Assembly (NCBI GenBank): GCA_021801645.1 | Contig: JAJYXT010000025.1 | Location: forward strand, 1 to 62,400 | Length of the DNA stretch: 62,400 nucleotides | Direction: 5' to 3' | Source: a bacterium | Lineage (GTDB): Bacteria > Chloroflexota > Dormibacteria > Aeolococcales > Bog-877 | Shown here: positions 1 to 62,400 of the stretch, in pieces | Numbering within the stretch: the first letter of the stretch is position 1 | Layout of the letters: each line of letters starts with the position of its first letter | The notes under the pieces: generated by a model | Told to the model about the DNA's origin: nothing | Seen by the model: only the letters and a program-made list of their open reading frames with translations | Database searches by the model: none | Made by a program: the position numbers and the translations under genes

Positions 1-1298
1 GACTGCGCTCCCACGCCCCGGCGGGGCACGTTGATGACCCGCTCGAAGGCCACCCGGTCCGACGGGTTGGCCAAAAGGCGCAGGTAGGCGAGGACATCCT
101 TCACCTCCTTGCGCTGGTAGAAGCGAAGGCCGCCGATGAGACGGTAGGGGATCCCCTCCCGGAGGAGGACCTCCTCCAGGGCCCGCGACTGGGCGTTGGT
201 CCGGTACAGGACTGCCGCATCTCCCCAGGCGAGCTCCCCCAGGCCGTGGAGGCGCCGCGCCTCGGCCGCCACCGCGGACGCCTCCTCCCGCTCATCGTAG
301 AACTGGCCAACCTGCACCGGGTCCCCTTCCGGGCCGGCGGTCCAGAGCCCCTTGTCCAGCCGCATGGTGTTCTCCCGGATCACCGCCCCTGCCGCCCGGA
401 GGATGGCCGCGGTGCTGCGGTAGTTCTGCTCCAGCGGCACCACCAGCGCGTCGGGGTAGTCCCGCTGGAACTCCAGGATGTTGCGCAGGTCTGCGCCCCG
501 CCAGCTGTACACCGATTGGTCCGGGTCCCCCACCACCGTCACCCTGCGGTGCTCGCCGACCAGGAGGCCCAGGATGCGGTACTGGGCCCGGTTGGTGTCC
601 TGGTACTCGTCCACCAGCACATGACGGAAGCGGTCGCGGTAGCGGTCCAGCGCCTCTCCCGAGGACTCGAGCAGCCGAACCACCTTGAGCAGCAGGTCGT
701 CGAAGTCTAGGGCTCGGTTGGTCTCCAGCAGGGCCTCGTATCGGGGATAGACACGAGCCGCCTGAGACTCCACAAAACCGCGGGCCGCCAGGGTGAACTC
801 CTCCGGTCCCCGGAGGTCGTTCTTGGCCCTCGAGATCTCAGCCGAGATGGAGGCCAGGCTGAAGCGCTTCTCGTCCACGCCGGCCTGGGACATGGCCTCC
901 TTCATCACCGCGGCGCGGTCACCCTCGTCGTAGATGACAAAGTCCCGGGGCACTCCGGCAAGCTCCCCCCGCTGCCGCAGCATGCGCGCCCCCATGGCGT
1001 GGAAGGTGCCCAGCCACATCCCCTCGACGCCGCCCTCGAGGAGCGCACTCAGGCGGGAGCGCATCTCCCTCGCCGCCTTGTTGGTGAAGGTCACCGCCAA
1101 CACTCGTGAGGGCTGGGCTCGCTGGGTGGCCACCAGGTAGGCGACCCGGTGGGTGAGGACCCGCGTCTTCCCGGAGCCGGCGCCGGCCAGCACCAGCAGC
1201 GGCACGTCCGGAGCGGTCACCGCCTCAGCCTGGGCCGGGTTGAGCCCCGCCAGCAGGTCGGCGGCCGCCAGCTCCCCAGCGATCCCCCCTGGCGTCAC
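1..1298 (-). CDS. pcrA: UvrD/PcrA-family superfamily 1 DNA helicase, N-terminal part (runs off the left edge)
   Basis: ATP-dependent 3'-5' DNA helicase of repair and replication restart. The gene starts inside the window and about 432 residues are visible. Seen in the translation: Q-motif region LNPAQAEAV, Walker A GAGSGKT (residues 39-45), motif Ia VTFTNKAA, motif II VLVDEYQDTN and motif III GDPDQSVYSWRGA. The start is a GTG whose GTGA overlaps the TGA of the upstream carbon-nitrogen hydrolase, which implies translational coupling. PcrA and UvrD cannot be separated without the C-terminus. It appears to be the last visible gene of the groESL transcription unit. Confidence 0.93.
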   Translation of the reverse strand, partial: MTPGGIAGELAAADLLAGLNPAQAEAVTAPDVPLLVLAGAGSGKTRVLTHRVAYLVATQRAQPSRVLAVTFTNKAAREMRSRLSALLEGGVEGMWLGTFHAMGARMLRQRGELAGVPRDFVIYDEGDRAAVMKEAMSQAGVDEKRFSLASISAEISRAKNDLRGPEEFTLAARGFVESQAARVYPRYEALLETNRALDFDDLLLKVVRLLESSGEALDRYRDRFRHVLVDEYQDTNRAQYRILGLLVGEHRRVTVVGDPDQSVYSWRGADLRNILEFQRDYPDALVVPLEQNYRSTAAILRAAGAVIRENTMRLDKGLWTAGPEGDPVQVGQFYDEREEASAVAAEARRLHGLGELAWGDAAVLYRTNAQSRALEEVLLREGIPYRLIGGLRFYQRKEVKDVLAYLRLLANPSDRVAFERVINVPRRGVGAQ

Positions 1299-2158
1299 CT
1301 CCCCTGCCCGTCGAGAAGGGGCGCGTACAGCTCCGGCCGACGGTCCTCCAGGGTGTGGTTGCGCGGGGTCCGCTGCCTCGCCCTGGCCACCCATTCAAGG
1401 TTCAACTCGACCACCAGCAGCTGATCGTCCCCTTCGGTGGCCGGTCCGGCCAGCATCGTCCCGTTGGGGGCCACCGCACAGCTGCAGCCGACAAAGTCCA
1501 CCCCGCGCTCGGACCCGATGCGGTCGGCGGCCACCACGAAGACCTGGTTCTGGGTGGCCACCCCCACGCTGGCGTAGTCGCCCATGGTCCAGCCTCGTCC
1601 GTCCACGGCCGGGCTGCGGAAGTTGGCGACCCAGTTGGTCGGGACCGCGACCACCTCCGCGCCCCGCAGGGTGAGCACGCGGGCAGCCTCCGGGAACCAG
1701 AGGTCATAGCAGATCAGCACCCCGAGGCGGCAGGAGCCGATGTCGAAGACCAGGAAACCAGAGTCCCCGGGCGAAAAGAAGCTCTTCTCGTCGTTGAAGA
1801 GATGGGCCTTGCGGTACACCCCCACCAGCCCCGAGGGCCCCACCACCGCGGCCGAGTTGAACCGCTGGTCGCCGGCTGCCTCGGCGAACCCGGCGACAAG
1901 ATGAACGTCAAGCTCCCGGCAAAGTGCCACCCAGCCTGAGACGGTCGGCCCGTCCCGGCCCTCGGCGCAAGCGGCCGCCTCCTCCTGGCTCTGGAAGGTG
2001 TAGCCGGAGGCGGCCAGCTCCGGGAGCACGACCAGCCGCGCCCCGGCTGCCGCTGCCCGTCGTATCCAGCGCTCCGCCAAGAGGCGGTTGCCGGGCAGGT
2101 CGCCGACTGAAGGGGCGTATTGGCAGGCGGCCGCTAGCAGCTGGCGGGTCGGGGGCAT
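1295..2158 (-). CDS. Carbon-nitrogen hydrolase (nitrilase superfamily amidase)
   Basis: A 287-residue cytoplasmic hydrolase that should cleave a carbon-nitrogen bond in an amide, carbamoyl or nitrile compound. The catalytic triad is visible: Glu47 in LPELAASGY, Lys117 in YRKAHL and Cys150 in LICYDLWFPE. Length and motifs fit the N-carbamoylputrescine amidase / omega-amidase / aliphatic amidase branches, but the substrate cannot be read from the sequence. It lies 26 bases after groEL with no obvious ribosome site, and its stop overlaps the helicase start, so it may be read from the groESL transcript. Confidence 0.85.
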   Translation of the reverse strand: MPPTRQLLAAACQYAPSVGDLPGNRLLAERWIRRAAAAGARLVVLPELAASGYTFQSQEEAAACAEGRDGPTVSGWVALCRELDVHLVAGFAEAAGDQRFNSAAVVGPSGLVGVYRKAHLFNDEKSFFSPGDSGFLVFDIGSCRLGVLICYDLWFPEAARVLTLRGAEVVAVPTNWVANFRSPAVDGRGWTMGDYASVGVATQNQVFVVAADRIGSERGVDFVGCSCAVAPNGTMLAGPATEGDDQLLVVELNLEWVARARQRTPRNHTLEDRRPELYAPLLDGQGR

Positions 2159-2184
2159 GGCGACATTCTGCGGCCTACAGGGCC

Positions 2185-3858
2185 TCAGAAGTCCATGTCA
2201 TCCATGCCGTCCATCCCGTCCATGCCACCCATACCACCCATGCCACCCATGCCGGGGTCTCCCCCCGCGGGCATCGGAGCCGGAGGCTCGGGCTGGTCGG
2301 CCACGAGCACCTGGGTGGTGAGCAGCATGCCGGCCACCGAGCTGGCGCTCTCCAGGCTGGTCTTGACCACCTTGGCCGGGTCGATGATCCCCATCTCCAG
2401 GAGGTCTCCGAAACGTAGTGTCTCCAAGTCCACCCCCTCGGTCGGCCCCATGGCGGCCACCTTCTCGACGACCGTCCCGCCCTCCATTCCGGCGTTGGCA
2501 GCGAGCTGGCGCAGCGGCTGCTCCAGCGCCCGCCGGACAACCGAGACACCGGCCCGCTCGTCGTCATCGCCCCCCAGCCCATCGAGGACGGCTCGGCAGG
2601 CCAACAGGCTGCGCCCGCCACCGGGGAGCACCCCCTCCTCCACCGCCGCTCGGGTGGCCTCCAGCGCGTCCTGCACCCTCTCCTTGCGCTCCTTGAGGGC
2701 GGTCTCCGTGGCAGCGCCAACCCGGATCACGGCGACTCCCCCGACCAGTCGGGCCTTGCGCTCCTGGAGCTTCTCCCGGTCCCAGTCAGAGTCAGTCTCC
2801 TCGATCTGCCGATCGATCTCCCGGACCCGTTCCTGCACCGCGGCGGGCGCCCCACCACCGTCCACCACCGTCGTGTCGTCCTTGGTGATGACGACCCTTC
2901 GGGCGCTTCCCAGCTGGCCGAGACTCACCCCCTCCAGGGTCAGTCCGAGGTCGTCCGAGATCAGCTGCGCCCCGGTGAGCACCGCGAGATCCTGGAGCAT
3001 CGCCGTACGGCGATCCCCAAAGCCCGGCGCCTTGACTGCGCAGGCACTCACGGTCCCCCGCATCCGGTTGACCACCAGGGTGGCGAGAGCCTCCCCCTCG
3101 AGGTCCTCGGCAACCACAAGGAGGGGGCGGGCCGCGTTCACCGACAGCTCCAGCGCCGGCAGCAGATCCTTGACCGCGGAGATCTTCTTGGTGGTGATGA
3201 GGATCAGAGCGCTCTCCAGCACCGCCTCCATACTTTTCTGGTCGGTCACCAGGTAGGGCGACACCCAGCCCCGGTCGAACTGCATGCCCTCCACCACCTC
3301 GATCTCTGTCTCCAGGCTGGAGCCCTCCTCCACCGTGATCACGCCATCGGCCGTCACCTTCTCCATGGCCTCGGCGATCATGGCCCCGACCTCGTGGCTG
3401 CCGCTGGAGATGGTCGCCACCCTCTCGGTGTCAGCTCGCCCCTCCAGCGGCCGGCTGAGGCGGTCCAGCTCGCGCAGCGAAGCACCCACGGCCAGGTCCA
3501 TCCCCCGCTTCAGAGCCGTCGCCGAAGCTCCCGACTGGAGGTTGTGCAACCCCTCGCGGAGCATGGCCTCGGCCAGGACGGCGGCGGTGGTGGTGCCATC
3601 ACCGGCCCGATCATTGGTGCGCTTGGAGGCCTCGGCCAGCAGCTGTGCCCCCATGTTCTCGAAGTGGTCGGCAAGCTCCAGGTCGCGCAGGATCGTCGCC
3701 CCGTCGTTGGTTACCTGGGGGCTCCCGTATTTGCGGTCCAGCACCGCCGCCCGGCCCCTCGGTCCGAGGGTGGGCCGCACCACCTGCGCCGCCTGAGCCG
3801 CACCCCGGAGCAGAGCCTCCCGGGCGGCGTCGTCGAACTTGAGCTGCTTGGCTGTCAA
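2185..3858 (-). CDS. groEL: Chaperonin GroEL (HSP60)
   Basis: A 557-residue ATP-driven chaperonin subunit that forms a double heptameric ring and folds proteins with GroES. Signatures: TNDGATILRDLEL, FENMGAQLLAEA, the ATPase loop AGDGTTTA, and KAPGFGDRR in the apical domain. The C-terminus is a flexible Gly-Gly-Met tail that turns acidic at the end. The start is a TTG with GGAGG eight bases upstream; a nearby GTG is out of frame. It follows groES after 64 bases that hold a strong hairpin, and shares the CIRCE-controlled promoter. Confidence 0.97.
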   Translation of the reverse strand: MTAKQLKFDDAAREALLRGAAQAAQVVRPTLGPRGRAAVLDRKYGSPQVTNDGATILRDLELADHFENMGAQLLAEASKRTNDRAGDGTTTAAVLAEAMLREGLHNLQSGASATALKRGMDLAVGASLRELDRLSRPLEGRADTERVATISSGSHEVGAMIAEAMEKVTADGVITVEEGSSLETEIEVVEGMQFDRGWVSPYLVTDQKSMEAVLESALILITTKKISAVKDLLPALELSVNAARPLLVVAEDLEGEALATLVVNRMRGTVSACAVKAPGFGDRRTAMLQDLAVLTGAQLISDDLGLTLEGVSLGQLGSARRVVITKDDTTVVDGGGAPAAVQERVREIDRQIEETDSDWDREKLQERKARLVGGVAVIRVGAATETALKERKERVQDALEATRAAVEEGVLPGGGRSLLACRAVLDGLGGDDDERAGVSVVRRALEQPLRQLAANAGMEGGTVVEKVAAMGPTEGVDLETLRFGDLLEMGIIDPAKVVKTSLESASSVAGMLLTTQVLVADQPEPPAPMPAGGDPGMGGMGGMGGMDGMDGMDDMDF

Positions 3859-3889
3859 GGGTCACGCCTCCATGCTTAACTCGCGAGGG

Positions 3890-3913
3890 CCGCGGCCCCA
3901 CCGGGGGCCGCGG
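3890..3913 (-). other. Intercistronic hairpin between groES and groEL
   Basis: A perfect 10-bp GC stem (CCGCGGCCCC pairing with GGGGCCGCGG) closed by a four-base loop in the 64-base groES-groEL spacer. No run of T follows on the coding strand, so it does not look like an intrinsic terminator. An mRNA-processing or stability element is the likelier reading. Confidence 0.6.
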
Positions 3914-3922
3914 CGCACGATC

Positions 3923-4234
3923 TCAGCCCTTGCCGTTGGGCGAGACCACCGCCAGGACGTCACGCTCGGACAGGATGAGGTACTCCTGGTCGTCGATCTT
4001 GATCTCGGATCCCGCGTACTTCGCGTAGATCACCCGATCCCCGACCTTGACGTCGAGCTCCACCCGCTGCCCGGTCTGCTCGTTGTACTTGCCGTTCCCG
4101 ACGGCCTCGATCAGCCCCTCCTGGGGCTTCTCCTTGGCGGTGTCGGGGAGCACGATGCCACTCTTGGTGGTCTCCTCGCGCTCCAGGGGCTTCACCACCA
4201 CACGGTCGGCCAGGGGACGAAGCTTGAGGCTCAT
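3923..4234 (-). CDS. groES: Co-chaperonin GroES (HSP10)
   Basis: A 103-residue lid for the GroEL ring. The sequence is a clean Cpn10: LRPLADRVVVKPLE at the N-terminus, the mobile loop around EREETTKSGIVLPD, and the dome segment. The ATG was chosen because AAGGAGGAG sits just upstream at normal spacing; a GTG two codons earlier is possible but lies too close to that site. It is the first gene of the groES-groEL operon, directly downstream of CIRCE. Confidence 0.97.
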   Translation of the reverse strand: MSLKLRPLADRVVVKPLEREETTKSGIVLPDTAKEKPQEGLIEAVGNGKYNEQTGQRVELDVKVGDRVIYAKYAGSEIKIDDQEYLILSERDVLAVVSPNGKG

Positions 4235-4253
4235 GAGCACTCCTCCTTACCAA

Positions 4254-4280
4254 TTAGCACTCGCTAGGGGCGAGTGCTAA
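4254..4280. promoter_or_regulatory. CIRCE operator (HrcA-binding site)
   Basis: A perfect canonical inverted repeat: TTAGCACTC, nine bases, GAGTGCTAA. It lies between the -10 box and groES, where HrcA binding would block transcription. HrcA itself is not in the window. Confidence 0.96.
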
Positions 4281-4281
4281 C

Positions 4282-4311
4282 AGTCTAGCTCCTGAGCCGG
4301 GGACGGTGCAA
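4282..4311 (-). promoter_or_regulatory. SigA-type promoter of groESL
   Basis: On the minus strand, -35 TTGCAC, an 18-base spacer and -10 TAGACT. CIRCE begins two bases after the -10, the usual arrangement for HrcA-repressed chaperone operons. No other promoter-like site was seen in the spacer up to the next gene at 4439. Confidence 0.75.
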
Positions 4312-4438
4312 GCCGACCGTTCCCGGGACATCGGCGCCGTGAGCCCGGATATGCGCTTGCTGAGGGGCGGAGGTGGTGGCGAGGTGCCTGCGGCTGGGTG
4401 TCGGCTGCCGCCGACGGTCGGGGACGGCGCATCGGTCC

Positions 4439-5851
4439 TCAGGCGGAGATGGGCTCCATGGCCGGCTCCACGGCTGATCTCTCCCCCTGACTCGCCTCCT
4501 CCAGAGTCCGTCCACTCGGTTCAGGCAGCAGGAAGGTCACGAGGAAGCCGAGGCAAGCGGTGGAGGCGGCGATGAGCATCACTCCCGACAGGCCCAGAAC
4601 GCTGAGCACCAGCGGAAACGTGAAGGTCCCCACGAAGGCACCCACCTTGCCCGTACCGGCCGAGATCCCGTGCGCAGTGGTGCGAGCTGCCACCGGGTAC
4701 AGCTCCGCCGGCAGGACGAAGGTGGTGGTGTTGGGGCCGAACTCCGTGAAGAAGTAGCTGACCCCGAAGATCACCACAAACGGCAGCACTTCGTGGGTGA
4801 TCTTGGGGATCATCCCGATGGCCAAGAAGGCCACCGCCATGACCGCGAAACCGATGAATTGCAGTCGCCGGTGGCCGATCCGGTCGATGTTGATGAAGGC
4901 CACCACGTAGCCCGGAAGCGCGAATAGGGCGAAGACCAACAGGGTGAGGGCAGTGTCCTCGATGAGCCCGGCGTGGGGCGCGAGCGCCTTCAGCACCAGC
5001 GGTGACGAGATGCTGTTCCCGTAGAACGTGTAGTCGAGGAGGAACCAGGAACCGGCGGTACCCGCCAAGAGCATGAGGTACCGCGGGGTGGTAACCAGCT
5101 GCCGCAGGCTCAGCCGAGAGCGGGACCCACTCGAGGCCCGCGTGGCGGCGGTCAGCTCCTCCCTGGTGTACGTACGCAAGGCCACGGCTGCTTCGGCATC
5201 GCGCCCCTGAACCTGGCTCATGTAGCGGGGAGACTCCGGCAGCCGCCGCCGCAGGTAGATGATTGCCAAAGCGGGCAGCGCGCCCAGGCCCAGCATCAGC
5301 CGCCAGGCGATGTCGTGGGGCACCCCCGCGGCCAGAATGATCAGCGCCACCAGGGGGCCCGTAACCAATCCGAGAGCCTGCATGGAGAACACCATGCTCA
5401 CCAACCGACCCCGGTCCTTGCGGTTCGAGTATTCGCTCATGATCACCGCGCTGACCGGGTAGTCACCCCCAATCCCGACCCCCAGAACAAACCGCCAGGC
5501 GATCAGCCAGACCAGGTTGGGCGAAAGGGCGCTACCGACTGCGGCCACCGCCATCAGGGTGGCTTCTAGGCCGTAGATAGCACGGCGCCCGAAGATGTCC
5601 GCGATCCTGCCGAAGATGGTCGCCCCGACCAGGGCGGCGATCAGGGCGGTGCTGCCCACCAGCCCGATCACGAAGACCGAGGGGTGGTACTGCTCCTTGA
5701 GGAGAGCCATCGCCACCCCGATGATGAACAGGTCGTAGGCGTCGGTGAAGAAACCGGTGCCCGCCGTCAGCAGGACCCGCAGGTGGAAGCGTCCCAATGG
5801 CGCCTCATTGAGCGCCTCAGCCACCCCCTGACCGGCCGCGCCGTTGGCCAT
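4439..5851 (-). CDS. MFS transporter, PHS (Pho84-like phosphate:H+ symporter) family
   Basis: A 470-residue inner-membrane permease with about twelve hydrophobic segments. Hallmarks resemble the Pho84/PHS branch of MFS more than general sugar porters: FFTDAYDLFIIGVAMALL in helix 1, GVGIGGDYPVSAVIMSE in helix 4, SWFLLDYTFYG, and FGPNTTTFVLPAELYP with TTAHGISAGTGKVGA in the C-terminal half. Likely role: proton-driven inorganic phosphate uptake, though PHS homologues can carry other organic anions. It is monocistronic, with an AT-rich stretch upstream. No good Shine-Dalgarno precedes the ATG. Confidence 0.82.
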   Translation of the reverse strand: MANGAAGQGVAEALNEAPLGRFHLRVLLTAGTGFFTDAYDLFIIGVAMALLKEQYHPSVFVIGLVGSTALIAALVGATIFGRIADIFGRRAIYGLEATLMAVAAVGSALSPNLVWLIAWRFVLGVGIGGDYPVSAVIMSEYSNRKDRGRLVSMVFSMQALGLVTGPLVALIILAAGVPHDIAWRLMLGLGALPALAIIYLRRRLPESPRYMSQVQGRDAEAAVALRTYTREELTAATRASSGSRSRLSLRQLVTTPRYLMLLAGTAGSWFLLDYTFYGNSISSPLVLKALAPHAGLIEDTALTLLVFALFALPGYVVAFINIDRIGHRRLQFIGFAVMAVAFLAIGMIPKITHEVLPFVVIFGVSYFFTEFGPNTTTFVLPAELYPVAARTTAHGISAGTGKVGAFVGTFTFPLVLSVLGLSGVMLIAASTACLGFLVTFLLPEPSGRTLEEASQGERSAVEPAMEPISA

Positions 5852-5879
5852 CAGCGCCCGGTCCCGATCTCGACACTCA

Positions 5880-5921
5880 CCTTAAACCATTTTTAACGCG
5901 TGGATACTAAGGGGGAGTTAA
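5880..5921 (-). promoter_or_regulatory. AT-rich upstream region with direct repeats, possible regulator site of the phosphate symporter
   Basis: A conspicuously AT-rich island in GC-rich surroundings, 30-70 bases before the transporter start. On the minus strand it has CTTAACT and CTTAGTA whose starts are 11 bases apart, then GTTAAAAATGG and TTTAAGG. The 11-base phasing recalls Pho-type response-regulator sites, but the match is weak. The rest of the 210-base spacer, toward the acyl-CoA synthetase stop, shows nothing clear. Confidence 0.3.
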
Positions 5922-6061
5922 GGGCGCGTCACCGGGTCCTGACGCCCAACCAGGCACGGTGCACGCGAGGCCAGTGACACCCGGCGATCATCTCTTGAGC
6001 TTGATCATCAAGGCAGGGAGCGACGGCGGGATCGCCACCCCGCTCCAGGGCCGCCCGGTGA

Positions 6062-7723
6062 TTAGCCGCCCTGGCGCAGCCGCTCCCGCAACTCTGTGCG
6101 CCGGATCTTGCCACTCACGGTCTTGGGAAGCTCTGAGACGAAGTGGATCTCTCGGGGGTACTTGTAGGGCGCGGTGACCCGCCGCACATGCTCCTGCAGA
6201 TCCCGAGCCAGCTCGTCCGATGCCTGGTGCCCAGGGGCCAGAATCACGAAGGCAGTGACGATCTCGGTGCGCATCGGGTCCGGCTTGCCGACCACGGCCG
6301 CCTCGGCCACCGCTGGGTGCTCGACCAGCGCCGACTCCACCTCGAAGGGGCCGATCCTGTAGGCGGAGGAGGTGATGACATCGTCGGCCCGGCTCTCGAA
6401 CCAGAGGTAGCCGTCCTCGTCCCTCCGGCCCCGGTCCCCGGTCAGGTACCAATCACCGCGGAAGGAGGCAGCCGTGGCCTCGGGATCGCGGTAGTACCCG
6501 GCGAACAGCCCCAGCGGGCGGCGCGGGGCGGCCCGCACCGCGATGTTCCCCTCCTCCCCCGCCGCCAGCACCTCGCCGTGGTCGTCGACCACGTCCACCT
6601 GGTAGCCGGGGACTGGCTTGCCCATCGATCCGGGGCGGAGGGGGAGGCAACGGAAGTTGGCGACCACGTTCACCGTCTCGGTCTGGCCGTAGCCGTCGTA
6701 GATGGGCAGGCCGACCCCCTCCCGCCACTGGCGGATGACCTCAGGGTTGAGGGGCTCCCCGGCGGCCACGCAGTGGCGCAGCCGGGAGAGGTCAGGGCGG
6801 GTGAGGTCAGTGAGCACCAGTGAGCGGTAGATGGTGGGCGGGGCGCAGAAGGTGGTGATCCCGTACCGGGCAATGACGTCCAAGAGGAGTTCCGGGTCGG
6901 GCTTGCCCATGTTCATCTGGACCACCGCCGCGCCCTCGGCCCACTGCCCGAACAGCTTTCCCCACGCTGCTTTGGCCCACCCGGTGTCGGAGATGGTCCA
7001 GTGCAGGTCTCCCGGACGGAGGTCCTGCCAGTAGCGCGCCGTGGCGCGATGGCCCAGCCCGTAGCTGGCCTGGGTATGCAGCACCATCTTGGGGTGGGCC
7101 ACGGTTCCCGAGGTGAAGTAGAGGAGCATCGGGTCCGATGCCGCCGTGGGGTCCGCCGGGGTGGGGGCGTCCGCCGCGCGCTCCATGAGCGTTCCCAGCG
7201 ACACCCAGCCGTCTCCGGGGGGGCGGCCCACGGCGATCCGCACCCTGAGCGAGGGCATGAGGTCGGCCACCTCGTCCAGCTTCGGCGCCTGCTGGTCGTC
7301 GCAGATCGCGGCCACCGCCTCGGCCCGGCTCACCCGGTAGGCGATGTCGCGGGCGGTGAGCTGGACAGTGGCCGGCATGGGCACAGCGCCGATCCGAATC
7401 GCCCCCAGGACCGCGAAATACCACTCGGGAATGCGGGGCAGGAGCACGAAGACCCGGTCACCGTGGCCCACCCCAAGAGCCCTCAGGGCGTGGGCCACCC
7501 GGCGGCTGGCTGATACCAGGTCCGCGAACGAGTGCTCGCCCATCACCTCGCCGGCCGGCCCCAGGGAGAGGAGCGCCAGCTCGTCGGGCCGAGCGGCGGC
7601 CCGGGCTTCCAGGATGTCCAGCACGTAGTTGAACCGCTCCGGCACCACAGGTGGTGGGGCTGCCACCTCCGCCTCGTAGTCGATGAGGTTGGGTGGGCTG
7701 TCCCGGTCCGGTCTCTGAGTCAC
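6062..7723 (-). CDS. AMP-dependent acyl-CoA synthetase (medium-chain ACSM-like)
   Basis: A 553-residue ANL-superfamily enzyme that adenylates a carboxylic acid and transfers it to CoA. Motifs in order: P-loop LLYFTSGTVAHPKMV, IYDGYGQTET, DWYLTGDRGRRDEDGYLWF, the hinge SRADDVITSSAYRIGPFEVE, and the C-terminal catalytic lysine (about K539) in KTVSGKIRR. The wording of these motifs is closest to the ACSM medium-chain/benzoate type rather than acetyl-CoA synthetase. GTG start with GGAGGAG five bases upstream. It has its own promoter and appears monocistronic. Confidence 0.88.
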   Translation of the reverse strand: MTQRPDRDSPPNLIDYEAEVAAPPPVVPERFNYVLDILEARAAARPDELALLSLGPAGEVMGEHSFADLVSASRRVAHALRALGVGHGDRVFVLLPRIPEWYFAVLGAIRIGAVPMPATVQLTARDIAYRVSRAEAVAAICDDQQAPKLDEVADLMPSLRVRIAVGRPPGDGWVSLGTLMERAADAPTPADPTAASDPMLLYFTSGTVAHPKMVLHTQASYGLGHRATARYWQDLRPGDLHWTISDTGWAKAAWGKLFGQWAEGAAVVQMNMGKPDPELLLDVIARYGITTFCAPPTIYRSLVLTDLTRPDLSRLRHCVAAGEPLNPEVIRQWREGVGLPIYDGYGQTETVNVVANFRCLPLRPGSMGKPVPGYQVDVVDDHGEVLAAGEEGNIAVRAAPRRPLGLFAGYYRDPEATAASFRGDWYLTGDRGRRDEDGYLWFESRADDVITSSAYRIGPFEVESALVEHPAVAEAAVVGKPDPMRTEIVTAFVILAPGHQASDELARDLQEHVRRVTAPYKYPREIHFVSELPKTVSGKIRRTELRERLRQGG

Positions 7724-7756
7724 CCTGGCTCCTCCGCTCCCACGGTCGCTGGGCCG

Positions 7757-7785
7757 AGCTTAGGCGGGCAGAGACCTCACGTCAA
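7757..7785 (-). promoter_or_regulatory. SigA-type promoter of the acyl-CoA synthetase gene
   Basis: On the minus strand, -35 TTGACG, a 17-base spacer and -10 TAAGCT, about 35 bases before the GTG start. It lies in the short gap after tsaD. Confidence 0.6.
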
Positions 7786-7792
7786 TCAGAGG

Positions 7793-8803
7793 TCAGGCGG
7801 CGTAGGCTCGGAGCCCCGGCTCGGCGTCCAGCGGCTCTCGGTCGAAGCCCCGCATTCTGGAGCGGACCAGGCCTGCGGCCCCGATCATGGCGGCGTTGTC
7901 GGTGCAGAGGGAGGGGGCCGGGATGACCACCCTGGCGACCTTGGCGAAGCGTTCGCGGACCGTTTCCCGGAGAAGTCCGTTGCTGGCCACCCCGCCCGCC
8001 ACCACCACCTGGGAGACGCCGGCGCTCTCCGCCGCCGCCTCCAGCTGGGCGACGAGCGTTTCCACCACGGCAAGTCGAAAGCCGGCCGCAACGTCCGCCA
8101 CCACTGCGGGATCCGTGGGGTCCAGCCCGCGCAGCAGATAGAGCACCGCCGTCTTCAGACCGCTGAACGAGAAGTTGAAGTCGGGCAGCAGTGGACGTGG
8201 CAGGCGGTACCGGCCAGGGTTGCCGGAGGTCGCGGCCCGGTCGATCTCCGGGCCACCTGGGTAGGCCAGCCCCAGCATCCTGGCCACCTTGTCAAAGGCC
8301 TCCCCGGCCGCATCGTCGCGGGTGGCACCCATAAGGACAACGTCATCGTGAGCCCGGTAGTGGATGAGGTCTGTGTGCCCTCCGCTGACCACCAAGGCCA
8401 CGAAAGGGGGCTGCAAGTCAGGCTCGGCTAGCTTGGCCGCCAGCACGTGCCCGGTCATGTGGTTCACACCCACCAGCGGGAGGCCGGTGGCCAGTGCCAG
8501 CCCCTGGGCGTAACTCACCCCCACAGCCAGGCAGCCGACCAGCCCCGGACCCCTGGTGACCGCGATCCCATCGACCCCCCGGAGGCCCCCTCGGATCGGC
8601 TCCAGCGCCTGGTCGACCACCCCCCCGAGCCGCTCAAGGTGCATCCGGGCAGCCAGCTCCGGAACCACCCCGCCGTAGCGGGCGTGGGCCTGAGCCTGCG
8701 AGGCAACCACTGATGAGTGGATGGTCCAGTCCGACTCGACGACGGCCGCAGCAGTCTCGTCGCAGGAGGTCTCGATCGCCAGCAGCCTCACCGCCCGGGC
8801 CAC
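7793..8803 (-). CDS. tsaD: tRNA N6-threonylcarbamoyladenosine transferase TsaD
   Basis: A 336-residue ASKHA-fold enzyme that transfers threonylcarbamoyl from TC-AMP to A37 of ANN-decoding tRNAs, working with TsaB and TsaE. Signatures: AIETSCDETAAAVV at the N-terminus, the metal-binding pair H115/H119 in VNHMTGH, and SGGHTDL. Its start overlaps the end of rimI by 16 bases. It closes the tsaE-tsaB-rimI-tsaD set; the partner TsaC/TsaC2 is not in the window. Confidence 0.96.
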   Translation of the reverse strand: MARAVRLLAIETSCDETAAAVVESDWTIHSSVVASQAQAHARYGGVVPELAARMHLERLGGVVDQALEPIRGGLRGVDGIAVTRGPGLVGCLAVGVSYAQGLALATGLPLVGVNHMTGHVLAAKLAEPDLQPPFVALVVSGGHTDLIHYRAHDDVVLMGATRDDAAGEAFDKVARMLGLAYPGGPEIDRAATSGNPGRYRLPRPLLPDFNFSFSGLKTAVLYLLRGLDPTDPAVVADVAAGFRLAVVETLVAQLEAAAESAGVSQVVVAGGVASNGLLRETVRERFAKVARVVIPAPSLCTDNAAMIGAAGLVRSRMRGFDREPLDAEPGLRAYAA

Positions 8804-9345
8804 CCGGGATCTGGCAGCGGGCCCAACCCCTCAGCCTCGAGCGCACCGGCGACCTCCAGGAAGTGTCCCTTGAAGCGCGGAGCATGGATGAGGTCCGACC
8901 ACATGACTAGGGCGTCCTCCCCGTTGTCCGTGTAGTACCCCCGGCGCCGTCCGAGGATCCGGAACCCGAACCCGTCGTACAGATGAATCGCCACCTCGTT
9001 GCTGGGACGCACCTCCAGGCTGATGAAGTTGGCACCCAGCTGGTAGGCGCGGTTCACCAGCGCGCAGAACATCGCCCGCCCCACTCCCCGCCCCTGCTCA
9101 GAGCGCCGAACCCCGATAGTGGTCACATGAGCCTCCTCGCCGACAACCCAGAGGCCGCCGTAGGCGGCTATCTGGTCCTCTCTCCAGAGGCACTGGTAAT
9201 GGGCGGAGCGGTTGCCGGTCAGCTCCCGGTGGTATGCATTTCCCGGCCAGGGAGATGGGAAGACGTCGATCTCGATCTCCCGGACCTCAGGGATGTCCTG
9301 GATCTGCATCGGAGCCAGCCGCAGCCGCTGGGATATGAGGATCAC
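8788..9345 (-). CDS. rimI: GNAT N-acetyltransferase, RimI-like
   Basis: A 185-residue acetyltransferase. Acetyl-CoA motif A is visible as VTTIGVRRSEQGRGVG, followed by ALVNRAYQLGANFISLEVRPSNEVAIHLYDGFGF, a typical RimI-type C-terminal half. RimI proteins acetylate the N-terminus of S18 or other proteins. Location between tsaB and tsaD is the classic arrangement. The start overlaps the tsaB stop as ATGA. About 25 extra residues follow the domain, with no recognised function. Confidence 0.87.
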   Translation of the reverse strand: MILISQRLRLAPMQIQDIPEVREIEIDVFPSPWPGNAYHRELTGNRSAHYQCLWREDQIAAYGGLWVVGEEAHVTTIGVRRSEQGRGVGRAMFCALVNRAYQLGANFISLEVRPSNEVAIHLYDGFGFRILGRRRGYYTDNGEDALVMWSDLIHAPRFKGHFLEVAGALEAEGLGPLPDPGWPGR

Positions 9346-9968
9346 CGCTCGGCTCCCACTCGGATCGCGTAATCGGCGCTGACCTGATCGTACGGCACGC
9401 CAGGCCCGTCCGCGGCGGCCGCGAGGCGGGCGAGGGCCTGCTCAATACCGCGGACCGGGCGCAGCCGCCGAGGCTCGGCACCCGCGGTCGCCATCCCATC
9501 CGGGTCGATGATCGCCGAGGCCTCAGGCCAGAAGCTCGACGCGTCCTGGCCTCCGCTCAGCAGCTGACTGGGGCCTGCCGCGGCCCAGCCCAGCGCCGAC
9601 GGGACGAACGGCTGACCCAGAATCCCGCCGCGCCCGGCGCTGCGCAGTACCAGCACCCGCGCGTCCATCGGGTCCACCGTTTCGGCCACCACCCGCAGGC
9701 TTCCGACCAGGTGGATGGGTATTCCTCTCCCCTGGGCGAACCCGAGCCCGGCCGCCAGCCCCGACCGGACTCCGATGTAGGAGCCGGGGCCGCGGGCCAC
9801 CAGCACCGAAGAGACCGGATCCAGGGCCGCCTGCAGCAGATCCGCCAGCGACTCGTGGAGGGAACCGGCGCCCCCGGCCACCGCCCGGAACCCCACAACC
9901 GCACCCCCGTCCGAGAGGACCACCAGCCCGGCGCCCCGTACTGAAGTGTCCAGCACCAGCTCAGCCAC
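9342..9968 (-). CDS. tsaB: tRNA threonylcarbamoyladenosine biosynthesis protein TsaB
   Basis: A 208-residue ASKHA-fold partner and paralogue of TsaD. The N-terminal strand ELVLDTSVRGAGLVVLSDG and the conserved loop ARGPGSYIGVRSG (usually GPGSFTGLR) identify it. The GTG start was chosen because the reading frame upstream is non-homologous and this codon overlaps the tsaE stop by eight bases. It ends in an ATGA overlap with rimI. Confidence 0.9.
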   Translation of the reverse strand: MAELVLDTSVRGAGLVVLSDGGAVVGFRAVAGGAGSLHESLADLLQAALDPVSSVLVARGPGSYIGVRSGLAAGLGFAQGRGIPIHLVGSLRVVAETVDPMDARVLVLRSAGRGGILGQPFVPSALGWAAAGPSQLLSGGQDASSFWPEASAIIDPDGMATAGAEPRRLRPVRGIEQALARLAAAADGPGVPYDQVSADYAIRVGAER

Positions 9969-10407
9969 CGGCGAACTCCCGAGCGAGCTCGGCAGGCAGG
10001 CGCAGCGTGATGCGGCGACGCCTCTCCCCCAGGAGCGCCAACTCCACCTCCCCCGTGTACCAGCCGGGGGCGGCCCGCTCGCCCCACTCCACCAGAGCCG
10101 CCCCCTGCTCCAGATGCTCATCGAGCCCGAGAGAGGCGAGGTCGACTCCGTCCGGCAGGCGGTAGAGGTCCAGATGGTGGATGGTCACCCTCCCGGGATG
10201 GATGGAGTGCAGAAGGAAGGTGGGGCTGCGGACATCCTGTTCCCCCCCGGCCCCGGCCACGATGCCCTGGACCAGCGTGGTCTTCCCCGCCCCCAGCTGG
10301 CCCGTGAGGGCAAGGCAGTCTCCCGGCCGCAGGCAGCGGCCCAAGCGGTCTCCCACCGCCCGGGTCTCATCGGGGCCCTCGGAGAGCAGCTGGATCTCTT
10401 CCAACAT
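9961..10407 (-). CDS. tsaE: tRNA threonylcarbamoyladenosine biosynthesis ATPase TsaE
   Basis: A 148-residue P-loop ATPase that binds TsaB-TsaD and resets the complex. Walker A is GQLGAGKT (residues 36-43), followed by VRSPTFLL and HHLDLYRL, both typical of TsaE. The ATG giving MLEEIQLLSEGPDETRAVG is preferred; upstream in-frame codons encode a non-homologous Pro/Arg/Gly-rich stretch inside thiL. The gap to the thiL stop is five bases. Confidence 0.93.
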   Translation of the reverse strand: MLEEIQLLSEGPDETRAVGDRLGRCLRPGDCLALTGQLGAGKTTLVQGIVAGAGGEQDVRSPTFLLHSIHPGRVTIHHLDLYRLPDGVDLASLGLDEHLEQGAALVEWGERAAPGWYTGEVELALLGERRRRITLRLPAELAREFAGG

Positions 10408-10412
10408 TGGTC

Positions 10413-11441
10413 TTAGAAGTGCCGGAAACCCCGGGCCGACAGCGGCACCTCCGGCCCGGCGGGGTGCTCCAGGAGGCGCACGCCTGCACCGCGGCACACC
10501 GTTCCGATTACGGAGATGCCGACGCCTTCAGACAGTAGATTGAGGTCGCTTGCCAGCGACTCGGGGAGGCAGACGAGAAGCTCGTAGTCCTCTCCCCCTG
10601 CGGCACCCAGCTGAAGCGACTCCCCAGGGAAGAAGTGCTCAAGGTCGCGCTCCAACGGCAGGCGGTCAGCCCAGAGATCCAACTGGCAGGAGCTGGCCGC
10701 CGCCAGCCGGGAGGCGTCGACCAGAAGCCCGTCACTCAGGTCGGTCATGGCGTGCGCCCCCGCGGCCCGCAGCCGCTGGCCCTCGGCGAGGCGGGCCGCG
10801 GGAGCCACCAGACGGAGGCGCCAGCTCTCCGGCGGGACCCTCCCCGTCTGCAAGAGATGAAGGGCAGCGGCGGCTCCACCCAGGCATCCGGTGACCGCCA
10901 CCACGTCGCCGGGGAGGGCGCCGGCGAGGCGCACCGCCTGTCCGGGCGGACCGCTGCCCAGAACGGTGACGGCGATGGTCAGGGGGCCGTCGGTTGAGCT
11001 GACGTCGCCCCCGGCCAGCAGGGCGCCGTCCCGGCGCGCCGCCGCCACCATCCCCTCCTGAATGCCCAGAACAGTGCCCTCGAAGGTGTCGGGAGAACAG
11101 ATCAGGCAGGCGACCCCGAGGTCGGCACCGAAACCCATCGCGGCCAGATCGGAGGCCGCAGCGCTCCAGGCCTTGACCCCCACCTCCCAGGGGCTCTGAA
11201 AGGAGGGGAGGAAGTCAACCCTCTCCACCAGCGAGTCGGTGGTGATGGCCAGCGCCCGTCCGTCCAGCTCCCAGACCGCGGCGTCATCGCCGGGCCCGAT
11301 CGCCAGCCTCCCATCGGCGGCGGCCAGTCCCACCAGCGCCGCCAGCAGTCCCGTCTCGCCGACGGCGCTGAGGCGGCGGCCGTCGGGGGGTGCCCAGCCG
11401 CGCTGATCCCTGCGGGAGCCCGGGTTAGCCGATTCAGCCAA
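10413..11441 (-). CDS. thiL: Thiamine-monophosphate kinase ThiL
   Basis: A 342-residue kinase of the PurM/SelD-like fold that makes thiamine diphosphate from thiamine monophosphate. Conserved pieces: GPGDDAAVWELDG, ITTDSLVERVDF, SDLAAMGF, TDLSDGLLVDASRLA and GAAGGEDYELLVC. The likely start is a TTG that overlaps the thiG stop by eight bases; about 25 residues precede the conserved core, so an internal start is possible. Last gene of a thi run. Confidence 0.92.
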   Translation of the reverse strand: MAESANPGSRRDQRGWAPPDGRRLSAVGETGLLAALVGLAAADGRLAIGPGDDAAVWELDGRALAITTDSLVERVDFLPSFQSPWEVGVKAWSAAASDLAAMGFGADLGVACLICSPDTFEGTVLGIQEGMVAAARRDGALLAGGDVSSTDGPLTIAVTVLGSGPPGQAVRLAGALPGDVVAVTGCLGGAAAALHLLQTGRVPPESWRLRLVAPAARLAEGQRLRAAGAHAMTDLSDGLLVDASRLAAASSCQLDLWADRLPLERDLEHFFPGESLQLGAAGGEDYELLVCLPESLASDLNLLSEGVGISVIGTVCRGAGVRLLEHPAGPEVPLSARGFRHF

Positions 11442-12225
11442 CCGGCAGTCCAGCCGCGGGCGTGCTCGCCCCGAAACCGCGCCGGCCCTCGACGGCGTCT
11501 CCGGCCAGGCCGGCCCCGTGGGCCAGGAGCCCAGCCTCGACCGCGGCCGCGAAGGCCCTCGCCATCTCCACGGGGTTTCCGGCCCGGGCGATCCCTGTAT
11601 TTACCAGCACTCCGGCCGCGCCCCACTCCATGACCCGGAGCGCGTCAGAGGGGGCTCCCAAGCCGGCATCCACGATCACCGGTACAGGGCACTCCTCGAT
11701 GATGAGACGGATGTTGTGGGGGTTCAGCACCCCGAGAGTGGAGCCTATGGGCGCCGCGCCGGGCATCACCGCGGCCGCCCCGGCCTCAGCCAGCCGCAAC
11801 GCCAGCGCCACGTCGTCACTGGTGTAGGGAAGAACCGTGTAGCCCTCGGCCACCAGCCTGGACGTGGCCTCGAAGGTGGCCAGTGGGTCTGGCAAGAGGC
11901 TGGCTTCGTGCCCCACCACCTCCACCTTGATGAAGTCCGAGAGGCCCGCCGCTCGGGCGAGGTGCGCGAGCCGGACCGCCTCGTCGGCCGAGCGGGCACC
12001 TGCGGTGTTGGGCAGGAGTTGATAGCGGGCGAGGTCCAGCCCCTCAAGCTCCGACCTCCGATCGCCGTCCAGGTGGAGCCGGCGTACGGCGAGGGTGATC
12101 ATCTCCGCCCCAGAGGCGGCGATCGATTGGGCCAGCACCTGCGCCGATGGGAACTTCCCCGTCCCGTGGATGAGGCGCGAGCGCAGCGTGGCGGTCCCCA
12201 GGCGGAGCCGACCGTCTTCCTCCAT
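11434..12225 (-). CDS. thiG: Thiazole synthase ThiG
   Basis: A 263-residue TIM-barrel enzyme that builds the thiazole phosphate ring from DXP, dehydroglycine and ThiS thiocarboxylate. Schiff-base lysine K100 lies in SDFIKVEVVGH. Also seen: IHGTGKF near the N-terminus and PVIVDAGLGAPSDALRVMEW with VLVNTGIARAGNPVEMARAF near the C-terminus. The ATG is one base after the thiE-thiS stop, and its ribosome site GGAGGAGGG lies within the last codons of that gene. No thiH or thiO is nearby to supply dehydroglycine. Confidence 0.96.
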   Translation of the reverse strand: MEEDGRLRLGTATLRSRLIHGTGKFPSAQVLAQSIAASGAEMITLAVRRLHLDGDRRSELEGLDLARYQLLPNTAGARSADEAVRLAHLARAAGLSDFIKVEVVGHEASLLPDPLATFEATSRLVAEGYTVLPYTSDDVALALRLAEAGAAAVMPGAAPIGSTLGVLNPHNIRLIIEECPVPVIVDAGLGAPSDALRVMEWGAAGVLVNTGIARAGNPVEMARAFAAAVEAGLLAHGAGLAGDAVEGRRGFGASTPAAGLPVG

Positions 12226-12226
12226 C

Positions 12227-13105
12227 TCACCCTCCTCCCACGAAGTGGACCACCTCGACCACGGCGCCCTCGCAGACCACCTCGGTGGCCAGGTGCTCTC
12301 TCGGGACGATCCTGCCATCCACCTCCACGGCCACCCCCGAGCGCTCCACCCCTAGGCGGGCCAATAGCTCCAGCAGCGTCTCACCGGGCGGGGACTTCCT
12401 CGACTCGCCGTTCAACCTGATCCAGCGCCAGGATGTGGCCGCCTCGGCCTCACGGCGGAGCCTCTGGGCGGCCTGCCGAGGGTCTGGAGCCGCGCAGACG
12501 GCCCGGACCACCGCGACCATGTCCGCCCCGGCCTCGATGGCCGATGCCCCCTCGTCCAGCCCCCCTATGGCGACCACCGGGACCCGAGAGACCTGGGCGG
12601 CGGCGGTTACCTGCTGGAACCCCACCTCGACGCTCTCGGGCTTGGTCGGCGTGGCTCTCACCGGTCCGGCGGCGATGTAGTCCAGGGGAAGCAGCTGGGC
12701 TCGCAAGGCCTGCTCGGGAGTGTGGGTGGACAGGCCGATGAGCGGCCGTTCTCCGAGCCGCTCCCTGGCCTCCCGGACAGGTGCGTCACCCTGGCCGAGG
12801 TGAACGCCGTCCGCGTCTGCCGCCAGGGCTAGGTCGACATGGTCGTTGACCACGAAGATGGCGCCACCCCGCCGGCAGCTGTCCCGGAGGGAGCGGGCCA
12901 GGTCCACCAGGTCTGCCCACGGCTCGCGCTTGCGACGCAGCTGCACCAGGTCGGCGCCACCAGCCACAGCCGCCTCGACCAGAGCGGGCAGGCTCTCCAG
13001 AGGGCTCAGGTCATCGGTGACCACGTAGAGCCGTGAGGCACCGAGCCGGATGCGCAGCTGCTCGGTCCCCAGCTGCCCGCCCGTCTCCAGGTCGCCCATG
13101 GTCAC
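12227..13105 (-). CDS. thiE-thiS: Bifunctional ThiE-ThiS fusion: thiamine-phosphate synthase plus sulfur carrier
   Basis: A 292-residue protein. Residues 18-222 are a ThiE barrel with VQLRRK, VVNDHVDLALAADADGVHLGQ, AAGPVRATPTKP and VVAIGGL. Residues 228-292 are a complete ThiS ubiquitin-like carrier ending in HFVGGG, the diglycine-type tail that is thiocarboxylated. ThiS must present a free C-terminus, and here it does, because it is the last domain. Start is GTG, or an ATG two codons later. ThiF, ThiC and ThiD are not in the window. Confidence 0.92.
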   Translation of the reverse strand: MTMGDLETGGQLGTEQLRIRLGASRLYVVTDDLSPLESLPALVEAAVAGGADLVQLRRKREPWADLVDLARSLRDSCRRGGAIFVVNDHVDLALAADADGVHLGQGDAPVREARERLGERPLIGLSTHTPEQALRAQLLPLDYIAAGPVRATPTKPESVEVGFQQVTAAAQVSRVPVVAIGGLDEGASAIEAGADMVAVVRAVCAAPDPRQAAQRLRREAEAATSWRWIRLNGESRKSPPGETLLELLARLGVERSGVAVEVDGRIVPREHLATEVVCEGAVVEVVHFVGGG

Positions 13106-13117
13106 CGCCCCATTCTA
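13103..13117 (-). promoter_or_regulatory. Possible leaderless-type -10 before thiE-thiS
   Basis: On the minus strand TAGAAT is followed by six bases and then the GTG start, the spacing seen for leaderless transcripts. No convincing -35 is present. No THI-box/TPP riboswitch fits in the 25-base spacer. Confidence 0.3.
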
Positions 13118-13130
13118 GGTGGAGTTGAGA

Positions 13131-15575
13131 TCAATCCCCCCAGCGCGGTTCGCGGGGGACCCTGGGAAGGATCTGGGTCACCAGCTCGTAATTGAGCACC
13201 TGGAGCCGGTCTGCGACCTGCTCCACGGTCAGCTCCGCGCCCTGCTGCCGCCCGATCAGTACCACCTCATCACCCCGAGCCACCTGCGGGTCCGCGGTCA
13301 CGTCCACCATGGCCATGTCCATGCACACATCCCCGGCCAGGGGATGTTCCCGACCGCGGATGAGCACTGACCCCCAGGTGGCTGGGCCTCTTCGAAAGCC
13401 GTCCCCATACCCCACCGGGATGGTGGCGATCCGCGACCGCCGGGTGGCCCGGAAGCGATCCCCGTAGCCCACGTATTCCCCCTCGTCGACCCAGCGGACC
13501 TGGGCGACGGTGGTCTTGAAGGCCAGCACCGGCCGCCGCCGGCGCCCATCCGCGGTCCGCAGGCCCAGAAGCTCACCCCCCAGCCGCACCATCTCGAAGC
13601 GGGCATCCGGCCGGGTGACCCAGCCGGACGAGCTGGCGACGTGGCGGAGCCGGAACGGCCCGTCACCAACCTCATCCAGGGCCCTGTGGAAGCGCTGCAG
13701 TTGGACCCCGGCCGCCGCCGCGTCCTCCCCCTTTCGCAGGTGGGTATAGATCCCCTCGAGGTCCACCGCGCGCGCCGCGAAGTCCACCAGCTGGCGCACA
13801 CCCTCCGGGGGGACCCCCAGTCGGCTCATCCCGGTGTCGACCTTGAGGTGGGCGATCGGGCGTCTTCCCAGCCGCCCCCCGGCGGCGGCGAGCGCCTCGA
13901 GCACCTCGCGATCGAACGCGGTGATGGTGAGTCCCATCCGCACCGCCACCTCGACCTGTTCCGGCGGGGTGTAGCCGAGCACCAGGCAGGGCGAGGCAAT
14001 GCCGGACTCCCGCAACTCGGCAGCCTCGGCCAGGGTGGCCGTGGCGATCCATGAGGCTCCGGAACCAAGGGCGGCCCGAGCCACCTGGACGGCCCCGTGG
14101 CCGTAGGCATCCGCCTTGACCACCGCCATCAGCTTCACCCCGGCCAGCTGGTCGACCACCTCTCTGACGTTGTCGGCCACCGCCGCCAGGTCGACCTCCA
14201 CCCAGGTTGGCCGCCGGGGTGACCGGAATCGCAGGACCGCCCGACCCGGCTCCGGGCGCACCATGGGGGTGCCCGGCGGGGCCAGAGCTGCCACCAGCCG
14301 CTCCATCCTGGACCCGGAGGTCCCCTTGATCAGCACGCTCCCACCTTCCTTCAGGACATGGCGGGCGCGGTCCTCGGCAGTGAGGACGTCGATTCCCCCC
14401 TCCCCTCCGGGGGCCGCGGACGGGAGCACGCGGGTCACCTCGGCGTATGGCCAGCGGGGAAGCCTGCCGGCCTCCCGGCCGCCGCCGAGCAGCGCCAGCC
14501 GGGGCGGGGGCAGGCGGCCGAGAGCCGAGCCGGCCAGGTCCAGCGACCCCGGGGACATATCGAAGGAGTCGTCCAGCAGCCGTCCGGCCTCCCGTGTCGG
14601 CAGAAGCCGCAGGCGGCCTGGGAGCGGAGCCACCTCCACCAGACCCTCAGCAGCTCGATCGAGGTCCTCACCTAAGGCGAGTAGGCACCCAAAGGCGGCC
14701 CCGAACCCAACCTCGGCCAGGCGGGGATGGAGATCTGTCCGTACCGTCCACGACCGCCCCCCGGCGCGCACCCGGCAGGGCCAGCTTTCGGGCCAGGCCG
14801 AGCCCGGATCCTCCGGGCCGACCTCAACGTCAGCTCCGCCTCCCAGCGGGCCGAACCAAATCGCCGATGACCCCCAGCGCCCGAGCAGCGCAGCCGACTG
14901 GAGCGGCGCTACCAGCCTGGCCGTCGGGCTCCACATGCGCCGGACCTGAGCCGCCAACGCCCGCGAGGAGCTCCAATAGAGGCTCCTGGCGTCATGGAGC
15001 GAGGTCAGACAGACCAGCTCCGGCTGGATCATCCGCGCGAGCCGCCTCTCCTCGAGCGCCCCATCGGCCACCACCTCCATCACCGCGGGGCCGGATAGCT
15101 GGCCCTCGGCCTCGGAGAGCGCCAGAGGGATCCCCAGCGAGTCGTTGCGATCCCCATTGGCCACCACCCGCTCCCCGGAGGATCTCCCCCACGCCGCCGC
15201 CAGGCAGGCCTGTGCGGTGCTCTTGCCAAGGCTGCCGACCACCGCCACCGTCCTCAGCTGGCTTAACCGCCACTGGCCGAAGGCCTCCAGCGCCTCCCGG
15301 ACGTCGGGAACCAGGATTGCCGTCCGCTCCAGGTCGGGAGGCAAGTCCAGCTCCTCCTGCGGACGGTCCACGAGGATGCCCAGGGCGCCGCGGCGGAGTG
15401 CGTCACCCACATGGGCATGGCCGTCGCCGGTGGCGCTCCTGAGAGCGGCAAAGAGCTCCCCACCACTGAGGTTGCGGGTGTCGTGCCCGATGGCTGTGAA
15501 TGCCCGCGCCCCCCGGGACAGGACCTGGGGCCTGACGCTCGAAAGCGCCTCCAGGAGCTCGTCCAGCTCCAGCAT
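13131..15575 (-). CDS. alr: MurF-like ligase fused to alanine racemase
   Basis: An 814-residue two-domain protein. Residues 1-450 resemble MurF (D-Ala-D-Ala adding ligase): FTAIGHDTRNLSGGELFAAL, P-loop GSLGKST (114-120), NGDRNDSLGIPLAL, LLDDSFDMSPGSLDLA and VLIKGTSGSRMERLV. Residues from about 460 are a complete alanine racemase: PLP lysine K487 in AVVKADAYGHG, Tyr704 in VGYGDRF and Cys751 in GDVCMDM. Together they could make D-Ala and use it in peptidoglycan precursor synthesis. The central MurF motifs are degenerate (SLHDARSL where AHLE-type residues are expected). The ATG overlaps the previous stop as TGATG. Confidence 0.88.
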   Translation of the reverse strand: MLELDELLEALSSVRPQVLSRGARAFTAIGHDTRNLSGGELFAALRSATGDGHAHVGDALRRGALGILVDRPQEELDLPPDLERTAILVPDVREALEAFGQWRLSQLRTVAVVGSLGKSTAQACLAAAWGRSSGERVVANGDRNDSLGIPLALSEAEGQLSGPAVMEVVADGALEERRLARMIQPELVCLTSLHDARSLYWSSSRALAAQVRRMWSPTARLVAPLQSAALLGRWGSSAIWFGPLGGGADVEVGPEDPGSAWPESWPCRVRAGGRSWTVRTDLHPRLAEVGFGAAFGCLLALGEDLDRAAEGLVEVAPLPGRLRLLPTREAGRLLDDSFDMSPGSLDLAGSALGRLPPPRLALLGGGREAGRLPRWPYAEVTRVLPSAAPGGEGGIDVLTAEDRARHVLKEGGSVLIKGTSGSRMERLVAALAPPGTPMVRPEPGRAVLRFRSPRRPTWVEVDLAAVADNVREVVDQLAGVKLMAVVKADAYGHGAVQVARAALGSGASWIATATLAEAAELRESGIASPCLVLGYTPPEQVEVAVRMGLTITAFDREVLEALAAAGGRLGRRPIAHLKVDTGMSRLGVPPEGVRQLVDFAARAVDLEGIYTHLRKGEDAAAAGVQLQRFHRALDEVGDGPFRLRHVASSSGWVTRPDARFEMVRLGGELLGLRTADGRRRRPVLAFKTTVAQVRWVDEGEYVGYGDRFRATRRSRIATIPVGYGDGFRRGPATWGSVLIRGREHPLAGDVCMDMAMVDVTADPQVARGDEVVLIGRQQGAELTVEQVADRLQVLNYELVTQILPRVPREPRWGD

Positions 15576-16822
15576 CAGGGGTGGGCCCTTCCCTCCAGCC
15601 AGAGCCGGGCCGCCTCCTGGGTCTCCACCAATTCGTCCGCGACCTCGGAGGCCAGCAGTCCGGCGCGGCCCCTCCGGTCGGCGAGACGGGTTCCCGCGGC
15701 GGCGTGCAGAAAGACCCCCGCGCGGGCCGCCTCGGCAGCACCATGCCCCTGGGCCATCAGGGCCCCGATCAATCCCGCCAGGACGTCCCCGGCACCCCCG
15801 ATGGCCAGGGCGGAAGTGGCGTGGGCGTCCCGCCAAAGCACCCCGGACGGCTCGGCCACCAGGCTCCCAGCACCCTTCAAGACCACCACCGCCGAGAGCT
15901 CCGCCGCCAGTTTGCGGGCCGCCGCCCCACGGTCCGCCTGTACTTCCGCCGCAGTCGTTCCCAGGAGGCGGGCAGCCTCCAGCGGGTGGGGGGTGAGCAC
16001 CGATCCCGGAGGTACCAGGCAGCGCAGGTCAGGGATGCGGCTCACGGCGTTGAGGGCGTCGGCGTCGGCCACCAGCCCGGCCTGGGCGGAGCGGAACACG
16101 GTGGCCACCAGCTCCCCGACCCCATCACTCGCACCGAGGCCGGGGCCCGCCACCACCACCTCCCCCTGCGCGTCCGCCAGGTGTCGGGCGAGGTCGTGGC
16201 CGGAGTAGTGTCCCGAGTCCGCCGAAAGGGGCACCCGGATCACCTCCGGCGGCAACCCTGCGGCCGGATGATCCATCGCCACGACACACCTGACCTTGCC
16301 CGCCCCCCCGCGGAGTGCCCCCCGGCAGGCGAGTTCCGCCGCCCCGGGGAACTGGGGACTCCCCGCCACCACCAGCACCGTGCCGAACGTGCCCTTGTGT
16401 CCCGTCGGCGGCCGTGAGGGTAGGACCACCTGATCGGGCACCGGCAAGGGGAGGCTGCTAGCGGTCATCACGGCCACGGCCACCGCGACGCCGGCGTCGT
16501 GGGTTAGGGAGATCTCCAGCCCCGGTACCGGGTGCCCGAGCACCAGCGCCTCCGGTGCGCCCCCGCGGCGATGGCGGACCGAGATCTGCGAATAGGGCGG
16601 TAGAGGCAGGCCGAGGCTGCCGTGGACCTTCCGCACCGCCTCCTTGGCCGCCCAGCGCACGGCGAAGCGCTCTGGCCGGCCCCCGCAGTAGTCGACCTCC
16701 TCCGGGCTGAAGAGCTTCTCGGCGAATCGGGGCCGCCTCTCCAGCAGCCGGGCGATGCGGGCCACCTCGGAGACGTCGACACCTGTGGCCACAGCCGGGC
16801 CCAGGCCCCCTGGCGGGGTCAC
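15575..16822 (-). CDS. acpS-nnrD: Fusion of holo-ACP synthase (AcpS) and ADP-dependent NAD(P)HX dehydratase (NnrD)
   Basis: A 415-residue fusion. Residues 12-120 are AcpS, which loads phosphopantetheine onto acyl carrier protein: metal ligand D16 in GVDVSEVARI, FSPEEVDYC, E61 in WAAKEAVRK, and the ISLTHDAG strand. Residues 128-415 are NnrD, which repairs hydrated NAD(P)H: GHKGTFGTVLVVAGSPQFPGA, AGPGLGASDGVG, LVADADALNA, TPHPLEAARLLG, VVLKGAGSLV and GGAGDVLAGLIGALMAQG. The NnrE epimerase domain usually fused N-terminally to NnrD is absent. GTG start overlaps the glmS stop as GTGA. Confidence 0.9.
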   Translation of the reverse strand: MTPPGGLGPAVATGVDVSEVARIARLLERRPRFAEKLFSPEEVDYCGGRPERFAVRWAAKEAVRKVHGSLGLPLPPYSQISVRHRRGGAPEALVLGHPVPGLEISLTHDAGVAVAVAVMTASSLPLPVPDQVVLPSRPPTGHKGTFGTVLVVAGSPQFPGAAELACRGALRGGAGKVRCVVAMDHPAAGLPPEVIRVPLSADSGHYSGHDLARHLADAQGEVVVAGPGLGASDGVGELVATVFRSAQAGLVADADALNAVSRIPDLRCLVPPGSVLTPHPLEAARLLGTTAAEVQADRGAAARKLAAELSAVVVLKGAGSLVAEPSGVLWRDAHATSALAIGGAGDVLAGLIGALMAQGHGAAEAARAGVFLHAAAGTRLADRRGRAGLLASEVADELVETQEAARLWLEGRAHP

Positions 16823-18651
16823 TCCACGGTTACGGACTTGGCCAGGTTGCGCGGCCGGTCCACGTCGAGCCCACGGCTGACGGCGGCGTGGTAGGCGAGC
16901 TGCTGCCCCACCAGTATGTCCACCATTGGAGAGACTATCTCAGACACCCGGGGAACCTCGACCAGATGGTCCGCGAGGTGGTCGAGACTGTGGTCTCCCT
17001 CGCTCACCACCGCCAGCACCGGACTCTGGCGCGCCCGAACTTCCTGCACGTTGCTGCGGACCTTCTCCCGGGTCGGGCTCTCAGTGGCAAAGGCGACCAC
17101 CGGCAGCGAAGGATTGAGGAGCGCTATGGGCCCGTGCTTGAGCTCCCCCGCCGGGTAGGCCTCTGCGTGCAGGTAGGAGACCTCCTTCAGTTTGAGCGCA
17201 GCCTCCAGCGCCACCGGATAGCCGTATCCCCTGCCCATGTAGAGCACGCTACGGTGCTCTGCCAACCAGGCCCCTAGGGGAGCGATCCGACCCTCCTCGC
17301 TCAGAACCCGCTGCTGAGCCTCCGTCACGGAGCGGAGGCCCGAGGCGAGCCGGCTTCGGTCCCCCGGCCCCAGCGTACCCCGGGCGCTGCCGAGCCGCAT
17401 CGCCAGCAGCAGCGAGACGGCCACCTGGTTCAAGAAGGTCTTGGTCGCTACGACGCAGATCTCCGGCCCGGCGTGGAGGTTGACCATGGCGTCGGCCTCC
17501 AGCGCCAGGGTGCTGCCCAGGACGTTGCTCACCGCGAGCAGGTAGCTCCCCTGCTCCTTGGCCCGACGGGCCGCCGCCAGGGTGTCGGCGGTCTCCCCGG
17601 ACTGGGAGATGGCGATCGTCAGGGTGTGGCGGTCCACTGCCTGCGGCCGGTACCTCCACTCCGAGGCCACCTCGACAGCGGTGGGAAGGCCGGCCAGCTC
17701 CTCGATGGCGTGCTTGGCCAGCAGGCCAGCGTAGAAGGCCGATCCGGCCGCGACGATCTGCACCCGGTTGAATGCCAGGAGCGCCTCGTTTCCCACATCC
17801 CAATCGGCGAACTCAACCCGCCCGTCCGCCAGCAGTCGACCCCGAAGGGCATTCTCCACCGCCGCCGGCTGCTCGTGCATCTCTTTGGACATGAAATTGG
17901 GATACCCACCCCGCTCGGCCTGGATGACGTCCCACTCCACGCGAACCACGCGCGGTGCCGTCTCACTCCCGTCCGCGATGGAGGTGACCACCGGCCCTAC
18001 CGGGCTCAGCACCACCATGTCGCCCTCACCCAGCACCAGCGCCTGCTTGGTGTAGGGGATGATGGCGGTGAGGTCGGAGCTGAGGAACCACTCGTCCGCC
18101 CCGACTCCCACCACCAGCGGGGCGTTGAGGCGGGCCCCGATGAGGGTGTCGGGGTCGGTCGAGCTGAGGACCACCACCGCGTAGGCGCCGCGAAGGCGGC
18201 GCAGCGCCCGCCTGGTGGCCGCCACCAGGTCCCCCTCGTAGTAGCTCTCGATCAGGTGGGGCAGCACCTCGGTGTCGGTCTCCGAGCGGAAGACATGCCC
18301 CTGGTCCGCCAACTCCTGGCGCAGCTCGGAGAAGTTCTCGATGATGCCGTTGTGGATGACGAAGAACCGCTGGCTGCAATCGGCCTGCGGGTGGGCGTTC
18401 TCGAAGGTCGGGCCCCCGTGGGTGGCCCATCTGGTGTGGCCCATGCCCACCTTGCCGGCTATCTCCTCTCCGTCGATGCGGTCGAGGAGCGCCTGGACCT
18501 TGCCGGCGGCCTTGACCGCCACCGGCACACCTCCCGTGCCCAGCACCACCACGCCGGCCGAGTCATAGCCCCGGTACTCCAGCCGGCGCAGGCTGTCCAG
18601 TAGGACCGGGGCCGCCGGGCGCGGTCCCAGGTAGCCGATGATGCCGCACAT
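16819..18651 (-). CDS. glmS: Glutamine-fructose-6-phosphate aminotransferase (isomerizing) GlmS
   Basis: A 610-residue enzyme making glucosamine-6-phosphate for peptidoglycan. The N-terminal glutaminase begins MCGIIGYLGP with catalytic Cys2, followed by LEYRGYDSAG, GHTRWATHGGPTFENAHPQ and HNGIIENF. Two SIS domains follow with ISQSGETADTLAA, and the C-terminus ends NLAKSVTVE. ATG with GGGGAGG upstream. It follows cdaR after 73 bases; I saw no glmS ribozyme in that gap and glmM is not adjacent. Confidence 0.97.
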   Translation of the reverse strand: MCGIIGYLGPRPAAPVLLDSLRRLEYRGYDSAGVVVLGTGGVPVAVKAAGKVQALLDRIDGEEIAGKVGMGHTRWATHGGPTFENAHPQADCSQRFFVIHNGIIENFSELRQELADQGHVFRSETDTEVLPHLIESYYEGDLVAATRRALRRLRGAYAVVVLSSTDPDTLIGARLNAPLVVGVGADEWFLSSDLTAIIPYTKQALVLGEGDMVVLSPVGPVVTSIADGSETAPRVVRVEWDVIQAERGGYPNFMSKEMHEQPAAVENALRGRLLADGRVEFADWDVGNEALLAFNRVQIVAAGSAFYAGLLAKHAIEELAGLPTAVEVASEWRYRPQAVDRHTLTIAISQSGETADTLAAARRAKEQGSYLLAVSNVLGSTLALEADAMVNLHAGPEICVVATKTFLNQVAVSLLLAMRLGSARGTLGPGDRSRLASGLRSVTEAQQRVLSEEGRIAPLGAWLAEHRSVLYMGRGYGYPVALEAALKLKEVSYLHAEAYPAGELKHGPIALLNPSLPVVAFATESPTREKVRSNVQEVRARQSPVLAVVSEGDHSLDHLADHLVEVPRVSEIVSPMVDILVGQQLAYHAAVSRGLDVDRPRNLAKSVTVE

Positions 18652-18724
18652 TGGACCCGCCTCCCCTTGAGCCTGTACCCGGAAGTTAACGAGGATTACG
18701 CCTCAGAGGTTACTGGGAACCCGT

Positions 18725-19726
18725 CTAGGGGGTGGCGCTGGGAGTGGGTGTCGGCGTGGGCGCCGCGATCGGTGCCACGTCCACCACCACCGTGACCGTG
18801 GTCGAGGAGGAGGTCACCCCCGCCGGCAGCACCAGCGGGATCTGGAAGGTGGTGGTCTTGGTGAGACCGCCCAGGTTCACCGTCTCGGTATCGATGGCCG
18901 TGAGGGCGGTGATGGTGCCCGAGGGGCCGGTCACCACCACCGTGAGCGGCGTCGACTGAATACCCACGACCTCGTATCCGGAGGCCGGCTGCCCCGAGGT
19001 GACCACATAGACCACGACCCCGCGATCCGAGGTCTGGGAGGAGATGGCCGCGTTGACGGTGACCACCTGGGGGGTGAAGCTGACGTAGCTCTTGAGGTCT
19101 CCTTCGTGGAGCATGACCACAGTGGCGCTCTGGGCCACCGAGCTCTTGGCGTTCGCCAGGGAGATGGTGGCCACGGCGTCCAACTTGGTGACGATGGAAC
19201 TCGGGGCGCGCACCGTCACCGTGGCCGGAGTCACGGTGGTCTTGGAACTCACCCAGGAGTACCCGGCGGGCGGCAGCTGGCCCGAGGCCACCTGGACGTG
19301 GACCGGAAGGTCAGCCGTGACCATCCTGTCCACGGTCACTGAGACCTTGGCAGGGTGAGACCAGAGCTCGATCAGGCTGGGGTCGCCGTTGGAGACCCTG
19401 AGGGGGACCTGGTACCGCCCTGGACCCTTGACCGAGGAGAGGTCCACCGACGCGCTGAGCGCGGAAACCACCCGCGCGGAACGGACGTTGGAGCGGATCC
19501 CGGCCACCTTCAGGGTCACCTCCCCGATCCCCTGGGCTCCGGGGAAGGAGGGCAGGACCACGAGACCAGTGGGAAGCCCGAGGACCTGCACCGGCACCTG
19601 GACACTGGCAAAGGCCGGAGGGTTGCGGGCATACACCACCCCCACCCACATCCCGCAGGCCACCAGCAGCGCCACCGTCTTGAGCCGCCAGTTGCCGCCG
19701 ACGAGCCGCCCGAGACCCGATGCCAT
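18725..19726 (-). CDS. cdaR: CdaR-like YbbR-domain protein, regulator of the c-di-AMP cyclase
   Basis: A 333-residue membrane-anchored protein: a short cytoplasmic N-terminus, one transmembrane segment at about residues 15-34, then extracytoplasmic YbbR-type beta repeats, and a Thr/Pro-rich end (PTPTPTPSATP). In Firmicutes CdaR binds and modulates CdaA. It starts one base into the cdaA stop (TGATG), so the two are coupled. Sequence conservation of YbbR repeats is low, so the call rests partly on position and architecture. Confidence 0.8.
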   Translation of the reverse strand: MASGLGRLVGGNWRLKTVALLVACGMWVGVVYARNPPAFASVQVPVQVLGLPTGLVVLPSFPGAQGIGEVTLKVAGIRSNVRSARVVSALSASVDLSSVKGPGRYQVPLRVSNGDPSLIELWSHPAKVSVTVDRMVTADLPVHVQVASGQLPPAGYSWVSSKTTVTPATVTVRAPSSIVTKLDAVATISLANAKSSVAQSATVVMLHEGDLKSYVSFTPQVVTVNAAISSQTSDRGVVVYVVTSGQPASGYEVVGIQSTPLTVVVTGPSGTITALTAIDTETVNLGGLTKTTTFQIPLVLPAGVTSSSTTVTVVVDVAPIAAPTPTPTPSATP

Positions 19727-20607
19727 CAGTTGGGCCCCACCACGGACGGCTCCTCCCGATGGCCGCCCCGGCGCAGGCGCATCGCCCGCCGGTGGCCGTC
19801 GAAGGCGGCGAGCCCCAGGAAGGCGGCCAGCCGAGCCGCCAGCTGCTCGGGTCCCAGCCCGGACTCCAGCTGGCCCCCCAGGGCCCAGCTGATCCGCCCG
19901 GTCTCCTCCGAGACGACAACCACCCCCGCGTCCGTCTCCCGGCTGAGTCCCACCGCGGCGAGATGCCGGGTGCCGCTACCCCGGGTGCGCAGATCCTGCT
20001 CAGCCAAGGGCAGAACGCAGCCGGCGGCGACCAGGCGGCCCTGGTTGATGACCGCCGCCCCGTCGTGGAGGGGAGACTTGTAGGTGAACACGGTCACCAG
20101 CGCCTCCGCGCTGAGGATCGCATCCAGCCGGACGCCGGTGCTCACCACCTCACCCAGTCCAATGGCGCCCTGCACCACGATCAACGCTCCGGTGGCTGTC
20201 TCCCCGAGCCGCACGGCGGCCCGCACGACCTCGTCGACCTCCAGTCGGAGGGCGGCGGTGTCAGGCGCCAGCAGGCCCCGGCGCAGCCGCCCCAGCCGCC
20301 CCATCTGATCGAGTGCGCGCCTCAGCTCCGGCTGGAACAGGATGATCACCCCGATGAGGATCACCTGCCCGCCGTTGGTGTAGATGAACTTGAGGACCGG
20401 CAGGTCCAGGATCGAGGCCAGCGCTCCCAGGGCGCCGATCAGCAGAAGGCCGACCAGGATCTGCATGGCCTGGGTACCCCGGATCAGGACCAGGATCCGG
20501 TAGATGAGGAAGGTGACGATGGCGATGTCGAGGGCGTCCTGCCAGCCCACCGTCTGCAGCATGACCCGCAGGGTCTCGCCGAGGTTGAGTCCGGACAGGA
20601 CCAGCAC
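19726..20607 (-). CDS. cdaA: Membrane diadenylate cyclase CdaA (DisA_N domain)
   Basis: A 293-residue c-di-AMP synthase. About three transmembrane helices (residues 25-95) precede the DAC domain, which has QPELRRALDQMG, YKSPLHDGAAVI (DGA motif) and GSGTRHLAAVGLSRETDA followed by VVVSEETG. The second catalytic motif is normally RHR, but here it reads RHL. c-di-AMP controls potassium, osmotic balance and cell-wall state. GTG start after a G-rich ribosome site. It heads a cdaA-cdaR-glmS set that links signalling to wall precursor supply. Confidence 0.93.
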   Translation of the reverse strand: MLVLSGLNLGETLRVMLQTVGWQDALDIAIVTFLIYRILVLIRGTQAMQILVGLLLIGALGALASILDLPVLKFIYTNGGQVILIGVIILFQPELRRALDQMGRLGRLRRGLLAPDTAALRLEVDEVVRAAVRLGETATGALIVVQGAIGLGEVVSTGVRLDAILSAEALVTVFTYKSPLHDGAAVINQGRLVAAGCVLPLAEQDLRTRGSGTRHLAAVGLSRETDAGVVVVSEETGRISWALGGQLESGLGPEQLAARLAAFLGLAAFDGHRRAMRLRRGGHREEPSVVGPN

Positions 20608-20633
20608 TAGCTATCCGCCCCCCCGCCCCTGGC

Positions 20634-21569
20634 TCACCCCTCCGCCCCGGCTGAGCCGAAGATCTCGGCCAGCAGGGCGAGTTGCAACCAATAGCGGTTC
20701 TCCGCCTGCTCGAAGACGATCGACTGGGGGCCGTCGATCACGGCGTCAGTGATCTCCTCCCCCCGGTGGGCCGGCAGGCAGTGCATCACCCGCGTCCCTT
20801 CAGGAGCGCGCTCCAAGACCCGCTCGTTGACCTGATACGGCCCAAAGTCCTGGCGCCGATCCTCGTGCTGCTCCTCCTGGCCCATGCTGGTCCACACGTC
20901 AGTGTAGATGACATCCGTACCCGCCAAGCCCTCGCCCAGGTCGTTGGTTACCACCACTCGGCCGCCCACCCCGCGCAGCTGCGCCGCCGCCTGCAGGACG
21001 GCTGGTGCCGGCTCGTAACCTGCGGGCGTCACCACCCTGAGGTCGATTCCCGCCACCTGAGAGGCCTCGATCCAGGAGTTGCAGACGTTGTTCCCGTCCC
21101 CCACGAAGGTGACCCGGGCACCGGCGAGATGCCCCAACTGCTCCTGGACGGTGAGGCAGTCGGCGAGGATCTGGCAGGGATGTCCCAGGTCGGTCATGGC
21201 GTTGATTACCGGGGACCGCATGGCCCGAGCCAGGCCGCGGAGATCGCGCTCCGAGGGGATCCTGGCCACCAGGCCATCGACGAAACCGTCGAGGATCCGC
21301 CCCACATCCCCTACCGACTCCCGCCTGCCCATCTCGATTTCCCGATCGAAGAGTGCGATCGGATGCCCGCCCAGACGAGCGATGGCCGCCTCGAACGATA
21401 CCCGGGTGCGATTGCTGGGACGCAGGAAGATGAGCGCTATGGAACGTCGAGCCAGGGGAGTTCCCGGCTCCGATCCGCGCTTGAGCTCCTCGGCCCTCGC
21501 CAAGAGACCCACCAACTCCTCGGAGCTGAGGTCTCCCACAGACAGAAGGTCTCGCCCGCTCAGCCCCAT
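20634..21569 (-). CDS. argF: Ornithine carbamoyltransferase
   Basis: A 311-residue enzyme of arginine synthesis joining carbamoyl phosphate and ornithine. Carbamoyl-phosphate loop SNRTR (residues 52-56, family SxRTR), MTDLGHPCQILAD, the ornithine loop DVWTSMGQE, and HCLPAHRGEEIT. Complete length. ATG preceded by GGAGGGA. Standing between rpsI and cdaA, it is separated from any other arginine gene, so it may be the single anabolic copy expressed with housekeeping genes. Confidence 0.95.
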   Translation of the reverse strand: MGLSGRDLLSVGDLSSEELVGLLARAEELKRGSEPGTPLARRSIALIFLRPSNRTRVSFEAAIARLGGHPIALFDREIEMGRRESVGDVGRILDGFVDGLVARIPSERDLRGLARAMRSPVINAMTDLGHPCQILADCLTVQEQLGHLAGARVTFVGDGNNVCNSWIEASQVAGIDLRVVTPAGYEPAPAVLQAAAQLRGVGGRVVVTNDLGEGLAGTDVIYTDVWTSMGQEEQHEDRRQDFGPYQVNERVLERAPEGTRVMHCLPAHRGEEITDAVIDGPQSIVFEQAENRYWLQLALLAEIFGSAGAEG

Positions 21570-21636
21570 GGTCCTGTCCCTCCGCGCCCGACCCTAGCGG
21601 AACCGGTGCTGGAAGCCGTGGCCCACTGCGAGGAGA

Positions 21637-22041
21637 TCAGCGCTTGGTGTACTGAGGAGCCTTCCGCGCGCGCTTGAGGCCGGGCTTCTTCCGCTCCTTC
21701 ATGCGTGGGTCGCGGGTCAGCAGGCCGGCGGCCTTGAGCTGCGGGCGAAGCTCGGCATCCATCGCCACCAGAGCGCGGGCCAGGCCGTGCGACACCGCCC
21801 CGGCCTGACCGGCCACACCGCCACCCTCGACCTTGACGCTGACGCGGACCCGTTCCGCGAGCCCGGTTACGCGCAGGGGGCGCAGCGCCATCTCCTCGAG
21901 CTCACGGCGGCCAAAATGGCGGAGCGGATCCCGCTCGTTCACCACCGTTGTGCCATCGCCCTGGTACACCCGGACCCTGGCCACCGCCGTCTTGCGCCGG
22001 CCTGTGCCGTAGGAGTAGCCCTCGTGCTGGTCGTCGCTCAC
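21637..22041 (-). CDS. rpsI: 30S ribosomal protein S9
   Basis: A 134-residue protein whose C-terminal tail reaches the decoding site P-site tRNA; it ends in the conserved RKAPQYTKR. YGTGRRKTAVARVRV marks the N-terminal core. The GTG start overlaps the rplM stop as GTGA; further upstream in-frame codons lie inside rplM and are not homologous. Confidence 0.97.
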   Translation of the reverse strand: MSDDQHEGYSYGTGRRKTAVARVRVYQGDGTTVVNERDPLRHFGRRELEEMALRPLRVTGLAERVRVSVKVEGGGVAGQAGAVSHGLARALVAMDAELRPQLKAAGLLTRDPRMKERKKPGLKRARKAPQYTKR

Positions 22042-22511
22042 AGTGGCAGAACCTCCCCACATTCCCCGAAGCGGACCGCCACCGGGCGCTGCGCCTGGTG
22101 GGGATGGTCGCCGTCGGCGTAAACCTTCAGCCTCTTGGCCTGCAGCTCCCCGAGGGTGTTGTGCTGCAGCATGCCCCGAACCGCCAGACGCAACGGCGCA
22201 GTGGCGTCGCGATCGACCACCTCGGCATACGTCCGCTCCCGTCGACCGCCGGGGTAGCCGGTGTAGCGGTCGTAGATCTTCTCCGTGCGCTTCTTCCCCG
22301 TGACCTTGAGGCCCCGGGCGTTGACCACAACAACGTGGTCGGCACCCAATGCATGGGGGGTGTAGTCAGGCCGGTGCTTGCCCCTCAAGACCCGGGCGAT
22401 GTTGACCGCCAGGCGTCCCAGGGTCTCCCCCTCAGCGTCCACCAACCACCAGCGCTCACTCCCGGCGCTGACACCAGACGGGCTGAAGGTCGACTGGGCG
22501 ATGCTGCTCAT
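22038..22511 (-). CDS. rplM: 50S ribosomal protein L13
   Basis: A 157-residue early-assembly protein. Hallmarks: WWLVDAEGETLGRLAVNIA, LRGKHRPDYTPH, VVVVNARGLKVTGKK, YTGYPGGRRERTYAEV and AVRGMLQHNTLGELQAKRLKVY. ATG overlaps the truA stop as ATGA. It forms the usual rplM-rpsI pair. Confidence 0.98.
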   Translation of the reverse strand: MSSIAQSTFSPSGVSAGSERWWLVDAEGETLGRLAVNIARVLRGKHRPDYTPHALGADHVVVVNARGLKVTGKKRTEKIYDRYTGYPGGRRERTYAEVVDRDATAPLRLAVRGMLQHNTLGELQAKRLKVYADGDHPHQAQRPVAVRFGECGEVLPL

Positions 22512-23287
22512 GCCGCGACTCCCTTGTGCACAGGCCAACGGTACTCCACCTGCCAGAGGTGCAGCCCGCGGGCGGGCGCGGCCCAGGGGCTCGCGGCTCT
22601 CGGGAGCGGCCTCTCCAGCCACTCCCGCAGCGCGACCCCGGAGAGCCGCCCCGACCCCACCGCGACCAGGCAACCCGCCAATGAACGCACCATCCCGCGC
22701 AGGAAAGCGTCGGCCCGGAACTCCAGGCGCACCCCTTCCGGTGTCTCCGCGACCTCGGAGCGGTCCAGAATTCGGACCGTCGAACCACCCGCCACCGGGC
22801 TGCTTCCGAAGGCGGCGAAGTCGTGCCGCCCGAGCAGCTCCCGCGCGGCCGACCGCATCGGCACCAGCTCCAGAGGACCGGGCCGCTCCCACCAGTACAT
22901 CCGGCAGACCGGCTGGGGACGGGCAGCGGTGCGCACCAGGTAGCGATAGGTCCTCCGCCAGGCATCGCGCCGGGGGTCAAAGCTGTCGCTTACCCGGGCC
23001 GCATCGATCACCCGGATGTCGGCTGGGAGTAGCCGGTTGCAGGCCGCCCTCAGAGCCGAGGGGTCCCAGAAACTCTGCAGCCGCACCCTGGCCACCTGGC
23101 CCAGCGCGTGGGCGCCTGCATCCGTCCGGCCCGCGGCACTCACCGTCACCGCCTGACCTGTGGACCTCGCCAGGGCCTCCTCCAACTGGCCGGCAACCGT
23201 GGGCACCCCCGGCTGGCGCTGCCAACCGTGGTAGGCGGATCCGTCGTAGGCCAGCCGCAGGCCATAGGTGAAGCGCTCGGGGCTCAA
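22508..23287 (-). CDS. truA: tRNA pseudouridine synthase A (38-40)
   Basis: A 259-residue enzyme that makes pseudouridine at positions 38-40 of tRNA anticodon arms. LRLAYDGSAYHGWQRQPG opens the protein and the catalytic Asp56 is in AAGRTDAGAHA. Start is a TTG forming TTGA with the rplQ stop, with GGAG eight bases upstream; any earlier start would run inside rplQ without homology. Standard position between rplQ and rplM. Confidence 0.95.
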   Translation of the reverse strand: MSPERFTYGLRLAYDGSAYHGWQRQPGVPTVAGQLEEALARSTGQAVTVSAAGRTDAGAHALGQVARVRLQSFWDPSALRAACNRLLPADIRVIDAARVSDSFDPRRDAWRRTYRYLVRTAARPQPVCRMYWWERPGPLELVPMRSAARELLGRHDFAAFGSSPVAGGSTVRILDRSEVAETPEGVRLEFRADAFLRGMVRSLAGCLVAVGSGRLSGVALREWLERPLPRAASPWAAPARGLHLWQVEYRWPVHKGVAA

Positions 23288-23637
23288 TCCACAAGCTCCA
23301 GGATCACCACCGGCGCCCCATCGCCCAGGCGTGGGCCCTTGGCCACGATCCGGGTGTACCCGCCGGGCCGGTCGCGGAACTGATCGGCGTACTGGGTGAA
23401 GAGCTTCGCCGCCACCTCCTCCCGGGAGATCTGGCGGGCCACCTGCCGGCGGTGGTGAACGTCGTCCACCTTGGCGGTGGTGACCAGCTTCTCCGCCCAC
23501 CTCCGGACCTCCTTGGCCTTGGCCTCGGTGGTCTCGATCCGGCCGTTTTCGAAGAGCGCGGTGGCCAGGTTGCGGGTCAAGGCTTGCCGGTGGGCCGAGG
23601 TGCGGCCCAACTTCCTGCCAGCCTTGAGGTGACGCAT
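23284..23637 (-). CDS. rplQ: 50S ribosomal protein L17
   Basis: A 117-residue protein near the exit tunnel. MRHLKAGRKLGRTSAHRQ is diagnostic, followed by GRIETTEAKAKEVRRWAEKL and the end VVILELVD. ATG lies one base after the rpoA stop. Last gene of the alpha operon proper. Confidence 0.98.
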   Translation of the reverse strand: MRHLKAGRKLGRTSAHRQALTRNLATALFENGRIETTEAKAKEVRRWAEKLVTTAKVDDVHHRRQVARQISREEVAAKLFTQYADQFRDRPGGYTRIVAKGPRLGDGAPVVILELVD

Positions 23638-23638
23638 C

Positions 23639-24613
23639 CTAGCCCCGCTCCGCCGGCTGGAAGACGGAGTCGATCTCCGACTCCGGGACGAATCCCTTGG
23701 CCACCAGCTTCTGCTTGATCTCGTCGAGCGACTTGGTGCCGAAGTTCCGAAGCGCCATGAGCTCCTCCAGGCGCATCGCCAGCAGGTCACCCAGCTTGGT
23801 GATGTCATTCGCCTTGAGGCAGTTGAGGGCGCGAACGCTCAGCTCCAGCTCCTCGACAGGAACCTCGCTCAGCTTGCTCTTCTGGTCCGCCTCCCGCACC
23901 ACCGCCTCGGTGGCGGAACTGAGGCTGTCACCGAACGTGGTGAAGAGGCTCAGGTGGTGGCTGTAGTACTGGGCGGCCCGACTGACAGCCTCCACCGGGG
24001 TGATGGTCCCATTGGTCCACACCTCCAGGGTCAGCTTCTCCCAGTCGGTGTCCTGGCCCACCCGGGTCCGCTCCACCAGGAAGTTGGCCTTGTTGACCGG
24101 GGTGAAGATGGCGTCCACCGAGATCACCCCGATCGGCTGACCCTCGCGCTTGTTGCGTTCCGCCGGCGAGTAGCCGCGTCCCAGCTCCACGGTGAGGTCC
24201 ATGCGCAGGGCCGATTGGGGACCGTCCAGGGTGCAGATGTACAGGTCGGGGTTGGCGATCTCGGCATCGGCGTTGGGGGTGATGTCGGACGCGGTGACCC
24301 GCCGGGGGCCCTGCACGTCCAGGGTCAGGTGGGCCCCGTCAGGGTTGTGGCAGGTGAGAGCCAGCTGCTTCAGGTTGAGCAGAATCTCACCCACGTCCTC
24401 CTTCACGTGCTTGATGCTGGAAAACTCGTGGGCCACCCCCTCGATGGACACAGCCGTCACCGCTGCCCCGGTGAGGGATGAGAGCAAGACCCGCCGGAGG
24501 GAGTTGCCCAGGGTGGTGCCGTACCCCGCTTCCAGGGGTTCGATCTCAAAGCGCCCGTAGTCACGAGCGCTGGAAACTTCGCGGACCGTCGGTTCGATCG
24601 CAGTCTCTGGCAT
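23639..24613 (-). CDS. rpoA: RNA polymerase alpha subunit
   Basis: A 324-residue subunit. The N-terminal dimerisation domain has GYGTTLGNSLRRVLLSSL, then IKHVKEDVGEILLNLK and RGYSPAERNK. A linker leads to a complete alpha-CTD with ELELSVRALNCLKAND, LMALRNFGTKSLDEI and KLVAKG. The ATG giving MPETAIEPTVREV has AAGGAA about eleven bases upstream. Standard alpha-operon position between rpsD and rplQ. Confidence 0.98.
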   Translation of the reverse strand: MPETAIEPTVREVSSARDYGRFEIEPLEAGYGTTLGNSLRRVLLSSLTGAAVTAVSIEGVAHEFSSIKHVKEDVGEILLNLKQLALTCHNPDGAHLTLDVQGPRRVTASDITPNADAEIANPDLYICTLDGPQSALRMDLTVELGRGYSPAERNKREGQPIGVISVDAIFTPVNKANFLVERTRVGQDTDWEKLTLEVWTNGTITPVEAVSRAAQYYSHHLSLFTTFGDSLSSATEAVVREADQKSKLSEVPVEELELSVRALNCLKANDITKLGDLLAMRLEELMALRNFGTKSLDEIKQKLVAKGFVPESEIDSVFQPAERG

Positions 24614-24656
24614 CAGCAGTGCGTTCCTTTCGTCTGGGGGCGCCGCCGCCCCGGGG

Positions 24657-25289
24657 TTAGCGGGAGTAGTACTCGACGATGAGCTGTTCGTCGATGCTGG
24701 TCTCCATCTCCCCACGCTCGGGAAGGCGAACCACATCGACCCGGAGCTCCTCCGGGTAGAGGCTTAGCCAGCTGGGAACCGCCTGGCCGCCCCTGAAAGC
24801 CACCGAGCGGGTCACGGGCTCCTTCTCCTCATGGCCGGGACGCACCCGCACCACCTGTCCGGGACGGACCTGGTAGGAGGGGATGTTGACCACCTTGCCG
24901 TCCACCTGGAAGTGTCGGTGGCTGACCAGCTGTCGCGCCTCGGCCCGGGAGCTGGCGAGGCCGGCGCGGTAGACGACGTTGTCCAGGCGCTGCTCCAGCA
25001 TCTGCAGCAGCGCCGTGCCGGTGACCCCCTTGCTCGCCGAAGCCCGCTCGAAGTAGTTGCGGAACTGGGTCTCCAACACGCCGTAGACCCGCCGCCCGCG
25101 CTGCTTGGCCCGGAGCTGGATCCCGTACTCGCTTATCCGGCGCCTGCGGGCCAGTCCGTGCTGCCCCGGTGGCGTGGCATTGCGCTTAGTGAAGGTGCAG
25201 CGGTCACCCACGCACTTCTCCCCCTTGAGGAAGAGCTTCACGCCCTCGCGCCGACAGAGCCGGCAGACCGGGTTGTGTGGATTAGCCAT
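24657..25289 (-). CDS. rpsD: 30S ribosomal protein S4 (zinc-binding form)
   Basis: A 210-residue primary 16S binder. Four cysteines (C9, C12, C26, C31) near the N-terminus form the zinc site of the C+ form. The S4 RNA-binding domain reads RLDNVVYRAGLASSRAEARQLVSHRHFQVDG. The start directly follows the rpsK stop. The protein could also repress the alpha operon, as S4 does in E. coli. Confidence 0.98.
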   Translation of the reverse strand: MANPHNPVCRLCRREGVKLFLKGEKCVGDRCTFTKRNATPPGQHGLARRRRISEYGIQLRAKQRGRRVYGVLETQFRNYFERASASKGVTGTALLQMLEQRLDNVVYRAGLASSRAEARQLVSHRHFQVDGKVVNIPSYQVRPGQVVRVRPGHEEKEPVTRSVAFRGGQAVPSWLSLYPEELRVDVVRLPERGEMETSIDEQLIVEYYSR

Positions 25290-25292
25290 CGC

Positions 25293-25688
25293 TCAGACCC
25301 GCCGCCGCTTGGGTGGGCGGCAACCGTTGTGCGGAATCGGGGTGACGTCGACGATGGCGGTGATCTCCAGCCCGGCGGCCTGCAGGGAGCGGATCGCCGC
25401 CTCACGGCCTGATCCGGGTCCCTTCACCAGCACCTCGATGGACTTCAGCCCGTGTTCCATGGCCCGCTTGGCCGCCGCCTCGGCGGTCAGCCCCGCCGCG
25501 AACGGGGTGCTCTTCCGCGAGCCCTTGAAGCCCGACGACCCGGCGCTCCCCGAGGCGATGGTGTTGCCCTGGGGATCGGTGAGCGTCACGATGGTGTTGT
25601 TGAAGGTGCTGAGTACATGCGCCTGGCCCACGGCGATGTTCTTCCGCTCTCGCCGTCGGGTCCGGACCACCTTCTTCTTCTTCGCCAA
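25293..25688 (-). CDS. rpsK: 30S ribosomal protein S11
   Basis: A 131-residue platform protein. VHSTFNNT-type motif appears as [18 protein letters not shown], then [13 protein letters not shown] and the C-terminal [12 protein letters not shown]. The N-terminus is Lys/Arg-rich ([16 protein letters not shown]). In the rpsM-rpsK-rpsD order typical of the alpha operon. Confidence 0.98.
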
Positions 25689-25731
25689 TCAGCCTCCTAC
25701 TCGGATCCACCGGGGCAGCCCCGGGGAACCG

Positions 25732-26115
25732 CTACTTGCCCTTCTTCCGCCGCACGCCCACGGTCTTGCGGGGGCCCCGCCGGGCCCTGGCGTTGGTCCT
25801 CGTCCGCTGCCCGCGAACCGGCAGCCCGCGCCGATGGCGGAGGCCGCGGTAGGTTCCGATCTCCATCAGGCGCTTGATGTTCAGCGCGACCTGCCGGCGC
25901 AGGTCACCTTCCACCTTGCCCGGCAGCTCCTTGGCCACCACATCCCGGAGCCGGCTCACCTGCGCCTCCGAGAGCTGTCCCGACTTGATGTCAGGATCGA
26001 TCTGAGCGATGCGCAGCACCCGCTGACTGGTGGTCAGCCCGATCCCATAGACGTAGGTGAGAGCTATCTCAATCCGCTTGTCCCGCGGGAGGTCGACGCC
26101 GGCGATCCTGGCCAT
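25732..26115 (-). CDS. rpsM: 30S ribosomal protein S13
   Basis: A 127-residue head protein bridging to the 50S subunit. [21 protein letters not shown] is the family opening, with [12 protein letters not shown] and the basic tail [20 protein letters not shown]. The ATG lies six bases after the rpmJ stop. Confidence 0.98.
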
Positions 26116-26121
26116 CTGCGC

Positions 26122-26235
26122 CTACCCCTGCCGCTGCTTGTGCTTGGGGTTTTCGCAGATCACCCTGACCGTGCCGGCACGCCGGATCACCTTGCACTTG
26201 GTGCAGATCCTCTTCACCGAGGCCCGGACCTTCAC
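26122..26235 (-). CDS. rpmJ: 50S ribosomal protein L36 (zinc-ribbon form)
   Basis: A 37-codon gene found by reading the spacer between infA and rpsM. Its product starts [19 protein letters not shown] and contains the Cys-Cys-Cys-His zinc set (CTKC, then C and H in [13 protein letters not shown]). GTG start with GAGGAG seven bases upstream. This is the expected place for rpmJ, directly after infA. Confidence 0.95.
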
Positions 26236-26256
26236 TGCCAGCTCCTCAAATCGCCT

Positions 26257-26469
26257 TCAGACCACCCTCGCCAGGATCCTGCCCCGTCCCGGGTCGGTGG
26301 CCGACACTTCGATCACCACCCGGTCGCCGGGGAGAAGCCTGACGCTCGCCAGACGCGCCCGGCCGGCCGCGTGCGCCACCACCTTGGCCCCACCCGCCAA
26401 CTCAACCCGGTACAGCGAGTTGGGCAGCGACTCAAGGACCCGACCCTGGACCTGTCCGGGGTCAATCAT
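26257..26469 (-). CDS. infA: Translation initiation factor IF-1
   Basis: A 70-residue S1/OB-fold factor that binds the A site during initiation. VQGRVLESLPNSLYRVELAGG and RLLPGDRVVIEVSATDPGRGRI match IF-1, though the N-terminus MIDPGQ differs from the common MAKED. It begins the alpha-operon segment, and an AT-rich -10 sequence lies about 45 bases upstream. Confidence 0.94.
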   Translation of the reverse strand: MIDPGQVQGRVLESLPNSLYRVELAGGAKVVAHAAGRARLASVRLLPGDRVVIEVSATDPGRGRILARVV

Positions 26470-26511
26470 GGTGAAGGGCGCACGAAACCAAACCAGGTTC
26501 AGCCCGCTGAG

Positions 26512-26517
26512 AGTATA
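26512..26517 (-). promoter_or_regulatory. Possible -10 element of an infA/alpha-operon promoter
   Basis: On the minus strand TATACT stands out in the 75-base GC-rich spacer between map and infA, about 40 bases before the infA ATG. The -35 region is poor (CCCTGG at the expected distance). Confidence 0.4.
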
Positions 26518-26544
26518 GCCGATCGGGCGCGACCCAGGGGGAGG

Positions 26545-27306
26545 TCATCCTGCGGCCGAGGGCAACTCGGTGAGCACCAGGGGCCCGTCCGCGGTCACCG
26601 CCAGGGTGTGCTCGAAATAACAGGAGCGGCGTCCGTCCGCGGTCACCACCGTCCAGCGGTCCGGACGCACCATGGTGGCCGCCTGGCCCTCGTTGACGAT
26701 CGGCTCGATGGCCAGGCACAGCCCCGGCTTGATCTCCAGGCCCCGCCCCGGGCGGCCGAAGTTGGGGACCTCGGGGTCCTCGTGCATGTCTCGGCCGATG
26801 CCGTGCCCGGTGTACCCCCGGACGATGGAGTAGCCGTTGGCCTCGACGTGCTGCTGCACCGCCGCCCCGATGTCCCCCAGCCGGTTGCCCGGCCGGGCCA
26901 TCTGGATGCCACGGTGCAGCGCCTCCCGAGTCACCTCGATCAGGCGAGCTCCCTCGGGGTCCGCCTGCCCGCAGGCTACCGTCAGACCGGCGTCCGCCCA
27001 CCACCCCTTGTAGATCAGCCCGCAGTCCAGGCTCACCAGGTCTCCGGACCGGAGCTCCCGGGATCCGGGAATCCCGTGCACCACCTCCTCCTCGACGGAG
27101 ACACACAGATGCTTGGGGAACCCATCGTAGCCGAGGAACCCCGGGAAGCTCTGCCGGCGGCGGATCTCACGATTGGCGATCCGATCCAGGTCATCCGTCG
27201 TCATGCCGGGCCGCACCGCTTCCGACAGCAGCGCCAGGACCTCGGCCAGCCGCCATCCCGCCTCCCGCATGAGGGCGATCTCTTCGTTGCGCTTAAGGGT
27301 GATCAA
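26545..27306 (-). CDS. map: Methionine aminopeptidase, type I
   Basis: A 253-residue dinuclear metalloprotease removing N-terminal methionine. All five metal ligands are present: D94, D105, H168, E201 and E232, at the E. coli spacing offset by three. Also GYTGHGIGRDMHEDPEVPNFG. Start is a TTG forming TTGA with the adk stop. Common position between adk and infA. Confidence 0.97.
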   Translation of the reverse strand: MITLKRNEEIALMREAGWRLAEVLALLSEAVRPGMTTDDLDRIANREIRRRQSFPGFLGYDGFPKHLCVSVEEEVVHGIPGSRELRSGDLVSLDCGLIYKGWWADAGLTVACGQADPEGARLIEVTREALHRGIQMARPGNRLGDIGAAVQQHVEANGYSIVRGYTGHGIGRDMHEDPEVPNFGRPGRGLEIKPGLCLAIEPIVNEGQAATMVRPDRWTVVTADGRRSCYFEHTLAVTADGPLVLTELPSAAG

Positions 27307-27884
27307 CCGATCGCCTGCACCAGGGCCCGGTTGACTTCCTCAACGCTGGCACAGCCATCCACCCGGACCGTGGGGACCAGGTTGCCCAGGTACTCCAGCA
27401 CCGGCTCGGTCTGCTCCCGGTAGACCCTCAGCCGCTCCTTGATGATCTCCGGAGTGTCGTCCTCGCGCCGTTCCTCGGTGGCCCGCCGGGAGAGCCGGGC
27501 GACGAGCTCCTCCTCGGGCACCTCCAGGACGGCCACCAGGTCGACCGGCGCGTCCATCTTCTCCAGAAGCTCCTGGAGGGCCCGGGCCTGGGCCACGGTT
27601 CTTGGGAAGCCGTCCAGGACAAACCCGCGAAGCTCGCCGTTCTCCTCCAGCCGGTGGCGAATCATGTTCACGATCAGCTCGTCAGGAACCAGCTTGCCCG
27701 CCGCCATGTAGTCGGAGGCGAGGTGCCCCAGCTCGGTGCCCGCGGCCCGGTGCTGGCGCAGCATGTCCCCGGGGGCGATGTGGTCCAGGTCGTACCTCTC
27801 CCGGAGCAGCTCCGCCTGGGTCCCCTTGCCCGACCCGGGAGCGCCGAAGATGATCAGCCGCCGCCGCAGTCCCTGCCCTCCCAT
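27303..27884 (-). CDS. adk: Adenylate kinase (short-lid form)
   Basis: A 193-residue nucleotide kinase interconverting AMP, ADP and ATP. P-loop GAPGSGKGT (residues 14-22), LDGFPRTVAQA, and a short LID (SRRATEERREDDTPEIIKER) without zinc cysteines. The ATG was chosen over the GTG two codons earlier because GAGGGG sits five bases before it. It follows secY as in most spc clusters. Confidence 0.96.
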   Translation of the reverse strand: MGGQGLRRRLIIFGAPGSGKGTQAELLRERYDLDHIAPGDMLRQHRAAGTELGHLASDYMAAGKLVPDELIVNMIRHRLEENGELRGFVLDGFPRTVAQARALQELLEKMDAPVDLVAVLEVPEEELVARLSRRATEERREDDTPEIIKERLRVYREQTEPVLEYLGNLVPTVRVDGCASVEEVNRALVQAIG

Positions 27885-27893
27885 CAGCACCCC

Positions 27894-29249
27894 TCAGCGA
27901 ATGAAACCCCGATACTGGCGCATGAGCAGCTGCGTCTCCAGCTGCTTCATGGTGTCGAGCGAGACTCCCACCACGATCAGGATAGCTGTGCCCCCCAGGT
28001 AAAGGCCCTGGCTCAACTGCTGCCCGGTGAGGTAGGCCGCCAGCAGCGGCACCACCACCGTGATGAGGCCGAGGAACACCGCCCCGGCCAGTGTGATCCG
28101 GCTCATCACCCGGGCCAGGTAATCGGCCGTGGCCCGGCCCGGCCGGATGCCCGGGATGTAGGTGGCACTCTTCTTGAGGTCATCGGCCGCGTCCTCGGGG
28201 TCGAAGGTGACGGCGGTGTAGAAGAAGGTGAAGCCCATGATCAGGCCAAAGTAAAGGACCTGGTAGATGACGTTGAAGAGGACGTCAGGGCCGGTCGGCG
28301 TCCAGTAGGTGTGGAACCAGGTGGCGATCTGGCCCACCACTCCCCCGGTCTGACCCGCGGGAGGTAGGAAGAAGTTGCTGAAGATCTGGGGGAAGAACAT
28401 GATGGAGATGGCGAAGATGATGGGGATGACCCCGGCCTGATTCACCCGCAGGGGCAGAAAGCTGCTCCGCCCCTGGTAGACCTGACGCCCGACCACGCGC
28501 TGCGACGACTGGATGGGGATCTTGCGCGTCGCCTGCTGGACGAAGATGATCCCCGCCGCCAGCACGATGGCGATCACGGCGAGGGCGAAGATGGTGAAGG
28601 TCTGGGCCTGCCCGCCATTGGTGAAGGAGATCACGGTGTTGGGGATCTGGGCCAGGATGCCGGCCATGATGATGATCGACACCCCGTTCCCCAGGCCGTA
28701 CTCGGTGATCAGCTCGCCGAACCACATGATGATCACCGTGCCTCCGGTCAGGATCACGATGATCCCCAGCGTCTCGGCGATGGAGATGTTGGAGGGCAGG
28801 ATGGAGAGGCCCTGGAAGCTGTAGCTCTCAAAGAGGCGGGTGTAGCCAAACGCCTGGAGCAGTGCCAGGGCGACGGTCAGGTAGCGGGCATACTGGGTAA
28901 GCCGCCTGCGGCCCAGGTCCCCCTCCTTGGACAGCTCCTTGACTCGGGTCGAGATGACCGTCATCAGCTGCATGATGATGGTGGCGTTGATGTAGGGATT
29001 AAGCCCCAGAGCCACGATCGAGATACCGGCGCTGCTGCCCCCGGTGGAGACCCCGCTGCCCGAGAAGAGGTTGATCAGTCCCAGCAGGCTGTTGTTCTGG
29101 TAGAGCTGGCGCAGGGCCACCGTGTTGACCCCGGGGATGGTGATCACCGCCAGCATGCGGAAGACCACCAGGAGGCCGATGGTGATGAGGAGCTTGCGCC
29201 GCAGCTCCGGGACCTGCATGGCGGCGCGCAGCGCCCCGAACAGGTTCAT
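27894..29249 (-). CDS. secY: Protein translocase channel subunit SecY
   Basis: A 451-residue integral membrane protein with about ten transmembrane helices forming the Sec channel. The conserved opening is FGALRAAMQVPELRRKLL; later LNPYINATIIMQLMT, KELSKEGDLGRRRLTQYARYL, GLGNGVSIIIMAGI and YRGFIR at the end. Its ATG overlaps the rplO stop as ATGA. SecE and SecG are not in the window. Confidence 0.97.
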   Translation of the reverse strand: MNLFGALRAAMQVPELRRKLLITIGLLVVFRMLAVITIPGVNTVALRQLYQNNSLLGLINLFSGSGVSTGGSSAGISIVALGLNPYINATIIMQLMTVISTRVKELSKEGDLGRRRLTQYARYLTVALALLQAFGYTRLFESYSFQGLSILPSNISIAETLGIIVILTGGTVIIMWFGELITEYGLGNGVSIIIMAGILAQIPNTVISFTNGGQAQTFTIFALAVIAIVLAAGIIFVQQATRKIPIQSSQRVVGRQVYQGRSSFLPLRVNQAGVIPIIFAISIMFFPQIFSNFFLPPAGQTGGVVGQIATWFHTYWTPTGPDVLFNVIYQVLYFGLIMGFTFFYTAVTFDPEDAADDLKKSATYIPGIRPGRATADYLARVMSRITLAGAVFLGLITVVVPLLAAYLTGQQLSQGLYLGGTAILIVVGVSLDTMKQLETQLLMRQYRGFIR

Positions 29250-29731
29250 GAGTCGGTGTCCGCGGCCTCCTCACCGGCGGCCGGCGCCGGCAGGATCACC
29301 TCGCCGCCCGCCTTTTGCACCGCCGCGATCGCCGCACCACTGGCAGCGTCCACCCGAACCTTGAGCGCTGGTATGGTGGCCGATCCGCCGGCCAGAAGCT
29401 TCACCGGGGCACCGGAGCGCCGCACCAGCCCGGCCTTGCGCAAACCCTCCTGGTCGACCTCGGTCCCGGCTTCGAAACGGGCCAGCTTGGCCACATTGAC
29501 CACCTGGTACTCCGTGCGGAAGCGGTTGTAAAAGCCGCGCAGCTTGGGCACCCTCTGGGTGAGCGGCATCTGCCCGCCCTCGAATCCCCGGGGAAGGCTC
29601 CAGGAGCTCCGGGCACCCTGCCCCTTCTGACCCCGACCGGCGGTCTTGCCACCGCCCGCCGAGCTGCCGCGCCCAACCCGCTTGCGCGACTTGCGGCTGC
29701 CCCGCGACGGCTTGAGCTCGTCGATCCTCAC
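29246..29731 (-). CDS. rplO: 50S ribosomal protein L15
   Basis: A 161-residue protein. [22 protein letters not shown] and the Gly-rich stretch [16 protein letters not shown] identify it, followed by [18 protein letters not shown]. The C-terminus carries a short acidic tail [12 protein letters not shown] overlap with rpmD. Confidence 0.97.
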
Positions 29732-29931
29732 TTGGCCTCCTCCGTGTCGGCAGCTGCCGTCAGCTCCTCCACCGTCACCAGGTGGCGCACGGTGGCCACC
29801 ATCCCCCGCACCGACGGGGTGTCGGGGTGCTCCACCACCTGATGCAGCCGGCGCAGTCCAAGGGCGGCGATGGTGCGCTTCTGGTTGGCAGCGTAACCGA
29901 TGGCGCTCTTGGTCCAGGTCACGCGCAGCAT
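29728..29931 (-). CDS. rpmD: 50S ribosomal protein L30
   Basis: A 67-residue protein. [32 protein letters not shown] is typical L30, with a short acidic end (AADTEEAK). The internal ATG giving MLRVTWTKS is the start, because upstream codons of this frame lie within rpsE and are non-homologous. Confidence 0.95.
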
Positions 29932-29935
29932 GGGG

Positions 29936-30490
29936 TCAGGCAACCTCCACCTCCGGAGTCGCTGCCGGCTCCACCCGCAATCCCAGCTCCGCCACCGTCT
30001 TGCCCCGGAGCCGGGCCACGGTCTCCGCGGTGCGCAGGCTCTCCAGGGCGACGATGGTGGCCCGCACGGTGTTGATGGGGTTGTCACTGCCCAGCGACTT
30101 GGTGAGGATGTCCTTGATCCCGGCCAGCTCAACCACTGCCCGCATCGCCCCGCCGGAGATGACCCCGGTCCCTGGCGAGGCGGGACGGAGCAACACCCGG
30201 GCTGCCCCCTCCTTGTGCAGCACAGCGTGAGGGATGGTCCGACCCACCATCGGCACCGAGATCATGTGCTTCTTGGCGTCCTCGACCCCCTTGCGAATGG
30301 CCTCGGGCACCTCGCCGGCCTTGCCCAGCCCAGCGCCCACGCGCCCGGCACCGTCTCCGACCACCACCAGGGCGCTGAAGGAGAAGCGCCGCCCCCCCTT
30401 GACCACCTTGGCCACCCGGTTGAGGCTCACCACCCGCTCGGCGAACTCCCCTCGGGACTCGCGCTCGGACCGGCTCATATTCATGCTCAC
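29936..30490 (-). CDS. rpsE: 30S ribosomal protein S5
   Basis: A 184-residue protein involved in decoding fidelity. The dsRNA-binding core is [23 protein letters not shown] with [17 protein letters not shown], then [22 protein letters not shown] and the C-terminal domain. GTG start with GAGGAC eight bases upstream; two in-frame ATGs follow within five codons. Confidence 0.97.
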
Positions 30491-30500
30491 GCTCTTGTCC

Positions 30501-30857
30501 TCAGAATTCCAGCCCGGCCTCGCGGGCAGCCTCGGCCAGAGCCTGAACCCGTCCGTGATAGAGGTACCCGCCCCGGTCGAAGACCACCTGGGTCACCCCG
30601 GCGGCTCGGGCGCGCTCCCCGATCAGTCGCCCCACGGCCGCCGCCGTCTGGCGATTGCAGCCGGAGACGCCCGCCGCCGCTTCGACGCTGCTGGCCGCCA
30701 CCACGGTGCGGCCCTGGCTGTCGTCCACTACCTGAGCGTACAGGTGGCGCAGGCTCCGGTGAACGCAGAGCCGGGGACGCGCAGCGGATCCCTGGACCCG
30801 ACGGCGAACCCGGCGATGGCGCCGCGCCCTGGCCTGTTCACGCTCCGCGAAACTCAT
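30501..30857 (-). CDS. rplR: 50S ribosomal protein L18
   Basis: A 118-residue 5S rRNA-binding protein. [35 protein letters not shown] is the family core, then [12 protein letters not shown] and [28 protein letters not shown]. The chosen ATG sits one base after the rplF stop. Confidence 0.97.
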
Positions 30858-30858
30858 A

Positions 30859-31407
30859 TCAGCCCTTTGCTCCCTTGCCGCTCTTGCCGGCCTTGCGCCG
30901 GACCACCTCACCCCGGTAGCGGACCCCCTTGCCCTTGTAGGGCTCGGGCCGCCGGGTGGCGCGGATCCGGGCAGCCATCTGACCGACCGCCTCCTTGTCG
31001 TTGCCCAGCACCGCCACCCGCGTGGGCTCCGGCACCTCGATCTTGACCCCCTCGGGCGGGGCGATCCGGATCGGGTGAGAGTATCCCAGAGCCAGCTGCA
31101 GGTCGGATCCCTGGAGGCTGGCCCGGTAGCCGACTCCCACCAACTCCAGCTCTCGCCGGAAGCCGGTGGTCACTCCGGCGACCATGTTGGCGATCAGGGT
31201 TCGGCTCAGCCCGTGGAGGGAACGGTGCGGCGCCGAGTCCGTGGGCCGCTCGACCAGAACCGATCCGTCCTCCAGCCGAGCCGAGATCGGATGAGGGAGC
31301 ACCCGCTCCATCTCACCACGCGGCCCGACGACCTTCACCCGGTCCCCGGTGATGGTGATCGAGACCCCGGCGGGAATGGCGATGGGATGTCTTCCAATCC
31401 TGGACAC
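30859..31407 (-). CDS. rplF: 50S ribosomal protein L6
   Basis: A 182-residue protein at the base of the L7/L12 stalk. [15 protein letters not shown] opening, then [25 protein letters not shown] and the C-terminal [19 protein letters not shown] start six bases after the rpsH stop. Gly/Lys-rich end. Confidence 0.97.
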
Positions 31408-31413
31408 GAGCTT

Positions 31414-31806
31414 CTACCAGACCTCCGCCAGAACCTCGCCGCCGATCCCCAGCTGGCGGGCGCGCCGGCCCGACATCACCCCCTGCGAGGTGGACACCAC
31501 CGCGACGCCCATCCCGCCCAGCACCCTCGGCAGCTGATCCCGGCCGCGGTAGACGCGCAGCCCGGGTCGACTCACTCTGCGGATGCCCTGCAGGACCCGC
31601 TGCGACTTGGGAGCGGCCTTCAGTTCCAACCAGAGGGTCTGATGAGGGGCGTCACCCTCGACGCCGAAAGCCGCCAGGTAGCCCTCCTCCTGGAGCACGC
31701 GCGCCACCTCGGCCTTCAGCTTGCTGGCCGGCATCTCCACCCGCCGGTGCCCGGCAAGGTTGGCGTTGCGCAGCCGCGTGAGCATGTCCGCGATCGGGTC
31801 ACTCAT
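31414..31806 (-). CDS. rpsH: 30S ribosomal protein S8
   Basis: A 130-residue primary 16S binder and, in E. coli, spc-operon repressor. [20 protein letters not shown] opening; [35 protein letters not shown] near the end. Two adjacent ATG codons are possible starts; the second gives the usual MSDPIADML. No clear Shine-Dalgarno precedes it, so coupling to rpsN nine bases upstream is likely. Confidence 0.96.
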
Positions 31807-31815
31807 CATCGGCGG

Positions 31816-32001
31816 TCACCAACTGGACTTGCGCACCCCGGGGATCTGCCCCTGGGACGCATGGATGCGGAAGCAGATGCGGCACAGCCCGAACTTGCGC
31901 ATGTACCCTCGGGGCCGCCCGCAGAGGTTGCAGCGAGACCGGGCCTGCACCGGGAAGCGGGGTGCCCGCCGGCTGGCCATGATCTTCGACTTCTTCGCCA
32001 A
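31816..32001 (-). CDS. rpsN: 30S ribosomal protein S14, zinc (type Z)
   Basis: A 61-residue zinc-ribbon S14. Two CxxC pairs are present (C24/C27 in [15 protein letters not shown] and C40/C43 in GLCRICFR). The start is a TTG with a strong AAGGAGG five bases upstream, giving [12 protein letters not shown], which aligns with other type Z proteins; the in-frame ATG seven codons later would cut this off. Confidence 0.96.
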
Positions 32002-32015
32002 CTCCGCCTCCTTCG

Positions 32016-32567
32016 CTAGCGCCTGAAGGGCATGCCCAGCCCGGCCAAAAGGCTGCGCCCCTCGGCGTCGGTGCTGGCGGTGGTAACGATGGTGATCTCC
32101 AGCCCGCGCAGCTTGTCGATCTTGTCATAGTCGATCTCCGGGAACACCAGCTGCTCCCGCAGTCCGAGGGTGAGGTTGCCGTGGCCATCGAAGTGGGTGG
32201 TCAAGCCGCGGAAGTCGCGGATCCTCGGCAGGGCGACGCTGATGAGGCGGTCCAGGAACTCCATCATGCGGTCCCCGCGCAGCGTCACCTTGAGACCGAT
32301 CGGCATCCCCGCCCGCAGCTTGAAGGCGGCCACCGACTTCCTCGCCTTGCGCACCGCCGGCTGCTGGCCGGTGATCACCCGGAGGTCGTTGGTGGCCGCA
32401 TCGAGCGCCTTGGCGTTCTGGACCGCCTCGCCAACTCCCACATTGACCACGACTTTGTCCAGCCGGGGGACCTGCATGACGTTGAGGTAGCCGAACTCGG
32501 CGATCAGCGCCGGGACCACGGTCTCCCGGTAGCGCTCGACGAACCTCGGCCTGGTCGCTGCGGTCAT
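32016..32567 (-). CDS. rplE: 50S ribosomal protein L5
   Basis: A 183-residue 5S rRNA and P-site tRNA contact. [33 protein letters not shown] opening, [25 protein letters not shown] in the middle, and the C-terminal [29 protein letters not shown] overlap with rplX. Confidence 0.98.
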
Positions 32568-32947
32568 GCTCTGGGGGCCCTCAGGTAGGGCTCATTGCAG
32601 CGCTTGCAGAAGGGCACCATCCGCTCCCCCTCTACCCGGTGTCCGAGGCGGGTGGGACGGTCACACTTGGGGCAGACCAGCTGCACGTTGCTGTACGCCA
32701 GCGGCGCCGGAAAGTCAATGATCCCGCCCTGGAGCGCCGTGGTGCCGCCCCGCTGCTGACCGGACCGCTGGTGGCGCTTGCGGATGTTCACCCCCTCGAC
32801 GACGATCCGCCGCTCCGCGGAGAGAGTGCGCTGCACCACCCCGCGCTTGCCCCGCTCCGAGCCGGCGATCACCACCACGGTGTCGCCAGAGCGAATGTCC
32901 AGGGGCCGAGACGAACCCGCCTCGGCCGGTCTCTGCCGCCTGGGCAT
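32564..32947 (-). CDS. rplX: 50S ribosomal protein L24, with zinc-ribbon-like C-terminus
   Basis: A 127-residue assembly initiator. KOW motif [26 protein letters not shown], then [12 protein letters not shown] and [21 protein letters not shown]. The C-terminal part carries two Cys pairs (CPKC and CKRC) flanking a GHR segment, likely binding zinc. The ATG overlaps the rplN stop as TGATG. Confidence 0.96.
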
Positions 32948-33315
32948 CAGAGCACCTCCGGAGCGAGGGAAACGATCTTCATGAAGTTGCGCTCCCGCAA
33001 CTCCCTGGCCACGGGACCGAAGATCCTGGTTCCCCGCGGGTTGTTCTGCGGGTTGATGAGCACCGCGGCGTTGTCGTCGAAACGGATCCGGGTCCCATCG
33101 GGCCGGCGGTACTCCTTCGCCGTCCGGACCACCACCGCCTTCACCACGTCGCCCTTCTTCACCCCGGAGTTGGGCTGGGCGACCTTGACGGCGGCGACGA
33201 TGATGTCGCCCAAAGAGGCATAGCGGCGGTACGACCCACCGAGCACACGGATGCACAGGATCTCCCGGGCACCGCTGTTGTCAGCCACCTTGAGCACCGT
33301 CTCCTGCTGGATCAT
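32947..33315 (-). CDS. rplN: 50S ribosomal protein L14
   Basis: A 122-residue protein at the subunit interface. [28 protein letters not shown] opening; [63 protein letters not shown] to the end. Complete canonical length. Confidence 0.98.
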
Positions 33316-33318
33316 CGG

Positions 33319-33588
33319 TCAGCGCGCCCGCTCCAAGATCTCCACCACGCGCCACCGCTTGGTGCGGCTGAGGGGGCGCGTCTCCATGATCCGCACCCGG
33401 TCCCCGTTGCGGCACTCGTTGACCTCGTCGTGGGCCTGGAAGCGCCGCCGCCTCCGCATCACCTTGCGATACAGGTTGTGAGCGCGCAGGTCCTCGACCT
33501 GGACCACCACCGTCTTGTCCATCCGGTCGCTTACCACGACCCCGGCACGGACCTTGCGCCGCGCTCGGGCTTCGGCTTCTTCCACCAT
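33319..33588 (-). CDS. rpsQ: 30S ribosomal protein S17
   Basis: An 89-residue OB-fold protein. [37 protein letters not shown] and [24 protein letters not shown] are diagnostic. Short basic N-terminal extension [14 protein letters not shown] overlaps the rpmC stop as TGATG. Confidence 0.97.
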
Positions 33589-33808
33589 CAGCCCTCCTCC
33601 GCCAGGTCGGTCAGCCGCCGCGCCCGGAGCAGCGTCTCCACCCGGGCGATCCCCCGCCGAATCTCCCGGATCCGGCGGTGCTGCTCCAGCTGTCCGGTGG
33701 CCCGCTGCAGGCGCAGCTGAAGCAGCTCCTGCCGGCGCTCACCCACCAGCTGCTCCAGACCCAGGTCGTCCTGCTCTCGGAGAAGCTGAAGCTCCTCCTG
33801 ATGCTTGC

Positions 33809-33812
<4 letters not shown>
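33588..33812 (-). CDS. rpmC: 50S ribosomal protein L29
   Basis: A 74-residue helical protein at the tunnel exit. [42 protein letters not shown] is the L29 helical hairpin. GTG start overlaps the rplP stop as GTGA. Confidence 0.95.
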
Positions 33813-34243
<431 letters not shown>

Positions 34244-34244
34244 C

Positions 34245-35216
34245 TCAGCTGTCTCCCGATTCAGCGGGAGCGTCCGCCTTCCGAGAGGCCCTCTTCGGCT
34301 TAGGGGCGGCCTCGGTGGCCGGCGCTGGGGCGGCGGCCTTGCGCGGCGCCCGTCGCTTCGGCGCCGCAGCCGCTTCACCATCCGCCACCGCGAGCGGCTC
34401 CTCCGGGGCGGGCGCTACCTCCAGCACCGGAGCGGCCTGCTCCACCGCCTCGGGCTCGGCGGCCAAGGCTTCGGCCGCTGGCGGCGCCACGGAGTCCACG
34501 GCAGGCTCTGCCTCGATCACGGCGGGCGCCTCGGCCGCACGCGGTGCCGGCCTGGATGCAGGGGCGGCCGCCTCAGGGGCCACGGCCTCCGTGGGGAAAT
34601 CGCCACGGTAGATCCAGACGCTGACCCCGATCTGCCCCGAGGTGGTCTTAGCCTCGGCCTGGCCGAACTCCACGTCGGCGCGCAGCGTGTGCAGCGGCAC
34701 CCGGCCGTCCCGGTCCCACTCACGTCGGCTCATATCGCCACCCCCGAGCCGGCCGGAGACCTGGATCTTCACCCCCTTGGCCCCGGCGCGCATGGAGCGC
34801 ATCACCGACTGCTTCACCGCCCGCCGGAAGGCGATCCGCTTCTCCAGCTGCCCGGCCACGTTCTCCGCCAGGAGCCGGGCGTCCAGCTCAGGCGTCTTGA
34901 TCTCCTGAATGGTGACCCGCACCTTCTTGCCAGAGATGCGCTCCAGGTTGTCCCGCAGCGCGTCCACGGCGGCTCCGCTGCGACCGATCACGATCCCGGG
35001 CTTGGCGGTGTGGATGACAACCGTCAGCTGGTTGGCCGACCTCTCCGTCTCTATCCGGGCCACGCTGGCATTCTTCAGCCGACCCATGATCAGCTGGCGC
35101 ATGGCCAGGTCTTCCTGGAGAAGCTTGGTGTACTCCGGCCCGCTGGCGTACCAGCGCGCGTCCCAGTTGCGATAGACGCCCAGGCGGAAGCCGTTGGGAT
35201 GGACCTTCTGTCCCAC
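34245..35216 (-). CDS. rpsC: 30S ribosomal protein S3 with a long C-terminal extension
   Basis: A 323-residue protein at the mRNA entry site. Residues 1-210 are a normal S3: [23 protein letters not shown], the KH domain with [19 protein letters not shown], and ISGRLGG-type [24 protein letters not shown]. Residues from about 213 are an extra low-complexity Ala/Pro/Glu tail ending in a Lys/Arg-rich segment ([23 protein letters not shown]). GTG start. Confidence 0.97.
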
Positions 35217-35224
35217 TTCCCTAC

Positions 35225-35638
35225 CTACTCCTCCTCGGCGTCATTGCTGGCACTCTCCACGGTCGCGGAACGCGCCGGCCGGACTCGGGACCGCGAGGCC
35301 CGCTCGAGGCTGTCCTCGACAGTCGCCCGGAGATGACACGTTCTTTTGAAGATCGAAAACGACGAACCGCGCGCCCGGGGCCGGAAGCGCTTGATGATGG
35401 GGCCCCCATCGACCTCCAGCCGAACCAGCCGCAGACGGTCGCGGTCCAAGCTGAAGTTGTTCTCGGCGTTGGCGGCGGCCGAACGCACCACCTTGCCCAC
35501 GTCCTGGGCTGCCGCCTGAGGCATGAAGGATAACACGGTGAGCGCCTCGTCCACCGCCATGCCCTGGACGACGTCGGCCACTAACCGGGCCTTCCGAGCC
35601 GGCACCCTGACCCACTTGGCAGTGGCTGTCACCTGCAT
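35225..35638 (-). CDS. rplV: 50S ribosomal protein L22
   Basis: A 137-residue tunnel protein. [24 protein letters not shown] opening and the loop/core VEVDGGP-type [20 protein letters not shown]. The usual strand SHITI-like ending is replaced by a longer tail ([20 protein letters not shown] and an acidic end NDAEEE). ATG with the rpsS stop eleven bases upstream. Confidence 0.96.
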
Positions 35639-35649
35639 TCCCTGACCGC

Positions 35650-35934
35650 CTACTTGAGCGCCGAGCTGCGCTCGGTGTGATGGCCGTGGCCCCGGAAGCG
35701 CCGGGTGGGCACGAACTCGCCCAGCTTGTGACCGACCATGGCCTCGGTGACCAGGACCGGAACGTGCTTGCGCCCGTCATGAACGGCCAGGGTGTGCCCC
35801 AGCATCTCCGGGAAGATGTCGCTGCGGCGCGACCAGGTGCGGATCACCCGGCGCTCCTTGGAGCGGTTCATCTCGATGACCTTCTTCAGCAGCGAGGGGT
35901 CGCAGAAGGGCCCCTTCTTGACGGATCTGCTCAT
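35650..35934 (-). CDS. rpsS: 30S ribosomal protein S19
   Basis: A 94-residue head protein. [19 protein letters not shown], then [28 protein letters not shown] and [17 protein letters not shown]. Canonical length and motifs, in the rplB-rpsS-rplV order of the S10 operon. Confidence 0.98.
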
Positions 35935-35938
35935 CCTG

Positions 35939-36763
35939 CTACTTGCGTCTCCTTCGCACGATCATGGCGTCCGTCGCCTTGTTGTTGCGGGTCCGGTGCC
36001 CCAAAGCCGGCTTGCCCCAGGGCGTCTGGGGATGGCCACCCGGACCGGAGCGGCCCTCGCCGCCTCCATGGGGGTGGTCGAAGGGGTTCATTGTCGAACC
36101 CCGGACCGACGGACGCACCCCGCGCCAGCGGCTCTTGCCCGCTTTGCCCACAACCTCATTGGAGTGGTCGGAGTTGCCCACCTGCCCGATGGTGGCCCGG
36201 CAACGGACGTCGATCAGGCGCACCTCCCCGGAGGGCATCCGGAGCTGAGCGTACTTCCCCTCCTTGGCCACCAGCTGGGCGCCCACCCCGGCGCTCCGCA
36301 CCAGCTGCCCGCCCCGGCCGACCTGCACCTCCAGGTTGTGCAGGGTTGTGCCCAGGGGAATGCGCGCCAGCGGAAGGGAATGGCCGGGCCGGATCTCCGC
36401 CTTCTCCCCAGCCATGATGGAGTCGCCCACGGAGAGTCCGTCGGGAGCCAGGATGTACCGCTTCTCCCCGTCCCGGTAGCTGACCAGGGCGATCCGGGCG
36501 CTGCGGTTGGGGTCGTACTCGATGGCCGCCACCCGACCCGGGACATCCAGCTTGTCGCGCCGGAAGTCGATGATGCGATACATCCGCCGGTGGCCCCCGC
36601 CCCGATGGCGGACGGTGACCCTACCGCTGGCGTTTCGGCCGGAGTGCTTCTTGAGGGACACTGTCAGGGAGCGCTCAGGCCCCTTGCGCGTCACCTCCTC
36701 GAAGGAGCTGACGCTCATGAACCGGCGCCCGGGGGAGGTGGGGTCGTATCGCTTCACCGGCAT
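35939..36763 (-). CDS. rplB: 50S ribosomal protein L2
   Basis: A 274-residue protein near the peptidyl transferase centre. [18 protein letters not shown] opening, [23 protein letters not shown], and the C-terminal signature [15 protein letters not shown] with the conserved histidine region, then [20 protein letters not shown]. Complete. Confidence 0.98.
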
Positions 36764-36764
36764 C

Positions 36765-37067
36765 TCACACCCCCTCGAACAGGTTGGCGATCGTCTCGCC
36801 GGGGGCGAGCGTGACCACGGCCTTCTTCCAGTCCCGGCTCCGGCCGACCACGCGGCCGCCCCGGCGCATCCGGGTCCTCACCTTGCCCTTCACCACCATC
36901 ACGTTGACGGTGGCGGCGCGAACTTTGAAGGCCTGCTCCACCGCCTGCTTGACCTCGATCTTGTTGGCGCTGCTGGCCACCTTGAACACATAGCGGCGCT
37001 GCGCCATCCCGGCGTACGACTTCTCGCTGATCACCGGGCGCAGGATGATCTCCGATGGCTGCTTCAT
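36765..37067 (-). CDS. rplW: 50S ribosomal protein L23
   Basis: A 100-residue tunnel-exit protein that docks trigger factor and [30 protein letters not shown], then [28 protein letters not shown] and a Gly/Arg-rich part. ATG overlaps the rplD stop as ATGA. Confidence 0.97.
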
Positions 37068-37687
37068 CCGAGATGCTCCACCACTAGGTCAAGGGCCGCC
37101 CGCCGGAAGATCAGGGTGTCGGCCACCATGACGTCGCGGACCCCGAGGTTGCTCGCGTGGATCACCTTCAGCTGCGGGATGTTGCGAGCTGATAGCTCCA
37201 GGTTGCGGTCCCTACCCTCCACCACCAGGAGCACGCGCCGCCCGGCGCCGGCCTGGTCCAGGAAGGCCGCCATCTCCCGGGTACGCGGAGCGTCGAAATG
37301 CAGCTCGTCAGCCACCTGAATGGCACCATCGCCGGCCTTAGCCGACAGCGCCGCGCGCAGAGCCAGGCGCCGCTGCTTGCGGGGCATGGCCAGGGCGTAG
37401 CTGCGCGGAGTGGGACCGAAGACGGTGCCGCCGCCGCGGTAGTGGGGAGCCCTCGTCGACCCCTGGCGGGCGCGCCCCGTGCCCTTCTGGCGGTATGGCT
37501 TCCTGCCCCCGCCGCTCACCTCGCCCCGGGTCTTGGTGTCATGGGTGCCCTGGCGGGCGCCGGCCAACTGGCGCACCACCGCCTGGTGCAGCACCCCCTG
37601 GTTGACCTCCTGCCCGAAGACCGCCGAGGGCAGCTCGTAGTCGCCCCTGACGTCTCCCTCCGGGCCGCGCACAACCGCGGTGGCCAT
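37064..37687 (-). CDS. rplD: 50S ribosomal protein L4
   Basis: A 207-residue tunnel constriction protein. [46 protein letters not shown] is the conserved loop, followed by [29 protein letters not shown]. In E. coli L4 also represses the S10 operon. TGATG overlap with rplC. Confidence 0.98.
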
Positions 37688-38331
37688 CAGCGCTGCCCCC
37701 GGGGCTTGCGGATCCGCGGCCGGGAGCTGCGCACCATGAGGATTCCGCCGTTGGCCCCAGGCACCGCCCCCTTGACCAGCAGCAGATTGCGCTCGGGATC
37801 GACCCGGAAGACCTCCAGCCTCTGCACCGTGGTGGGCCGATCTCCCAGGTGCCCGGCCATCTTGAGGCCGGGCAGGGTGCGGGCGGCATCCACCGACCCG
37901 ACCGACCCGGGCTGGCGGATGTTGTGGCTCCCGTGCGTCACCGGCCCACGACCAAAGTTGTGCCGCTTGTGCTGTCCGGCAAAGCCCTTGCCCTTGCTGA
38001 CCCCGGTGACATCCACCTCCGCCCCAACCTCGAAAGCGGCCACGGTGAGGACCTCGCCGGCCTCCGCGGCAGCGGCCCCGCGGACCTCCCGTAGGTGGCG
38101 CTTGGGCTCCACCCCCGCTGCCTCGAAGTGCCCCGCCTGGGCCCGGTTCACCGCCCTACGCCGGACCGGGCCAAACCCGATCTGAACGGCGTCGTAGCCG
38201 TCCGCGGCCGCGGTCTTCACCTGGACTACCGGGCAGGGCCCGGCCTCGAGCACGGTGACCCCGAAGCAGCGGCCATCGTCCCCGAAGACCTGGGCCATGC
38301 CCACCTTGCGGGCCAGAAGGGCGGTTGTCAT
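37687..38331 (-). CDS. rplC: 50S ribosomal protein L3
   Basis: A 214-residue early-assembly protein. LLARKVGMAQVFGDDGRC opening; VTGVSKGKGFAGQHKRHNFGRGPVTHGSHNIRQPGSVG is the diagnostic core; the central loop continues LPGLKMAGHLGDRPTTVQRLEV. ATG overlaps the rpsJ stop. Confidence 0.98.
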   Translation of the reverse strand: MTTALLARKVGMAQVFGDDGRCFGVTVLEAGPCPVVQVKTAAADGYDAVQIGFGPVRRRAVNRAQAGHFEAAGVEPKRHLREVRGAAAAEAGEVLTVAAFEVGAEVDVTGVSKGKGFAGQHKRHNFGRGPVTHGSHNIRQPGSVGSVDAARTLPGLKMAGHLGDRPTTVQRLEVFRVDPERNLLLVKGAVPGANGGILMVRSSRPRIRKPRGQR

Positions 38332-38636
38332 CAGAGCTTGATCTCGATGTTGACGCCGCTGGGCAGGTTGAGATGCATCAGGGCGTCGACCACCTTGGGA
38401 TTGGGATCGAGAATGTCCAGGATTCGCTTGTGGGTCCGCATCTCGAACTGCTCTCGCGAATCCTTGTCGATGAACGGCCCGCGGATCACCGTGTACTTGT
38501 TGATCTCCGTCGGCAGCGGCACCGGACCCATCACCTCGGCCTGGTTCCGAGCCGCGGTCTCCACGATGCGAGCCGCCGCCTGGTCCAGGACCCGGTGGTC
38601 GTAGGCCTTGAGCCGGATCCGAATGCGCTGTGCCAT
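38331..38636 (-). CDS. rpsJ: 30S ribosomal protein S10
   Basis: A 101-residue protein, also the transcription antitermination partner Nus[27 protein letters not shown], then [35 protein letters not shown] and the end [13 protein letters not shown]. First gene of the S10 block, 28 bases after tuf. Confidence 0.98.
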
Positions 38637-38664
38637 CTCTGCTCTCTAACCGATTCCCTGCGGA

Positions 38665-39849
<1,185 letters not shown>

Positions 39850-39901
39850 TCTCTCTATCTGCCCTTGCTTGGTGGATCCGTCCGCAGCCGACTGCCGGTG
39901 C

Positions 39902-42019
39902 TCAACTCTTGCGCTTCGCCGTGACCTCCTCAGCCAGCGACTGAGGAAGCTCCTGATAGTGGTCGAACTCCATCGTGTAGCTGGCCCGCCCCTGGGTCAT
40001 GCTCCTCAGCTGGGTGGCGTACCCGAACATGTTGGCCAGGGGCACCTGAGCGTGTACGGTCTGCATCCCCCGCCGGCTCTCCATTCCCAGGGTGTGCCCG
40101 CGGCGGGAGGCCAGGTCACCGATGACGTCGCCCAGGTTGGCCTCGGGACAGGTGACGTCCACCTTCATTATCGGCTCCAGGAGGATGGGACCTGCCTTGC
40201 GCATCCCGTCCTTCATGGCCATCGAGCCGGCGATCTGGAAGGCCTGCTCCGAAGAGTCGACGTCGTGGTAGGAGCCGTCGTAGACCGTGGCCTTCACGTC
40301 GACTACCGGATACCCGGCCACCACCCCCGACTGCAGGGCGTCGATGCAACCCTTCTCGATCGCCGGGATGTACTCCCGGGGGATCACCCCGCCAACGATC
40401 TTGTTGATGAACTCGAAGCCCTTGCCGGTTTCGTTGGGCTCGACCACCAGCTCCGCATGGCCGTACTGCCCATGGCCGCCGGTCTGACGCACGAACCGGC
40501 CGGTGCCCTTGGCCTCGTGGCGGATGGTTTCCCGGTACGCCACCTGGGGCTTGCCGACATTGGCGTCCACCTTGAACTCGCGCAGCAGCCGGTCGACGAT
40601 GACCTCGAGGTGCAGCTCCCCCATCCCCGAGATGAGGTTCTGCCCGGTCTCGGGCTCGGTGCGCACCTGAAAGGTAGGATCCTCCTCGGCCAGCTTCTGC
40701 AGGGCCACCCCCAACTTGTCCTGGTCCGCCTTGGTCTTGGGCTCGATCGCCACCGAGATAACCGGCTCGGGAAAGACGATCGACTCCAGGACTATGGGTT
40801 GGGACTCGTCAGCCAGGGTGTCGCCGGTGGAGGTGTGTCTCAGCCCGATGGCGGCAGCGATGTCGCCGGTGAGGACCTGCTCCACCTCCTCGCGACGGTT
40901 GGCGTGCATCTTGAGGATCCGGCCCACGCGCTCGCGCTCGCCCTTGCTGGCGTTGTAGACGTAGCTCCCGGAACGAAGCACCCCGCTGTACACCCGGAAG
41001 AAGGTGAGCTTGCCCACGAAGGGGTCGGTCATGATCTTGAAGGCCAGCCCGGCGAAGGGGGCGTCGTCGGCCACCTCGCGCACCACCTCAGCCCCCGTCC
41101 GGGGATCCTCCCCGCGCACCGCGGGGCGATCCAGCGGTGACGGCAGGAACTCGACGACCGCATCCAGCATCGGCTGGACCCCCCGGTTGCGCAGCGCCGC
41201 CCCACAGAGAACCGGGAAGACCTCGGCGGTCACCACGCCGCGGCGCAGCGCCGCGCTCAGCTTCTCCGGGGCCACCGGCTTGTCGTCCAGGTAGGCCTGC
41301 ATCAGCTCGTCATCGAACTCCGCGGCGGCCTCCACCAGCTCCTGGCGCGCAGCCCGCACCGCCTCCGCCATCTCGGCGGGAATGGTGGTCTCCTCCAGGG
41401 CGGTGCCGAGGTCATCGGTGTACACGATCGCCTGCTCGCGGATCAGGTCCACCACCCCCTGGAAGCCATCCTCGGCCCCGATGGGCAGCTGCACCGGAAC
41501 CGCCCGCGCACCCAGCCGCTCGGTGATCGACTGCACCGCCGCGGAGAAGTCGGCACCCACCCGGTCCATCTTGTTGATGAAGCAGATCCGGGGCACGTCG
41601 TAGCGGTCGGCCTGACGCCACACCGTCTCCGACTGGGGCTCGACCCCGCTCACGGCGTCAAAAACGGCGATAGCCCCATCCAGAACCCGAAGGCTGCGCT
41701 CCACCTCAACGGTGAAGTCGACGTGTCCCGGGGTGTCGATGATGTTGATCTGGTGGTCGCGCCAGGATGCCGCGGTGGCCGCGGAGGTGATGGTGATGCC
41801 CCGCTCCTGCTCCTGCACCATCCAATCCATGGTCGCCGCGCCCTCGTGGACCTCGCCCATCTTGTGGATGCGGCCGGTGTAGAAGAGGACTCGCTCAGTG
41901 GTGGTGGTCTTGCCCGCATCGATGTGGGCCATGATCCCGATGTTGCGCACCCTCTCCAGGGGCACCTTGCGCCCGTGAGCCAGAGACGCTCCGCCGGAAA
42001 GGGTGGTCTGGGTGGTCAC
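39902..42019 (-). CDS. fusA: Elongation factor G
   Basis: A 705-residue translocase GTPase. [57 protein letters not shown] and NKMDR are the G motifs, followed by domains II-V in normal order. A 14-residue N-terminal extension ([17 protein letters not shown]) precedes the usual [13 protein letters not shown] start without a clear Shine-Dalgarno six bases after the rpsG stop, so re-initiation is likely. Confidence 0.98.
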
Positions 42020-42025
42020 GGCGGG

Positions 42026-42496
42026 TCAGTACCTGAAGTGGGAAAACGCGCGGTTGGACTCCGCCATCTTGTGGGTGTCCTCCTTCCGCTTGACCGCCTG
42101 CCCCATGCCGTTGCTGGCGTCCATCAGCTCAGCCGCCAGCCGGTCGGCCATGCTCTTGCCGTGACGGCTCCGGGCGCTGCGGATGATCCACCGCCGGGCC
42201 AGCGCCAGGCGGCGGTCGTGGCGGATCTCCACGGGCACCTGGTAGGTGGCGCCACCCACGCGCTTGGGCTTGACCTCCAGGATGGGCGTGGCGTTGCGCA
42301 CTGCGGTCTCGAAGACCTCCAGCGGTTCACGCCGCTGACTCTTGGCGATGCGGGTCAGCGAGGAGTAGACGATCCGCTCCGCGGTGCTCCGCTTGCCATT
42401 GAGCATGAGGCAGTTGATGAACTTGGCCAGAGCCTCGCTGTGGTAGACCGGATCGGCCACCACCACCCGTCGGGAGACGCGTTGACGCCTTGGCAT
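42026..42496 (-). CDS. rpsG: 30S ribosomal protein S7
   Basis: A 156-residue head nucleator and E. coli str-operon repressor. PRRQRVSRRVVVADPVYHSEALAKFINCLMLNGKRSTAERIVY, GGATYQVPVEIRHDRRLALARRWII and the end ESNRAFSHFRY. ATG one base after the rpsL stop. Confidence 0.98.
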   Translation of the reverse strand: MPRRQRVSRRVVVADPVYHSEALAKFINCLMLNGKRSTAERIVYSSLTRIAKSQRREPLEVFETAVRNATPILEVKPKRVGGATYQVPVEIRHDRRLALARRWIIRSARSRHGKSMADRLAAELMDASNGMGQAVKRKEDTHKMAESNRAFSHFRY

Positions 42497-42497
42497 C

Positions 42498-42881
42498 TCA
42501 GGCCTTGGCCGGCTTCTCGCGCTTGGCCCCGTACTTGCTCCGGGCCTGCTTGCGAGCCTTGGTCCCAGCCGTGTCCAGCGTGCCGCGCACGATGTGGTAG
42601 CGCACGCCAGGAAGGTCCTTGACCCTCCCCCCCCGCACCAGCACCACGGAGTGCTCCTGCAGGTTGTGGCCGATGCCAGGGATGTAGGCCGTGACCTCGA
42701 TCTTGCTGGTCAGGCGCACCCGCGCCACCTTCCTGAGGGCCGAGTTCGGCTTCTTGGGAGTGGTGGTGAACACCCGCACGCACACCCCCCGCCGCTGGGG
42801 CGAACCCTTCAGCGCCGGCGACTTGGTCTTCTTGGTGACCGGAGCGCGGCCCTGGCGGACCAGCTGTTGGATGGTGGGCAA
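42498..42881 (-). CDS. rpsL: 30S ribosomal protein S12
   Basis: A 127-residue decoding-centre protein. [52 protein letters not shown] and [23 protein letters not shown] are all canonical, with the lysines that give streptomycin sensitivity when unmutated. The chosen TTG gives the family N-terminus (M)PTIQQL and has AAGGA about ten bases upstream; an in-frame TTG 60 bases earlier would add 20 residues and is less likely. First gene of the str operon here. Confidence 0.95.
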
Positions 42882-42941
42882 ACTGAACTTGTCCTTGGAG
42901 AACGCTGGCCGCTCCGGGGTGACGGCCACACATGGAAACAA

Positions 42942-42959
42942 GCGCCCCTCCGGAGGCGC
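42942..42959 (-). other. Hairpin at the 5' end of the rpsL leader
   Basis: On the minus strand GCGCCTC pairs with GGGGCGC around a CGGA loop (seven pairs, one G-T), within a few bases of the expected transcription start. It may stabilise or regulate the str mRNA. No T-run follows, so it is not a terminator. Confidence 0.45.
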
Positions 42960-42967
42960 GGGAGCTC

Positions 42968-42996
42968 ATTCTATCGCCCCGGGGATGGGGTGTCAA
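42968..42996 (-). promoter_or_regulatory. Near-consensus SigA promoter of the str/S10 supercluster
   Basis: On the minus strand, TTGACA, a 17-base spacer and TAGAAT. It is the strongest promoter match in the window and lies about 90 bases before rpsL, in the gap after the anti-sigma gene. Confidence 0.88.
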
Positions 42997-43089
42997 ACTT
43001 CGGCATGCGCCGGTGCCCGTTCAGGATGGCGGCCGGTCCAGATCGGCCTCGGAGACGCGCCCCGCCCTTCCCGGAGCCGGCCGGGAGGG

Positions 43090-43287
43090 CTACCCCGGGC
43101 TGGGGCCGGCGGATCTCCGCTGGGCCAGGAGGCGGGAGTGAACGCTGACCATCGCCCGGTACAGGGCGGGGCAGGTGGGACAGTTGGCGACATGGTGCTC
43201 CACGGCGGCGGTCAGGTCGGAACTCAGCTCCCCGTCGATCAGGTCTGAGGCCAGGTCCCGGGCCTCGGCGCATCCCAGCTCTCTCAC
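43090..43287 (-). CDS. Small zinc-finger (zf-HC2) anti-sigma factor
   Basis: A 65-residue protein that begins at a GTG overlapping the sigma-factor stop (GTGA). The zinc motif is H32-x3-C36-x2-C39 in EHHVANCPTCPALY, with C6 as a likely fourth ligand. This is a ZAS-type anti-sigma domain without any transmembrane segment, so it should be cytoplasmic. It probably binds the adjacent ECF sigma and releases it on redox or metal change. Longer upstream reading in this frame has no similarity and was discarded. Confidence 0.78.
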   Translation of the reverse strand: MRELGCAEARDLASDLIDGELSSDLTAAVEHHVANCPTCPALYRAMVSVHSRLLAQRRSAGPSPG

Positions 43288-43835
43288 CCGAACTCCTCCG
43301 CCAAAATCGATACCAGGTTCTGCCGCCCCCGACGCAGGTGGGACTTCACCGTGCCCAGCGGCCAGCCGGTGGCGTCGGCGATCTCCGCACCCGTCCAGCC
43401 CTCCAGATCGTGGAGGACCACCGCCTGCTTCTGGTCGGCCGTGAGCCGGGAGAGCGCCAACCCCAGCGTGCGCTGGCTCTCGGCCGCGACCGCGACCCCC
43501 TCCGGGTCGACGGTGTAGGCGGAGTCCTGCCAGAGGGCCTCCCGGCGCACGGCGGCCTCCACGCTCTCGCGCGACTGACGCCGGCGTAACAGGTCCCGGC
43601 AGGTGTTGACCACGATCCGTTGCACCCAGGTGCACACCGCGGACTCGGAGCGAAAGCCCCCGGCGGACTGCACCGCCTTCATGCTGGCGTCCTGGACCGC
43701 GTCCTCGGCCTGCTCCGCGTCCGAGAGCAGCGAGGTGGCCAGCCGAACGAAGCGCGGCCGCTGGGCCTCGAGGCAGCCCAGCAGCTCATCGCGGGATAGC
43801 TCCACACCGCAAAGGGTAGGGCGGGCGGGCGGCAC
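43284..43835 (-). CDS. ECF-type RNA polymerase sigma factor
   Basis: A 183-residue sigma70-family factor with only regions 2 and 4. Region 2: LLSDAEQAEDAVQDASMKAVQ and FRSESAVCTWVQRIVVNTCRDLLRRR. Region 4: LSRLTADQKQAVVLHDLEGWTGAEIADATGWPLGTVKSHLRRGRQNL, a clear helix-turn-helix. The start is uncertain: the GTG used here, or a GTG ten codons later giving MELSRDELLGC; neither has a strong ribosome site. Downstream overlap with the zinc-finger gene marks a sigma/anti-sigma pair. Confidence 0.9.
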   Translation of the reverse strand: MPPARPTLCGVELSRDELLGCLEAQRPRFVRLATSLLSDAEQAEDAVQDASMKAVQSAGGFRSESAVCTWVQRIVVNTCRDLLRRRQSRESVEAAVRREALWQDSAYTVDPEGVAVAAESQRTLGLALSRLTADQKQAVVLHDLEGWTGAEIADATGWPLGTVKSHLRRGRQNLVSILAEEFG

Positions 43836-43859
43836 CGCGGCCCACCCGCCCCATCCATC

Positions 43860-44078
43860 TCAGGCCCCGCGAACCCGGCTGCCCCGGAACGGAGCCCGAA
43901 CCACTGGGGCCACCAGGCAGACATTGGTCACCCCGGCCAGAAGCGGAACCAGGCCGACGATGGCCACGATGACCCCGCCCACTCCACCGATGGCCAGCCC
44001 GACTCCGATCAGCACCAAGCCGGCCAGCATCCGCAGGCCCCGTCCACTCGCCGTCGCCATCCAAGCTGCCAACTTCAT
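43860..44078 (-). CDS. Small DUF2892-type inner-membrane protein
   Basis: A 72-residue protein with two hydrophobic helices (MLAGLVLIGVGLAIGG and VGGVIVAIVGLVPLLAGV) and a single Cys in TNVCLVAPV, the layout of the YgaP-like DUF2892 family. Function unknown; some relatives are fused to rhodanese. A very strong ribosome site AAGGAGGTGA fixes the ATG. It is 24 bases upstream of the sigma factor and probably co-transcribed with it. Confidence 0.7.
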   Translation of the reverse strand: MKLAAWMATASGRGLRMLAGLVLIGVGLAIGGVGGVIVAIVGLVPLLAGVTNVCLVAPVVRAPFRGSRVRGA

Positions 44079-44137
44079 CGCCTCACCTCCTTGGTGAACT
44101 CTTTCCATCTGCCTCCTTAGACGGCTGCCGGGCTCAA

Positions 44138-44165
44138 TTGGATGCATGCCGCCGCCGGTTATAAT
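44138..44165 (+). promoter_or_regulatory. SigA-type promoter of dps
   Basis: -35 TTGGAT, a 16-base spacer and a perfect -10 TATAAT, 30 bases before the dps ATG. The 117-base gap also has to serve the divergent DUF2892 gene, for which no clear promoter was found. Confidence 0.75.
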
Positions 44166-44180
44166 TCGGACTGAGTCCGA
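44166..44180. promoter_or_regulatory. 7-1-7 palindromic operator at the dps promoter
   Basis: A perfect 7-1-7 palindrome, TCGGACT-G-AGTCCGA, begins directly after the -10 box and covers the expected transcription start. The 7-1-7 geometry is that of Fur-family operators, and a Fur-family gene is the second gene of the unit. Confidence 0.7.
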
Positions 44181-44195
44181 TTAGGAGGTAGGAGC

Positions 44196-44666
44196 ATGAT
44201 CACCATCGAGAGCGCGCTGGCCCCGGCCGCGGCCCGCCAACTGGGGGAGCGGATGCAGCGGCTGCTCACTGAGTTCACCGACCTGGCCCTGCAGGCCAAG
44301 CAGGTTCACTGGCATGTCACCGGACCCAACTTCGAGTCGCTCCACCTCCAGATGGACCGGCTGGTGGACGACGCCCGGGTCTGGGCCGACACCGTGGCCG
44401 AGCGCTCGGTGACCCTGGGGGTTCCCGTGGACGGCAATGCCGCCACGGTCGCCGAGGGATCCGGGCTCTCACCCATGCGGCTCGGCTACCTCTCCGGGCC
44501 GGAAGCCGTCGCTGAGATCACGGGCCGGGTGCGCCAAGTGGCCACGGACGTCCGCGTGGCTATAGCCGAGATCGGGGAGCTGGACCCGGTGAGCCAGGAC
44601 CTGGTGATCACCATCGCCGAGGCGCTGGACAAGCACCTCTGGATGCTGCAGGCGCAGCTCGGCTGA
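44196..44666 (+). CDS. dps: Dps-type ferritin (DNA-binding / iron-storage protein)
   Basis: A 156-residue dodecamer-forming ferritin that oxidises iron with hydrogen peroxide and protects DNA. The intersubunit ferroxidase residues keep family spacing: H38, H50, D54, D65 and E69, in VHWHVTGPNFESLHLQMDRLVDDARVWADTVAER. ATG with AGGAGG upstream. It is followed by a Fur-family regulator with overlapping ends, so the two are likely one autoregulated unit. Confidence 0.95.
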   Translation: MITIESALAPAAARQLGERMQRLLTEFTDLALQAKQVHWHVTGPNFESLHLQMDRLVDDARVWADTVAERSVTLGVPVDGNAATVAEGSGLSPMRLGYLSGPEAVAEITGRVRQVATDVRVAIAEIGELDPVSQDLVITIAEALDKHLWMLQAQLG

Positions 44667-45118
44667 CCAGCTCCAGGGCGGACGAGGAGGCGCTGCGGCA
44701 GGCCGGCCTGCGGGCCACCCGCCCCCGCTTGGCGCTGCGGTTGGCGTTGCGGGAGATGGCGGGCCACCGCACCGCGGATGAGGTGCGCGCCTGGCTTCGC
44801 GCCAAAGGAACCTCGGTGGCGCGCTCCACCGTGTTCCGCGGGCTGGAGGAGCTGGCCCGGGCGGGTTTGGTGATGCGGGCCGACCCCGGAGCAGGGCCGG
44901 CCCGGTATGAGCTAGCCCGGGAGTGGCACCACCACTTCGTCTGCCGCAGCTGCTCCGCGGTGGTGGACGTCCCCTGCGTCCGCGGCGAGGCTCCCTGCCT
45001 CGATCCCCAGCTGGCCACGCCGGCGCTGGTGGACGAGGCTCAGGTCACCTTCCGGGGGCTCTGCCCCGCCTGCGCTGCCGGGCCCGGGTGGGCCGGGCTC
45101 AGTCCAGCGACACCATGA
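44663..45118 (+). CDS. Fur-family metalloregulator (Fur, PerR or Zur type)
   Basis: A repressor of about 151 residues. The winged-helix half has [30 protein letters not shown] and [20 protein letters not shown]. The dimerisation half has [10 protein letters not shown] and GLCPAC, giving the two CxxC structural zinc pairs. The frame is open from a CTG that overlaps the dps stop (CTGA); the first ordinary start codon, a TTG at 44729, would remove the conserved first helix, so I extended to the CTG. Metal selectivity cannot be judged. Its end overlaps the convergent patD-like gene by 20 bases. Confidence 0.85.
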
Positions 45119-46544
45119 CGTGCTTGATCTGGGTGTACTCCTCGATGGAGTAGGACGAGAGGTCCTTCCCGTACCCGCTCTGCTTGAAGCCCCCGTGGGG
45201 CATCTCGCTCACCAGGATGATGTGGGTGTTGACCCATACGGTGCCGAACTTGAGCCGCTTGGCCATGCGCATGGCTCGCCCCACGTCCCGGGTCCACACC
45301 GAGGCCGCCAGCCCGTAGTCCACATCATTGGCCCAGGCTGCCGCGGCGTCCTCATCCGAGAAGCGCTGCACCGTGATCACCGGGCCGAAGACCTCGCGCT
45401 GGACGATCTCAGAGCGCTGGTCCGGAGGCATCACCACGGTGGGCGTGTACCAGAACCCCGCCCGGTCCATGGGGGCGCCGCCGGTCAGCACCTCTCCTCC
45501 GCCGGCGACCGCGCGCTCCACGAAGCCGGTGACCCGCTCCAACTGCTGGGACGAGACCACCGGCCCCATCTCGGTCCCCGGGTCGGACGGGTCCCCGACG
45601 CGGAGCCCCTCCACCGCGTTGACCAAGCTGCTCACGAAGTTGTCGAAGTGTCGGTCGGCCACCAGCAGGCGGGTCGCCGCCGTGCAATCCTGGCCGGAGT
45701 TGAAGAAGGCTCCCACCTTTATCCCCTCCACCGTGGCCTCCAGGTCGCAGTCGTCAAACACCACCACCGGCGCCTTGCCCCCGAGCTCCAGGTGGACCTT
45801 CTTCAGGGTCGTCGACGCGGCCCGGGCTATCTCCTTCCCGGTTCCCACGTCGCCGGTCAGGGAGACCATGCCCACCCCCGGGTGGCGGACGATGCCTGCG
45901 CCGACCGGGTCCCCGTCCCCGGTGATCACGTTCAGTACCCCCGGAGGCAGCGCCTCGGCGGCCAGCTCCGCGAAGCGCAGCGCGGAAAGCGGGGTCCACT
46001 CCGAGGGCTTGAGGACGACGGTGTTGCCGGCGGCCAGCGCCGGCCCCAGCTTCCAGACGGCCATCTGCAGGGGGTAGTTCCAGGGAGCGATCGAGCCGAC
46101 CACCCCCACCGGCTCCCGGCGGATCATGCTGGTGAATCCCCGCAGGTACTCCATGGTGGCTTTGCCCTCCAGGCAGCGCGCCCCTGCGGCGAAGAAGCGA
46201 AGGGCGTCCACGGTGGGGGGCATCTCCTCGGAGATGGTTGTGGTGATCGGCTTGCCCACGTTCTGGGACTCGATGCGGGCCAGCTCCTCGCTGTGCTCCT
46301 CCACCAGGCTGGCGAGCTTGAGCAGCGCCTCACTGCGCTCCTTGGGCGTGCTGTCACCCCAGCCGCCGTCGAAGGCCCGCCTCGCGGCCTCGACAGCCCG
46401 CTGGACATCCGACTCCGAACCCCTGGGTGCCCGGGCAATCACCTCGCCGGTCGCGGGGTTGAAGATCTCCTGGACCCCCGAGCTCTCGCTCTCCACCCAC
46501 TCGCCGCCGATGAAGATCCGCCGCGTGGTCCCGGGATCGATCAT
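45099..46544 (-). CDS. patD: Gamma-aminobutyraldehyde dehydrogenase (PatD-like)
   Basis: A 481-residue NAD-dependent aldehyde dehydrogenase. Catalytic Cys in [15 protein letters not shown] and Glu in [15 protein letters not shown]. Long stretches resemble E. coli PatD/YdcW, including [24 protein letters not shown] and the C-terminal [20 protein letters not shown] with YTQIKHVMV. It should oxidise 4-aminobutanal to GABA. ATGA overlap with gabT places it in one operon with the next enzyme of the pathway. Confidence 0.88.
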
Positions 46545-47956
46545 CTGGAACTCGCCTCCTTCGCATGACCGGGCTCTCCAAAAGCCCGCTCCTCCGCACT
46601 CCGCAGCTGGCCCTCCAGGATGTCCAAGCCCCGCAGCAGCGGCTCTTCCTCGATCGTGAGAGGCATGAGGGCACGCAACACGTTGTGCGCCGGCCCGGCC
46701 CGCAGGACCAGGAGACCCTCATCCCGGCAGCCGGCGAGGATGTCCGCTGTCTGGTCCGCCGCCGGCTCCTTGCTCTCCCGGTCGAGCACCAGCTCCACTC
46801 CCGCCATGGCCCCGAGCTGGCGGACGTCGCCCACCAGCCGGTACCGGCGCCCCCACTCTCCTAGGCGCTCCTCCAGAATCGAGGCAAGGACACCCGCCCG
46901 TTCCAGCAGCGAGCCATCCTCCACCAGATCGAGGACGGCCAGCGCCGCGGCGCAGGCGACCGGGTTGCCCCCGAAGGTACCACCCAGACTGCCGGGTCCG
47001 GGGGCGTCCATGATCTCCGCCCTCCCCACCACCGCCGAGAGCGGCAGGCCTCCGGCAAGGCTCTTGGCCACGGTCATGAGGTCCGGCTCCACCCCGGAGT
47101 GTTCGATGGCAAAGAGCTTTCCCGTCCGGCCCATCCCACTTTGGACCTCGTCGACCACCAGAACGATCCCGTATCGGTCGCAGATCGCCCGCAACCCTTG
47201 GAGGAAGTCGGGAGGCGCCGGGACGAACCCGCCCTCCCCCAGGACCGGCTCGATGACCACCGCGGCGACCGTCTCCGCAGCCACCTGCCCGGCCAGGAGA
47301 GCCTCCAATGCGGCCAACGCCCGGGCGCTGTCCCAACCCCGGTACTCGTAGGGGTAGGGAGACCGATGGACCTCGCCGACAAAGGGCCCGAAGCCTTCCT
47401 TGTACGGGCGCTCGGTTCCGGTGAGGCTCATGGTGAGCAGGGTGCGGCCGTGGAAGGCCCCGGAGAAGGCGACCACCGCGGGCCGGCCGGTGTAGAGGCG
47501 GGCGATCTTCACCGCGTTCTCCACCGCCTCGGCGCCGGAGTTGAGCAGCAGGGCCTTCTTGGGGTGGGGGCCGGGTGCGAGCCGGCACAGCCTCTCCACC
47601 ACATCCAGGTAGGGGCGGTAGGCCGCCACCTGGAACGAGGTGTGAATCAAGAGGTCCAGCTGGCGGTGGGCGGCCGCCACCACCGCCGGATGCCCATGGC
47701 CGACGTTCAGAACGCCGATCCCCCCGGTGAAGTCGATGAACTCCCGCCCGGCCCCGTCCCACACCGTGGACCCCTTGGCCCGCTCCACCAGGAGGGGGTG
47801 GGCGGGGACCATCGCGCGCGGCAGGTAGCGGGAGAGGTGGCCGTCCTCCAGGGCGGCTCCGGCTACGGTCGGCTCCAGCACCAGCCTGACGATAGCGGTC
47901 GTCCGCCCGAGCGGATATGTTGGCGGCCCCAAGAAATCAGGCCCGGGATTTGTCAC
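46541..47956 (-). CDS. gabT: Class III aminotransferase, 4-aminobutyrate (GABA) transaminase-like
   Basis: A 471-residue PLP enzyme. PLP-lysine K298 in [19 protein letters not shown]; other fixed points are [42 protein letters not shown] and [14 protein letters not shown]. Similar to GabT, which converts GABA plus 2-oxoglutarate to succinate semialdehyde. The GTG start overlaps pucR by 20 bases; an in-frame GTG 25 codons later is also plausible because the first 35 residues are not conserved. Confidence 0.86.
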
Positions 47957-49538
47957 CGAGTGACATGATCCGCGCCGCCAGCTGGAGCTGGAATCGCACC
48001 TCGGGGTCGGCCAGGTCGACCTTCAGGAGGTCCTGGGCGCGGTCGAGCCGGTAGCGCAGGGTGTTGGGGTGGATGTGAAGGCGGGTGGAGGTCCGCCGCT
48101 GGTGGAACCCCTCTCTGGCCAGGGCCACCAGGCTGGAGACCAGGACATCCCCGCCACGGACCCGCTGAAGCGGGCCGAAGAGCTGCTCCAGGAAGGCGGG
48201 GCGGGCGTCGGCGTCACCGGCGAGCACCCGCGGGATGAGCATCTCCTCGTAGCGCCGCACCTGGCCCACGGGCACCTGGTCGACGATCGCCTCCGCCTCC
48301 CGGTAGCTGCGGCGCACCCCCTCGGTCCCCACCAGCTCACGGCCGAGGGCCAGCGAGCAATCCGAGAGGTGGGCCATCAGCCGGGCCACATCCTGCCGAC
48401 CCGGGAGCAGGAAGACGACCCGGTTGAGCCGCGTGGAGGTGACCGTCACCCCGCCTCCCAGGGAGAGCCCCTGGCGGATGCGGTCGGCGAGGCGGTCGCG
48501 GCGCAGGACGTCGTCGCGGCTGAGCGGCAGCTTGACCGGCATGGAGGCCACCCCGACTCGGTAGCTGCCCTCAGGGTCGAAGCCGAGGAGTCGTGCCCGC
48601 TCCTGGCTCGACGCCCCCGCCTCCAGACGGCCCTCGAGGAGCGCATCCAGAAAGGTGGCACCCAGTCGCAGTTCGACCATCGCCACCTGACGCTGGCTGG
48701 CGATGTGCAGGGCGGCCACGGTGGCGGCGTGCTCGGCGGCACGCAGATGGAGGTCGCTCAGCTCGCTCTCCCCCTCCACGATCCATACGGTCCCCACCAG
48801 CTCGCCGCGCAACCAAATAGGGCACACCACCCGGGCACTCAGCGAGAGAGCGGGGTGCGCCGGGATGCGCACCGGTCCCCGGCTGCGCCGAACCCGCTCC
48901 AGGTAGCCGCCCCGCTCGAGGTGGGCCAGCACCTCACTGGGAGTGGCGCCATCGGCGAGGGTCGCCCGCCTGACCGCGTCCGGCTGGCGGGTGGCACTCC
49001 AACTGGCCAGCAACTTGCCCTCGGGATCCTCCAGGGTGATGTCGCGGTCGATGAGGCGGCCCAGGGTGTCGACCAGATCCTGAAGGCTCCCAGCTGTCAC
49101 CGCGGCCTGGGTGAGCTCCTGGTGGATCAGCGCCGCCAGCTCGATGACCTTGAGCTGTTCCATCATGATGGCCGAGTTCACGGCCCGGGTCACCGTGTTG
49201 AAGGGCACCTCCCAGGGCAGCTCCAGCAACGGGAGCGCCAGCCGCTCCGCCGCCCGGCGGGCCGCCTCCGGAAAGTGGGGCAGGTACCTGGGGACCGCCA
49301 GGACAACGCCGGCCAGACCCCGATGGGCCAGCTCCTGGAGCAGCCCCCGCTGGTCGGCCTCCGCAGCCGGCCAGCTGATCCCGGTGGTGAGCAGCAGCTG
49401 ACCCGCTCCCACCCAGGGGAGCGGGTCCGGAATGTCAACCACATCCGCCCAGCGCACCTCGCGGCCCAGGCCTCCCTCACCGGCGACCACGACCGCCGGC
49501 GCCAGTGGCTCGAGAAGAAGCGCCTGGGACACCGTCAT
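47937..49538 (-). CDS. PucR-family transcriptional regulator
   Basis: A 533-residue regulator. The N-terminal PucR domain reads MTVSQALLLEPLAPAVVVAG with ADVVDIPDPLPWVGAGQLLLTTG. A GAF/CdaR-like sensory middle follows, and a C-terminal PucR helix-turn-helix with STRLHIHPNTLRYRLDRAQDLL. PucR-type proteins switch nitrogen-compound catabolic operons on an inducer. Located inside the divergon between two aminotransferase genes, so it is the obvious local controller. The internal ATG was chosen by family alignment; a GTG 14 codons earlier is possible. Confidence 0.9.
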   Translation of the reverse strand: MTVSQALLLEPLAPAVVVAGEGGLGREVRWADVVDIPDPLPWVGAGQLLLTTGISWPAAEADQRGLLQELAHRGLAGVVLAVPRYLPHFPEAARRAAERLALPLLELPWEVPFNTVTRAVNSAIMMEQLKVIELAALIHQELTQAAVTAGSLQDLVDTLGRLIDRDITLEDPEGKLLASWSATRQPDAVRRATLADGATPSEVLAHLERGGYLERVRRSRGPVRIPAHPALSLSARVVCPIWLRGELVGTVWIVEGESELSDLHLRAAEHAATVAALHIASQRQVAMVELRLGATFLDALLEGRLEAGASSQERARLLGFDPEGSYRVGVASMPVKLPLSRDDVLRRDRLADRIRQGLSLGGGVTVTSTRLNRVVFLLPGRQDVARLMAHLSDCSLALGRELVGTEGVRRSYREAEAIVDQVPVGQVRRYEEMLIPRVLAGDADARPAFLEQLFGPLQRVRGGDVLVSSLVALAREGFHQRRTSTRLHIHPNTLRYRLDRAQDLLKVDLADPEVRFQLQLAARIMSLGDKSRA

Positions 49539-49681
49539 GGCGCCGGACGCCGCGGTGCGCCGCAGCGGGCTGTCGATCACCGGCCCAGCCCGGGCCGCGG
49601 TCGGCCACCACTTCGCCCCTGGAGACTCTCCACGGGCTGATGATGCACCAGTCGCCGGGCCGCGGTGCCGGGTGGCGGCCG

Positions 49682-51052
49682 TCAGGCGCGCAGCGCCCTC
49701 GCCATCTCCTCGAAATTGTCCACGTAGCGCCGGACGTCGTCCTCGGAGTGCTGGACCGAGAGGGTCCAGTTCTCCTCAGCTCCGGGCGCCATCAGCACTC
49801 CTCGGTTCGACTGATAGAGCCAGGAGAGGTAGGCGTAGCTCTTGTCGATCTCAAGGTAGTCACGGTAGTTCCGGACCGGGTCCTGGCGGTAGGTGACGCA
49901 TCCCCGAGCTCCCACGGCCACGACGTGGAAGGGCAGGTCGTAGTCGCGAATGACCCGCTCCAACCCTCCGCGCAGCACCTCGTGGAGCGCGTCGAAGTGG
50001 GAATAGGCCATGGGGGTGAGGACCCCCAAGAGGGTGGCCTTGGAGGCCGCCATGGTGAGGGCGTTGCCGTTGAAGGTACCCATCTGGCTGATGCGGCCCG
50101 AGGCCACCATCTCCATGATCTCCGTGGTGGCCCCGACCGCCCCACAGGGCAGCCCGCCGCCGATCGCCTTGGCCAGGCACACGATGTCCGGAATGACACC
50201 GAAGGCCTCGGTGGCCCCGCCGGGGGCCAGCGTCACCCCGGTCTTGACTTCGTCGAAGATCAGGACAGCGCCGTGCCGGTGGGCGATCTCCTTCAGGCCG
50301 GCGAGGTAACCGGGCTCGGGAAGCACCATGCCGATGTTCATCATCGCCGGCTCGACGATGATCGCCGCCACCTCCCCCGGGTGGCCGGCCAGGACGCGCT
50401 CCGCGGCGCCCAGGTCGTTGAAGGGAACCACCGTCACCAGCTCCACCACCGCACGGGGGATGCCTTCCGACTGAGGCACCGAATTGGGGGCATCCGCCGG
50501 ACCCATGAGCTCCGGCTTCGGCTCCACCGACACCATCAGGGAGTCGTGGTGCCCATGGTAGGTGGCTTCGATCTTCACCAGCCGCTCCCGGCCGGTGAAC
50601 CCGCGAGCCAGCCTCACCGCATCCAGGGTCGACTCGGTGCCGCTGTTGGTGAACCGCCACTGCGGCAGCTGAAATCGCCGGGCCAGCTCGGCGGCAACCA
50701 CCACGAAGTCCTCACCGGGTTGGGCGAAGTGGGTACCCCGCCCGGCTCGCTCGGCGATCGCGGCCACCACCAGGGGGTGGGCGTGGCCCACCACGTTTAC
50801 CCCGAAGCCGTTGTGAAAGTCCACGTACTCGTTGTCATCGGCGTCCCAGACTCGGCTGCCGGCCCCGCGGTCCACAAAGATGGGGAAGGGAGGGCTGTCC
50901 TGGAAAGATGACGGGACCCCCCCGGGGCTGTGCTCGCGTGCCCGCTGCACCAGTTCCCTGGAGCGCGGTCGGCGGCGCTCGAACTCAAGCTCCTCTCGCT
51001 CCGTGAGCTCGGCGATCCGATCAGTTGCCGGGCTTGGTCTCTCGCTGCTCAT
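49682..51052 (-). CDS. Class III aminotransferase, glutamate-1-semialdehyde aminomutase-like
   Basis: A 456-residue PLP enzyme of the HemL-like branch: HSPGGVPSSFQDSPPFPIFVDRG, FTNSGTESTLDAVRLARGFTGR, KIEATYHGHHDSL, LIFDEVKTGV and PLP-lysine K295 in VCLAKAIGGGLPCGAVG. True HemL makes 5-aminolevulinate, but this copy sits with amine catabolism genes and has a long charged N-terminus, so a catabolic omega-transaminase is likelier. ATG with AAGGAG seven bases upstream. First gene of the leftward arm. The 143 bases between it and pucR show no clear site. Confidence 0.82.
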   Translation of the reverse strand: MSSERPSPATDRIAELTEREELEFERRRPRSRELVQRAREHSPGGVPSSFQDSPPFPIFVDRGAGSRVWDADDNEYVDFHNGFGVNVVGHAHPLVVAAIAERAGRGTHFAQPGEDFVVVAAELARRFQLPQWRFTNSGTESTLDAVRLARGFTGRERLVKIEATYHGHHDSLMVSVEPKPELMGPADAPNSVPQSEGIPRAVVELVTVVPFNDLGAAERVLAGHPGEVAAIIVEPAMMNIGMVLPEPGYLAGLKEIAHRHGAVLIFDEVKTGVTLAPGGATEAFGVIPDIVCLAKAIGGGLPCGAVGATTEIMEMVASGRISQMGTFNGNALTMAASKATLLGVLTPMAYSHFDALHEVLRGGLERVIRDYDLPFHVVAVGARGCVTYRQDPVRNYRDYLEIDKSYAYLSWLYQSNRGVLMAPGAEENWTLSVQHSEDDVRRYVDNFEEMARALRA

Positions 51053-51301
51053 TTCCCATCTCCTTTACACAACACGCACCCCAACCTGGACGGACACCCT
51101 GAGGGGCACGCGCGGCCCCTCGCAGAGGGGCGCGTCAGGTGGGAGCCAGCGCCCGGGCGCGCCGGGAGGATGGCTGCAGCTGCATGGCCTCCTTCTCCCC
51201 GCGCACGGCGCGGGACCGGCTGGGGCGGCCGCGCGCGCCGCGCGGGAGCGACGGGGACTCGGTGCGCATCGGGGACCAACTCTATCTCCCCTCCGGGGTC
51301 G

Positions 51302-51318
51302 CGGGACATGTGGTCCCG
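51302..51318. repeat. Inverted repeat CGGGAC-N5-GTCCCG
   Basis: Six-base arms around ATGTG, 64 bases before the oxidase ATG. Its size and location suit a dimeric regulator such as the neighbouring PucR-type protein, but there is no direct evidence. Confidence 0.4.
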
Positions 51319-51327
51319 ACCCAGAGT

Positions 51328-51346
51328 TTCACCGGCATTTTGTGAA
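51328..51346. repeat. Inverted repeat TTCAC-N9-GTGAA
   Basis: Five-base arms, nine-base spacer, in the only AT-richer part of the gap, 36 bases before the oxidase ATG. Candidate operator or promoter-overlapping site. Confidence 0.35.
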
Positions 51347-51381
51347 CCTGGTCCAATGCCACCACCCAAGGGGGCGCACCT

Positions 51382-52779
51382 ATGATCAATGCCGTGACCG
51401 ACGTGCCACCCCAGCTAGCCCCCGGTTTCTGGATCGCCGACAGCCATCCCGGGGCGCCCCGTGCCCCGCTGCGGGGAGGCCGGCGGGCTGATGTGGCGGT
51501 GGTGGGTGGGGGCTTCACCGGTCTGTGGACCGCATACCACCTCCTGCGGATCGAACCTTCCGCGAAGGTGGTGGTGCTGGAGGGGCAGCGGGTGGGGTTC
51601 GGGGCCTCGGGTCGAAACGGGAGCTGGTGCGTCCCCGAGCTCAACGCGGGGCCGGCCCTCCTGGTCAAGCACTTCGGAGCCTCGAGGGTCGCGGAGCTGC
51701 ACAGCGCGATGCGGGCCACGGTTGACGAGATCGGCCGGTTCTGCTCCGAGCAGGGTGTCGAGGGATTCGAGAAGGCCGGGGTTCTGCTGGTGGCCCGGGG
51801 GCGTGGGCAGCTGCCGGCCCTGGAGGACACGCAATTGGAGTGGGAGCGGGTCGGCCTGAGCAGTCCCTACCAGCGCATAAGCCCCGCGGAGGCGGAAGGG
51901 AGGTTGGCGGTCCACCAGCTGGAGGGCGCACTTTACTCGCCGGAGGGGGCGTCGGTTCATCCGGGAAAGCTGGTCCAGGGCCTTGCCGCGGCCGTCGAGC
52001 GCATGGGTGGCGAGATCTACGAAGGGAGCGCCGTCACGGGCGTGGAGGAGGGTCGTCCGCCAAGCGCCCGGACCGAGCTGGGCGAGGTGACAGCCGACAT
52101 CGTCGTGCTGGCCCTGGAGGCGTACCTCACGGGGCTCCCCGGCTGGCATCGGGCGGTCCTCCCCGTCTACTCCCTCATTGAGTTGACCGAGCCCCTCACC
52201 GAGGCTCAGCTGGCCTCGGTGAACTGGCGGGCGCGGATGTGCGTTTCGTCGATGCGGCTCACGGTCGACTACCTAGCCCTCACCCCGGACCGGCGGATCC
52301 TGGTGGGGGGCCGTGGGGCTCCCTATAGGTACGGCTCCACCCTGTCCCCGAATCTGGAGCGTCATCCGGCAACCCACGAGGGGCTGCGGGCCATGTTCCG
52401 GGAGTGGTTTCCCGCCCTGGCGGGGGTCCGATTCACCCACTCATGGGGAGGGGTGCTGGGTATGCCTCGGGATTGGATACCCCAGGTGAGGCTGGACCAC
52501 GGCCGGGGCCTCGGGGTCGCCTACGGGTACACCGGGCATGGGGTCGCCACCACCCATCTGCTCGGCCGCACCTTGGCTGAGCTGATCACCGGCCGAGACT
52601 CGGAGCGCACCCAGCTGCCGCTGGTGGGGCACGAGTCGCCGCTCTGGGAGCCGGAGCCCCTCCGCTGGATGGCCGTACGCTACGTTCAGCGGCAGCTCGC
52701 GGGACTGGACTCGCGCGTGGCCCGCGGCGGCCGCCCGCCAACCGGTCGGACCGTCGCGGAGCGGCTGGCAGCGCACTGA
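51382..52779 (+). CDS. FAD-dependent amine oxidoreductase (PuuB-like, DAO fold)
   Basis: A 465-residue flavoenzyme. The FAD dinucleotide motif is DVAVVGGGFTGLWTAYHL (GGGFTG at residues 42-47), then GFGASGRNGSWCVPEL and the C-terminal GYTGHGVATTHLLGRTLAELITG. These resemble gamma-glutamylputrescine oxidase PuuB, which turns a primary amine into an aldehyde and releases peroxide and ammonia. ATG with AAGGGGG seven bases upstream. First gene of the rightward arm; no gamma-glutamylputrescine ligase is present. Confidence 0.82.
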   Translation: MINAVTDVPPQLAPGFWIADSHPGAPRAPLRGGRRADVAVVGGGFTGLWTAYHLLRIEPSAKVVVLEGQRVGFGASGRNGSWCVPELNAGPALLVKHFGASRVAELHSAMRATVDEIGRFCSEQGVEGFEKAGVLLVARGRGQLPALEDTQLEWERVGLSSPYQRISPAEAEGRLAVHQLEGALYSPEGASVHPGKLVQGLAAAVERMGGEIYEGSAVTGVEEGRPPSARTELGEVTADIVVLALEAYLTGLPGWHRAVLPVYSLIELTEPLTEAQLASVNWRARMCVSSMRLTVDYLALTPDRRILVGGRGAPYRYGSTLSPNLERHPATHEGLRAMFREWFPALAGVRFTHSWGGVLGMPRDWIPQVRLDHGRGLGVAYGYTGHGVATTHLLGRTLAELITGRDSERTQLPLVGHESPLWEPEPLRWMAVRYVQRQLAGLDSRVARGGRPPTGRTVAERLAAH

Positions 52780-53034
52780 GCCCGCCCGACGGAGGACGGA
52801 TTGTGACCCAGCCACAAATCGCCAGACTCAGATTTGATGATCGGCCCCATGGCCGCGACCTGAGCCTCGGCCTAAAGTCGGAGGTTGCCGTAAGTGCCAG
52901 GTGGCTCGCGGGAGGGACCGCAAGCTGTTTCGGACCGAGGGGCAGGCAGAGGCTTGAGATGCTGAGCCCCGCCGGGGCGGGCAGTGGCCCAAGGCCGTGC
53001 GAGTCGGGATCGCCGGGGAGAGGAGTTGACAAGT
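52780..53034 (+). other. 255-base leader before the ABC binding-protein gene
   Basis: The gap contains a small hairpin (GATTGTG and CACAAATC near 52799-52819) and several GC stems, but no recognisable riboswitch core, promoter pair or T-run. It ends in GGAGAGGAG, the ribosome site of the next gene. Confidence 0.3.
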
Positions 53035-54936
53035 ATGAGAATGGCCAAATTCCGGGGTGATTGCGCCTCCGCTGGGGGCACGGGCCAGAGGGGGGGACGT
53101 CGAACGGTCCTCGGAGCGAGCCTGCTGGCCGGGCTAGGGCTGCTGGTGGCGGCCTGCGGAGGAGCCACCACCACGTCTCCCACGGTCCCGACGAACATCG
53201 CCCAGACTCCGCCGACCGGGGGGACTCCCGTCGCCGGGGGCACGGCCAGCTACGCCCTTCCCATCGGGGAGGATTTCTCCTGGATGCTCCCCATCGAGAA
53301 CCAGGCCAACTACGAGGACTGGAACTCCAACATCGAAGGTGGGATGTGGAGGCCCCTGTACTTCGCAGGCGGCCCTGGGCAGACCGGCATCAACGCCCAG
53401 CTCTCCATCGCCAACCCTCCCGTCTACTCGAACGGCAACCGCACGGTGACCGTGACCATGAAGCAGGGCTACACCTGGTCCGATGGCACCCCGGTGACCA
53501 CCGCCGACGTGCAGTTCTTCTTCCAGCTCCTCAGCGCCGGCAAGAACAAGGACGGCGCATACATCCCCGGAGAGATGCCCGACGACATCAGCTCGGTCGT
53601 CATCGACAGTCCCTACCAGTTCACGCTCAACCTCAATCAGGCCTACAACCCCACCTGGTTCACCAACAACCAGCTCACCTGGATCTACCCCCTTCCCCAG
53701 CAGGCGTGGGACAAGACCTGCCCCAGCTGCCAGGTGGGCAACAACGCCGCGACCAGCTCGGGCGCCAAGAGCGTCTTCAACTTCCTGTACGGCCAGTCGG
53801 AGAAGCTGAGCACCTACTCCAGCAATCCGCTCTGGAAGGTGGTGGACGGCCCCTGGGTCATCAAGGCCTTCGACCCCACCACCTACACCGCCCAGTTCGC
53901 CGCCAACACCCACTACACCGGTGCCGGCAAGCCCCAGCTGAGCGGATACTCGGTGTACAGCTTCCAGTCGGACACGGCTGAGGTCGACGCGCTCCGCTCA
54001 GGGGCCATCGACTTCGGATTCCTGCCCTTCACCGACCTCACCCTGGCCACCTACTTCCACCAGCACGGGTTCACCACCGCTCCCTGGCCGGTCTTCTACA
54101 ACGAAACCGTCGAGCTCGGGTTCACCAGCAAGACCTGGGGGCCGCTGGTTAAGCAGCTCTACATCCGCCAGGCGCTTCAGCACCTCATCAACGAGTCGCT
54201 GTACCTGCAGAAGACGCTCCACGGCTTCGGCCTTCCCGACTATGGCCCGGCCCCGGTCTACCCCAACTCCCAGTACGTCAGCCCCCAGATCACCACGGAC
54301 CCCTACCCGTACAACGTCAGCGCCGCCAAGCAGCTGCTGGCCAGCCACGGGTGGACCCAGGGATCGGGCGGGGTGGACGTCTGCTCCCGGCCGGGAACCG
54401 CCAGCAATGAGTGCGGAGCTGGCATTCCCAAGGGCAAGCAGCTCAGCTTCCTCTTCATGTACTCCACCGGCACCCCCAGCTTCCTCGCCCAGGTCGAGGC
54501 CTTCGCCACCGCCGCCAAGTCGGCGGGCATCGGGATCAACCTGGACGGGCAGACCGAGAACACGATGTTCTCGATCGGCGGGGTCTGCCCCTCCTCGCCC
54601 CCCTGCAACTGGGGGCTGCTGGCCTACAGCGGCTTCATGTGGGACTTCGGCCAGTACGAGATCCTTCCGGTGGGCGGCAACCAGTTCGGACAGGGGAACT
54701 ACTGGGCCGGCGGCTACAACTCCTCCCAAGCGCAGCAGCTGATCACCGCCGCCCACACGCAGCCCGGCCTCACTCCCCTCTACAACGTGGAGAACTACCT
54801 GTCCGCCAATGAGGCCTCGCTCTGGTGGCCGCTGGCTGACTACGAGATTGTGGTGGCCAAGAACAACCTGCGCGGCTGGTATCCGCTCAACCCCTATGCC
54901 AACTACCACCCCTCCAGCTGGTACTTCGTGAACTGA
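53035..54936 (+). CDS. ABC transporter substrate-binding lipoprotein (SBP_bac_5, peptide/nickel type)
   Basis: A 633-residue extracytoplasmic solute receptor. The signal peptide has twin arginines (GGRRTVLGASLLAGLG) and the lipobox LVAAC with lipidated C41. The mature part follows the DppA/OppA pattern: VTVTMKQGYTWSDGTPVTTADVQFFFQLL, PLWKVVDGPWVIKAF, LRSGAIDFGFLP and YIRQALQHLINE. Family ligands are peptides, opines, nickel chelates or other small organics; here the neighbours suggest an amine or amide. The ATG follows GAGAGGAG. Confidence 0.9.
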   Translation: MRMAKFRGDCASAGGTGQRGGRRTVLGASLLAGLGLLVAACGGATTTSPTVPTNIAQTPPTGGTPVAGGTASYALPIGEDFSWMLPIENQANYEDWNSNIEGGMWRPLYFAGGPGQTGINAQLSIANPPVYSNGNRTVTVTMKQGYTWSDGTPVTTADVQFFFQLLSAGKNKDGAYIPGEMPDDISSVVIDSPYQFTLNLNQAYNPTWFTNNQLTWIYPLPQQAWDKTCPSCQVGNNAATSSGAKSVFNFLYGQSEKLSTYSSNPLWKVVDGPWVIKAFDPTTYTAQFAANTHYTGAGKPQLSGYSVYSFQSDTAEVDALRSGAIDFGFLPFTDLTLATYFHQHGFTTAPWPVFYNETVELGFTSKTWGPLVKQLYIRQALQHLINESLYLQKTLHGFGLPDYGPAPVYPNSQYVSPQITTDPYPYNVSAAKQLLASHGWTQGSGGVDVCSRPGTASNECGAGIPKGKQLSFLFMYSTGTPSFLAQVEAFATAAKSAGIGINLDGQTENTMFSIGGVCPSSPPCNWGLLAYSGFMWDFGQYEILPVGGNQFGQGNYWAGGYNSSQAQQLITAAHTQPGLTPLYNVENYLSANEASLWWPLADYEIVVAKNNLRGWYPLNPYANYHPSSWYFVN

Positions 54937-54951
54937 CGCCGGACGCCGCTT

Positions 54952-56604
54952 TTGCAGCCCCGAACCGATCTGCTGATCACCGGCGGGCCGATCTGGACCG
55001 GCCGGTCCGACCAGCCGTGGGTTGAGGCCCTGGCGGTCCGCGACGGCAAGGTCGCGGCCGCCGGGCCACTGGCAGCGGTCAGGGAGGTCTCGGCCCCGGG
55101 GGCCGAGACCCTCCTGCTCAGGGGGAGAGCGGTCATTCCGGCGTTCCACGACGCCCACTGCCATCCCATGGGCGGAGGGCTGCAGCAGCGCAGCTGTGAC
55201 CTCGAGGGCGCAAGGTCCCCCAAGGAGTGTCAGGAGCGGGTTCGAACCTACCTCGCCTCGCATCCGGATGTGGAGTGGGTCGTTGGCAAGGGATGGTCGA
55301 TGGAGCTGTTCCCACGGGGGACGCCGGGGCGGCACCTGCTGGACCAGGTCACCGGAGAGCGACCGGCGTACCTGACCAACCGCGACGGCCACAGCGCCTG
55401 GGTGAATTCGGCCGCCCTTCGGCTGGCCGGGATCGAAGCCGCGACCCCGGATCCCCCGCACGGCAGGATTGAGCGGACGGACGGCGGCGAGCCCCAGGGC
55501 ACCCTGCACGAGGGCGCGATGGAGCTGGTAGAGCGCTTGGCTCCCCCGACCACCGACGCGGAGCGGGTCGCCGCGCTCCGTCAGGCCCAGGCCCACCTGC
55601 ACAGCCTGGGCATCGCCGGGTGGCAGGACGCCATGGTCGACCCGGAGACCGAGGCGGCCTATGTTGCTCTGGCGGGGACCGGAGAACTCTCCGCCAGGGT
55701 GCGTCTCGCCCTCTGGTGGGAGCGGGAGAAGGGCCTCGATCAGGTCGAGGAGCTGGCCATCCGAAGGCAACGGCTGGCCGACGCCGGGCTCGACGCCGGG
55801 AGCGTCAAGATCATGCTCGACGGGGTGATGGAGACCTTCACTGCCGCGCTGCTCGAACCCTATCTCACGCTCCCTGGAGGGCCGCCCGCCGGTCAGCGGG
55901 GCCACCTCTTCCTGGTCCCCGAGATGGCAGTGGCTGCCACTTCGGCCCTGCAGAGGGACGGCTTTCAGGTCCACTTCCACGCGATCGGCGACCGGGCCGT
56001 GCGGGTGGCCCTGGATGCGGTGGAGAGCGCGTCCACAGGGGGTGGGCAGGACCTCCGCCACCACATCGCTCACATCCAGCTGGTGGACCCCGCCGACCTG
56101 CACCGTTTCCACCAGCTCCAGGTGGTCGCCAACATGCAGCCGTTCTGGGCCTGCCATGAGCCCCAGATGGACGAACTCACGATCCCCTTCCTGGGCCCGG
56201 AGCGGTCCCCGCATCAGTACCCCTTCCGGGACCTCGCCGACTCCGGCGCCGTCCTCGCCGGGGGCTCAGACTGGCCGGTCTCGACCGCCAACCCACTCGA
56301 GGAGATCGCGGTGGCGGCGACCCGCCGGGCTCCCCCGGACGGGGCCGGCGGCCCTCCCTCACTCCCCCCGTTCCTGCCCGAGCAGGGACTGCCTCTGGCC
56401 ACGGCACTGTCGGCCTTCACCGCCGGCTCGGCCTACGTCAACCACCTGGAGCATCTGACGGGGACCCTGGAGGCTGGCAAGGCGGCCGATCTGGTGGTGC
56501 TCGCCCAGGATCCGTTCGCCGTTGGTCCCGAGCGGCTTCCCGAGGCGCAGGTGGAGATCACCATGGTCGACGGCCGGGTGGTGTTCCATCGGGGCGGGAA
56601 CTGA
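54952..56604 (+). CDS. YtcJ-like metal-dependent amidohydrolase (Amidohydro_3)
   Basis: A 550-residue hydrolase. Metal-binding motifs: H69 and H71 in PAFHDAHCHP, VHFHAIGDRAV, the lysine-containing strand GSVKIMLDGVMETFTAAL, and GSDWPV near residue 440. YtcJ relatives include N-acyl, formamide and arylamide hydrolases. Start is a TTG without a good ribosome site, 15 bases after the binding-protein stop. No signal peptide, so it acts in the cytoplasm, probably on the imported substrate. Confidence 0.85.
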   Translation: MQPRTDLLITGGPIWTGRSDQPWVEALAVRDGKVAAAGPLAAVREVSAPGAETLLLRGRAVIPAFHDAHCHPMGGGLQQRSCDLEGARSPKECQERVRTYLASHPDVEWVVGKGWSMELFPRGTPGRHLLDQVTGERPAYLTNRDGHSAWVNSAALRLAGIEAATPDPPHGRIERTDGGEPQGTLHEGAMELVERLAPPTTDAERVAALRQAQAHLHSLGIAGWQDAMVDPETEAAYVALAGTGELSARVRLALWWEREKGLDQVEELAIRRQRLADAGLDAGSVKIMLDGVMETFTAALLEPYLTLPGGPPAGQRGHLFLVPEMAVAATSALQRDGFQVHFHAIGDRAVRVALDAVESASTGGGQDLRHHIAHIQLVDPADLHRFHQLQVVANMQPFWACHEPQMDELTIPFLGPERSPHQYPFRDLADSGAVLAGGSDWPVSTANPLEEIAVAATRRAPPDGAGGPPSLPPFLPEQGLPLATALSAFTAGSAYVNHLEHLTGTLEAGKAADLVVLAQDPFAVGPERLPEAQVEITMVDGRVVFHRGGN

Positions 56605-56643
56605 AGGTGTGAGAATGCTGCAAATGTTGAGCCCGGAGCGGCC

Positions 56644-57585
56644 GTGACCCGTTACCTGCTGCGGCGCCTGGGGCAGGCCCTCCTCGTACTGCTGCTCGTC
56701 TCAGTGCTGGTGTTCTCGCTCCTCCACGTCCTGCCCGGGGGGTTGGTCCGAGCCCAGCTCGGGCCCAAGGCCAGTCCCCACGAGGTGGCCCAGCTGGCCA
56801 TCCAGGAGGGATTGAACAAACCGATCTTCGTCCAGTACGCGATCTGGCTGGGCAACGCCCTCCATGGCAACCTGGGGTACTCGTACAAGCTCAACTCACC
56901 GGTGGCAACGCTGCTCGCGGAATACTTCCCCCGCGACCTGTTGCTGGTCGGGATCGCCCTCTTCCTGGCGATCTCGATCTCCATCCCCCTGGGGCTCCTC
57001 CAGGGAGTGCGGCGCAACCGGGACGTCGACTACGGGCTCTCCTTCGTCCTGCTGGCGCTGTACTCCATGCCCAGCTTCCTCCTTGGAGTCATCGGGATCA
57101 TCCTCTTCAACATCGAGTTCAACGTCTTCCCCCCCACGGCCATCCACTTCGGCACCTCCTTCGGCGCGGATGTCTCGGCGCTGGTGCTGCCGGTGGGCAC
57201 CCTAATGCTGGGAAACGTCGCCTATTACAGCCGGTACATGCGGTCCGCGGTGATCGACAACCTGCTCGAGGACTACGTCCGCACCGCCAAGGCGAAGGGC
57301 TCCAGCTGGCGCAGGATCCTCACCCGCCACGTGCTGCGCAACTCGCTGCTTCCCACCGTGAGCCTGGTGGGCATCAGCTTCCCCTACGTGATCAGCGGAT
57401 CCCTGATCGTGGAGGCGCTATTCGACTATCCGGGGATGGGCCTCCTCTTCTGGAACGCCTCCCAGGATCGTGACTACCCCGTCCTTCTCGGCGTGATCCT
57501 CCTCATCAGCACCGCGGTGGTCGTGGGCAACCTGGTGGCTGACATCCTCTACATGGTGCTCGACCCAAGGATCCGCTATGGCTGA
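56644..57585 (+). CDS. ABC transporter permease, DppB-like
   Basis: A 313-residue inner-membrane protein. MTRYLLRRLGQALLVLLLVSVLVFSLLHVLPG is the typical first helix, then about five more helices and the ATPase-contact loop EDYVRTAKAKGSSWRRILTRHVLRNSLLP. GTG start with GGAGC upstream. Overlaps the dppC-like gene by eight bases. Confidence 0.93.
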   Translation: MTRYLLRRLGQALLVLLLVSVLVFSLLHVLPGGLVRAQLGPKASPHEVAQLAIQEGLNKPIFVQYAIWLGNALHGNLGYSYKLNSPVATLLAEYFPRDLLLVGIALFLAISISIPLGLLQGVRRNRDVDYGLSFVLLALYSMPSFLLGVIGIILFNIEFNVFPPTAIHFGTSFGADVSALVLPVGTLMLGNVAYYSRYMRSAVIDNLLEDYVRTAKAKGSSWRRILTRHVLRNSLLPTVSLVGISFPYVISGSLIVEALFDYPGMGLLFWNASQDRDYPVLLGVILLISTAVVVGNLVADILYMVLDPRIRYG

Positions 57586-58540
57586 CGCTCTCGACGAGCC
57601 ACTGGCTGCCGCGCCGGCTGTCGCGGATGCCACGCCGGCCGCCCTCGGCGTCGGGGAGGCCGCCGAGCTGGCCTGGGAGGAGGCCTGGACCCCACCCAAC
57701 CACCTCCTGGAGAACCTCAGGGTCTACGCCAAGAACCGGATCGCCCTCGGGGGCGCAATCTTCCTCGCCCTGGTGGTCCTCTTCTCCTTCATCGGCCCGC
57801 TCATTTACCAGACGGACCAGGTCTCCACCAATCTGCTCAACGGAAACCTCACCCCCTCAGCGGCTCACCTTCTGGGCACCAGCCCCGAGGGTCGGGACAT
57901 CCTTGGGCGACTCATGGTCGGTGGCCAGTCGACGATCGAGGTGGCCCTGGCGGTAGCGGCGATCGCGACCGCCTTCGGGACCCTCTGGGGCGCCCTGGCC
58001 GGGTTCCTGGGAGGCTTCGCGGACGCCTTCATGATGCGAGTGGTGGACGCCATGCTGTCCATCCCCTTCCTGTTCTTCGTCGTCCTGCTGGCCGCCCTGA
58101 TCCAGCCCTCGCTGCCGATCATCATCCTGGCCATCGCCTCGGTCAGCTGGCTCTCCACCGCCAGGCTGGTACGGGGCGAGGTGCTCAGCCTGCGCACCCG
58201 CGACTACGTGGCAGCGGCGCGGTGTTTCGGGAGCGGGCCCTGGCAGATCATCTTCCGGCATCTGCTCCCCAACTCCTTGGGCGTGGTGGTGGTGAACGCC
58301 ACCCTCAAGGTCGCCGACGCGATCCTCACCTTTGCCTCGATCAGCTTCCTGGGGCTCGGGGTGCCGCCGCCGGCCACCAGCTGGGGACAGATGCTGACCA
58401 CCGGCATCAGCAATCTCTTCAACGGGTACTGGTGGGAGCTCTGGCCGGCTGCCTTCTTCATCGTCGGAACGGTGATCGCCATCAACGTCATGGGCGATGG
58501 TCTCCGCGACGTGGTGGAGAAGCGGCTGCAGCAACGTTGA
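57578..58540 (+). CDS. ABC transporter permease, DppC-like
   Basis: A 320-residue inner-membrane protein with a long Ala-rich cytoplasmic N-terminus (about 45 residues), then KNRIALGGAIFLALVVLFSFIGPLIY, LGTSPEGRDILGRLMVGGQ and the contact loop LRTRDYVAAARCFGSGPWQIIFRHLLPNSLG. Pairs with the DppB-like subunit. The usual DppD and DppF ATPases do not follow; an aldehyde dehydrogenase does. Confidence 0.93.
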   Translation: MADALDEPLAAAPAVADATPAALGVGEAAELAWEEAWTPPNHLLENLRVYAKNRIALGGAIFLALVVLFSFIGPLIYQTDQVSTNLLNGNLTPSAAHLLGTSPEGRDILGRLMVGGQSTIEVALAVAAIATAFGTLWGALAGFLGGFADAFMMRVVDAMLSIPFLFFVVLLAALIQPSLPIIILAIASVSWLSTARLVRGEVLSLRTRDYVAAARCFGSGPWQIIFRHLLPNSLGVVVVNATLKVADAILTFASISFLGLGVPPPATSWGQMLTTGISNLFNGYWWELWPAAFFIVGTVIAINVMGDGLRDVVEKRLQQR

Positions 58541-58586
58541 CAGCCGGTCCAGGCCGAGGTCCGAACCTATGCGAGAGGAGACACCG

Positions 58587-60065
58587 ATGACGCTAACCCT
58601 GGCCGCCCAGGCCCGCTCCGCACTCGGTCCAGAGCCGCTCCCTCTTCGCCTCTACCTGGGGGGAACCAGCGAGGACACCAGGCAGCACCTGCCGCTGGTG
58701 AGCCCGGTGACCGGGGATGTCATCGCGGAGGTGCCCGTGCCCGAGCGCGCACACATCGGCCGGGCGGTGCAGCTGGCGCGTGACGCCCAGAGGGAGTGGG
58801 CCGAGGTGGGGGCGTTCCAGCGAGCCGAGGTGTGCCACCGGATCGGGGATGCGCTCCTCGGGCGCCGTGACGAGCTGGCCCGGTTACAGACCCTGGAGCA
58901 GGGCAAGCCCCTCGCGGAGTCGGTGGCGGATATCGAGGAGGCGGCCCAGCTCTTCCACCTGCATGCCGAGGACCTGGTTCGCCTGAACGGGGAGACCTTG
59001 CCCGTGCGCGACCCCAAAAAGCGCATGGTCACCTTCCGGAGGCCGGTGGGCACCTGGGCCATCATCACCCCGTGGAACTTCCCGGTGCTGATGATGGCTG
59101 AGTTCACCGCCCCGGGCCTCGCCACCGGCAACGCTCTGGTGATCAAACCGCCGGCTCACACCTGCGCCGCGGTGCTGGCCGCGACCCAGGCGTTCGAGGA
59201 GTCCGGATTGCCCCCCGGCCTGGTGAGCGTCCTCCCCGGTGCCGGGCAGGTCGGCGAGATGATGCTTGAGGAGCCGGGGTTCGACGCCATCGGCTTCATC
59301 GGTTCATCGGCCACCGGGGCGCGCATCCAGGCTCTGGCCGGGCTCCGCCGGACCATCATGGAGTGCTCGGGGAACGGCCCCATCGTGGTCTGCGCCGACG
59401 CCGACGTGGAGCGTGCCGCGAGGGCGGCCGTGTACGGGGCCTACCTCTGCTCCGGGCAGGTCTGCTGTGCCACCGAGCGCGCCCTGGTGCACCGCCGGGT
59501 CCACCAGGACTTCCTCGACGCCTGCGCGGCGGAGGCCCAGCGGGTCCGGCTGGGCGACCCCTTCGACCCAGAGGTCAACCTCGGACCGTTGAACAACGCC
59601 GCGGTGGCGGCCAAGATGGACCGACACATCCAGGACGGCCGCCAGCAGGGAGCCCGGGTGCTCACCGGGGGAGCCCGCCGGGCCGGGATGCCCACCGACC
59701 TGTACTACGAGTTCACCATCATGGACCAGGTGACCCCGGGGATGGCGGCCTTCCGGGAGGAGTCGTTTGGGCCCCTGCTCCCGGTCACGGTGGCCGGCGA
59801 CGACGAGGAGCTTCTGCGCCTGGCCAACGAGGACGCCCTCGGCCTCCAGGCGGCGGTCTTCACCCGCGACCTGGCTCGGGCGTTCCACTTCGCCGAGCAC
59901 CTTCAGGTGGGGCAGGTGGTGGTCAACGACACCACCGATTACTGGGACATCAACATGCCCTTCGGGGGTGCGGGCGGGAAGCACAGCGGCTGGGGACGGA
60001 TCGGGGGAAAGTGGACCCTGATGGATATGTCAGACGTCAGGACGGCGATCTTCGATCTCTCCTGA
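58587..60065 (+). CDS. Aldehyde dehydrogenase, possibly succinate-semialdehyde type
   Basis: A 492-residue NAD(P)-dependent dehydrogenase. Catalytic Cys293 in SGQVCCATERALVH (with a second Cys next to it) and general base Glu259 in IMECSGNGPIVV, where most relatives have ELGG. Also ITPWNFPVLMMAEF and the C-terminal NMPFGGAGGKHSGWGR. Position at the end of an amine operon suggests oxidation of succinate semialdehyde or the PuuB-type product. ATG with AGAGGAG chosen; an ATG six codons earlier is possible. Confidence 0.87.
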   Translation: MTLTLAAQARSALGPEPLPLRLYLGGTSEDTRQHLPLVSPVTGDVIAEVPVPERAHIGRAVQLARDAQREWAEVGAFQRAEVCHRIGDALLGRRDELARLQTLEQGKPLAESVADIEEAAQLFHLHAEDLVRLNGETLPVRDPKKRMVTFRRPVGTWAIITPWNFPVLMMAEFTAPGLATGNALVIKPPAHTCAAVLAATQAFEESGLPPGLVSVLPGAGQVGEMMLEEPGFDAIGFIGSSATGARIQALAGLRRTIMECSGNGPIVVCADADVERAARAAVYGAYLCSGQVCCATERALVHRRVHQDFLDACAAEAQRVRLGDPFDPEVNLGPLNNAAVAAKMDRHIQDGRQQGARVLTGGARRAGMPTDLYYEFTIMDQVTPGMAAFREESFGPLLPVTVAGDDEELLRLANEDALGLQAAVFTRDLARAFHFAEHLQVGQVVVNDTTDYWDINMPFGGAGGKHSGWGRIGGKWTLMDMSDVRTAIFDLS

Positions 60066-60082
60066 GGAGCGCCGCGAACCGC

Positions 60083-60484
60083 CTACCGGCTCTCCCGGCA
60101 GACGCAGAACTCGTTGCCCTCAGGGTCGGCCATCACCTGCCACTCCCACGGCTGGCCCCCGAATGGAGCCCCGACCAGGGTGGCTCCGGCTTTCAACAGG
60201 TCGGCCACCAGCCCCTCCGGATCGGCGGTGAAGAGGTCGAGGTGCACCCGGTTCTTGACCACTTTGGTCTCCTCCACCCGCTGGAGGAAAACCGGAACCC
60301 CGCCCGGAGGTGGCAGCAGGTCAAGGTACGGATCCCCGAGCCCGGCGGTCTCCGTGTAGCTGAGGGCGCGCAGCCAGAAGGGGGCCAGCCCGACCGGGTC
60401 TCGGCAATCGATCCCCACCTCAATCCTGGGGCGGGGGAGGTCCCCCGGGGCCCGGCGCCGGCCGGGCCCCAGGGGCTCACTCAA
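60083..60484 (-). CDS. VOC-superfamily (glyoxalase-like) protein
   Basis: A 133-residue protein with a single beta-alpha-beta-beta-beta pair: [46 protein letters not shown], and the end [17 protein letters not shown]. The family covers glyoxalases, dioxygenases and antibiotic-binding proteins, so no reaction is assigned. TTG start overlaps the rpoC end by eight bases, suggesting co-transcription with rpoC. It converges on the aldehyde dehydrogenase gene with a 17-base gap. Confidence 0.75.
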
Positions 60485-62400
60485 CGGCCTGATCCAGCAC
60501 CGGCACCTCGGCCGGCTCCTCGAACTGGTTGAGGTCTTCGCCCTCCAGTACCACGGGCTCCACGATGGCCTCGGACTCCGCCAGGTATCGCGCCGCCTCC
60601 TCCCGCAGCTTGCGGTAGTAGTCGAGCCCGGTCCCGGCCGGAATGAGCTTGCCGATGATCACGTTCTCCTTGAGACCGGCCAGACGGTCGACCTTGCCGG
60701 AGATGGCCGCCTCGGTGAGGACTCTCGTGGTCTCCTGGAAGGAGGCCGCCGACAGCCAGCTGGCGGTGTTCAGCGCCGCCTTGATCAGCCCCAGAAGGAC
60801 GGTCGAGGCGATCGCTGGCTCGCCACCCTCGGCCAGGATCTCGGCGTTGGCTTGGTCGTACTCCCACTGGGAGACGATCTCCCCCGGAAGCAGCTCCGTG
60901 TCCCCGCCGGACTCGATCCGCACCTTGCGCATCATCTGGCGGACGATCACCTCAATGTGCTTGTCGTTGATGTCCACCCCCTGGGAGCGGTACACCTTCT
61001 GCACCTCGCGGACCAGGTACTCCTGGACGGCCTCACGCCCGCTGATGTAGAGCAGCTCCTGGGGGCTCACCGACCCGGCCGTCAGGGCGTCGCCCGCCCT
61101 CACCTGGTCTCCGTCCGCCACGCGCAGCTGGGCACCGTGGGGGATGGGGTACTCCTTGACCTCCTCCTCCAGGGCGCGGATCCGAACCTCGGTCCCGGCC
61201 TTGGCCCGCCGCACCTCGGCCACCCGCCCTCCGATCCTGGCCTGCAGCGACACAGGCTTGCCGTCCCTGGTCCCGGCCGCCAGCAGCTGGCCCTCGCCGA
61301 CCAGGGCTCCCTCGGCGATCTCCGGAAGCAGCTCCAGTCCCGCCTCGACGGTGTGAGCGGCGTCGAACTCCTCGCGGCTCGCCACCCGCACCTTGCGACC
61401 GGCGTCCGTCCTCAGGATCTCGACCATCCCGCCCGCCTCCGCCAGGACGGCCTTGCCCTTGGGGATGCGGGCCTCGAAGAGCTCTTCGACCCGCGGCAGA
61501 CCCTGGGTGATGTCCAAGCCGGCGACACCACCCGTGTGGAAGGTCCGCATGGTGAGCTGAGTTCCCGGCTCACCGATCGACTGGGCTGCGATGATTCCCA
61601 CCGCCTCACCGATCTCCACCAGCTTTCCGGTCGCGAGGTTGCGCCCGTAGCAGCGACGGCACACCCCACGGGTGGCCCCGCAGGTGAGAACGCTGCGAAC
61701 CCGCACCCGCTCCAGCCCAAGTGCCGATATCTCCGCCGCCAGTGGGTCGGAGATCTCCTCCCCCGCCGCTACCAGGACTCGCCCGTCCGGCGCGACCACG
61801 TCAGCCGCCGCCACCCGGCCGGCGATCCGCTCCTCGAAGGGCTCGCCCTCCTGGCTCAGGTCGCTGACCCAGATGCCGTTGCTGGTACCGCAGTCCTCCT
61901 CCCGGACGATGACGTCCTGGGCCACGTCCACCAGCCTCCGGGTGAGGTACCCGGAGTCGGCGGTGCGCAGGGCTGTGTCCGCCAGCCCCTTGCGAGCCCC
62001 GTGGGTGGAGATGAAGTACTCCAACACCTGGAGTCCCTCGGAGAAGTTGGCCTTGATGGGCATGTCGATGATCCGGCCGGTGGGATCGGCCATCAGGCCG
62101 CGCATCCCCGCCAGCTGGCGGATCTGCTGGACCGTGCCCCGAGCCCCGGACTCCGACATCATCATCACCGAAGAGAAGGGATCGAAGTGGTCCACGGTGG
62201 CCTGGGTCACAGCCTCGGTGGCCTGGGTCCAGATCTCCACCGTCTTCCCATAGCGCTCGTCCTCGGTGATCAGGCCCCGCCGGTGCTGAAGGGTGACCTC
62301 ATCGACGGCCTTCTCCGACTTGGCGATGATCTCCGCCTTCTCCGGCGGCGTCTTGATGTCCATGGCCGAGATCGTGGTCCCCGACTTGGTGGCGTAGCCG
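60477..62400 (-). CDS. rpoC: RNA polymerase beta' subunit, C-terminal part (runs off the right edge)
   Basis: About 640 residues of the C-terminal half. The visible N-terminal edge [19 protein letters not shown] is the conserved DNA-channel segment. Then SARGT-like [26 protein letters not shown], the zinc site [15 protein letters not shown], and the trigger-loop region [27 protein letters not shown]. The end (TGLDYYRK, then an acidic tail) is complete. The open frame continues past the window, so the true start is outside. Confidence 0.98.

Follow-up and report, generated by a model that had tools for sequence, protein, structure and literature searches.

A GC-rich palindrome at the start of a dps-furA operon in Dormibacteria: a candidate operator of the FurA type

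The window analysed here, a stretch of 62,400 nucleotides from an uncultured member of Ca. Dormibacteria, contains an operon that encodes a Dps/ferritin-like protein followed by a regulator of the FUR family. Its promoter carries a perfect 7-1-7 palindrome, TCGGACTGAGTCCGA, in which the arms TCGGACT and AGTCCGA flank a single central G (Table 1). The locus raises the question of whether this symmetry marks an operator for the adjoining regulator, or whether it is an accident of GC-rich DNA, the binding site of some other repressor or an element of the dps mRNA. With a probability of about 0.83, the palindrome is read here as the putative operator of an autoregulated, peroxide-inducible dps-furA unit, placed over the transcription start.

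Table 1. Positions of the features at the dps-furA locus and its divergent neighbour within the window
Feature	Position	Strand	Remarks
dps promoter, weak -35-like hexamer TTGGAT	44138..44143	+	3/6 consensus bases; spacer 16
dps promoter, -10 box TATAAT	44160..44165	+	kept in three relatives
Palindrome, proposed FurA-type operator	44166..44180	.	centre 44173
dps ribosome-binding site AGGAGG	44183..44188	+	from sequence
dps, Dps/ferritin-like, 156 aa	44196..44666	+	PF00210 E 1.6e-19; ATG at 44196
furA-like regulator gene, FUR family	44663..45118	+	PF01475 E 1e-19; probable CTG start at 44663
Divergent ECF-sigma-like promoter TGCATCC-N16-CGTCTAA	44117..44146	-
Small YgaP-like membrane gene	43860..44078
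ECF sigma factor gene	43284..43835

The dps promoter and its divergent neighbour

The initial annotation had placed the palindrome directly after a perfect TATAAT, and this description is borne out to the base, as the repeat starts immediately 3' of the -10 box and ends 15 bp upstream of the dps start codon. This TATAAT is the only one in the window, both strands counted, and the variants TATCAT and TATACT hold the same position in other genera. The interval first annotated (44138-44180) also includes the weak TTGGAT hexamer, for which a strict promoter scan returned no call as a -35 element. The centre of the palindrome lies approximately 7 nt past the -10 box, where transcription should start, and this geometry fits the blocking of RNA polymerase.

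The TTGGAT hexamer overlaps the -35 element of a divergent promoter of the ECF type, which precedes the YgaP-like gene, the ECF sigma factor gene and a probable anti-sigma gene. This promoter has no other exact match in the genome, and loci L023 and L019 of relatives retain it with an unchanged spacer of 16 nt, which suggests that the sigma operon is autoregulated. At two loci, L019 and L016 (genomes G007 and G006), dps-furA has decayed to fragments and the neighbouring aldehyde dehydrogenase gene looks intact. Broken remnants of dps and furA are found in G007, with the -10 box gone, one arm of the palindrome changed and the neighbouring sigma operon apparently intact, while dps is reduced to a tail in G006.

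Chance expectation and conservation of the palindrome

A bare perfect 7-1-7 palindrome is ordinary in a GC-rich window: 12 are present, against about 10 expected at 69% GC. Copies of this particular palindrome with up to three mismatches number 2 in the window against 3.2 expected, and are thus attributed to chance. The palindrome might itself have arisen by chance in GC-rich DNA and persist in the closest relatives through recent common descent alone, and its identity in two relatives (L005 and L006, with Dps identities of 95% and 92%) is weak evidence to the contrary, given that the flanks are nearly identical too. A more distant relative (L023, Dps identity 73%) speaks against such an origin. 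Its box, AATCTGGACACAGTCCAGATT, set in the promoter context TATAAT-CTGGACACAGTCCAG-ATT, differs from that of the window at pairs 6 and 7 from the centre, where both sides have changed together (C:G to T:A and T:A to C:G), and its symmetry is longer, extending to position 10. Such a palindrome also recurs at the corresponding position in three further genera, of which one lies outside the class. In all dps-furA operons detected, which span 5 lineages and 4 genera, a GAC-N3-GTC palindrome lies 4-7 nt past the -10 box; the named relatives in this comparison are metagenome-assembled genomes (MAGs). In G019, G030 and G267, which belong to other genera and families, the centres are 4-5 nt past the -10 box, compared with 7 nt in the window, and the first two have another copy across the -35 region, 27-28 bp upstream of the first.

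A leave-one-lineage-out matrix over seven dps-furA promoters, with training sites picked by eye in a manner that favours the dps set, gave p = 0.005 for the window promoter; all seven scored 0.015 or lower, and none of 22 controls fell below 0.12. The paired changes, the recurrence and the matrix test have already largely refuted a chance origin, which is now exceedingly improbable. It is position and conservation, not symmetry alone, that exceed chance.

Beyond this promoter, the exact palindrome has no second perfect match in its own genome. A search of that genome with two patterns, allowing up to two mismatches, gave scattered matches only, fewer than the reversed-pattern control, at sites covered by open frames in either strand. 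As no further good site was returned, the switch looks local, with no wider regulon seen. The pattern KGACWNWGTCM was likewise searched in four relatives, with counts against control of 2 and 5 in G001, 8 and 14 in G019, 16 and 11 in G030, and 2 and 3 in G267. There is no clear excess over control, and therefore no genome-wide regulon is claimed in these four.

The inverted repeat could also work as RNA, forming a 5' hairpin in the dps mRNA that governs its stability or the access of ribosomes. The full repeat can indeed form a stem of 6 bp closed by a 3-nt loop (-7.4 kcal/mol), but this fold is no better than that of shuffled sequences (z -1.06), and the stem would be lost from a transcript starting mid-repeat, approximately 7 nt past the -10 box. 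Furthermore, the second copies over the -35 region in G019 and G030 lie outside any transcript of the dps promoter. A hairpin in the dps mRNA is unlikely, and its use as a control element is very improbable.

The regulator gene and the box

The box is present in 5/5 dps lineages with an adjoining furA-like gene, and the matrix finds it at 0/22 dps loci for which tblastn detected no furA in the fetched flanks. The association has a Fisher p of 1.2e-5 with related loci that are not fully independent, and of 0.0014 in a cruder collapsed count that uses a rough family count for the controls; the number of independent dps-furA lineages is small. A fairer test of the matrix is provided by the catalase-linked set together with the controls. 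Trained on dps-furA promoters, it detects sites (simulated p <= 0.02) at 8/11 untrained catalase-linked or unassigned furA genes of the class, namely those of G040, G025, G022, G023 and G044 (furA-katG), G011 and G017 (furA adjoining an apparent catalase) and G013. No significant site was found upstream of the catalase-linked furA in G005, G009 and G014. At loci L049, L055 and L057, furA-like genes are divergent from an apparent monofunctional catalase, and their promoters hold weaker or different repeats, such as CTTGACGGGGTCAG in L049. The syntenic locus L046 (G012) has a sigma factor on one side and an aldehyde dehydrogenase on the other; it keeps a furA-like gene and is devoid of dps, and the matrix finds no box there.

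Another repressor, whether a different Fur paralogue, Zur or an unrelated regulator, might instead own this site, the adjoining FUR-family gene being a mere passenger. The genome does hold at least two other FUR-family genes, and GC-rich boxes are unusual for the Fur, Zur and PerR proteins of model organisms. However, the box follows furA and not dps, most catalase-adjoining furA genes have a like site without any dps, and the lack of a further good copy in the genome fits a regulator that acts locally and not globally. Ownership by another repressor is accordingly held to be unlikely. A box of the Rrf2/IscR type, a class of iron-sulphur regulators whose sites share the half sites GACT and AGTC with the palindrome, was considered and dropped, since the box follows furA.

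The operator that the initial annotation had proposed for the start of a dps-Fur unit thus withstands the comparison with relatives to which that annotation had tied it, as the palindrome is conserved and accompanies furA. Autoregulation, also claimed there, holds as the best reading because the box at dps loci goes together with the FUR-family gene; binding by the encoded protein, repression and the peroxide or metal signal are parts of the switch that we infer from sequence.

Both products of the operon are placed by profile searches. The Dps product scores 70.7 bits against PF00210 (cut-off 24.5) and 93.9 bits against the NCBIfam Dps equivalog, under its cut-off of 114. The regulator scores 71.3 bits against PF01475 (cut-off 23.1), and its best score among the NCBIfam PerR/Fur equivalog models is 51.3 bits against a cut-off of 200; it is therefore assigned to the FUR family and not to a named equivalog. 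Translation of the regulator likely starts at the CTG at 44663-44665, where CTGA overlaps the dps stop; upstream of the first helix, the window, G003, G004 and G001 have no in-frame ATG, GTG or TTG. The same junction has CTG in G030 and G019 as well, together with a GTG further upstream, and GTGA in G267.

Invariant in 12 regulator homologues are H35, E83, H89-H91, C94, C97, D102, C105, C112, C134 and C137, which include the two CxxC motifs for structural zinc. The residues H35, E83, H89, H91 and D102 align with the metal site of PerR, and C94/C97/C134/C137 with its structural zinc site; the profile of the regulator matches the PerR structure 2fe3 as well as any solved structure. In detail, His37, His91, His93 and Asp104 of PerR are matched by H35, H89, H91 and D102, and Glu83 replaces Asp85 (PerR numbering of PMC4866751). 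An Asp at PerR position 104 has been tied to H2O2 access, with Glu found there in Fur (PMC4866751), and D102 gives the regulator the Asp of H2O2 sensors. Conversely, BL00950 of Bacillus licheniformis, which has Glu at the PerR Asp85 position, showed no PerR-like repressor activity (PMC4866751), and by analogy Glu83 would count against a PerR-like function here.

In the proposed switch, the FUR-family product of the second gene would act as a dimer that carries Fe(II) or Mn(II) and binds the inverted repeat centred on GAC-N3-GTC. Bound there, next to the -10 box and on top of the transcription start, the dimer would block RNA polymerase and keep both dps and its own gene off. H2O2, acting with iron in the regulatory site, would inactivate the repressor and cause it to leave the DNA. 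Dps would then be made, bind iron and shield the DNA, and the regulator co-produced with it could later close the switch.

Comparison with known FUR-family switches

Control of a Dps-type gene by a peroxide sensor has precedent in PerR, which represses mrgA in Bacillus subtilis and dpr in Streptococcus suis (PMC4866751, PMC3458967). The present unit resembles these systems in its predicted FUR-family H2O2 sensor, Dps-type target and promoter palindrome, and in the conservation of Asp104 and the His ligands. PerR differs in that it controls several operons through AT-rich boxes, exemplified by NTANAANNATTNTAN (PMC3458967), whereas here Glu occupies position 85 and the regulator shares one operon with dps.

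The closer likeness is to mycobacterial FurA. The FurA box upstream of the autoregulated furA reads TCTTGACT-N-ATTCCAGA, and the ahpC operator, TCTGGAAT-C-ATTCCAGA, lies just downstream of the transcription start and acts as a repressor site (PMC4218801). By our own count, the G001 box matches the mycobacterial box at 13/16 positions, and the window box matches it mainly in the core. The window box is thus an odd-centred inverted repeat, located in the promoter of the operon to which the regulator gene belongs and FurA-box-like in core and position. In furA-katG, too, a peroxide-type regulator of the FUR family governs its own operon through an odd-centred repeat, with arms of the GAC/TTC type, and the signature HHH...C..C...DVxC...PCL...DEA is common to mycobacterial FurA and the regulator described here. 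The two systems differ in their partner gene, which is katG in mycobacteria and dps here, where it is placed first, and in the box, which here is GC-richer and perfect.

Within the class, regulators 40-47% identical are found at furA-katG and furA-catalase loci (G005, G040, G025, G022, G023 and G044; G009, G011, G014 and G017), most of which have matrix-detectable boxes such as CTGGACGCTGTCCAG. These loci differ from the dps-furA unit in having the regulator gene first, with the catalase following or opposite, and no dps. GAC-N3-GTC palindromes precede most of the catalase-linked furA genes examined and the mycobacterial box is alike, so that the "new box consensus" of the initial annotation was an overstatement; judged by its sequence, the window palindrome is a GC-rich member of the known FurA-type box. 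This likeness is no proof of identical recognition, as the dps-linked regulators and the catalase-linked FurAs differ in their recognition helix. The dps-linked regulators share HHHFVC and ...QVxFRG and lack the DN before HHH, unlike their catalase-linked homologues, which have DNHHH and ...EVTFWG or EVTYWG with small variations. The two groups lie apart in the tree with weak deep support, the catalase-linked regulators being set apart at 93/92, below the starred level, and a single dps-linked clade is not fixed.

It may be proposed, tentatively and at somewhat less than even odds, that the regulators linked to dps form a FUR subfamily of their own, dedicated to the repression of Dps and characterised by a separate GC-rich GAC-N3-GTC operator and by a start-stop overlap conserved as CTGA/GTGA. 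Such a subfamily would give lineages without KatG a self-contained peroxide/iron switch for Dps that works through one site. Within the genus, whose genomes are 84-93% complete and make absences provisional, katG was found in G005 only, as furA-katG with no dps match. Searches of an open-access library turned up neither a described dps-furA operon nor this kind of regulation in Dormibacteria. For a deep lineage without cultured members, the locus offers a regulator and an operator that can be tested as a pair. It suggests that the katG target of FurA-type control can be swapped for dps, and it widens the FurA box to include GC-rich forms, which scans with a Fur or PerR consensus would miss. 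Together, the unit joins a FurA-type box, a Dps target and the regulator in the same operon; the type of switch is known, and the pairing with dps and the GC-rich form of the box in an uncultured lineage are its new details.
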